Positions 1 through 64,000 of a stretch of 64,000 nt of DNA are shown piece after piece (position 1 is the first letter of the stretch; each line of letters begins with the position of its first letter). Source of the DNA: Xestospongia bergquistia. Its lineage: Eukaryota; Porifera; Demospongiae; Haplosclerida; Petrosiidae. Location: assembly GCA_963965975.1 (NCBI GenBank), contig OZ014423.1:4862301-4926300 (forward strand), given 5' to 3'. The notes under the pieces are model-generated. The model was not told the origin of the DNA and ran no database searches. It saw nothing but the letters and a program-made list of their open reading frames with translations. The translations under genes and the position numbers were made by a program.

Positions 1-1029
1 CACACTCTCTCTAGGCAAAAGTCTTGAAAGTGAAGGAAATGATAGAGCTGATATCAATCTACCTGGACTACAACTTCAAATGTTAAAAGATGCAGAAGAT
101 GCTAGTGGAGAAGGTAGATAATTATAATAATTATATAATATTGTATTTTTCTTATATTTTTAGCTCCAATTGTTCTAATCCTTTTCAATGCTGGTCCACT
201 TGATATAAGTTATGCTAAACAAAATCCTCGATATCTTGCTATTTTAGAAGCTTATTATCCAGCTCAGGTATAAGACAGTCTACAATAATGTAGTATTATA
301 TTTTATATGAACAGACTGCTGGTGAAGCTATAGCCAATGTACTTACTGGAAAATATAACCCAGCTGGTAGACTACCTAACACTTGGCCTATGAGTTTAGA
401 CCAAGTCCCTCCCATAGTTGACTACACTATGGTCAACAGGACCTACCGATATTTTGAGGGAGAACCTCTCTATCCATTTGGATATGGACTGTAAGTAGAA
501 CATGTCACATAGTTCTATTATGATATGATTTTACAGGTCATATACTACCTTCAAATATTCTAACTTATCTATTACTCCAACTACTGCTAAAACAGGAGAT
601 AATATCACTGTCACTGTCTCTGTAACCAATACTGGAAATATGGATGGAGATGAGGTAAGACTGTAAAACACAAGTAGAGTTAAGTAACCGAACTCTCTTT
701 ATGATCAGGTGACTCAAGTTTATATCCAATGGAAGAACCCTGATGTACCAGCTCCTATTAGACAGTTAGTGGGTGTAAGTAGGAACTTTATTATTAAAGG
801 AGACTCAACAGAGGTTTGTATAGTTAATATCAATCTAAGTCATGTATCCTCTCTCTCTTCCACTTTATAGTTAACATTTACAATAACTGGTGAACAGATG
901 CAGATCTGGATATCAGATTGGGTTATTCCTGAGGGTGTTTATGATGTATATGTTGGAGGACAACAACCTAATCAAACAACTACTGTTCCCTCTAACATTT
1001 TAAATGGTTATTACACCATCACTGAATAA
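1..1029 (+). CDS. GH3 beta-xylosidase/beta-glucosidase-like enzyme, copy A, 3' part
   Basis: The 5' part lies outside the window. The first visible exon starts after a CT-rich acceptor (ctctctctag, about 4-14) and encodes KSLESEGNDRADINLPG; in GH3 xylosidases the Glu of the ExEGxDR motif is the general acid/base (family knowledge). Later exons give APIVLILFNAGPLDISYA, the exon with LPNTWPMSLDQVPPIVDY and YPFGYGL, and two or three exons of the C-terminal fibronectin-III-like domain, ending ILNGYYTITE-stop at 1027-1029. All visible exons are open with GT-AG introns, so the copy may be functional. It is nearly identical to copy C (7236-10634) but on the opposite strand. Expected role: removal of terminal xylose or glucose from oligosaccharides, probably secreted because copy C has a signal peptide. 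Substrate cannot be told from sequence. Confidence 0.9.
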
Positions 1030-1192
1030 TAGTGCTTTCAAATTCCAGCAATTTGACATAATGATAACCACGAGTAATAAAATTAAAGGACTCATTAATT
1101 TTATATTTAAATCAATCAAGCAACTTTCAATATCATGAAACATGTACTACTACAAACAATGTCAAATATTTGTAAGACCTACAATGTCTGTT

Positions 1193-3648
1193 CTATTCGT
1201 TATCTTGTCTTTCATCATTTTGGTTTATTTCTGGATGGAAATTGTTTTGAGATAAATTTTGTTTAGAGTCATCATCAGTAGCTTTGTTATGTTTTTCATT
1301 TGTTGGATTATTAAAGCTACAACTTGGAGTTTGTTCTTTTTGTACTATTGATTCATCTTCAGTTTTTTTATAAGGGGGTGTGTTTGTGATTTCTAATGTA
1401 GAATATTGATGTGGAGTTGATTGTGGTATTTCCAAAGTAGAATATTGATGAGATGCTTTCAAAGTAGAACATTGGTGTGATATTTCCAAAATGGAATGTT
1501 GATGTACCTTTTCCAGTGTAGAATATTGATGTGGAGATGATTGTGGCATTTCCAGTGTAGAATATTGATGCGGAATGGAATCTGGTATTTTCAATGTAGC
1601 ATATTGATGTGGAGTTGATAGTGATTCTACTGGTGTGTTTATTTCTTCATAACTGGCAGGCTGAGATGCTCTTTTCAGTTGAGTTATTATAGGTTCACAG
1701 TAGTTCATTGGGGAATCCATGAGAGTTGAGTGTGTTTCTACTGGTGTATTTATTTCTTCATAACTGGGATTTACATTATGTATAATTTGAGTGTCAGCTG
1801 ATGACAAACATATCGTTTCTTGTGGTTGCCCTATGGGATTAAAGGAAAGTCATAAGTGAAACCCTATCTATCAAAACAAGTCATGCACTACTTGCATCCA
1901 AAACTCACTTGATTTTTTATAATACATCAGACACATTAACCCAATAAGGATTATCAGCAAAGTACATAACAAACAGACAATAATGGACATGTATATAAAG
2001 TGAAGCCGATACTTTTCTGTAATACAGTCATCAAGTTGAGTACTTTGTCTTACAAAAGAAGATGAAGCAAGTCCATGTTGACTTGAAGCTAGCATCTGAT
2101 GACTATAGTCTGTTGTAGTTATCAGTGAAATTGCAAAGGATGGGGAAATAGAATGAGTTTTGTGTGCACTGTTAGTTGGTTCAGGTTTTGTCAATGACCA
2201 GGTAGCTAATAAGGTTGCTGTACTCTGTGCCAATTGTCCTATTAGTTTATGGCTATTGTAAATGAAAGAAGCATTTGGAAGACCACTTGTATTTCCTTGT
2301 ATGCTACAATTAAGCTGCTCTGTTGAACTGCAGTTAGACAATTCATATTCTCTGCGTTCATTATCATGAGAAATAACCTATGAAAGGAAACAAAATGTTT
2401 TATAAAGGTATGTCCTCAAATAGAGTCCTGGGGCTTTAATTACTTTCCAAGATTTTGACCAGGCTTCTTAAACAAAGGAGGCCTTTATTTTAGTAACAAT
2501 CATTAATCTAACAATGCTCACGCTAAATCTCTCACAGCTTGGATTCTACTAGGATTTAGGGTAGACCAATCAAAATGCTTCTGTCATGTGACCGAGGATG
2601 GTCATGTCTTATTTAATTACAAGGCGTTCAAAGTTGAAGAAGGAAGGCAAACTTTCACTAGTGACTTGCTAGTAACCACAAATATTCACAATTAAAACTA
2701 AAGTGCCTATAGGACATGTTTCCTACTTTGAATAGAAGAGAAATAGGACCAAAAAGTAATACCTGGAAATGACAGGAAGGAGAATATTTAGGCCTGTATT
2801 AGGCTTTAATATAATAGTGTTTTTGTTGTTTTTGTAACATTTACAACTTGCTACAGATATCAAATCATCTTTTTTGAAATGGATTCAATATTTTTTTGCT
2901 GACAGATGGACACAACCAATTACTTAACCCTTTTGATTTAGTAAATGCAAAATTAATTTTAATTTTGAAAATGTCAATAAACGTTGTTATTGACCTCTTC
3001 CTATAACCAGACACACTAATCACAAAACCAGCAACCACACACTACGCTCTAAAAAATAATTCTTGACAAAAACGCATTGTCTTTTGACGTGGGAAGGGCA
3101 TGGTCAGTAGGCTTTAATTTGAGACCAGGCCTCTATTTGGAAGAGGCCCTATTCAAGGAAATACAGTCCTTAAATTCAGTTCTTATAAAAAATTTATTCT
3201 ATTATAAACTCACTTTGAAACAACTGTCATATATTTTTGACGTTTTACACACCCAAGTAGCATTATCATTACAGCTTGTACTTTTGAACACAATATTCCA
3301 TTCTGTCACATACTCCAGGTGATACATCAACTTGCAACTATTGCTGGCCATGGTCATGAACCACCCTGCAGAAGGGTATATATAGTGCACAATTATTAAA
3401 GGGATGTATATAATTATAATACAGATTGGTTTATCAATTCACTCAAATCTGTACTGTATTAATATATGAAGAAATACCACAGTTGTCCTTACGAATATAA
3501 TAGTCTATACATCTACCTCGCTAAGAAATACCACAGTTGTCCTTACAAACATAATAATCTTACATCTACCTGGCTCTAAATTTATTATACTAGTCATGCA
3601 TGATCTAAACAACTTACCTGATGATAACAAAATAAGTAAAAAAATCAT
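1193..3648 (-). CDS. Single-pass receptor-like protein with ITAM-spaced YxxL repeats and two YEEI motifs
   Basis: Four exons join in frame: 3648-3618, 3365-3214, 2377-1909, 1830-1193, with donors gtaagt, gtgagt, gtgagt and AG acceptors. The sum is 1290 bp, 429 residues. Residues 1-10 (MIFLLILLSS) begin a signal peptide. The ectodomain of about 175 residues has six or more Cys and several NxS/T sites (NCS, NTS, NAS, NAT) and matches no domain I know. Residues about 186-214 form one membrane helix followed by YYKKSR. The tail (about 215 residues) has SYEEINTPVE twice (Tyr 241 and 278), then seven HQxSTLE-type repeats of 13 residues: five keep Tyr (294, 307, 320, 347, 360) and two have His or Cys instead. 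YxxL motifs are spaced by 9 residues, inside the ITAM rule YxxL-x(6-12)-YxxL. YEEI is the classic Src-family SH2 ligand. Signalling is an inference; YxxL could instead be AP-2 sorting signals. Confidence 0.8.
2408..3164. mobile_element. Putative MITE-like insertion in receptor intron 2
   Basis: The 836 bp intron between receptor exons 2 and 3 is unusually long for this locus. Its ends carry imperfect inverted repeats: gtatgtcctcaaatagagtc at 2408 and, on the other strand from 3164, gtatttccttgaatagggcc (about 17 of 24 positions agree). The phrase ggctttaat-gaccaggc recurs near both ends. No transposase ORF is visible. No clear target duplication was found, so the boundaries are tentative. Confidence 0.45.
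3455..3575. repeat. Two-copy tandem repeat, about 63 bp, in receptor intron 1
   Basis: The segment starting gaaataccacagttgtcctt recurs about 63 bases later with few differences, inside the first intron of the receptor gene. No function is apparent. Confidence 0.75.
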
Positions 3649-4164
3649 TACTCTTTCTAAACAATGAAATATTCAATCTTTATTCTCACTCAAAATTCAC
3701 GACAAACAACTTGTATACTTAACTAGTTTCTTTATATAAACACAGCTAATAGCAACGTAGTCGTGATTAATATAACACGTACAGCCCATGTTAACCTCAA
3801 AATGCAAATAGTAATATTAATTATTAATAATACGTAGCGCAACAGTTAAAAGTGTCTATGTTTAAAGCAATAATATAATTATTAAAGTTGTCCAAAGATT
3901 ATTTGATGGTACTACTGTTGCTGTAAGGGACTGGATTATTGCTAACTTAAGACTGAAGAATGGCAGAAGCTATGGAACTGCAAGTAACACTTCACGCCAA
4001 ATTCTTGATAATAGTATTCATTAGTTGCTATGCATATCGGCGGTTACTGTGCGCGGGTTAATTTCATAATTCGCTCACGAAAGTCGTATATACGATGAAA
4101 ACAAGTATTATTTATTATTATAATTATAATAGTTAACATTGGTCTAAACATAGGACTGCACACA
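3649..4164. other. Intergenic gap, receptor 5' flank to GH3 pseudogene
   Basis: Apart from the TATA-like box I see no gene. The stretch is AT-rich and holds the receptor promoter. GH3 similarity begins abruptly at about 4165. Confidence 0.5.
3730..3739 (-). promoter_or_regulatory. TATA-like box of the receptor gene
   Basis: The minus strand reads ttatataaag about 80-90 bases upstream of the ATG at 3648. This is a plausible TATA box for a short 5' UTR. Position and sequence are seen; function is inferred. Confidence 0.4.
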
Positions 4165-4558
4165 GTCAGAATATTTGAAGGTAGTATATGATCTGTAAAA
4201 TCGTATCATAATAGAACTATGTAACATGTTCTACTTACAGTCCATATCCAAATGGATAGAGAGGTTCTCCCTCAAATATTGGTAGGTCCTGTTGACCATA
4301 GTGTAGTCAACTATGGGAGGGACTTGGTCTACCAGCTGGGTTATATTTTCCAGTAAGTACATTGGCTGTAGCTTCACCAGCAGTCTGTTCATATAAAATA
4401 TAATACTACATTATTGTAGACTGTCTTATACCTGAGCTGGATAATAAGCTTCTAAAATAGCAAGATATCGAGGATTTTGTTTAGCATAACTTATATCAAG
4501 TGGACCAGCATTGAAAAGGATTAGAACAATTGGAGCTAAAAATGTAAGAAAAATACAA

Positions 4559-4712
4559 TATTATATCATTATTATAATTATCTACCTTATACAATAAATA
4601 CAATATTATATCATTATTATAATTATCTACCTTATACAATGAATACAATATTATATCATTATTATAATTATCTACCTTATACAATAAATACAATATTGTA
4701 TCATTATTATAA
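4559..4712. repeat. 45 bp tandem repeat, about 3.5 copies
   Basis: A 45-base unit containing tatcattattataattatct is repeated in an intron of the GH3 pseudogene. Copies A and C have only one unit at the same place, so the array expanded after duplication. Confidence 0.85.
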
Positions 4713-5890
4713 TACAATTAATGCTAGTACCATTCAGTATACCATTTCAACTATATTGTTGTTGACCAAGTAGATTGATATCAGCTCTATCATGTTCTTC
4801 ACTTTCAAGATGCTTGGCTAGGGATTTGATATGAAAAAGTGTGATAACAAAATCACTTACTAAGTATAGCTGTAGTAATTACAATATACAGACTTCTTCG
4901 AGATCTGGAGTAAATTTACTAGATAGTAACAAAACACAATTGATTTTTAACAAAATGCATTAGTGTAGGAGAGTAGTCATCAAATAGAACAAACAGCTGG
5001 ATCATCAATAAAAGGACCTATTACCTATATAATACAATGTGATTATTATATCACTGATATCATGTACTTACACAAGCCTTGTCTACTTGACCTAGAGGTA
5101 GTCCTTTAGTTTCATCACTCTTTAAAAGGACAATAGATTCCATAGCTGCTTGTAGAGAGATCTCAATATGAGCAGCATTTCGAATGATAGACAAATCCAA
5201 TCTAAAAAGAAGTCATGATTATAAAGTGAGTTCTATAAACACATACTCACTTAGTGTATGGATTCATTTCAGGTGGATCAAATTCTCCAAGTTTCATACG
5301 AACCATAAACAATCTACTTACAGCATCTCTAAGAGTATCAATATTAACAAGTCCCTGTATGAAGGAAAGAAATATAAAATGTAGTTCACATTAACAAATC
5401 TTACCTCACTAACTGCATCAACCAAGCTATCAAAGACACTTTTGTCTTCAGCATTACCATCTTCTAAACAATTACCGGCATTAGCAGCAGCTGCTGACAA
5501 AGTAAAGTGAGTAGTGATGCTTTGTAACAATGTTCTCTAAAATTTCTAAAATTTATTTTATGATAATCTCATGTTATTTACCAAGAACTCCCTGGTCACT
5601 GACTACATATCCTTTAAATCCCCACTCATTTCTTAAAATATTATTAAGTAGTTCTTTATTAGCACATGATGGAACACCATTAATACTATATATGAGATAT
5701 ATATAACATAATATAATATAGATCATTATTTATACACTAGTATATAGTACCTATTATAACTACACATAAGACTCCAAGATCCAGCATCAACACAGGCTTT
5801 GAATTGAGGAAGAAATGTCATACGCCAATCTCTCATGCTAACCTAGAGAGATGTAGAAAAGAGATAGAGGGATATACATATATATAAAAT

Positions 5891-5896
<6 letters not shown>

Positions 5897-5932
<36 letters not shown>
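5897..5932. repeat. (GA)n microsatellite
   Basis: About 18 GA units in the GH3 pseudogene intron. The equivalent intron of copy C carries a longer compound (TA)n(GA)n tract at about 9492-9572. Confidence 0.95.
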
Positions 5933-5938
<6 letters not shown>

Positions 5939-7235
5939 TAAGAGGAACAAAACATTAACTTTATTGTACTTTTGCATCAAATGATAATCTATAGAATTTA
6001 GACCCAGGTATATTCTCAGGACCTCCATGAACATCAAAATGTTTACAACCAGCATTGGCTTCAACATATCTTTCATTATCTAAAATGAAATGGAGTAATA
6101 AAGTTATAAATGTATTAAGTTCATACCTCCCTGTAGTCCAGTGACAAAGGCACATGCTACCTAACACTTGGCCTATGACCAGATAACCAAGGGTCTTTCC
6201 CGTATGTCTCCTAAAATATACATTATAAAATGTAATAATGTTTTAAAGATATACTTGACTTCTATCCCAATGAGGATCTCTCATAATATTTAAAACAGAG
6301 CTCCTATAGAAAATAATAAATACAAATGGTGGATATGTGATGATGATATAATTATTTGTATATGCTCTGTGAATATTAATATGTAAAGTAACTAATGTTT
6401 TCTTTCACTCTAAATAAATGATATGTCTGTTATACCAATAACTTAATCCAGTGTGGAAATCATATGACTGATAAACTGTGGTATCGTTATTTTTAGCTCT
6501 GACCTCATCACTGGTTGTCTTGGTAACTTTGTAGACCATGTCATAATGAAAAGTAGCAGCCTGTATTTAATAATATTATTGATAAAACTAATATTAAGTT
6601 CATACCATCCCTAATGCCATTGGAAAAGATGTAGCATCTCCAGCCCATACATCTCCACTCAAACACTCTGTTCCCCATTGATAAGGATTAATACCTAATC
6701 TATCAATAGCTGGAGCTGGACCTGTAACACATTATAATACAGGTATTGTGAGCATTATAAATCTGTTACATACCATTAGTTTCAGCTCCTCCATGAGCCA
6801 TTTGTTGAACTAGTTCATCTAATGTAAGACGTCCAACCAAGTCCTGTAGGATAACTGATAGTTCTTATAAAATTAAAGTATTGTTATACCTCCACTCTCT
6901 CCTCAAATGATAGAGATACATTTCTAAAAGGGAAGTCTGCAGTATTATATGCAGTGGAAAAGATAAGGAACAATAAAAAACCAGCAAATGCTTGTGTTCC
7001 ATTTTAAGGGAGTGGTTTATTGATTAGATTTTTTCATGCAAATTTAATAATTGGTACGGCTTGAAAAAAATTAGACAAACTTTAATTATGAATGACATGC
7101 TATGAAAAAATCTACTAATATTGTATAAAGGAATAAGTTATGGCAAAATATTAATGTATAACTGAAGAGGAAATCATCCAGCAAATGATAACAGCAGCTG
7201 TTTTAACAGCATGTACAGATAATAGTGTTATATTG

Positions 7236-9489
7236 TTATCCAGTAATGGTGTAAAAACCATTTAAAATGTTAGAGGGAACAGTAGTTGTTTGATTAGGTT
7301 GTTGTCCTCCAACATATACATCATAAACACCCTCAGGAATAACCCAATCTGATATCCAGATCTGCATCTGTTCACCAGTTATTGTAAATGTTAACTATAA
7401 AGTGGAAGAGAGAGAGGATACATGACTTAGATTGATATTAACTATACAAACCTCTGTTGAGTCTCCTTTAATAATAAAGTTCCTACTTACACCCACTAAC
7501 TGTCTAATAGGAGCTGGTACATCAGGGTTCTTCCATTGGATATAAACTTGAGTCACCTGATCATAAAGAGAGTTCTGTTACTCAACTCTACTTGTGTTTC
7601 ACAGTCTTACCTCATCTCCATCCATATTTCCAGTATTGGTTACAGAGACAGTGACAGTGATATTATCTCCTGTTTTAGCAGTAGTTGGAGTAATAGATAA
7701 GTTAGAATATTTGAAGGTAGTATATGATCTGTAAAATTATATCATAATAGAACTATGTGACATGTTCTACTTACAGTCCATATCCAAATGGATAGAGAGG
7801 TTCTCCCTCAAAATATCGGTAGGTCCTGTTGACCATAGTGTAGTCAACTATGGGAGGGACTTGATCTAAACTCATAGGCCAAGTGTTAGGTAGTCTACCA
7901 GCTGGGTTATATTTTCCAGTAAGTACATTTGCTATAGCTTCACCAGCAGTCTGTTCATATAAAATATAATACTACATTATTGTAGACTGTCTTATACCTG
8001 AGCTGGATAATAAGCTTCTAAAATAGCAAGATATCGAGGATTTTGTTTAGCATAACTTATATCAAGTGGACCAGCATTGAAAAGGATTAGAACAATTGGA
8101 GCTAGAAATTAAGAAAAATACAATATTATATCATTATTATAATTATCTACCTTCTCCACTAGCATCTTCTGCATCTTTTAACATTTGAAGTTGTAGTCCA
8201 GGTAGATTGATATCAGCTCTATCATTTCCTTCACTTTCAAGACTTTTGCCTAGAGAGAGAGTGTGTGTTTTATAGGATAATAATGGAGACCTGTCACAGT
8301 GTCACTTACTAAGTCCAGCTGTAGCAATTACAATATTTACTCCACTACAGGCTTTTTTTATGTCTGCAGTATTATATGTACTGTAAAAAGAAATAATGAA
8401 GCAGTTCATAGATTGTAATTCTTACTTGCAAGCAGGACCATCTTCACATACACTTGCATTATTTAGAGTAGTTGAACCAATATTAGTGAACTTTTGAATA
8501 CCCACCAGTGGAGTGGTAACATAATTTGTCTGCAGAGAAAACAAAATACACAAACTATAAGAGACTAGTAGTACCATTAGAGTAGGAGAGTAGTCACCAA
8601 ATAGAACACTTGGATCATCAATAAAAGGACCTATTACCTATATAATACAATGTGATTATTATATCACTGATATAATGTACTTACACAAGCCTTGTCTACT
8701 TGACCTAGAGGTAGTCCTTTAGTTTCATCATTCTTTAAAAGGACAATAGATTCCATAGCTGCTTGTAGAGAGATCTCAATATGAGCAGCATTTTGAATGA
8801 TAGACAAATCCAATCTAAAAAGAAGTCATGATTATAGAGTGAGTTCTATAAACACATACTTAGTGTATGGATTCATTTCAGGTGGATCAAATTCTCCAAG
8901 TTTCATACGAACCATAAACAATCTACTTACAGCATCTCTAAGAGTATCAATATTAACAAGTCCCTGTATGAAGGAAAGAAATATATAAATGTAGTTCATA
9001 ACTAACAAATCTTACCTCACTAACTGCATCAACCAAGTTAGCAAAGACATTACCACTTTTGTCTGCAGTATTACCATCTTCTAAACAAGTACCTGCACTA
9101 GCAGCAGCTGCTGCAGCACTGACATAATTAGGTGAGTAGTGATGTCCAGCAACTATATTCTCTAAAGAAAGAGATTTAATTAATCATTATTGTTTACCTA
9201 CCAAGAGCTCCTTGATCACTAACTACATATCCTTTAAATCCCCACTCATTTCTTATAATATTAGTAAGTAGTTCTTTATTAGCGCATGATGGAACACCAT
9301 TAATACTATATATGAGATATAACATAATATATAGATCATTATTTATACACTAGTATGTAGTACCTATTATAACTACACATAAGACTCCAAGATCCAGCAT
9401 CAACACAGGCTTTGAATTGAGGAAGAAATGTCATACGCCAATCTCTTATACTAACCTAGAAAATATAGAGAAAATCGAGAGAGAAGAGA

Positions 9490-9575
<86 letters not shown>

Positions 9576-10634
9576 CTTTTGCATCAAATGAAAATCTTGA
9601 CACAGGTATATTCTCAGGACCTCCATGAACATCAAAATGTTTACAACCAGCATTGGCTTCAACATATCTTTCATTATCTAAAATGAAATGGAGTAATAAA
9701 GTTATAAATTTATTAAGTTCATACCTCCCTGTAGTCCAGTGACAAAGGCACGTCCTAAATAACCAGATAACCAAGGGTCTTCCCCATATGTCTCCTAAAA
9801 TATACATTATAAAATGTAATAATATTACATGATAATGTACTTGATTTCTACCCCAACGAGGATCTCTCATAATATTTAAAACAGGACTCCTATACAAAAT
9901 GATAGATAACTATACAATTATAAGTACTGTCTATTGTGTCTCACCAACAACTTAGTCCAGTATGGTAGGCATGAGAGTTATGAGCTGTAGCATTATTGTT
10001 TTTAGCCCTGACTTCATCACTGGTTGCCCTGGTAACTTTGTAAACCATATCATAATGGAACGTAGCAGCCTGTAACAAAATGAATCAATTATAAAGCTCA
10101 GGAATGTGAAATAAAATTAAAAAACAGAACAATCAAATTATAATGAAGACAAATTTAGATAATGACAGTTATTACTAGAGTCCACTAATATTGCTACAAT
10201 ATTACAGAGTTACAAGAAAATAAATTCATACCATTCCTAAGGCCATTGGAAAAGAGGTAGCATCTCCAGCTTTTACATCTCCACTCAAACACTCTGTTCC
10301 CCATTGATAAGGATTAATACCTAAACTATCAATAGCTGGAGCTGGACCTGTCAATACAATAAGGTAATATACTGGTATAAATGTATAACACGTACCGTTA
10401 TTTTCAGCTCCTCCATGAGCCATTTGTTGAACTAGTTCATCTAATGTAAGACGTCCAACCAAGTCCTATAGGATAACTGATAGTTCTTATAAAATTAAAG
10501 TATTGATATACCTCCACTCTCTCCTCAAATGATAGAGATACATTTCTAAAAGGCAAGTCTGCAGTATTATATGCATTTGAAGGAACGAGAAACAAATACA
10601 GAGATAGGAAAAGGACGTAATATTTAGAATCCAT
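7236..10634 (-). CDS. GH3 beta-xylosidase/beta-glucosidase-like enzyme, copy C (intact)
   Basis: About 21 small exons give a protein of about 745 residues, the usual length of GH3 xylosidases. The start MDSKYYVLFLSLYLFLVPSN is a signal peptide, so a secreted or lysosomal enzyme is expected. Then come YQWGTECLSGD, MRDPRWGRNQETYGEDP, KHFDVHGG, the nucleophile motif GYVVSDQGA (Asp near residue 278), the acid/base motif ESEGNDR near residue 495, and a C-terminal fibronectin-III-like domain from about residue 617. It ends NGFYTITG-stop at 7236-7238. All exons that I translated are open. The role is hydrolysis of terminal beta-linked sugars, xylose or glucose; substrate is not resolvable. Such enzymes are common in bacteria, fungi and plants but patchy in animals; the many introns exclude bacterial contamination. 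Confidence 0.92.
9492..9572. repeat. Compound (TA)n(GA)n microsatellite
   Basis: About 21 TA units followed by about 19 GA units, in an intron of GH3 copy C just downstream of a donor site. Confidence 0.95.
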
Positions 10635-10771
10635 TCTTCCTTGGTATGCCAATATTGGTCAAGTCACGAGCGAGGGTGTGGTGGAGGAGTGACTTTATCT
10701 GATAGTCAAATTTTGAACGAATAATAATAATTGAATAAAAAGTGAAGTTATAAATAAAATAATACACCTGG

Positions 10772-13128
10772 CTACCATTTAATAGTCAAAGCACTAACAA
10801 ATTTTTCTACAGCATGATAACGAGTGTGTAGTAGTTCTAGAGCCTATGATGACAAGATAGACTATACTAACTGTTAATATAGTAAACAACATACTTTGTT
10901 AGTTCCCATCCCTCCTAACCATTCCCTACAAAAATAAGATGTTACAATAAATTTATGCAGTTGCTATAAGAGTTACAAGCCATGCAATCTCCTGTTAGTG
11001 CATGTAGTATTATTATGTATAGATCATATTAGGATCACAATGGAGTGAGTGTACATACTTGTATAATGTATCTATGTATGGATTATCTTCTGGTCTTCGT
11101 GATCTAAAAATAAAAAATTAGAAGAGTGGGTGTGACAAACAACGAACAGGCTAACTTGACTGAATTATAAACAACTTCAACTTGAGATAGCATTTCCTTA
11201 GCAGTTAATAGCACCGTATCCTCACTTCGAACTTGACCACCTCCGTTTAAACAGCCAGAAGGACATGCCATTACCTCTACATAGTGATAAAGACATCGAC
11301 CACGTTTTAACTTTTGAACTATGTTCTGAATGTTTCTAAAACCGTATGCAGCTGCAAATCTTAACACAACTTCACCATTGATCTATTATAATGATAAAGT
11401 GATAACAGAAAGTAATTACAGGAGCATACCTCAAGGGAACACTCTTTGAAATCTTTGTTACGCAATATTTTATAATCCAATTTTTCAACTGTTTGGCCAA
11501 ATAGCTACAACAACTATGACATGACTATACCAGAAATATGTCAATACCTCAAGTGATGCATATTTAAAGATATATTCCAAATAACCACCCTATACAAATG
11601 ATGACAATATAACTTATTCTTTTGAAACTATTAACTTACAGATCCTCCACCATCATGACCAACTAGATGACCATCGTCATAGCTACAAAATCTAATATAG
11701 ATTGTAATGACATGGATTTTATTTAAGGAAGATCCTTACGGTTGATCTATTGAAGTTAAAGGCAATGAACTAAGATCAATGCCTTTTTCTGTTAACATTG
11801 TACTAACTTCTCCTGCAATATAAAACATAATGATTTTAATTTATTTTCTTCTTTACTTTTGTAATATTACAGTTTCAACTGACCAGAAGTGATAACACAG
11901 TCAACATCTCGAGTATGATACAAGTCTTCATAAAAATCCTCACGCGATGCCTCAAGTTTCTTATCATAACAAGGCATGATGGTCACATGATATACCTGGT
12001 CAGGCCTGTTACCAAAACATGCTTTGTATTAACATACATTATCATTACTTATCAGAAACCTTTTACGATTATTCTTAGCCAAATAATCTTTCACTAATGA
12101 TCCCATTATTTGTTGAGGTGACTTAGTAGTACTGATATATGGCAGTATATAATCACCATGAGTTTTTTCAGCATAACATACCCACCCTAAGAAAAAACAG
12201 AGTTTAGAAAAAAACTTAATATATAGATTTCTTACCAGGACAAGCAGAAGCAAGCATAGGAAGGCTACCTTGTTTTGAGTTTTTAAATCGTCTAACAAAT
12301 TCTTGAGCACTGATTGAGTGTGAGAGAGAGAGAGAGAGAGAACAGTTGCAGACAATTCCTAAACATCTAATCTCACCTTTCAATGAGAGCAATATCACGT
12401 GAAAAAGTTGTATCAAATACATAATCAACTCCTAGTTGTTTGAAAAATGATACTAGCTTGGACAATGTCTACATAACCACACCCACTTTAATAACACTAC
12501 ATTATAATGTTCTATTTACCTCATCAGCAGACAATCCATATTTGACGGCAAGAGATGCACGAGATTGTGGTGAAATAGAAACAACTATGAGCTTTTCTTG
12601 ATCAGTGCCTTTATTCTAAATAAAATATTATAACGAGCATATTATTTATATTATTAACATACTGACTGACCAACTTATTGGTCTCTAATATCTTATATAA
12701 CTCCTCCTGACTTTGTTGAGCAATAAGTACAGTCTCAGCAGAAGTAACACACCCACTGAATAAAATCAATAAAAGTAACGGACACGTAGGATTGGTAACC
12801 ATGTTTACCTGCATGCTAAGCAATCATTAAGTGTTATTTTCGCTTTTTCAAGTTTCGTTTCTGTACCTGCTATCTATATAAAAGATGATACATATGAGTA
12901 TGTGTCTGTCTGTGTTGTTACTTTGTCAATTTCAATGTAACTTCCATCCTCTTGAATTTTTATGGCTGAAGATCCCTTCACAGTTATTTTTTCAACTTTT
13001 ATAGGTTTTATACATTCCTGCATGAAAACAGCAATTCTTTAAAATATCTCAATATCTATTAGTACCTGAGATGGAGTAATGAAATCATCCAAATCTGTCA
13101 GCCTTAAAGCACCACTGAAACCAGCCAT
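10772..13128 (-). CDS. CIAO3: CIAO3/NARFL, cytosolic iron-sulfur assembly component 3
   Basis: The start [20 protein letters not shown] is diagnostic of the NARFL/IOP1 family. Exons then encode the N-terminal cluster motif [19 protein letters not shown], the SACPG and [18 protein letters not shown] segments, MPCYDKK, VDCV(I/L)[21 protein letters not shown] and [13 protein letters not shown], ending HTRYHAVEK and ALTIKW-stop at 10772. This is an iron-only-hydrogenase-like protein that carries two 4Fe-4S clusters and works in the CIA targeting complex, which delivers clusters to cytosolic and nuclear enzymes (family knowledge). Cluster-ligand Cys motifs are present. Length is similar to the human protein (about 475 residues). 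One intron has a (CT)n tract close to its acceptor (complement at 12321-12342). The promoter is shared with cortactin. Confidence 0.95.
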
Positions 13129-13308
13129 TATTTATAAATACGGAGAGTTTACTAAACGTATCCGACAAGTGGCAATAAACAAGAGTATACGGAGAAAACA
13201 ACGGACTGTGTGTTTCTTTATATTTATCACATCAAATTATAGTACGTAGAAGGTTAGTGTCCAATACATTTGGACAAGCATATAATATGCCTGAATTGTT
13301 CTCTAGAG
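13129..13308. promoter_or_regulatory. Bidirectional promoter, CIAO3 / cortactin
   Basis: Only 180 bases separate the divergent start codons at 13128 (-) and 13309 (+). A tttataaata sequence lies next to the CIAO3 start. No other motif is convincing. Confidence 0.6.
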
Positions 13309-16107
13309 ATGTGGAGAGCTGGAGTGGATGTTAAAACCATCACCAACACAGAAGATGAAGATGACTGGGAAACAGATCCTGATTTTGTGGTATGTCTTCT
13401 TATTTCCTCTCACCCACTGATGTAGTACTGTTTTATAGAATGATATTTCAGAGGAAGAGCAGAGATGGGGATCAAAAACTGTTTCTGGCTCTGGAAGACA
13501 AGAAGGTGTTAGGTAAGGGGCATTAGAAATGATATAAAATTCAAAAGGGGTGGTTATCCAAGTTAGTACTGCTGAATTTGAACTTACATAAGAATTAAAA
13601 TGGAATTTTGTCGTGTTATAATCCAGATAATTGGGCTAGTAAATAAGTGTGAACAAATGTATACTGATAAGTGCAAATTATTGATTATCAGTTTTCATTT
13701 TTAACTGCTCATCGTTATAATTTTTAACTGACTACATATGCTGTGTATAGCTATTATGTATTATAAGAAAGTTAATGTTATATAAATGAACCAACATAGT
13801 TTAAATAAACGTCATTTGAAGTTCTATACATAATTATTACTACACAAGTTACTTATAATTGACAAACATTGTAAGTAAAGATAGTTGACATTTTCATTTT
13901 GAATGTTATTATTATATATAATACATAAGAGAGAGTGTGTATTAGAATTGCTGTTATCTTATTGTGTATTCATTTGTATGTAATATGATATGGCGTCCTA
14001 TTTTCAATATAGTATGGCTGCACTTCGACAGAATGTCCAGAAGGAAGATAAAGAAGTCAAGAGTGCTTCTCAACATTCTTCACAGAAAGATGCAGCAAAG
14101 GGATTTGGTGGAAAATATGGTGTCATGAAAGATAGACAAGATAGAGTATGTTATAATGAGTTAAATTTCAATGGCATTCTCTCTCGCTCTCTTCCTTCTA
14201 GTCTGCAGTCGGATTTGAATATCAGTCTGAACTGTCAAAGCATGTCTCACAAACTGATGCTGCTAAAGGGTTTGGTGGGAAGTTTGGTGTCCAGAAAGAG
14301 AGAAAAGACAAGGTTGGCATGGTGGTTCATAATAATAGATGCATGGGTGGAATTCATGATGTGGGAGCAATGATGAATGGCTACTAAGGAGATGCCCTTT
14401 TAGGGAAAAAATAACTTTAATGATGTCAATTAATTATTACCATACTAGTATTGTTGAACTTACTATATTTGGTAGTCTGCTCTTGGATGGGAATATCAAG
14501 CTGATCTGTCAAAACATGAATCACAAACTGATGCTACTAAAGGTTTTGGTGGTAAATATGGAGTCCAGAAAGTTCAAGATAAGGTAGTTTCATTAATATA
14601 AGAGTTTTATTAACAAAGTTTTTTTAGTCTGCTGTTGGTTGGGATCATCATGAAAAGCTGTCACAACATGAGTCACAAACTGATGCTGCCAAAGGATTTG
14701 GTGGTAAATTTGGAGTCCAGAAAGTACAAGATAAGGTAGTGTGTTTATAACTTTTAAAATAATCTTCAGTAATTACTACTTTCAGTCTGCTGTTGGTTGG
14801 GATCATCAAGAACACTTGTCAAAACATGAATCACAAACTGATGCATCTAAAGGTTTTGGTGGAAAGTATGGAGTCCAGAAAGTTCAAGATAAGGTACTCT
14901 GTTTAAAATATTGGGTATTTAATATCAATTTCTTTCAGTCTGCTGTTGGTTGGGATCATCAAGAACATTTGTCACAACATGAATCACAAACTGATGCTTC
15001 TAAAGGTTTTGGTGGAAAATATGGAGTCCAGAAAGTTCAAGATAAGGTACTCTGTTTAAAATATCAGGTATTTAATATCAATTTCTTTCAGTCTGCTGTT
15101 GGTTGGGATCATCAAGAACACTTGTCAATGCATGGATCACAAACTGATGCTTCTAAAGGTTTTGGTGGAAAGTATGGAGTCCAAAAAGACCGACAAGACA
15201 AGGCTGCAGGAGGCTATGATGACATGGAAGAAGTCAAATCCTCATACAAGACTGATCGTGGCGGGGCTCGTGGACAAGCTGGTAACATTCGTGCTAGATT
15301 TGAGAAAATGGCTAATCAGGAACAAGAAGAAGCTGGTCGTCGTGCTGAAGAAGAGAAACAACGTCGTCTAGCTAGAGAGAAGAAGGAGCGTGAAGAACAG
15401 GAACGAAAACAGCGTCAACAAGAGGTAGTGATATACGCACAACTTAGACTAAAATGGGACTATTGTTTGCATCTAAAGAATATTGTTTTGCACATCATTA
15501 GGAGCTAGAAACTCAACAACAACAGTACATAGAAGAGGAGGAAGAAGAAGAGGAGGAGGAGGGACATCCTTATCATGACATAGAGCATGAACAACTTCCT
15601 GAACAAAAGGAAGAGGATGTCACTTATGACACAGCTGAGGTACCTGCTCACCCAGGGCCACCCATTCATGTTAATCCAGAGGAAATTGTGTATGAATTAG
15701 CTGAGCAAGAAGAAACATTTGACCAAGAACAACCAGTTTACGATGATGTTGGGGGATATCAAGAAGAGGGACAAGAAGATCATATTTATGATACTACAGA
15801 AGAACCTGAGGTATTACTGTACATCTCTCCTCTCTATCTATCCGTCCTTCTGACTAGGTTGTAAGCAGTGGAGGAGGCAGAAGAGCTAGAGCTGTTTATG
15901 ATTATCAAGCTGGTAAGTATTGAGTCTTATCATATAAGAGTATATTCTAAATGTTGATTCTTGTATCTCGTAGAAGGAGAAGATGAGATTTCCTTTGATC
16001 CTGATGACATTATTGAGAATATTGAGGAAGTTGATGAAGGTTGGTGGTTAGGAGAAATTAATGGTCAGAGAGGACTGTTTCCGGCTAACTATGTTGAGCT
16101 CATTTAA
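13309..16107 (+). CDS. CTTN: Cortactin (actin-nucleation promoting scaffold)
   Basis: The N-terminus has the acidic Arp2/3-binding motif [12 protein letters not shown]. After a 0.5 kb intron come seven cortactin repeats of about 37 residues, each essentially one exon, with the signature [17 protein letters not shown]; the first is atypical (SMAALRQN). Then a charged helical segment ([19 protein letters not shown]), an acidic and Tyr-rich linker with candidate phosphotyrosine sites (VYELAE, VYDDVGG, IYDTTEE), and a C-terminal SH3 domain ([29 protein letters not shown]) ending VELI-stop. In animals cortactin binds F-actin through the repeats, activates Arp2/3 through the N-terminus, and is a Src substrate. 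The introns after repeats 5 and 6 are almost identical, showing recent exon duplication. Confidence 0.97.
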
Positions 16108-16453
16108 ATTTTGGTATTGTATGTTGTGATTAGTTGCTGTTAATTACAATAATAATGTAGTGATTATGATTGTGTATATTAATTCTTGAATACTTTACCA
16201 TTTCTTGATTTTAAAAACTTGTCTTTTTAATTAATTTTTAAAGAGATTCATTCATTGTCTTTTGTTTTAGCGTTTAAATATTATTACCTTCCACTTGAAT
16301 TCTTTTTCTATTCTGGAAGCCACAAACTCAGTACTAAACGCCCCCGCCATTACTCATACACGTATTAGAATTTACGTGTAAGTCCGTAAACTTACGTAGA
16401 CCTACTTGTAATCTCCGTGCACCGTGTTTACGGTAGGCCCGTGGCGGGAAAAT
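16108..16453. other. Cortactin 3' flank and CUEDC2 promoter
   Basis: AT-rich 3' UTR-like sequence up to about 16310, then a slightly GC-richer 140 bases with repeated tacgtgtaa/cttacgta-like words before the CUEDC2 ATG. No gene is seen. Confidence 0.5.
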
Positions 16454-18259
16454 ATGGATCGTGGGAATGTTCAAAGGGAACTGCAGCAATTTATACTGAA
16501 ACAAATACCTGATTCAGATGTAGAGTAAGCCTTCAATATACAGACATGATGGTATTTCCATTGGATATAGGTGTATTGATGACGTTGTTCTGGAATACCT
16601 AGCAGATATCCTTTCCAGTTTGGGGGATGGTAACTCCTCATTTGATGTCGATCAGTTCACAGAGTTGGTGTCAGCATATATACCAGAATTTGCAGTAGTT
16701 GATGGGTATAAGCTTACATTGTAATCATTAATAGAGAATATCAACATAGAATTTGTCACTTGTTTGCATTTTCTCCTGACACAAATGTGGTGTGCCGTTT
16801 GTTTCAAAATTGTTTAGGCATTGATACATACTACAATATTTCATTACAATATTGACCTGATCAATTTCATATAGAATTGATGGATCCAATATTGACCCAA
16901 TAAATTCCATATCAAAGTGATTGATCCAATATAGAATTGATCGATCTAATATTGAAGTGATTGATCCAATATAGAATTGATCAATCTAATATTGAAGTGA
17001 TTGATCTGATATAGAATTGATCAATCTAATATTGAAATGATTGATCTGATATAGAATTGATCAATCTAATATTGAAGTGATTGATCTGATATAGAATTGA
17101 TCAATCTAATATTGAAGTGATTGATCTGATATAGAATTGATCAATCTAATATTGAAATGATTGATCTGATATAGAATCGATCAATCTAATATTGAAGTGA
17201 TTGATCTGATATAGAATTGATCGATCTAATATTGAAGTGATTGCTCAATATTGAATTGATTGGGTCAATATTGGATTGATCAATTCTATAATGAATTGTT
17301 TGAGTTGATATTATATTGACATATTGTAGTATGCATCAATACCCAATATATTATGTACTCATTAGTATTTACATTATTTGCCACACTTTATTTATTTGCA
17401 GGAGTATCATTTATGAGTGGGTGATTAATTTGTCAGAGTTTTACAATACCCACTGTGATACAGGTAGAACTTCTATTGGGTACTCACAAAAGATCCAATT
17501 GTCACCAAAACCTAGCCAACAACGACAACCGAACCTCAAAAAATCAAAGTCAGAAACCCATACAGAAGACAAGTTGGGAAAAGAATTGGAGAATTTGATA
17601 GCTATGTTTCCATCATTGTGTATATCTCAGATCAAACCTGTACTAGCACGTCATGGAGAAGACATTGATACTTGTGTAAGTGAACTACTACAAATGACAG
17701 AGACAAAATTCCAAGGAAGAACAACAAAGCAAGCTAAGGTATATCGCAAAGTGGACTTATTACTTTAACATTTTTAATTACTACAGCAGAGTAGTGTACA
17801 AAACGGAACTGTAGAGAAAAGAGACTACATTATTTCAAAGTAAGTTCAGTAAAGATCTGTAAAGAAGGTTCAAGGTAGATGGCACGGTGGCCAAGCGGTA
17901 AGGCGTTGGTCTCGTAAACCAAAGATCGTGGGTTCGAATCCCTCTCGTGCCTTTCTTTTCTATTCCACTTAACATCTTTGTACTTTTACATATATTTTTG
18001 ACAAGATATTCCTACATTGAAGAGACAAAGACTCACCATCATCCAATTGTACCAAAAGAAGTAAAATTTTTTGGCAATATTAATTTAAAACCCATGTCAA
18101 TTTTAGGAACCGAAGAAAATGATACGTTATCGTGACAATCAAATTGTAAGTACAAAAGGAGAGAGATACAGCATACAAACTAAGAAAGACAATGAGAATG
18201 AAGACATAAAGAAAACCTACATTAACTTGAAACCCCTGCGAAAGTATCGCTTCCACTAG
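16454..18259 (+). CDS. CUEDC2: CUE domain-containing protein 2
   Basis: The exons read [20 protein letters not shown], the exon with [19 protein letters not shown], a linker, a CUE domain ([20 protein letters not shown], about 45 residues) that is expected to bind ubiquitin, and a C-terminal block, [19 protein letters not shown] then [20 protein letters not shown], that matches the end of animal CUEDC2 closely. In vertebrates CUEDC2 restrains NF-kB and steroid-receptor signalling and helps release APC/C; these roles are not shown here. The intron at about 16710-17400 carries a 40 bp minisatellite, and the intron at about 17839-18000 carries tRNA-Thr. Frames join across the tRNA intron ([10 protein letters not shown]). 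Confidence 0.93.
16861..17310. repeat. 40 bp minisatellite in CUEDC2 intron
   Basis: About nine to eleven copies of a 40-base unit built from two half-units, ttgatctgatatagaattga and tcaatctaatattgaagtga. The array is dense in the palindrome ttgatcaa and in gatc. Copies at the centre are nearly identical; edges are degraded. Confidence 0.95.
17881..17952 (+). tRNA. tRNA-Thr (anticodon CGT)
   Basis: Full cloverleaf: acceptor ggcacgg pairing with tcgtgcc (one G-T), D arm ggccaagcggtaaggc, anticodon stem ttggt/accaa with loop ctcgtaa (anticodon cgt), T arm with ggttcgaatcc. A T-rich stretch follows as Pol III terminator. It closely resembles animal tRNA-Thr-CGT. No intron. It sits inside a CUEDC2 intron on the same strand. 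Confidence 0.96.
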
Positions 18260-18601
18260 CACAATAATCACAATTATATTTTTGAATTGATTACAGCAAT
18301 AAAATGTTTAAATATTACAAAACAACAACTTTAAATAATCTGGTTTACATAGCTATTGTACAGCAGATATAAATAGCTATAATGCTACAATGTGTGTACA
18401 TATATTGATATGTACCCACACACACACACACACACGCACACACATGATTAAAGAAATACATGAGATAACCAACCATTCTTCATTAAAATAATTAAAGAAG
18501 GAAATGAGAAAGAGGGGAAAGATTCACCCTAAAGAATATTATCAGCTAATTAAATAACAAATATTGCCCATCCCAAATTAGGTAACAGTTATAAATTAAA
18601 A
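18260..18601. other. Convergent gap CUEDC2 / RAB21
   Basis: Shared 3' flank of two converging genes. It contains a (CA)n tract at about 18418-18442 and AATAAA-like sequence near 18299. No gene is seen. Confidence 0.5.
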
Positions 18602-20181
<1,580 letters not shown>

Positions 20182-20511
20182 GCCAGTAGTTCTAGTAGGG
20201 ATGATGGACTCTTTCTTAGTTGTTCGGAAGTGTCAAACAGCTTAAATAAAGTTAAATTTGTATACTGCAGTAGGTTCCAAACAATTTCCTCAACGCAGTC
20301 AGTCACAGAGTCACATGATATTGTTTAATTTTACTTTGTTGATTCAGCTTATTTAGATATTTTCGGTCTATGTATTGGCATATGGTCACACAGCAAAGTT
20401 TAACTTGCTATAGTATGTCAGGAGAATTAGGATTAGAAACTTACACCACATAAGTCAAAAGTATTGATTCAAAATGATAACATTAAAATAATACAAAATC
20501 ACAGAAATATC
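20182..20511. other. RAB21 promoter and STRAP 3' flank
   Basis: AT-rich tandem (same strand) gap. No gene or strong motif is seen. Confidence 0.5.
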
Positions 20512-22864
20512 TCAATTTGTTCCATCTTGTGATCCACCCTCTAAAGGGTTTTTCCAAAGCCCATAGGTCTTACCAACAGTGTGCTGCCAAAGTCGGACAG
20601 TTCCATCCTCAGAACCACTACAGTATAATTCTCCATCAGGTGAATAACGGACACAATGTACTGGTCCAAAATGACCTTTGTATGACTCTGAAAAGTACAA
20701 CATATGAACATTATAATAAGATCACATAACTAATACACATGATACTTGGACTGTTTACATTTGAGAACACCAAGTATTAATTCTTGTTTAAATTACTGAC
20801 CCAACACTCAATAAAACTATTATATCAGTTGTAAGATCTTGGTTATGTAAATTGTGTATAGAGTGTTATAATACCATACCTATCTCTTCACCATCATTAT
20901 AACTGTACTTATATAACTTGAAATCCTCTCCACCAGCCACAAAATTAGTTTTACTGGGATGAAGACTAGCAGAATAAAGTTTACCAGAAGGTAACTTGTG
21001 GGACTTAATAATCTCCACACTGCATATAAAGAGAAAAACAACACAGATAGCTACACAATGGTGATTACCAAAGACACTACAGTGATACACAAAACTTTAA
21101 AATAAGTATTACAAATTATCAAAAATTGAAGTCTGTCATAGTAGCTTAAATAATAACACAAGCACTACTTCAATAGTTGAAGATTATTCATAACATTTTG
21201 CATTGAGAAGCTATCATTAGAAATCACAAACGTTTAAAAGACACGATGCATTTACATTAAAGGAGAGAGCAGTGTATTAAAGTGTTCTTTACTAGTGATT
21301 CTACTATTTCATCACTAACGTTTTAGCATCTAGAAAAGTCACTCCATTGCTGTGAGCTACAGTTAATTGAGAAAGATCTTTAGACAACTCAATACTAAAC
21401 ACAGGACCAGGCAACTCGATTTCACGTATGACTCCAGCTGTTCTGATATCCCACAGCCTACAGGAAATGACAGGATAACAATTGTAAGTATCATTCTAAA
21501 ATTGTTTGCTACTAGTTATGTAATAGGAAGAATAGTCCATTGTTGTAATGTTTCCATTAGATACAGCAAGATAAACAATACAGTATGGCAAGTATGCTTA
21601 GATGACAACATAGATAAGAGTGTATGATCTAATTGCAAGATCAATAATAAACTTCTGATTGATAGATAGATAAAAGAACAGTGTGCTCTTTACTTTATTG
21701 CAATCAAAACATGCTCTTATTTATGTTGCAGTCAGAGGACGTTCTTTATCTGGACCAAAATTCAGTCTGCACAATCAAATTTATTTATTGCCATTGCCAG
21801 TGATAAAACTAACAATCATACCAAGTGTGCATGACAACTGACTGATCTCGGTTGTTATCATATCTTCTTTTTGTACTAAGTCACTGTGTATTGATTGTTA
21901 ATTGTAAGTCACCTGACTTGAGGTGTTTCTTCACATGATAGAAACAAGTTTGCATCACCAATCCACACAGCACATTTTACTGGATTAGTATGACCCTCTA
22001 ATAAAATAGGTACATCTTTGACTCCTTCCTCAAGTGAGAAAAGACGAATGAGTTTGTCATTGCAGCCTGTGAGTAATTGTTTACTATCCTTTTAATGAAA
22101 AAAGAAATAGTCATTGTTATCATAATATCACAACATTAACTTATTAATAAGTTAATAAGAAGCCGTGATCGTCCAGAGGTTAGGACAGTGTGTTGTGGTC
22201 GCAATAACCCAGGTTCGAATCCTGGTCACGGCATAGTTTCCTATTTTGCTTTATTCTTTTTTTCTTTTAACTTACGTATGAAAAATCAACACTTTTAACA
22301 ATATGTTTATGAATCAAGGTAGCTATTTCAACACCAGTTTGAGCATTCCAAACTTTTCTAATAAAGAAAGTGACTTTTAATAATAATATAAAAATTAATA
22401 CATTTTAAGAAAATTATTATTACGTTGTAAAATCAGCTGCTCCAGTAGCTGCTCGAGTAGCATCTCTAGTTAGGCAAGCTCCCCACACAGCTCCTTTGTG
22501 ACCATCAAATGTCCCTATCCAATCTCCAGTGTCTCCTTGATGAAGCAGTGGCTTGCCATCTGAAAGTAAGAAAAAGGATTGGGCATCATTATGGATGAAA
22601 GACCACCATCAGTAAAATATATCACATCAACTTAATCACAAATCTAAATTATAATGTGATGTAATGTGAAATTATAAACGAAAATCATTTATATAATCGG
22701 CAGTTTTCTTGTTTCTATTTTAAAAGCTACAATATCATACCTTTTGAAGCAGTGATAAACTTGAATTTTCCTTCATCATTAATATCACTGAAATGTAAAT
22801 GAACAACAGGTCGAGTGTGACCTGGACAACTAAGCGGGACTTGTCGAAAGGTAGGAGCAGCCAT
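20512..22864 (-). CDS. STRAP: STRAP (serine-threonine kinase receptor-associated protein), WD40
   Basis: The start [20 protein letters not shown] followed by [10 protein letters not shown] is diagnostic. Further exons give [83 protein letters not shown] and [20 protein letters not shown], ending [13 protein letters not shown] and DGTN-stop. These are the seven WD40 blades of an about 330-residue protein. In animals it serves the SMN complex in snRNP assembly and binds TGF-beta receptors. One intron holds a tRNA-His on the opposite strand. Confidence 0.95.
22162..22233 (+). tRNA. tRNA-His (anticodon GTG)
   Basis: Acceptor gccgtga pairs with tcacggc, discriminator A at 22233. D arm tccagaggttagga, anticodon loop ttgtggt (gtg), T arm ggttcgaatcc. 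It resembles animal tRNA-His; the extra 5' G is added after transcription. A T-run (ttctttttttc) follows at about 22254. It lies in a STRAP intron, opposite strand. Confidence 0.96.
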
Positions 22865-23079
22865 TAGTTACCATGCTGTTGGGTGTGGTTTTGCACGCCA
22901 ACGCCACGCCTCTTTTAATTAAGCGAAACACGTTAAAAATAACAATAATAATAACAACAAACGTTAAATATTAAACAATAACTCTGATGACATTATAATG
23001 TATCTGGTCAAAAAATAGACTGATAGAAATACCTTCAGCAAGATAAGAGATATAATTCAATTTATCGGAATATTTCCAA

Positions 23080-23080
<1 letters not shown>

Positions 23081-23113
<33 letters not shown>
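23081..23113. repeat. (CA)n microsatellite
   Basis: About 16 AC units in the short gap between STRAP and the seven-helix gene, five bases from the latter's stop codon. Confidence 0.95.
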
Positions 23114-23115
<2 letters not shown>

Positions 23116-23117
23116 AT

Positions 23118-26100
23118 TCAGTTAATCGTAGGAGTACCAGAAGCAGAATATCGGAAATTATGGAAGTTGTATCCACTGCTTGGTGTGTATGGACTAGAGC
23201 GAGGAAGTGAAGGATAGTGGTCTTCAGGAGAGGATGGTTTAAGAGAAGGAGGATGATTGACAGGATAAGAAGAGAGAGGATCTCTGGGTAAATTTTCTTT
23301 GGTAGAGCTATAAGACTAAAAAAATAAAGAAAGAACTAAATTACAGAAAGACATTGCTAAGTTATTAATAATTCAATTATTGTTGTTCTGATACAGTAAG
23401 TAGGTGTGGTCTCTTTCAAATACTGCTTAGTTATTTGATTAACTTTTAGATGGCAAATGTATCACAAAATGTCTTCACTGAACTATCAGTTTTGCCTATG
23501 ATATTTTGACACAGTTTTTGATAGATTACACTTTCTTTTGATATTCTACTTTTATAGAAGGCAAGTTTTGGCATCTGTTACAGAAATGGGGCTGCTAAAG
23601 ATCCTACAGTTTGTGAATTACGATTGTATAAAGTGCTGTACCAGAGTAAAAAAAAAAACTACTGTAACCTTGCCTAAACATATGCACAGCAAAGTTAATG
23701 ATGGATAGATAGATAGATAGATAGACAGATGGATCAATAGTGACAAAGTCCATAGATGAAAGGTTAGGACTTACTCTAACAGGATAATACACTCTTCTGG
23801 TAATGCTTTCCACTTGATCAGCATCTTCTAAATCGTTAGGCTTAAGTGGAGCAAAGATGATGACTATAGCAATTTGAGGAACCAGCATTCTCAACACCTA
23901 CATAAATGACACCATATTGTTAAATCAGTAATATGTCACTTTGTTTGTGAACAAACTGTTATAATACAACAAAACATGTTTTAAAATTGAATTATACCTT
24001 GAGGAGAACTTGAACAGACACTAACACTCCTTCATTGTGAGACTATAAATGATTGTTAGAGAAAAGTATATTATAATATTTTTCATAACAACAACTTACA
24101 ATAGCAGTATTACAGTTTATTCCAGTCTCTGAGGAGAAAATAACACCATATAATGCAGTGCAAATGTTGTAAAACATCTGAACATTGTCTATTTATGTAG
24201 AATCTATTATAAAATGCATTGGAACCTCATTACTGAGGACATTAGTAAAAGTACAAGGTTAATTGACTTTCTTAGTACTAAACTCTAACAAGAGGAGACC
24301 TCTAAAATAACAGGAATGGAGTGCATTACAAGCTGTTGATTATATCATAACCACATTATATAAAAGTACAGTAATTGTATACTGACTTGATATCATGTAG
24401 ACATCATAAACAAAGACTACTATGGACACAATTTCATAAGAAGTTACAATACTATGGGGAAAATAGACAGCAAAGCAATTGAATAACAGATTACAATAAT
24501 GATGAGACTTACAAAATAAGCTGAGCTTTTTGAGACCATCTGTTTATTCTCACTGTTCTGACATGATTCAGCTTACTAAAAATAGAAAATAGAAAATGAG
24601 ATGTTATTAATAATCTTCTTCACTTAATTAAACATTGTCATTTAGATATTAAAAAGTGAAAGTTATCATTATTCATCTTTTCCTATTAAAGCATGTGATA
24701 AAACTAATAGTATGATTATCTTTAAAAGGGAGTACAATCTGAACTATACTAAGTCATAACTGGTTGTGATAACAGATAGATGAATGTACATCACACCACT
24801 CATAAATCATAGATATAATGTGACAGGAGGACGTGAATGCTCTTAAAACCTAAGTGTGGTTATATGTATAGCAGAGAACACATACCAACAAATATAGATG
24901 ACAGTCACAAGAAAGAGTTGGACAATTAATAGCTGAGAAGTTGAAAATATTAACCACTGTGGTCCTATTGGAGAGAAGGCACAAGTGTTATCTTGTACAA
25001 ATGATTCCGCATATTCAACTTACTGGTGCATTCATGAGATTCATCAGATGCTGAGGCAGCTGCCCAAACAAACACTCCAGTAAAAGTGAGGGCAAGTACA
25101 ATTACTAGAGGGATTGCACCACTAGGAAGAAAGTGATATAACACAATATTATATTATGATCTTTAGAACAGATAATACTCACTAGAGAAATAATAATTCT
25201 TTCTTTAATAATCTGAAAGCCCAGAATAAATAATAAAACCAAATAGAAAGAAGCTGGAGAGAGAGAGGGGAGACAGAGAGATTAATAACATATATAAGCT
25301 TCCTTTCAACTTGGGCACCTCCCTATGGTTAATGGTTTACACAAAATAGACAATAGCTTCACTTTCAACAACAGCACTGCTGTCTCCAGTAGCATTACTT
25401 ACATGACAGCAATGCATATTATACAATAAATTACAAGTACAGTAACAACATTAGTACATTATATCACTTCTATAGTTTGAATTAGACTACTACATACGCA
25501 AAAGGCTTACCTGCACAGCAACCAATAGTATAGTAATAAAATCCAATTGTACTTTTGAAACATATGCTGTGTGTACAGTCCTGTAGGTATCATGTGACAG
25601 TCACATGATGAAAGAGCTGTCAACTTACATTATGAGGGTAATGATGATTCCAGTATAGAGAATGAAGTATTGTACATAATGTTTATTTTTATAACAATGG
25701 TATTGTAAAATCTGTGAGTAATAGAAACAGAGGTTAATTTGTTATAAACAGAAAACCTTTAATATGTACCATGACATTCAAATATATCCTCAGTTATGAG
25801 GTTTATGGTCTTGACATCACTTAAACCACAATAGTCTTGTAAATTGCTGTTACCGTGGTGACAGTTTGTTTTGATCAACAATGCTGTCAAATTTATTAGA
25901 CCAATTAAAACATTGTCATTTTATTGGTATGTTGTGACCTAAAGCCATCTTAAAGCCAATTTGTCTGAGGACATCCCATACGTTTGTAAGTATAGATAAA
26001 ACAGTAGAGATAGGGCAATAAAGTTGTTCTAAGAACATTATAAATTTCCTTGAAAGGTTTCATTCTTTAATTAAAACTATGACTTTATAGGGATATTAGT

Positions 26101-26884
26101 CGCCAATCTTCATTGTTAGTCAAACGGTAATTTGTGGGATCTCTCTATAACAAATATTTAGAAGTCTAAGAACTAATATAAAGGTCTTTAATTGAACGAT
26201 AAGTGTTATAAGTATAATTGGAATTCTGTATGAGAGGTTCTACTATATTAGACTACCTTCAACAAACTTACCCGAGCTATAAGTAGGCCTGCAGTTAGTA
26301 CAATAAGTCCTAGCAAAACACCAATCCTAAAAGGTCACAATATGACTAATATATTGTATGATGATGATGTCAGCATGTTTATCATGACCTGTCAATCTAC
26401 ACATTATAGTGTATAATGAAAAGTAAACAAAGTCTATTACATAATATGCTTAATAAAGAATTTCACAGTCAGCACACAAAATGAGGTCATTTATCTGTCC
26501 ATTGAAGATTATACACATATACATCTATTTTAACAAGTTTATTATATATATAATAAGTGTGAAAATTAGAACAAGTAATCAAAAATGGAATTCTTGCATC
26601 ATGCTAGTTTCTGTTGGCCCAATAACAGAGAAACATAACATTACATAAACATATTTTTCCTGTGAATTGGCAACGCATATAAAAATAATCAAGACAGGTC
26701 GTCTATTTTGTTGAACGAACATCTTATAAAAGTCTGTTACCACAATAGTCAATAATAAATATAATCTTTATAACGTTTGACGTAGACGTTCTCCTTACCT
26801 GATGCAAACATAAGTATCCAATCCTTTGTAACATGCTGTAGCATCCATAAAGAATGGAGACGACATGTTTGTTAGGGAAGACAT
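23118..26884 (-). CDS. Orphan seven-helix membrane protein
   Basis: About twelve exons with GT-AG introns join in frame to roughly 350 residues. N-terminus MSSLTNMSSPFFMDATACYK (N-glycosylation site NMS), no signal peptide. Hydrophobic helices: IGVLLGLIVLTAGLLIA; VQYFILYTGIIITLI; FITILLVAVQLLSIWFYYLF; GAIPLVIVLALTFTGVFVWA; QLLIVQLFLVTVIYICC; IVTSYEIVSIVVFVYDVYMI; MLVPQIAIVIIFAPL. A Ser/Pro-rich tail of about 60 residues follows, ending YSASGTPTIN-stop at 23118. Seven helices with an outside N-terminus fit a receptor topology, but I see no DRY or NPxxY motif and cannot place it in a GPCR class; a TOM1/GPR137-like protein is a possible alternative. One exon follows a (CT)n acceptor at about 25250-25266. 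The intron at 25715-26274 carries degraded repeat sequence. Confidence 0.75.
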
Positions 26885-27300
26885 TGTAGGTAGATGTCCA
26901 CGCCGAAGTATGTCAATTATTTTTTAAAGGCGTACTATAATATAGTATTGTTTTTGCTAGTACTAACCACACTCAGCAGATCAAAAAGACATGTCTAACA
27001 ATTATAAGAAAAATGCCACACCTATGATAATAACTAGTCACGTTCACAAAAATTACGAGAATATACGTAGTACAATTCCGTGTTATGTGTACATGTACAT
27101 GTTTGGCTGTGATACCAAGGAAAGGCATTTAGTCTAATATAGTCTGCAAATAGCTCACCTTTGATAGAAAAACTGATATACATGAATTTACTAGAGAGGT
27201 AAAATTATTTTAATAAATAACAATATTAAAACACATAAAAAAATCAAAATAATAATACTACTAAAAAATTATTACTGGCTGGTGATCACATTTGCCATTA
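26885..27300. other. Promoter of seven-helix gene and 3' flank of HMG gene
   Basis: AT-rich, with a gtacatgtacatg palindrome-like run near 27088-27100. No gene is seen. Confidence 0.5.
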
Positions 27301-28745
27301 TTAACAGGAACTCAATGAATTCTTTTCTTCTAAATATTTCAATAAATGTAGCAAATGTTGAAGTGATTGTTGATAAGTGAAATTTCTTTGATTCAATATA
27401 TTTAATTCATCAACGTAAGCTGAAGACCAGAGCTAAACAAATGAATTTAAATTTTAAAATTGGACACACAATAGTTAACTTTTACTTCTCTTATTCTCAA
27501 TTCTACAGCTTACCTCAAGTTCACATATCTTGTCAGAAAGCTTCCAATTCTTCTCTAACAATTCTTTCTCTACTTCTTCTTCCAGTATTAGAGACTGACT
27601 GGTTACTATATTGAATATAACAAAATGTATTACATGCAATGATAACTGACCCATCATATTAGTAATTGTTTGTCTCAAGTTGTTTATAAATGGAGGCAAA
27701 CTGCATGTTGGTATCCATTTATCCTCTGTGATGTAAGTAGGTGCCTCACTCTCCATTATTTCATCCACCATTTGTTCATCTTCATTTCCTGCTATTTGAT
27801 CATCTATTACAGGAGTCTCCTCTTGAAATGAGCTATTATTGTCTTTCCACTCCATGACTTCCTTAGGTTCTTCGTGGGTTGTTTGAGATGGTTCAGGACA
27901 GAAGCTAGAGACAAGTTGCTCCAGTGATTTAAACTCTGATTCAATTCTTGTATCATTTAGTGAAGGCTCATTAAAAGAATCTGTTGGCATTACTCCTGTT
28001 GTCTGATCTGTAACTGAGACTGCAGTTTGACTATTCTCAATGTTAATCTCTTCTGGTGCTTTGATCCTTTTTTCCAATGTCAATTTAGCTGGTATCATTT
28101 TCTTCAACTTACTTAATAGTTCTTCGGTGTGTGGGCGGCCACAGAAGTGATAATGCTTACGGGACAAATTACAAAAGGAGATATGACACAAATTGCAATA
28201 CAATGAAGTGTCATCATCTGGCAAAGATTCTTCAATGACGTTGTCAACCAAAATGGAGAGATCGGATTTGCTAGAAAGACCTATTAAATTATAAACACTT
28301 TTATATATTTATATTTGAGTAGACAAGTTTAAAATAAAATTCATTTTAAACAAGTATTCATCTTGTTAATCTTGTTGATAATTGAACCATGTAATAGTCA
28401 TCATAATTATTATATGAATAACTTAGGTACTTATTAATAATATGCTGTAAGTTTACCTTGACATTTTCTCCATAGGTAATCCTTTAATTCACATTTAAAT
28501 CGTTGCTGATCTTCAGTAGCTTTAATTTGATAATCCTATAAGCATTAAATTAATTATGTAATAACTATAACTATTAATTTATCTAACATCTTTCATTTCC
28601 TTTGTAAGTGATCCCCAAATTTGTCCCAATTTTTTAGACACTTGTTGCATAGATAATTCACCAGTGGCAGCTAAAGATTGATTCTCACGCACAAAAGCAC
28701 CATAACTAACAGTGAGAGATAGGAGATGCAGTAATAAGTTTATAA

Positions 28746-28844
<99 letters not shown>

Positions 28845-28871
28845 CCTCTCTCTCTCTCTCTCTATCTATCT

Positions 28872-28931
<60 letters not shown>

Positions 28932-30523
28932 CTCTCTCTCTCTCTCAAGAAGTACCTTGTGAGAGGAGGTCGAGGAGGTTTTAATAATTCTAGCTCAGTT
29001 TTTCTTTTCTTTCCCTTAGTCCAACCTCCGCCATGTTTTCGTTTAGTCTACAAAATAATGTAAGTGGGTTTTTTACAGTTTTGACTTACTCTTTTTGTTG
29101 GTAAATGTTTTTTATCTGATGAATCTACCATTTCTATGGAGACAATTGGTACTGCTTGATATTTATTTTTAGCAGTACTATGTTTGTCAGTAGATGATTC
29201 CACTGTAGTTGTTGTCATGGAAATTCTTCTACAAGTTCCTTTACTGTTGTTTTCCTTAGAGCCTTGTAGAGTGATAGGTTCTAGTAGGGGAGTATCAGGT
29301 GATGAAATTTTGGCACTAGGTAACAAAGATGGAGGCTGAGATGAGGTTGATGTGGCCGTGTTTGGAGGGATAACTAAAGCTAATAATGGAAAAGTGGGTG
29401 GAGTTGAAGGAGAAGACACAGGCACACTTTTAGAGGTTGTACTTTTCTGATTGAGAAAGTCTCGTAGTTTTGTCCTAGTAAGAGCGGACATATTGTTTTG
29501 TTGGCAGTTCTTTCGTTGTCCAAAACATTTACTTTGTACATCAGCTTTTGTCTTATCTCGTCTTTTAATAGGAGATGTTACAAGTTCAGGAATTGGGTGT
29601 GGCTTTCCCATCTCATGTCTTGACTTTTGTGTGAGTGGTTCCTTGGTAGCAATTGTATTGATTGGAGTTACAGTCCCTATAGAGATACTTGTATTTAGGC
29701 TTGGAGAAGGTTGACCATTTAAGTGACCATAAGATTCTTCGTTGCATAGAATGGAAGAAGGACTTTCGCTTGTAGGAGTCCCCGAAGTTGAAGATGAGGT
29801 TTCAGTCATTTGAATTGAAGTGTCACTTACCAATAACCTCAATATCTCTTCATCATTACCTTCATCCTCTTCCAATAGATATATTGGCATTTCCTGTGAT
29901 ATTTGTCTTAAGTCCACTGCATAGAATTAATAACAAAAGACATTAAGTGAATCAAGTAATATACTACCTTTAAATATGTCTAGTAATTTTAAAAATGATT
30001 TATTTAAGCCACACCTAATTCATTCTAGTTGTGTTGAAACTTGATTACATACAAATTTAGCAGTTATTATGATAGTATCTAAAATTGCACACAATTAATA
30101 GCAGGTTTAAGGTACTGTTATAAATTAGGTATTATTTTTCTCAATGTCATTTTACTGTTAATTGCTGTTAAGTATATTTAAAAGGCATTGATGAATTAAT
30201 ATTTACCAGAAGCACAAGGTGATGCACTTAGAAGCTCCACAGTTGAATGAACATGAGTGGAAGAGGTGTTGTCATCTTGAAGAATACCAAGTCGTTCCCT
30301 TTCATCGTGAAGTGGTAACTCGTCCATGGAATGACTCCGTGGAAGGACAGTACATGTTCGTATATCATTTATAAGTTGATCTGTTTGGTTTAGATAATTT
30401 GAGAATGGTATAGATATTATCATCTATGAATTACTTACCGCCGGTTTCTAAATTGATGCCAAAAAGATCTTTTCCTGGAACAAGTTGACCAAAAAGGTCA
30501 TCCAAAATGTTCCCATCTACCAT
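27301..30523 (-). CDS. HMG-box and U1-type zinc-finger protein
   Basis: The start is MVDGNILDDLFGQLVPGKD. A long Ser/Thr/Pro-rich region follows (exons at about 30380-30205 and 29917-29090), then a basic patch TKRKHGGGWTKGKKRK, an HMG box (PPRPPLTSYGAFVRENQSL, then VSKKLGQIWGSLTKEMKD and YQIKATEDQQRFKCELKDYL), a single finger CNLCHISFCNLSRKHYHFCG with RPH (C-x2-C-x12-H-x5-H, U1/jaz type), an acidic linker, and a short coiled coil (LEEEVEKELLEKNWKLSDK). It ends EKNSLSSC-stop at 27301. Nuclear DNA or RNA binding is expected from the domains. I do not recognise a vertebrate orthologue with this order. A 200 bp (GA)n-type tract lies in the intron that splits the HMG box. Confidence 0.8.
28749..28946. 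repeat. Compound (CT)n/(CTAT)n microsatellite
   Basis: Almost 200 bases of CT with three interspersed blocks of ctat repeats. On the coding (minus) strand it is a pure purine tract directly behind the donor site of the intron inside the HMG box. Confidence 0.97.
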
Positions 30524-30612
30524 AGTTACCTGTGCCCATGTAAGATAAGATTCTTATTAGAACTAGCCATTAGCAGCCATTTTGTGCCACACCTCTTTTA
30601 ATTAATAGATAC
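30524..30612. promoter_or_regulatory. Bidirectional promoter, HMG-ZnF gene / GEN1
   Basis: Only 89 bases separate the two start codons. It contains cattagcagccat (30568-30580), whose complement atggctgctaatg is preceded by aaa on the minus strand, resembling a YY1 site. The same 13-mer occurs in the CCDC6/ankyrin promoter. Confidence 0.65.
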
Positions 30613-33412
30613 ATGGGAGTGAATGGGCTTTGGCAGATTCTGTCCAGTGCTGGGCAGCTTTGTTCCTTAGAAGAGTTAAAAGGCAAACGTTTGGCTGTTG
30701 ACCTCAGTTGCTGGATATGTGAATCATGTCAGACTAAAGGGCTTGCTGAGGCTGTACAAAAACCATACTTACGTAACCTGTTTTTCCGGTTATTGAACTT
30801 GTATGTTGAAGTGGGTGCAGAAGTGGTGTTTGTCATTGATGGGTATGCTACTTCAATGAAATGGGACACTATGGATCAGAGGATGTCAAGTGTTCCCTAT
30901 GGAAGAGGTGGAGCTAGAAAAACTGGTGTCCGACATCAGCTTAATCAGAAGTTGAAAGAGGTATTAAATGAAAAATGTACTTTTTGCAATGGGTGTGGCT
31001 AAATGTGATAGTGGCCAGTTGCAAGGCTGCTTCTGTAAGGAATTGACACACATTTCTTTAGTTTGGCTAAGAGAAATGACAAAAATATTCACATCAATAG
31101 CTATTTTATTTATTGATGTTTGCAATCATTGATTACTAAGTATTTGCATGGCAAGCCATACTCATGGGAATGATAAGGTGATGATTACCAAATATTCAAT
31201 TTACTGTTAGCAAAGAATCTTTATGGCTTCCTGTACCTTATTTTGCTAATTTAATATATAATTGTGTTTTAAATTTAACTCTTTTTTGTTCATAATAATT
31301 AAACAATAGTGTTGTGAGCTGCTTGAAGCAGCTGGAGTACCATACATAAAAAGTAGAGGAGAAGCCGAGTCTCTGTGTGCTCTTATAAATAAAGAAGGAG
31401 TATGTTAACATGTTATATCTACTTACTGATTAGATCATTCTCCAGTATGTTGATGGTGTTATTACTGATGATAGTGATGCACTGTTATATGGAGCTACTG
31501 TTGTCTACAGACAATTGTCCATCAAAAAAGTTTGTATTAAAATATCACACACTTTAATTATATTTGTGTCAATATGACAGGACGTCCATTTTGAGAAGTA
31601 TACTATAAACAACATTAGTAGCATTTTAGGTAAATAAGTAAATAGTGAATGACCTTTTTATAAACATATTTTGTAGGTTTTAGTAGAGATGATTTGGTAA
31701 AAATGAGTGTCCTTCTTGGCTGTGACTATCTTCCTTGTGGTGTACCAGGATTTGGTAAAGAAAATACATTGAAGATTATTAAGGAAAACGAGAGGTTGCT
31801 AGAGATAATTTTAAAAGGAAAGCATATAGAATTAACTGAATTAGGAAAAGACATGAAATTAACAAGAAAATTTATTGAGTGAGCCTCTATTGTTCACACG
31901 ATTTATTATAATCAAACTTGTTTTACATTTAGTAAGGCAATGGAGATACCTCATTTCTTTGACAAAGCTGTAAGTTGCTACTGCAATCTCTTGCTTTGGA
32001 TATTTATTATTTGTTTTTTTAGGCAGCTGTTATCAATGAGTATCTTCACCCCAACGAGACATTACCACATGATCCAACTTGTCTCTTTCAATGGAGAATG
32101 CCCAATATCACTGGCTTACAGGTATATTATACGTGGTGCTTAGTGTTAGATAACATTGAACACTGTTTACTAGTCAAATTTTATAGGATGTTTTGCATAA
32201 GGAATTAGCATGGGACTTCCATTATGCACTAGACAAAATAGTTACACTATTAACTTATTGGGTATTGTGTCAAAGAAGACAAAAGAAAAATGTGTCTGAT
32301 ATTAGACCTCAAAAAATATTGGCAAGTCGAGTAAGACATTTTATTCCACATTACGAGGTAGAATGGTGCACGACATTGCCATCACAATGTGACAAAGAGT
32401 CACCTTGGATCTTTAAGACTTTAGAAAAAGCTGATGTAAGATACCTTTGTTATAACTCTTTGTTCATTATATTCTTCAGTTGTTTAGAACTTGCTATTCA
32501 GACTTGTGTACTGAATTTGAAGAGCAGAAAGCAACAGAGAAGACGAAAAAACAGAAGAAGAAGAGCCAAAAAAGTAATATTATGCATGTATCATTAAGTC
32601 ATCATTCATCTTTAGTTTTAGAACCTAAAGAGGTTAGCGGAAGTGATACTATTGAGTGTTCAAGTCACATGTTGTCATTGGATGATACCAGGTATATTAT
32701 ACAATGAATGCAATGCAATTATATGGATGTGTGTAGTCTACAAAATGCAGTGTGAACTAAACTTTAAACTTTACACTACAAAATTTGCACATTACTAAGT
32801 AGTTTAGTAACATAACTATTTTCGTCCATGACATTCCATAACATTTATGGACCTGTAGTATTACAGTACTATCTAATTATAATAGACTTGTGTATTATAT
32901 GGGAATTGAACTTTAAACTTTATATTGCAGAATATGTACATTACTAAGTAGTTTAGTAACATAGCTATTTTCATCTATACCTCCATGAGTTGTGTAATAT
33001 TACATAATTCATCAACAACATGCACATTTTCCTTAATAGGATTACTGCAAAATCACATCAACTTTATACAAAGCTAGACAAACTGTCGACAGATTCATTA
33101 TCACTTCATACAACTTCTCTTATCTCTCCTGTTTCTATAAGCCCAAGTCCTTTGTCCTTTGTTCAAACTACATCAATAAAAGATGCAAGCTCTTCTCCTT
33201 CGAGAAAGAGACCCAGTCCATCAAAGACATCAATAACAACACCTGAAAAGAGAATGGAATATAACCTATCATCTGATGAGGAAGAAGTTCTTCCTTTGAT
33301 GGAAAGACTCAAAATGTCATCACCACTAAAACCACACATGAAAGGAAGTGATGTGAAATGTAAACGAAGGATTTGGGGCAGCAGTGAGTGTCCAATTGAA
33401 ATTAGTGACTAA
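30613..33412 (+). CDS. GEN1: GEN1 Holliday-junction resolvase (XPG/FEN family)
   Basis: The N-domain starts MGVNGLWQILSSAG with LAVDLSCWICES and VVFVIDGYA. The I-domain has IKSRGEAESLCALI and VDGVITDDSDALLYGA, which carry the metal-binding acids. The helix-two-turn-helix part is VLLGCDYLPCGVPGFGKENT. SRVRHFIPHYEVEWC looks like the chromodomain typical of GEN1. The C-terminal about 200 residues are disordered, with a Lys-rich patch (TEKTKKQKKKSQKS) and Ser/Pro stretches, ending CPIEISD-stop. Family role: symmetric cleavage of Holliday junctions in recombination repair. Roughly 570 residues, shorter than the human protein (908) because of a shorter tail. One intron has a 149 bp duplication. Meiotic SYCP1 lies 12 kb away, probably by chance. 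Confidence 0.94.
32761..33020. repeat. 149 bp tandem duplication in GEN1 intron
   Basis: actttaaactttacac at 32761 recurs as actttaaactttatat at 32910, followed in both by attactaagtagtttagtaa. The second unit is partial and diverged. Confidence 0.8.
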
Positions 33413-33751
33413 CAAGCCATGAAAATGTTGAGTTGAGTTATGAATATAGTTATAGAATTGCATGCATCATTGTCTATGAATGGACTTGACAGTGCATGCT
33501 TGTATTGTCTTTTTACTTGACAATTCTGTTGAAGGTACTTATATCTACTAGTAGCTTAAGTACGCAAGATTTACTGTAATTATAACAAGTTTGTTTTTTA
33601 CATTATTTTATTAACAATTTGACTTTTTCTTATTGACAAAGAAATATCAGAGAGAATAAGAGTAGTCTTTAAGAATAAGTGTGAAAGAAAGAAAGAAAGA
33701 AAATCTTTAAATGAGACAATGGTTAATATATGACTTCTTAGTTAACAAAAC
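33413..33751. other. Convergent gap GEN1 / cryptochrome
   Basis: Shared 3' flank, AT-rich, with a short (GAAA)n run near 33687-33701. No gene is seen. Confidence 0.5.
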
Positions 33752-36114
33752 TTATGGTTCATTTTGGCAAGCAAAATGAAGAGTACTAAGGTAAGTTTTT
33801 AGTCTCTCAACACAAATTGTACCAGCAGTCATATGATCAATGATAGGATATGGATAGTCTATGCCAATAATACAGCCACTTTCTCTTTGAACTTCGATAG
33901 GAGCTGTCCAAGGACAATATATGTACTCACTTGGATAATTTTTTAGTTCTGGTATGTAATGACGTACATAGCGTCCATTTGGGTCTAGTTGTTGGCCGAA
34001 ACTGATTGGACAATAGTGCTCAATGGGGCCAGTAATAAAAGCAGAAGAACTGCTTTTCATCCAACAACCACAGCTTACGGATGATTCGTAATCTAACATA
34101 TACATCTCAAATGTGTCCTTTCCTTTGACCCACGTTATCCAAAGATCTCCTCTTGTCAGGAATGTTGCAATTGATTCCCTGAAGCAAAAAATAATATCAA
34201 GTAATACAGCAATTTATTTTACAAAAAAACATGCTGTGGAATTTAGACTGATTTAAACTTATAAAGTCCAATCAGAGTATACTCTGATAAGTACTGAAGC
34301 CGAGAGTGGACATCCATTATACTACTTTTATATTGTTCCTAGACCCTACCACAAATTTTCTTAAACTCTAAAGTCCAAGTAGTAAGTTTTGGGTTGAGGA
34401 TAGGGTCTAGGAATAGTAATGAAAGGCATAGTAACTTAGAAAGTAGAAATAGATGTCTATCTTTGATGACCGCTTCCTTCTATAGATAGGGAATCACTAT
34501 GTTAAATGTCAGCATTTGATTGGTGACATTGTTGTTACAGCATTATATTAGCACGCAATATGTATTATAAGATTATGTAACATTACTCAATCATGAGTGC
34601 TAAGGGTATTACGTAATATAAATATTATATAATATATTACATAATACGCAGTAATCCATGTGTACAATACAGTCTGAAGTGCCTTGTAATTTAGTAATCT
34701 GTGTAAGATAGGGTTTTCTTAGGCGCTATGCTCCTCTGCACTTGCTATCTATTATGCTAACCTTAAACAATGATGTATCCAGCCTTCTTGTAGCATTTGT
34801 CTCACTGCAGCATCAATCCATGGATAACCTGTACATCCTTTTTTCCATCTCATTAATAAATTGTTATCCATCTCCCATGGCATAGCAATACAGACAGGAT
34901 TGTTCCTGTCGCAATCAAAATTTGGCACTTGTTGTGCTACGAGAAAATAAAATTCACGTTGTAATAGTTTTGATGCTATTTCCCTCGCTAGCTTCTCTTT
35001 TGAGGTATCTGTGATAGCCAGCTCACGTGCATAATGCCACAGATACCGAACTGATAAACAACCAAATCTTATATAAGGACTCAATGAAGTCTTGTCAAAC
35101 AAGTGGTCAACTGGATCACGAAATGGCTTGCTACGAACTTTAACATACGTTTGCAATCTGTTGAGAGCTTCTGTCTCACCTCCACGCCAAGGGTTGGTCC
35201 CTAAAGTTGCATTAGGAAATCCTAATGTCTCTAAAGTTGGAATCAGGTATTTTTGAGTGATAATATAAGGTGTATTGTCTTCCTCAACAAACTGATCTTG
35301 TTTTGGGACACCAATAGGCAACTTTGGACTACCCAATTTGGTTAGGATTTCACGGAAAACTTTAAAAGTGATTACAGGTTTGTTATTGTTGGCTTTGAGG
35401 ATATCAATATGATTATATAGAGTGTGAGAATGGAAACTTTCAACTTTAATATCCATACTGCTGGCCATTTGGTTGATAGTCATTTCCTCTACATAGCTAT
35501 GAGGCTCTTGACTTTTTTGATATGTAAGATGCTTCACGTCCCACTGACTACAGAGATTGGCAAGTACTGAAGTTGTTTGGCCTTTTGCAACATATAATCG
35601 AGAACCAAACATCTCCAGCTGCCTATGTATATTGTGCAAACACTCAAGGAGAAATCGCCATCGATTGACGCCAAATCTCTTGTCACCTGTTGCACACCAC
35701 GTATCAATGATGAATACAGCACGAAAACGGGTGTTTGGATTATTGAGTGCTGCCATTAATGCTGGATTATCATGTAAACGTAAAGCACACATTCTAAACC
35801 AATGGAGGCTTGTGGAGGCAGGTACATCAGTGCAGCTGGATGAATTGGATGGAGAGGAAGAGATAGATGCTGAATAGGGAGAAATAGAACCAAAGGACAA
35901 AGAACCGAATGTATCATCTTCAGAGGCAGAAACATCGCTGTCAGAATCTAGAGGACGGATTACAATGATCGTATTACAGATGTATATTATGACAGTACGT
36001 ATTACCTTGATCGGGCAATGAGTCTTCAGCGTGATCTAGACTGCTTTCGAGAAACAAGTCGTCTTCTTCAGAAAAAAACTCTGTTCCTTGCTCGGTCTCC
36101 ATCATTAAACTCAT
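33752..36114 (-). CDS. CRY: Cryptochrome / photolyase family protein
   Basis: Four coding exons. An acidic, Ser-rich N-terminal extension of about 75 residues (MSLMMETEQGTEFFSEEDD onward) precedes the photolyase fold: HWFRMCALRLHDNPALMAAL, FGVNRWRFLLECLHNI, VITFKVFREIL, LSPYIRFGCLSVRYLWHYA, LLQREFYFLVAQ, GCTGYPWIDAAVRQM, GWIHHCLR, TFLTRGDLWITW, then ISFGQQLDPNGRYVRHYIPE and YCPWTAP. It ends ACQNEP-stop without the long tail of vertebrate cryptochromes. It belongs to the animal CRY/(6-4)-photolyase group. In Amphimedon, cryptochromes are linked to the larval pigment-ring photoresponse (published work, recalled; which paralogue this is cannot be told). The FAD-facing segment reads SVSCGCWMK where relatives have SVNAGSWMW. 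About 560 residues. Confidence 0.94.
34295..34477. repeat. Foldback repeat in cryptochrome intron
   Basis: Inverted arms: ttcctagaccctacc near 34339 and gatagggtctaggaat near 34397, with outer matches (gaagc...ggacatc at 34296-34312 against gatgtct...gcttc at 34452-34476). This is MITE-like, about 180 bp, with no target duplication recognised. An 18 bp perfect palindrome, atcagagtatactctgat, lies just outside at 34271-34288. Confidence 0.55.
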
Positions 36115-36541
36115 TTCGGACACAAATAGGATGAAGGTCAGGTATTGTACATATATCACGTTTTACGCCTTTCAGCATGCGCACATTTTTTCTGCTTGCT
36201 TAGATTGCGCGTGCACTCTTATCTTTATATACACACGTGACGTAGTGGTTTTACAATTATAGGGGGTAAGAATTATAATAAGCGAATTTTCAGCTTTTAT
36301 ACATATCCTAGCGTTTGCTTTTAATCTGTTGTACTTATTCAACCTTATAGCCACCTCTAAATTACATTTATATACATACATATGTACATTTTACTTTTAA
36401 TATTCGTTAACACTACATAGTTGTTAGTTAGGTATTATTAAGATAGCAGCATATAAAAAATCATGTTAGGTTAAAATTGACGCTATACTATTAAAGTTGA
36501 ATTTTTGTCTTGATCGTTGAACAATTGATGACTGTAAGCAT
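36115..36541. other. Cryptochrome promoter and transaldolase 3' flank
   Basis: Same-strand gap. The first 100 bases near the CRY start are less AT-rich. No gene or clear motif is seen. Confidence 0.5.
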
Positions 36542-45138
<8,597 letters not shown>

Positions 45139-45492
45139 AGCTAGGTAAAAAATAAACGGTCTTTACTGTTATTTACCAATTCACATTACCTGCAGTATAA
45201 AAGACTTTATAGTCCCTCTTGATTCAATGGAAATGTAACAGGGCTGACTTGCTTCAGGAAGTAGGATGGGCTGAAGAAAATGTGAAGTGACGTCATTGTG
45301 ACATTGCTTTATGCAAATTACTAACAATACAGCAGGAAAATGTCCCGCTCTTACCACGTGTAACGACCAATCAGATACTTTGGTGTTTGGTACCTCTTCA
45401 GTATCTTAGCGACATTGTTTACAGTTCAGTTGGCAGTTCTAGTCTAGAGTAGTACCCTGAGGTAATTTATTCCTAGGAGAATACCACTGGTC
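45139..45492. promoter_or_regulatory. Bidirectional promoter, transaldolase / SYCP1
   Basis: 354 bases between divergent starts. It contains a CCAAT box in NF-Y context (accaatcag, 45366-45374) and an octamer-like atgcaaat at about 45313. Part of the left side is probably the 5' UTR and first intron of transaldolase. Function is inferred. Confidence 0.55.
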
Positions 45493-48400
45493 ATGCAACA
45501 GCAACAAGTGCCCTTATATCGACCACTACACCAGCCTACTCTTACCTCATCTTTGCATGTCACTAGAGGTTCTAGACCGAGCATGCATCAACAGACTCAC
45601 AGTCCTTTCAAACATCCTAATCAACATCCTCGTCAAGTTGTACAACAACAAAAAACGCAAGTACACCAAAACCAGGAAAAGAAAGGTAGTTGAATTTTTT
45701 ACTTTTATGTTGTTTAGTGTTTTCATTATTAGAGGAGAGCCAATCTCAGACTGACCGTTTATCTCTACTTCATTCACGACTTCAACAAGAAGCTGAAAAG
45801 ATACGGAAATGGAAAAATGTAACAGAACTTGAGTTACGACAAAAGAACCACCAACTTCAGGAAGCACAGCAATTAATTGAGAAGCAACAAAAATCACTTA
45901 TTGATATACAAGTATTGTCTAATTAAAAGTACATAATTCTATATTGTGTTCTAGTTGCAGAATGAGTCATTAAACTCACGTTTGGAAGAGGAGATAGCAA
46001 ACCAACAAGAAATACAAAGAAAGTAATATTTTTTTTAAAGAGAGCCACTGTTGTAATTTTTTGTTATCTTAGAATACAATCTACGAGAGAGTTATGTCAT
46101 GCTCTAAAGGAGCACACCTGTAGTGTGGAGACATCAGTAGATCAAGGAGAAAATGATCGGAGAGAACTTGGAGAGCGCAATATATATTTGACTGAGCAAT
46201 ATAAAGTGAGACAATTTAAGACTGAATTGATATGCTCTGTTTAAAGGAATTAGTTGAACGATTTCATCAAATGGAGCAACAGCAAATAGAAACTTACGAT
46301 TTGTTGAAGGAAAAAAGTCAGTTCCAAATACAAATGAATACTTGTATTCATGACATGTGCACAGTTGAACAAGAGAAGGCAAGAAAGGCAGAGCTATCTA
46401 AGCAACTAAATGAGTTGAGAACATCTAGTACTGAACAGGTATAACAGTATAATGCTGTATGTGTAACACTAAAACATTATCTTCTCTTGTCAGATTCAAA
46501 CTTTACAGTTTGAGCTAGTTCAGTTAAGAACTGAAAATGATAAACTGATAACTTCTCTGGAGGAAAAGAACTCATGCCTTGCTATTCTTGAAGAGAACAA
46601 ACGTATGTTAAGAGAATATAACTGTGTTTATGTGCCTTATAGGAAAATTAGAAGAGACACTGAAAGAAATGGAGATAATTGTTTCAAATAAAGATGCAGA
46701 GTTGGAAAGTTGCAATGCTCAACTCAACCAGAGAGAGGTGAGTAATAATTTAGTGTGTAGAATACTGGGTCCTATTATGTACTATTTACACTACAAGTAT
46801 TAGCTATAATGTTTAATGATGTGTAGGGCATTGTGTTACTTATAAATTATTCATCATCTATAGACAGAAGTGGTGACTTTACACAGTCAGATAGAGGACT
46901 TAGACCAAGAGATAAAGCAGTTAAAATGGATTTGTTCTGATCACAAACAACAACATGTTGAGTTAGTAAAGCAACATGAAGATAGAGAGAGAGAACATCA
47001 GGAATTGAGAGGGTCATTAGAATCACAATTAGAGGAGAAAGAAAGGAGGTGATTCTTGTAATGATACTCTCAGCGATGAGTTTTCCAATAGATTAAGCCA
47101 ATTAGAGAGCCAATTATTAGGTGCCATAGAAGAAAAGGTAAGTAAATATTATAGTCATATCAATTTTCCAACAACTGATTAAGAGTGACTCTCACCTCTA
47201 CAGTTGCATCTTGCACAACAATGTGAGAGTTTTCAATTAAAACTTCAACTTACAGAAGAGAACGAACAATCGCTCAACATCAATCTGAATGATCTGGAAA
47301 ACCAGTTTGACCAGCTCAAACAGGATCATACCAAGTCAAAGGATGAGTTGTCAACATGTCAGACACAAATATCTGGTCTCCAATGTTTACTAGAACAGAA
47401 AGAACAAGAGAAGGAGGTCAGTGTGCATGCAGCAATTTAAACAATTTTACTCAAATAGGATGTAAGAAGAAAATTGACAGAATCTTTAGAAGAAAAGAGA
47501 CAAGAAGTAAGATTTACATTCATTTATATAATCTAATCCTCTATTTAGGTTGTGAGCCTACAAGATAATTGTACTCACTTGCAAACAAGTACCTGTACAC
47601 TCAATGAGGAGGTAGATATATGTACATGTGTCAGGTGATTGTTCATTGGTTGCCTAGAACAAAGATTTATCCTCTCAATTAAAAGCAAAGGAGGAGACTA
47701 TACACTTGCTCACAACAGAGGTCAGTGTATGCTAGCTTATTGAGGAAATATGACTGATATATAGATGGAATCACTTCATGTAAAACTAAAGACTACAGAT
47801 GAGGAGAAAAGTCTCACCAATACAGAGGTATTTATATGTAGATAAGTACAGTAATAACATATTTCTCATGTTATTGTAGCTTGTGTCTGTCAAAGATCAC
47901 CTAACAACTGTTGAACAAGAGCTAAGGGACAAGGTACATGTACATTATTTGTACATGTAATAGTGTGATTCTTTTATTCAATAGACTCATGACTTACAAA
48001 CTCAATTAAAACAACAAGTAGAACTAACAGAAGTCATGAAGCTCAAAGTACATTATTTATACTAACATTTTAGTACTTCATATGTATCACTTAGAACTCG
48101 GTCCTAATATCAGATTTTGAGTCACGTGACCAATCCATTTCATCTCTACAACTTGAAATAACTAATCTAACTAATGAAAAAGAAGAGAACACTGCTATTC
48201 ACCAAAAGGACTCCCAAGAGTATTTTGATAAGATTTCCAAATTACAAGAGCAATTAAAGGAGCTGTCTCAAGAGTTGGTGTTGTCCCACTCGAATGAAGA
48301 AGAAATCAAGAAAGCTATGGATGCTCATGCTAAAGAAATGGGATTAACTCTTGAGAGATACAAGGTTACATCATAATGGCATTATATGATACTTATTTGA

Positions 48401-49589
48401 TCCTGACAGGCTGAGAATACTTACATTGTAGCACAGAAAGATAAGGAAATTGAAAGTTTGAGAGAAGTACAGATGAAAGAGGTTTGTATTCAACCTGATA
48501 TAGTACAAATGATTTAGTAGAATTCAATAGTCAAAAGAAAGAGAAGAACTGAAAAGTAAAGTACTTGAACTTGAAGAACAAATGCAACTACATAGTCAAG
48601 AGAAAGTGTGTACTATAATATATAGATATGTTGCTTTTATTAATTATAGGAGTGTGTTGCTAAGGAAACAGAACAATATAAAGCACAGATCCACTCACTG
48701 GAAATACAACTAAATGACAAAGTATGTAAACAAGGTTTTAAGATTAGGTGATTAAATTGTATTGCTTAGGACAATGAACTGACTCAATTAATAACAGCAG
48801 CCAGTACATTGCAAGCTAAAATTAAAGTAATTGTATTGTGTATTAGAATATAATAATGACATTCCTCAGTCTCCAGCAATAAAAGAGAAAAACAAGGCTA
48901 CAGAAATTTCTCCCTATACTACTCCCATTCAATCTAAAGGTATTATGAATGTAGGGACTATAAAACAATATCTTTGTTAGCCACACTCCTCAGAACACCA
49001 TCAAGACAATCCAAACTTCAACATAACTCAACAGTACATTTATTCAGAATTTTTAATCTATTTTGTCATGGTATTTTAGGCTTCAACTATTTCTCCTCGT
49101 GTCCCTGTCACTCCTCAAAGAATCACTCGTCCTCGTACTACTCCACAATCTAATAGCAAGAGTAAAGATGTGAGTTACATGTAGCTTATAAAATTATTAA
49201 ATTTATGTTAGGAGTCACTGAATGAAGAAAAACGACAATTCAAAGAGTTATTTCCAGATGCAGGCATTGAAGATGATGAAGCAATTTTTAAGAAACCTAA
49301 AGCAAAGGTAAGCCATCCTGTAGTACCAGTTCTGTACAGGAGAGTAGCCAGCACTGTTGTATAGCTGTCCTATACTTCTTTATTACTCTATGTATAGATA
49401 GCTACTCCTCGATCTAGCCTAGGTTCTACAAATGGGCGTGGAAATACTAGAGTGAACAGACAGGTTCCTAGTAGAGGTCGTGGAGGGAAAAGAAAGGGGG
49501 GAGGAGTGAGTCATAATAACAAGAAAGAAAACGAGAATCTCTTGTGGTTTGACTTAGATCCTGTATTTGGGTTTCCTCCTGAAGACTGA
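45493..49589 (+). CDS. SYCP1: SYCP1-like synaptonemal complex transverse-filament protein
   Basis: A Gln-rich head (MQQQQVPLYRPLHQPTL) is followed by the signature block LSLLHSRLQQEAEKIRKWK, VTELELRQKNHQLQEAQQLI and NSRLEEEIANQQEIQRK, which lines up with the conserved start of the animal SYCP1 coiled coil (EAEKIKKWK, ELRQKESKLQEN in vertebrates). Then come some 20 or more small exons of uninterrupted heptad-type coiled coil, and a basic tail with TP/RP motifs (TISPRVPVTPQRITRPRTTP-like), LFPDAGIEDDEAIFKKPK, an RG-rich stretch and the end LLWFDLDPVFGFPPED-stop. I estimate 800-900 residues by eye. SYCP1 bridges homologous chromosome axes in meiosis; the basic tail would bind DNA. Exon ends in the middle of the rod were not all checked. 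Confidence 0.85.
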
Positions 49590-49861
49590 AGGGTATTATA
49601 TCTTACTCATTAAGAGTATAACAATACTTACTCATACTTACTCATTAAGAGTATAACAATACTCCTACTCATTAAGAGTATATCACTTATTCTGACCTAA
49701 TTATACACAATTCAGTGGGTGGGCACCCATACAACATAACAAATATTGGGATTGCTTACTATAACTAACAAGATTCAATTATACAAGTCAATTATGTCAC
49801 TTATGTACAGAGTAGCTTATGAAACTAAACTGAACACGAAGATTTATTCGAACGAGTTACT
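49590..49861. other. Convergent gap SYCP1 / CCDC6 with short repeats
   Basis: The words tactcattaagagtataac recur three times between about 49607 and 49685. Otherwise it is a shared 3' flank. Confidence 0.6.
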
Positions 49862-52533
49862 TTACCGAGTGGTAGGTCTTTCGCGAGCTTTGGATGAAGC
49901 ACCTCCACTGTTTGTTCGTCGTCGCTGCTGTTGCTGTAAATAACAAATGTAATACACAACACAGGATATATAATTGTGTAGAGGATATGGTTTACCTGTG
50001 AGGTAGTTGTGGTTGCTGAAGGTGGTTGAGTGTGATGAAGTTGTGGATTAGAACCAAAGGAAGATGTTCTGCTGTGTATAGGAGATGGAGCAGTAAAAAC
50101 ACCTGTAGAAGGCACTCCACTACCACTTGTAGTTGCAGTAGTACCACCATGGAAGGCTATGAAAAGAAAAATGAGGCTAACAATTATTAATGAATGTATA
50201 CCCAAATCTACATTCCAAATTCCTTAGACTCAATTAAAATACCAACAGATTAGTAGGAGTCTATTAGTATTTATAATACCAGCTGGTCACAACAGACTAG
50301 TAGGAGTCTATTAGTATTTATAATACCAACTGGTCATATACTTACAAGCAGGAGACAGAGATCGTCTTGTAGGTGAAGGTGAATATGGAGTTGGACTTGA
50401 GGTATGTCTACAGCGTTCATTAAATATCCGTTCATCCTCCATTTCTAATGAACTCTCACTCTCAGAGAGTTGACGTGAAATAGCTTCTCTTCGCTCAACC
50501 TCACGAACTAGACGACGTTGCAGTCTCAAGTTCTCTTCTCGTAATGCTTTCTCCTCACCTACTACAGCTCGAATTTTCTCCCTATCTGAAGATACATAAA
50601 GTATAATTACTAATTTTAAAATCGTGGGGGGATCAGGTAAAATACATATGCTCTTTAACAAAGGTAGGCAGTCTCATTACATGCAAGGACTCTAAAAATA
50701 AAATTGAATAATTCATACTTTGAGCTTCAGTGGTAGTTAGTAGTCGTCTTAGCCGATCTACTTCTGCTGAGAGTTCCATAATTCTAGAATTTAAGGCAGC
50801 TGGATTGGAACGATCATTGTTTGGAGATGGAGGAGGTGTGGTTCCTAAACGAGATTCTAACTCTCTCTTTTCAGCTTCGACTTTTTCCATTCTTTTCCAT
50901 AACTTGTTGACAAGCATTTCCTGCTCTTGTTCTAACGTGTTCTCCAAATCAATCTTCTCACGACGAAGCTAGAAGAACAAAGCAAAGATATGTTAGTTAG
51001 TACTGTTATCACCAACTAAGTTACATCAGTCTTTTTGAACATTACTAATATTCAATTAAAGAGATTCTTGTTAAATGTTTATAGATAAGTATGCCATCTC
51101 AGTATTTAGTAAACTGAATTCCTGGTCATTTAACTAATTAACTACCTGCTCCAATGTTGACTGTTTGCCCATTGTCTCTCTCTCAAGACGATCTATCTTC
51201 TTCATCAGTTTACCAATCTGCTGTTCCTGTTCTTGTTCTAATGTCTGCTCCAACTGGACCTTCTCCTGTCGTAACTACATAACCAAAACATGAGGGTTGG
51301 CAGGCTATTTAATATTATGTAAATTAGCCACAATATTTATTATTTCTAATTATGTTTCTGGTAAGTGAGATTGTTATCTTTCTTAAACTAACAACAGAGT
51401 ATTAGCAAACTTTAATTAGTATAGAAGGTGATGTTTATAACACTTGTACAATTCCATGCTACTATAAATAGATTACTTGATCTAAAAATAGAATCTCTTA
51501 ATTACTACACTATCCCCCCCTAGTTTGTTGTCTTTACTTACTTGTGCCAACTTTCTTGATAAGTCATTTGTCAAGAACTCTTCTTCTTGTTCATAATTCA
51601 TAGCAAGTGCTTCTTTCTCTTTCTTGAGGGAATGGATTTTCTTTAATAATGTATTACTAATGAACTCCTCTTCTGCTTCAGCTTGTGCTTGCTAAATTGA
51701 TAGAACAGATTGAAGCAATAATGGACTGATAGGAAAATAATATGAATAATTCATAGCAGTGAGGAGTAACGGACATATACAGATATAGTATGGATTGATG
51801 ACAAAATATCTATAAAACACATGGCTGCCATATCTAATTACAGAGGTCACTAATCCATATTACTCTATTGAGAATACCATTGTAATTATACTAAACTAAT
51901 ACTCCTTGTATTGAAGAGTCCATCTTACTATATTAACAGATGCTTGACGTAGTCGTTTGTTCTCTTCAATCAAGTTCTTATACTTCAATTTTAACATTTC
52001 TAGTTCCGATTTGAGGACAGCATTTTCTTGTACTACAGTAGCCAGACGAACATTCTCAACATCTAATAAAAGAGATAATATAATCAAGAAGTTGTAAAAA
52101 TACTCAGGAGACCAGAGTACGTGTGACAACGATAGGTGATTATTGTCTTATTGTCACATTTGTAATTGTGCAATATCACTGCTCAATCAGTACAATCACT
52201 ATACAAACTTTCAAAGCTTGTGAAAAAGGAACACATGAGCAGTGTTAGCCCTTGTTCTAGATATCAATGGGATACAGTGAGTGTCATTGTTAAAATAACA
52301 ATAACAAATTTTCACAACGGAGAGATATCTTCACCTGTAGGACAATCAGTTGTTGACATAGAACTCTCTAGACTCTCCATACTACTGCTTTTACTAGCTT
52401 GAAGACTTGAGAGACTAGCTGTAGATAATAAACTGCCTGTACGCTTTAGTCCATTACCATCTTTATCTTTAGCATCTCCTCCTGCTCCACTGTTAATATA
52501 AGTACTGCCGGCAGGACCCCCGGCTGGGTTCAT
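49862..52533 (-). CDS. CCDC6: CCDC6 coiled-coil protein
   Basis: A Gly/Ser-rich head ([20 protein letters not shown]) is followed by [115 protein letters not shown] and [19 protein letters not shown], then [20 protein letters not shown]. This order is diagnostic of CCDC6. The tail is Ser/Pro-rich with [16 protein letters not shown], ending [13 protein letters not shown] at 49862. In vertebrates CCDC6 is an ATM substrate and is fused to RET in thyroid cancer; its normal role is in the DNA-damage checkpoint. About 420 residues. A 52 bp tandem duplication sits in one intron. Confidence 0.95.
50240..50340. repeat. Two-copy 52 bp tandem repeat in CCDC6 intron
   Basis: agtaggagtctattagtatt occurs at about 50254 and again 52 bases later, with flanking sequence also repeated. 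The second copy reaches close to a splice donor. Confidence 0.85.
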
Positions 52534-52979
52534 GGTAGGCCTATGGACAAAGTTAGATATCAATGGATATATGCTTTTATGAATAAACTGATATTTCAAG
52601 GAATGGATACATATTTGGATAATTGGAATAAATAAACTAGAAACGGCTTTATGTGCTAACTAGTTCGTTTGCAATTGACAACGATTTCCTACAACTTCAC
52701 AACGTTCTGTTCATTACTATTCAGATCTACAATTAAGGATAGAGTTCTCTCCTATTTTTATTATGCAAAATAATCGAATTTCTACGCCTATATATCATTA
52801 CAAGACTCCCTAACCTTCAAAACAGGGTCTTGGTGACAAGAACGCTTCGAACACAGTCCAAAAACACAACTCTTGAAGATGGCTGCTAATGAGACGGCAA
52901 TAATAATTATCACCACACCTACTTAATTATTTTTATTATCAGATCCACCCAAATCCAGCAGCAAGCTTGACACCCCATC
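52534..52979. promoter_or_regulatory. Divergent promoter, CCDC6 / ankyrin gene
   Basis: 446 bases between starts. It contains aagatggctgctaatg at 52876-52891, close to the YY1 consensus and sharing atggctgctaatg with the GEN1 promoter. No gene is seen. Confidence 0.6.
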
Positions 52980-54015
52980 ATGTCCCGAACGTCGTTTCAT
53001 GATCGTCCTGTTTCTAATAAACCATTAGTAGATACAAGTACATTGTGTGGAGCTGTAGCTACTAGTGACTTACAAGTAAGAGTTGACTTAGTTACCGTGA
53101 CATTTGACAAACATAAAGATACATACAATATTTTAGTTGGTTGAACGACTTATCAAATCTGGAGCTAATGTAAATGAGAAATCGCCAGATGGTTTTGCCC
53201 CTCTATGTATTGCAGCTTTCTGGGGCTATGCTGAGATTGTGAAACTACTGCTTGAAGCAAAGTACACAGTCTAGGGTTATTTACATTACTCGTACTTACA
53301 TCATCACTATTTACTTAGAGCAGACGTCAATGCTACTAACAGTGGTACAGGTTGGACAGCCTGTCATTGTGCAGCATTTCAAGGTCATGGTAAAGTCCTC
53401 ATGTACCTCCTTCAATATCAACCTGATATCACTATACAAGACACAATGGGAAGGTTAGGTTTATTAAACAGTAATAACTTGTATATTGTGTACTTGTAGA
53501 ACAGCTGTAGATTTTGCATCTGCACAGGATCCAATTTGGCCATTTTTCTCTGGTTAGTTACATGTACATGTTATATAATAGTGGCAGTATATAATGTTAT
53601 AATTATGAGGAGTGCATTAAACAGGAGAATACACTCCATGTGATTCTATACCATTGTATATCCAATCATACAAATATTGATTGGATCTCACATTAATCAT
53701 TTCATTCTTTTAGTTCTTAAATGCAAGAGAACTTCGAAGGAAGAACTCATTCGTCTCAATATAATCCAAACATTGCCTTCACAACCTGGTTCAGCTTCAG
53801 GGGGTGTGGCTCAGCCACAGAGACTCAGCAGATTTAACAGACCTGGGTCTTCGTATATACTTGCTGATCTACCAATGGGTGGAGTTAGTGATGAGATAAC
53901 AAAAGGAGAAAAAAAGGTATTGACTATACAATGAAAAAGGACAATTGTATTTTTTTTAAATAAATAGATGTCAGCAGCTCGAGCTTATGGAGATGTACTC
54001 TATGAGGAGAAATAA
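52980..54015 (+). CDS. Small ankyrin-repeat protein
   Basis: Six or seven exons. The start is MSRTSFHDRPVSNKPLVDTS. Ankyrin repeats follow: LCGAVATSDLQLVERLIKSG, FAPLCIAAFWGYAEIVKLLL and TGWTACHCAAFQGHGKVLMY, then a weaker one, TAVDFASAQDPIW. The C-terminal part (about 80 residues, KRTSKEELIRLNIIQTLP, SRFNRPGSSYILADLPMGG) is not ankyrin, ending GDVLYEEK-stop. About 230 residues. I cannot assign an orthologue. A binding scaffold is likely from the fold. An intron at about 53557-53712 separates the repeats from the tail. Confidence 0.82.
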
Positions 54016-54148
54016 CTCTATACGCAAAGATATACAGAGATATACTAAGTCACATATTAACTAGAACAACACTTCCCAGAAGTGAAGTTAAGGAGAGTAA
54101 TCATAGCAAATCATTGTTAGGTCAATAGATTCTATTTACATAAGATAG

Positions 54149-55622
54149 CTATAAAGTTCTATACGCAACTGGCCAATATCCAGTCCAGTTTTGATGTAAC
54201 ACTTCAGCTTGTGTCTTCATCTCAGACATCTTCTCTTGTAGCATATCTGTGATTTGCTTTCGTAACACAACAGCACTAGCTTGAGCAGTTTTTTGTGCAT
54301 TAAGAAGTGCAGTGAAGTCAATTGGTTCACCAACAAGTAATGTTAATCGTTTAAATAATTGTGGAATATATGGACGGATTTCTGGAAGAATGTCTTCCAT
54401 TCCTACATGATATAGTGGTAGAACAATAGGTGGAATACGTGCCTCAGCTATCATCCTTCCAACTCCTATAATACAGATAACATTGACTTAGAAAAGAACC
54501 ATATACTTCAATAGATAAATCAAATAGGTAGTACATACAATTGTTACATAATGTCTTAATAAGGTTATAATATAATAGCTTACCCCACTTTAATCTGATG
54601 AAGTCACCACCTGCATTCACTTTTCCTATAGTATAAACAAATGTAGTTACTGTAGTTACAATGAGATGGTTTACCTTCAGGGAAAACGTGGATCCATTTA
54701 CCATCATTGAGAAGTTGAATACAAAAATTGATGGCTTTTTGATAGACGCCATCACCTTGAGGAATGGATAAATGAATCGACTGATGAATTAATAATAGAT
54801 ACATAAGTGAAATGTATTAACACTAGATGAATGAACTGTGTGTGCAAATCAAAGATAAACTTTTCTTATAAATTACCTCGAATTACAGGAACCACCTGTC
54901 CTCTTGAGAAAAATGATGAAAAAACTTTATTAGTAAACAATAGTTCTTTAGCAGCAGGTGTCCTACAGAGTTAATGTGGGTGTGGCATTGTTATTACATA
55001 ACAATCATCATACTGACCATCTAAAGCCACCTTCAGTGAAAGCAGTTCTAACTGGAAGAGTACCTATAGATAAACAACTTATATTAATAACAGCAGATGT
55101 GTTATGGTTCAGTAGACACACAAATTCACTTAATGACATAGTTTGTGCTAGCTAGTACATAGGTCACAATCATATTAACATTCTTATAGTGATATACACA
55201 AATTATAAAGCTATGTGAAATCAAACTAACTGACTTATGCAGGCTCAGTATGTCAAAAATTTAATAACATTGCCTACTAGAGCCAACACCCATTACTCCT
55301 ATACATACCCCATATTACTGGATCGTCTAGACATGATGTATGATTGCTGACAGTAACTAGAGGAGTTCCTGAGGGTCGTTTCACAACTGCTTCATGTAAT
55401 ACATCTAAGTTTTTAGTCTGGACTTGCTGAAATAGTCCTGAAAGAAAAATACACACCTATGACACACCCACTTGACACGAATTAGCTAAGTGCTACTGTT
55501 ACAAACTTACTGAGATAGATTTTAGTAATAGTATGCGCCAAGGTCAATAGAGGGAGCTGACCTAGACGCCATCTGACGGAGAGGGACTTTGGAAAAGGCC
55601 AATCATTTTGAGATGACGCCAT
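54149..55622 (-). CDS. TAFAZZIN: Tafazzin (cardiolipin transacylase)
   Basis: The start is [20 protein letters not shown]. Exons then give [20 protein letters not shown] with the acyltransferase HX4D box (NHTSCLD), [88 protein letters not shown] and [20 protein letters not shown], ending PVAYRTL-stop. About 280 residues, typical. Tafazzin remodels cardiolipin acyl chains on mitochondrial membranes facing the intermembrane space; it is the Barth-syndrome gene in humans. Substrate box and the FPEG motif are intact. It shares a 110 bp promoter with mitochondrial SSB. Confidence 0.95.
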
Positions 55623-55732
55623 GTATGCTTAGACTCCACCCTTTTGGAGTGCTGTGGTCCGGAGACCAATTTTCGCCGGGCACACCCACTAGTCTAGTCC
55701 ACGTGGGTGCTTGATCTTACCTGTTGGGGGAG
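55623..55732. promoter_or_regulatory. Bidirectional promoter, tafazzin / mtSSB
   Basis: 110 bases between divergent starts of two mitochondrial-protein genes. It contains accaatttt (about 55667) and an E-box, ccacgtgg (55699-55706). Both motifs are seen; co-regulation is inferred. Confidence 0.65.
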
Positions 55733-56618
55733 ATGCTCAGAATAGTTCTCAATAAAGGAAAAGTAATCTGAAAAAAATATATGTACTTTATATATTACAG
55801 AATTACATATCTAAGGAGTCAACTTACTTGTCATTTATTTAGCTCTTTGCTGGTCAATGTAAGACATTTAGCACAACAAGTGCTCTTTTTAGAGAAAGAT
55901 GTTAGTTAAGTTTCTCTATTAATTTTATAACTAATTGCTATTACATCATTATATTAGCATTTAGTCATGTTCAAGTGTTGGGTCGTGTTGGAGTTGATCC
56001 ACAAAGTTATGGTCCAGATGTAACACGACGAATTGTGTTCTTCAATGTTGCAGTAAATCATGTGACTCGATTTCGATCAGAAGATGATAATTGTAAGAGA
56101 GAGATGTTAATGATGTGTTACATTTCCTTTCCTTTAGTTCAAGAGAAAGTAGTCACAAATTGGCACAATGTAGCAGTTTTAAAGTCTGGTTTACAAGACT
56201 ATGTTCTACAACATGTTTCAAAGGGGTCAGTAATAATATTAATGAATTGTTCAACATCAATTGTTTCAGAGCTCGTGTGTTGTGTAATGGACGACTGGAG
56301 ACACGAGTAACACCTGGTAAGGAAGGAATACCTCCCCAGAAAACGACTAATGTAGTTTTAGGTAAGCGACTAAGTGCTCATGGCAACAAATGAAAGTAAT
56401 GCACATGTTATATACCTTATAAGAGACAATAATGATTCACTTGGTTGATAAACAGCATGTACTCAATACTTCCAGTGTTGTATTAATCTTCATATTTACT
56501 CTTGTTATGTTTGGTAGAGGACATTGTTATCATGAATGACCCTCGACGAGATGAGCGTCAAAGAGATCAAGATTATTCTGACACTTCTTTAGAAGACAAT
56601 AGAGACCCCCCATTATGA
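55733..56618 (+). CDS. SSBP1: Mitochondrial single-stranded DNA-binding protein
   Basis: Exons join to MLRIVLNKGKLFAGQCKTFS and TTSALFRER, a Lys/Arg/Ser-rich, acid-free mitochondrial targeting sequence, then the OB fold: HVQVLGRVGVDPQSYG, RRIVFFNVAVNHVTRF, VVTNWHNVAVLKSGLQDYVL, QHVSKGARVLCNGRLETRV and TTNVVLEDIVIMNDP. It ends EDNRDPPL-stop with an Asp-rich tail. About 170 residues, slightly longer than human SSBP1 (148). It coats single-stranded mtDNA during replication as a tetramer. Confidence 0.94.
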
Positions 56619-56971
56619 TAGGATCTGTATTAGTTGTTTATTGAATATATAGTACTTAAACAATATTAGATAGTTAGTTTTACTAACTCCTAGTATTCTA
56701 AATGTAGTTTATTATTTAAGACATCCTTTTTTGAAAGCAAATAGCTTTATTGCCACAGATGAATACTGTAATTATTATGTGGACATGATGGGTACAATTC
56801 ACATCTTATGAAGACGTAAGGAATAAAATATAAATAATGAAAGATCAATCAATAATTGTCATTATTAGTAATGAGATAGTTAATAACTTTATAATTTATT
56901 ATAAGTTATAAAAATTGGAGCTGGAGTTGGTGGTACTATAATGGGTGGAGCTAGCCAAGTGTATAACATTG
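56619..56971. other. Convergent gap mtSSB / CAPS2-like
   Basis: AT-rich shared 3' flank. An AATAAAATATAAATAA run near 56822 could hold a poly(A) signal. No gene is seen. Confidence 0.5.
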
Positions 56972-60278
<3,307 letters not shown>

Positions 60279-60642
60279 AACTCTAAAATATAGAATAGTA
60301 AATGCCACACCCCTAATTCAATGCAGCATACTTACACGAACAATTAAACTAAGTAGTAGAGAGCTCTTTTTGCTGTGTTTATTTCTTCTCTTATCTTAAC
60401 ACCTCATTCTAATAAGTTATGAGAGACAGAAACCTCATTGCATTGATGCGGGCTGCTCCCTGATTGCGCCTTTTCTTTTGAATATTAATGTACACGCCCA
60501 CAATACCATAGCAACCCAATCAAATAATTTTTGATTAATAATAACAAAAGCAAAGAACACAAAACAATATCGACAAGATTAATTATGAATGTATAAAATT
60601 TTATAAATGTAAAAATGAACAAATTTTTGTATCATACATAGT
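60279..60642. other. CAPS2-like promoter and tandem-C2 gene 3' flank
   Basis: Same-strand gap. The region near 60420-60520 is less AT-rich and is probably the promoter. No gene is seen. Confidence 0.5.
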
Positions 60643-61036
60643 TTAATGGGCACTTTTCCCACTACGGCCCAAGGATGCTGAACGACTTTTTTGTATCTGA
60701 GTTCCTAAAGAATGCCAACGACTGATTGGGGTTCGAGGATTAGCACACATCTCCATCCAGTGTGAGCGTCCAGTTGGATGATCAGAGCCCTCTCCTAATT
60801 CAAAGAATCCCATAAGATCATTTCGTCCCAAAAGATCATAATCCATAACAGAGACTTCAAGTCGTATGAAATGAATGTCCATATCTGTGATATCAAATTG
60901 GAATTGCTCATTATAAATTGGAACAAGAGTCTTCTTTTTAATGGATGACTTCCACTTTGTCAGACGATTGCCTTTGTATATCAGATATATCTTGACGTAT
61001 GGATCTACATATAAAAACAATACATAACCACACACA

Positions 61037-61068
<32 letters not shown>

Positions 61069-62323
61069 GCACTAATTAACTATAAATTAGTGAATTCAAA
61101 TCATTCCATATATATACAAGGAAATGATAAAACTTGACTTTCTTCCTAATTTTCACTATAGTCAACACTCTTAAATTAATAATACTATAAATAGACTCAC
61201 AAATGTACATAAATAGTAGAAGACTTACAAAATAGTAACAAACAATATTTCAACAAACAAGAGGTAGTTATACTGACCTGCTGAGCCTGATATGTCCATT
61301 CTTTGCAAGTTGGTGGCCTTTAAAAGTATTCCAGCAATAATATTCAAAGATGGATTAAACATGAGAGAAATCAATATATCCCCTTGAGAGTTACTCTAAA
61401 GAAATATAAATTAGATGAAATGAGAGAGGGAGGGAGAGAGAGAGAAATCTACATATCAATGTACAGTTATACTGACTGAAGCATCATATTCAACCATTCA
61501 ATATTCAATGTCAACCAGCAGATGGTCATTGACGGTTATTATGTTCTAGTTAAGACTATTAAACATACCATCTGTTCATCAGTAAGTAATAGACTAGACT
61601 AGTATTCTAAATACAATGACATAAAGCAACTGTCCCTCTAGCTTTATATTCCATTCTCCATACCTGTAGCATACCAGTCTCCTCGCTCAATTTAGATGAA
61701 ACTCTCACACCATATAAATCAGCTTCTTCTAGAGGTAATACAACAGTGCCCATATGATCACTAGAGGACAATGTGTCTTTATCAAGAACACGAAGGACAA
61801 GTGTCTGAAGTCGTATCTCATTTGGAAGGATACCATTAAATTCAAACACTTCATTGAAGACAGGATTTAGGTTCTTTTTTTGGACTTTAGACTCAAAAAT
61901 TTCTTCTTTGTGAGGAAGAAGATAAAGGATGACAAAAGGATCTGATGTACCACGTCGATCTTTAGCTGGAAGATTAGTCCCTTCTATTAAATGAACAGTC
62001 AGTGTACGACGTTGAATATCATAATAGAGTGAGTAATGAAGATGTGGATCGTCACTGGGATCAACTGTAGAACCACTTGGACTTTCCGTTGTCGGCTGTT
62101 CAGTGATAATAGAGTAACCACTGATTTGAGGATGGATTGGCATGGGAACACGAGGTTGTTTGAATTCAAAGACTTTGTCTAGAGGGACCTTTTCATATTG
62201 AGGTAATACTACATCGATATCCACTTCATCTGCTTTCTGATATTTGACTGACGAGTGTTTTCCATCACTAGATTCAGTGCCTTCAGTATCACAGCAAGGG
62301 CAAATTCGAGAACAGCAGTTCAT
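60643..62323 (-). CDS. Tandem-C2 synaptotagmin-like protein (SYT17-like)
   Basis: Three main exons. The N-terminus MNCCSRICPCCDTEG has five Cys within ten residues and no membrane helix, suggesting palmitoyl anchoring as in SYT17. C2A: HYSLYYDIQRRTLTVHLIEG, NLPAKDRRGTSDPFV, and LDKDTLSSSDHMG. C2B: NIIAGILLKATNLQRMDI, SADPYVKIYLIYKGN, MDYDLLGRNDLMG, and HWMEMCANPRTPISRWHSL, the usual C2B end. The five acidic calcium ligands appear present in both domains (D in KDRR, SDP, DxD, SSD and equivalents). About 420 residues. Expected role: calcium-dependent phospholipid binding in membrane traffic. SYT17 of vertebrates lacks several of these acids, so exact orthology is uncertain. Confidence 0.88.
61029..61069. 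repeat. (CA)n microsatellite in tandem-C2 gene intron
   Basis: About 20 CA units with one interruption, just upstream (on the minus strand) of the C2B exon acceptor. Confidence 0.95.
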
Positions 62324-62487
62324 CGTTATTGCTTAAAAGTCCACACAAAGAAAATAAAGAAAACTAAATAATGTCGGAGTAAATTATTTTATTGTACAAT
62401 TAGATTGGAGGTTCAGTTCTGTTGTGAATGATTACAGTTAGTTACTGATGATGAATTGATTAATTAATGTACTGAATGAGGCAAGTT

Positions 62488-63826
62488 CTATCCAGTTTGG
62501 TCTGGTTTGGTATCAGGACTGGTTTCCCAGTGTGAATTGGGAGCAGTTGAGCCTTGTTGACTGGACACGATAATATGTTTCTCTCTTTCCTACATAAACA
62601 ACATATGAACTACACATGAACTACACATGAACTATACATGAACTACATATGACCTACACATGAACTATACATGAACTATATATGAACTACACATGAACTA
62701 TACATGAACTACATATGAACTACACATCAACTATACATGAACTACATATGAACTATACATGAACTACATATGTTATTGAATAGACACTACTTGTGTAGTT
62801 CACTAAATTACAAGTGTACATTGTACATACTGGTTAGTCTATAATGGATTATTATAACAACCTTAAGGTTAACTCCAACCATTAACCACATTTAACTATC
62901 CATGAAATTATGTTGTAAAATGTTAGGAAGTGTACCATATGCACAAACAATTATTATAATATCTATTGTTTGAAAACATGTTATAAACTACAAAGAATTG
63001 AGGTATGTCACATACGCCTTTCTTGTATGCCTTTTCATTCAACATGGTTTACTTACCATTAATCCAACCTTACTTAAACCTAATTATTAGCTTTAGTCAG
63101 TCTAATATCTATTAGTGTGATTTTAACAAGTAGTTTTGAAAATGATAACGTGTCTGATATTAACAATATTAATTTGTCATCCAATACAATAACATGATGA
63201 CTATAGTTATCAATAACTGTGATAAGAGACATAATATTACCAGCACATGCTGTGCTGAGTTCAACAATAACATTAATGGATACTTAAAATCAACTGTAAT
63301 CCTATTCCAGTTCAAAAAAATTATTGCATTAATTTGTAATAGTACCAGACACTTCTCACTGCTAAATAAATTTACATAAGAGAATGTTAGTATAGTTAAT
63401 GCAATATAGTACATTCCAATGACATGTGAACCAGTGGGAAGTTTTACGCTAGGGAGATGTTGGTACGTAAAGCACAACGATCCTTACAGCTACAACTAAT
63501 AATAATTAAACAGTAATATAACTTAACATTATTTAATACAATCTAATAATTACTTCCTACAATAGCTAAATTCTATGCTAGTTACCACAGCAACAAGTCA
63601 TGACCTACCTGTACTTACTACAGTAACCTACTATTATTAATGAACCCACCCGTAAAAAACAATCCCAGAATTGACGATGTTCCTCAATACACCAACCAAA
63701 CCAACTCTCCCGAAAGCAACGTTTCAATTTTGCTCTCTCAGTCTCACAAGCTAATAATGTTTTAGCTTTTATTATTTCTTGTTGTTTTTTCTCTGTCTCT
63801 GTCCTCCCAAAAAGTCGTCCTTCCAT
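62488..63826 (-). CDS. Small twin-Cys (CX8C/CX9C) protein
   Basis: Two exons, 63826-63650 and 62589-62488, join in frame to 92 residues: start MEGRLFGRTETEKKQQEIIK, core RCFRESWFGWCIEEHRQFWD and CFLRERE, and a polar tail ending PDTKPDQTG-stop. The core has Cys-x8-Cys-x9-Cys in predicted helices, reminiscent of CHCH-type intermembrane-space proteins imported by MIA40, but the pattern is not canonical and I do not recognise the family. The exon carrying the ATG follows an acceptor (gttgtttttag at about 63840), so a 5' non-coding exon, or a coding one outside the window, may exist. The 1.06 kb intron carries an 11 bp minisatellite. Confidence 0.65.
62600..62775. repeat. 11 bp minisatellite
   Basis: About 15 copies of a unit like tacacatgaac / tacatatgaac, with higher-order 22 bp alternation. 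It lies in the intron of the small twin-Cys gene. Confidence 0.92.
62776..63649. other. Remaining intron of the twin-Cys gene
   Basis: AT-rich sequence with small spurious ORFs on both strands. Nothing recognisable is seen. Confidence 0.5.
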
Positions 63827-64000
63827 ATGAAAACTAAAAACAACACATGCAATGCTAATATTATTTTTGATGTCATAAAATCCTATCCAACACAATCTCA
63901 AAATGTCTAAATTTTTTTTTAAGTTGATATTTAACGAGTTTTGTGTAACTCCTGCAAATCAACCAACGTGTTGTTCAAGGTTGTGTTGGATCAGTCAATA

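Follow-up and report, generated by a model that had tools for sequence, protein, structure and literature searches.

Does a sponge possess receptors that signal through ITAMs? The question is raised by a gene near one end of the window, the whole stretch of 64,000 nucleotides from Xestospongia bergquistia that was analysed. The predicted cytoplasmic tail of this gene carries a row of YxxL motifs, and a sequence-only reading took the product for an ITAM-bearing receptor. To our knowledge, no receptor served by Syk is known in sponges. None of the titles and abstract openings that we found, a scope outside which most subscription papers lie, describes an ITAM receptor from a sponge. The accessible parts of PMC9505182, PMC10253181 and PMC10815962 contain nothing on sponge ITAMs.

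The gene lies on the minus strand. Joining four exons (3648-3618, 3365-3214, 2377-1909 and 1830-1193) yields a product of 429 amino acids in a single frame, with a stop codon at the end and GT-AG boundaries at all three introns. The gene had been placed at 1193..2377. This interval covers only exons 3 and 4 and leaves out the first two exons at 3214-3648. The model consists of the following pieces:

3618..3648, minus strand: exon 1, putative signal peptide MIFLLILLSSG, with a phase-1 donor CAG/GTAAGT; read from sequence only, the weakest exon
3214..3365, minus strand: exon 2, encoding the Cys-rich N-terminus of the ectodomain, with acceptor CTGCAG and donor AAA/GTGAGT
1909..2377, minus strand: exon 3, remaining ectodomain, membrane helix and basic stop-transfer
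1928..1999, minus strand: transmembrane helix, residues about 188-211, hydropathy up to 3.24
1193..1830, minus strand: exon 4, cytoplasmic tail with the stop codon at its end

The single-pass architecture that had been proposed is borne out: there is one membrane helix, YYKK follows it, and a putative signal peptide precedes the ectodomain. Exons 3 and 4 correspond to two long open frames of 218 and 168 codons. In 500 dinucleotide shuffles of positions 1101-3700 the longest frame reached 168 codons twice and never exceeded 193. It is unlikely that the two long frames arose by chance.

A Pfam search finds no Ig domain in the protein and no match above the cut-off in the ectodomain. Weak scores for TMEM154 (E 0.0077) and SCIMP (E 0.99) both stay far under the curated cut-off. 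SCIMP is a transmembrane adaptor of small size that crosses the membrane once and has Tyr motifs in its tail. The window protein resembles the SCIMP and TMEM154 adaptors in being small and single-pass with Tyr motifs; with Pfam scores below the cut-off, membership is not claimed.

The gene is flanked by C-terminal exons of glycoside hydrolase family 3 (PF01915, E 1.1e-14), at 1-1029 on the plus strand and 4231-4880 on the minus strand. The copy on the other flank is partial and inverted, and near-identical in the 44-aa frame compared. Elsewhere in the window, at 13984-15508 on the plus strand, four stretches of HS1/cortactin repeats occur (PF02218, E 4.9e-34). Their DNA period of 153 bases exceeds the Pfam repeat of 36 positions.

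The tail of the window protein comprises residues 215-429, hence 215 residues. It contains nine Tyr, seven of them within YxxL/I:

1751..1762, minus strand: YEEI at Tyr 241, Src-SH2-type motif
1640..1651, minus strand: YEEI at Tyr 278, second SYEEINTPVE copy
1391..1609, minus strand: seven-unit array HQ[Y/H/C][S/A][T/I]L[E/K], unit steps 13, 13, 9, 9, 9 and 13 residues
1592..1603, minus strand: YATL at Tyr 294
1553..1564, minus strand: YSTL at Tyr 307
1514..1525, minus strand: YSTL at Tyr 320
1496..1498, minus strand: unit 4, His329 (CAT) in place of Tyr
1469..1471, minus strand: unit 5, Cys338 (TGT) in place of Tyr
1433..1444, minus strand: YSTL at Tyr 347
1394..1405, minus strand: YSTL at Tyr 360

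The five YATL/YSTL motifs were already listed in the sequence-only reading, and its numbering (Tyr 294, 307, 320, 347 and 360) is exact in the 429-aa product. The nine residues it gave between consecutive motifs are found between L297 and Y307, L310 and Y320, and L350 and Y360. The YEEI motifs at Tyr 241 and 278, each within a duplicated SYEEINTPVE, are an addition, and the second of them forms a fourth ITAM-spaced pair, 278/294 (YEEI-x12-YATL). Between Tyr 320 and 347 come units 4 and 5 of the repeat, whose Tyr position is occupied by His329 and Cys338. When the tail was shuffled 20,000 times, 3.2% of the shuffles had at least one YxxL/I-x(6-12)-YxxL/I pair and none had seven YxxL/I; both figures overstate the case, since units that arose by duplication do not count as independent.

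Is this tail an ITAM tail? In the portions available to us, the ITAM is given as YxxL/I-x6-8-YxxL/I in PMC12058738 and with a looser x6-12 spacing in PMC3827506. Under the loose rule the YxxL-x(6-12)-YxxL pattern claimed earlier holds, with x9 for 294/307, 307/320 and 347/360, and the added pair 278/294 fits as well, with x12. The strict x6-8 spacing does not occur, as the gaps are 9 or 12. The Pfam ITAM profile (PF02189) finds no match in the window protein at E up to 10, and the window is absent among the 21 places that a search of the genome with the ITAM profile yields. Furthermore, an ITAM has an acidic residue upstream at -3. In the window tail this position is Pro for Tyr 294, 307, 320 and 360, and Ser for Tyr 347.

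Like the ITAM tails of CD3/zeta, FcR gamma and Fc gamma RIIA, the window protein is single-pass with paired YxxL/I in its tail; as in zeta, several pairs stand in a row, and kinases of the Src and Syk types are encoded in the genome. In contrast to these proteins, its gaps are x9 and x12 instead of x6-8, and it has neither the -3 acid nor a Pfam ITAM match nor a Pfam ectodomain above the cut-off. The description as an ITAM-bearing receptor thus survives in part. The single pass, the loose spacing and the presence of Src, Syk and SH2-SH2-PTP in the genome agree with it; strict spacing, Pfam, the -3 acid and the presence of Tyr in only 5/7 units do not.

Enzymes that could read such a tail occur in the same genome (146.46 Mb searched, 21 contigs), where an SH2 profile search finds 81 places. 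One of these, L039, has two SH2 domains, both with FLVR, followed by kinase frames downstream. Its best PDB matches across both domains are SYK and ZAP-70 (E 3.9e-47). This Syk shares 73% identity with the Ephydatia fluviatilis protein, 67% over 80% with the one from Geodia barretti and up to 79% with sequences in further assemblies. With Ephydatia and Geodia as the sources of the nearest named Syk proteins, a demosponge origin is indicated and an identification as Amphimedon is not supported. Sponge Syk is already known from A. queenslandica, whose Syk is the outgroup of a Syk phylogeny in the part of PMC9601881 available to us, and an Ephydatia sequence is in databases. A Src-type SH2-kinase frame of a group on C6 has Src as its best PDB match (E 2.6e-157). 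Both kinase types that the sequence-only reading ascribed to sponges are found here.

The third kind of reader combines two SH2 domains with a phosphatase. On C7, two SH2 domains and Y_phosphatase stand in one ORF (Pfam-tested). On C3, such genes are single frames, two of which were read, and six SH2 pairs with the same spacing stand in a row there; a further gene on C6 is split over exons (L022/L046). In the copies on C7 and C3 the PTP signature reads HCSAGIGRTG (L023), HCSSGIGRTG (L031) and QCSNGIGRTG (L034). Because the signature varies, with QCSNGIGRTG in L034, one of the copies may have lost its phosphatase activity.

The window gene itself appears to stand alone. Searches of the genome with the protein, the ectodomain and the tail detect the gene only once, the next-best matches having E 1.3 or worse. 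None of 1,830 candidates drawn from 5.8 billion proteins scores E <= 0.001 against the product. The protein search depends on shared 5-residue words, and its negative result gains weight from the recovery of sponge Syk in the same database. Since neither a paralogue nor a protein relative was found in these searches, the gene would seem to be lineage-specific or very fast evolving. The HQY[S]TL pattern is not enriched in the genome (17 and 30 matches versus 28 and 25 in a reversed control). Eight of the 47 genome matches were opened, and all lie in frames without the array.

As the most likely explanation, at a probability somewhat short of even, we tentatively propose that the window protein is a single-pass receptor or adaptor specific to its lineage, with a tail that serves as a platform for multivalent phosphotyrosine docking. 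A Src-family kinase would phosphorylate the tail. YEEI is a Src-SH2 ligand, and Tyr 241 and 278 are candidate sites of this type; the two YEEI sites would retain the kinase through its SH2 domain. The YxxL array would then draw tandem-SH2 proteins: Syk, in an activating and ITAM-like role, or else SH2-SH2-PTP phosphatases. The proposal presupposes that the gene is expressed, that the tail is disordered, that it would be phosphorylated and bound by one of these readers, and that the ectodomain would meet a ligand. It is supported by the seven of nine tail Tyr in YxxL/I, by the constraint on the repeat core described below and by the presence of Syk, Src and SH2-SH2-PTP. It is weakened because only 5/7 units have Tyr, the gaps are 9 and 12, and the searches found no Pfam ITAM and no relatives.

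The same motifs may serve endocytosis. The AP-2 sorting signal Yxx-phi is a tyrosine motif of cytoplasmic tails with a bulky hydrophobic residue at +3, and one such signal suffices for AP-2. All seven motifs of the window tail fit this form, and about 30 residues separate the first of them from the membrane. If they are repeated sorting signals for efficient endocytosis, the Tyr would stay unphosphorylated and pairing would be needless, which fits the irregular steps of 13 and 9 residues and the two Tyr-less units. We nevertheless consider this explanation unlikely. An array is superfluous where one signal suffices, and the duplicated YEEI resembles an SH2 ligand more than a sorting signal.

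Alternatively, the tail could be inhibitory, with phosphorylated YxxL docking SH2-SH2-PTP phosphatases and not Syk. Genes for such phosphatases on C3, C6 and C7, several of them in a row on C3, are in keeping with an inhibitory tail, as is a spacing longer than the strict 6-8. However, ITIM and ITSM motifs have the form [S/I/V/L]xYxx[I/V/L] or TxYxx[V/I], and no residue of this class is found at -2 in the window tail, where the five YxxL have His and the YEEI have Pro or Ala. This makes an inhibitory tail improbable in our view.

Could the array simply be a coding tandem repeat that grew by slippage, with motifs as by-products that have no Tyr function? At the DNA level it consists of tandem repeats of 39 and 27 bases, all five Tyr codons are TAT, and two units are without Tyr. 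Yet across the seven units of the seven-codon core HQYSTLE, pairwise pS is 0.46 and pN 0.096, and six of the distinct changes are synonymous and five non-synonymous (P 0.011 against equal rates). Given this synonymous excess, the core seems to be held at the protein level, which argues against a freely drifting repeat. Slippage is also opposed by the YEEI motifs, which stand apart from the array and persist in both copies of their repeat, and we regard it too as improbable. The sequence-only reading had named a repeat under no Tyr selection as an alternative. The core constraint disfavours a repeat under no selection, but it applies to the whole HQYSTLE core: with two replacements (CAT and TGT) and 0 synonymous variants, the Tyr codon of the array gives no sign of a constraint of its own.

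That the four-exon model is partly wrong (a different first exon, a missing signal peptide, or exons 3 and 4 in another transcript) is very unlikely: the model comes from sequence alone and exon 1, its least secure piece, has only 31 bases and a short h-region, but three GT-AG introns keep one frame, and the helix and tail sit in the two long open frames of exons 3 and 4.

Beyond the window, the 21 places of the ITAM profile search score 15.8-18.2 bits against a cut-off of 22.2, and 18 of them stand in a row at C2:270-379 kb. They lead to a second receptor family. One member was read (C2:366863-363964, minus strand), its exon order taken from the order of open frames: a putative signal-peptide exon without Pfam match, two Ig exons (I-set, E 1.6e-10 and 2.4e-13), an FN3 exon (E 9.4e-9), two unmatched exons, a helix and a tail. 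For one family tail PF02189 gives 16.0 bits (E 0.017), short of the cut-off. When the 7,993 most-word-sharing candidates were scored against the Ig/FN3 receptor protein, eight relatives were found at E <= 0.001, with 25-28% identity over 22-38% of the query. No sponge protein is among the eight; the named ones are from an insect and vertebrates.

The family is tandemly duplicated, at C2:270-384 kb, C2:5.93-6.22 Mb and C10:4.906-4.938 Mb, with further sites on C4, C1, C6, C5, C11 and C12. A tail-peptide query yields 45 places, and 28 of these fall within C2:270-384 kb. A juxtamembrane-peptide query without the YETI part finds 91, of which 43 adjoin a tail-query place and 48 do not. We read 74 loci (L047-L063 and L066-L122): 44 hold the 45 tail-query places (L057 has two, the better being counted), and 30 come from the 48 others, whose remaining 18 are mostly weaker or shorter. 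From the juxtamembrane stretch on, 64 of the 74 are open; ten were dropped for stops or a missing stretch. Five dropped loci (L051, L053, L054, L066 and L091) still read YETI-x7-YDNI.

The tails follow the scheme AYST[L/M/V] or SYSRM, x11, YETI, in part continued by x7/10-YD[N/D]I. A pair Yxx[L/M/V/I/E]-x(10-14)-Yxx[I/V/M/F] occurs in 60 of the 64 open tails, with x11 in 53; the match in L103, counted among the 60, is due to chance, its frame having left the family sequence. Among the loci found only by the query without YETI, the pair is present in 24 of 26 open tails, L103 included and with YKIV as the second motif in L095 and L098. The first motif of the 60 is YxxM in 36, YxxL in 13, YxxV in nine, and YxxI and YxxE in one each. 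A third motif is present in 33 (22 at x7, nine at x10, one at x9 and one YxxF at x10). It is missing from the remaining 27, in many cases because of a stop codon in place of the Gln that follows YETIN elsewhere. Such a stop directly follows YETIN or YETIQ in L093, L096, L101, L102, L104-L107, L111 and L112, and in several a remnant is readable behind it. Thus the last motif was apparently lost by a nonsense change in these members.

A second gene type is interleaved with the family on C2. L065 contains a Receptor L domain (E 2.5e-10) and tail motifs YERI and YETT; in L053/L054 the tail reads YESI-x7-YETI and ends in DDDYI. From a shared GPTRCGNC exon we infer that the Receptor L domain and the YESI/YERI tails belong to one gene.

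Strict ITAM spacing (x6-8 with L/I in both motifs) is found in 24 of the 64 open tails. In 22 it is YETI-x7-YDNI or YDII, and these 22, closely similar to one another, all come from the C2:270-384 kb cluster; in two (L095 and L098) it is YQSI-x8-YSTL. Another 12 tails have x6-12 spacing only, giving 36 of 64 under either rule and 28 under neither.

Are the tyrosines kept? The two paired Tyr are invariant in all tails that have the residue (63/63 and 61/61, with a gap in 1 and 3 of 64), and the third Tyr (AYG) is kept in 60/64; in reading these counts it matters that the copies are related and not independent, and that one query held the motif and the other the first Tyr. Only four of the 64 well-filled columns of the tail alignment are invariant. 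Over the family tail pN/pS is 0.86, a nearly unconstrained drift, while the two paired Tyr codons have 0 replacements, and one of them has the synonymous TAC in 5/61. Tyr losses are seen in dropped or degenerate copies: NETI and VNDNI in L082, SETI and VNDNI in the L073 frame, VNDNI in the L069 frame, and VFDNF for the third motif in L081. The proposed comparison of tyrosines with drifting surroundings was thus made across paralogues of the second family, not across species, and its open members pass.

Because this family keeps its paired Tyr, such motifs are probably used in this sponge. The case for a sponge ITAM rests better on the second family than on the window gene. The family is the stronger subject because it is multigene, keeps both Tyr amid drift and has Ig and FN3 exons in one member.

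The two tails share paired Tyr motifs and the strings YSTLE and YE[E/T]IN. Kinship between them was considered and rejected, as BLASTP gives no alignment at E <= 100, and for this reason the common strings are not counted. In contrast to the multigene family, the window gene came up as a single copy in our searches, and the tails are without detectable homology.

Outside vertebrates, an Ig receptor with a classic ITAM, CgIgIT2, is described for the oyster Crassostrea gigas in the part of PMC11999971 available to us. The window protein shares with CgIgIT2 an ITAM-like tail outside vertebrates. However, CgIgIT2 has five Ig domains and the window protein none by Pfam, and the Ig/FN3 family is the better counterpart.

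Taken further, these observations would be explained by a complete ITAM-type immunoreceptor system in the sponge. It would comprise the Ig/FN3 family (about 60 open paired-Tyr tails, 24 of them strict), Src-type kinases, Syk and SH2-SH2-PTP, with the window gene as an independent, new multi-YxxL input. Some branches would have a changed output, because the stop after YETIN removes the last motif. We consider such a system possible, at somewhat less than even likelihood. If it is real, ITAM-type receptor signalling would stand at the base of animals, and the family would supply candidate receptors for sponge self/non-self recognition. With a sponge receptor that carries motifs for these readers, the age of the ITAM-Syk pairing can be put to the test.
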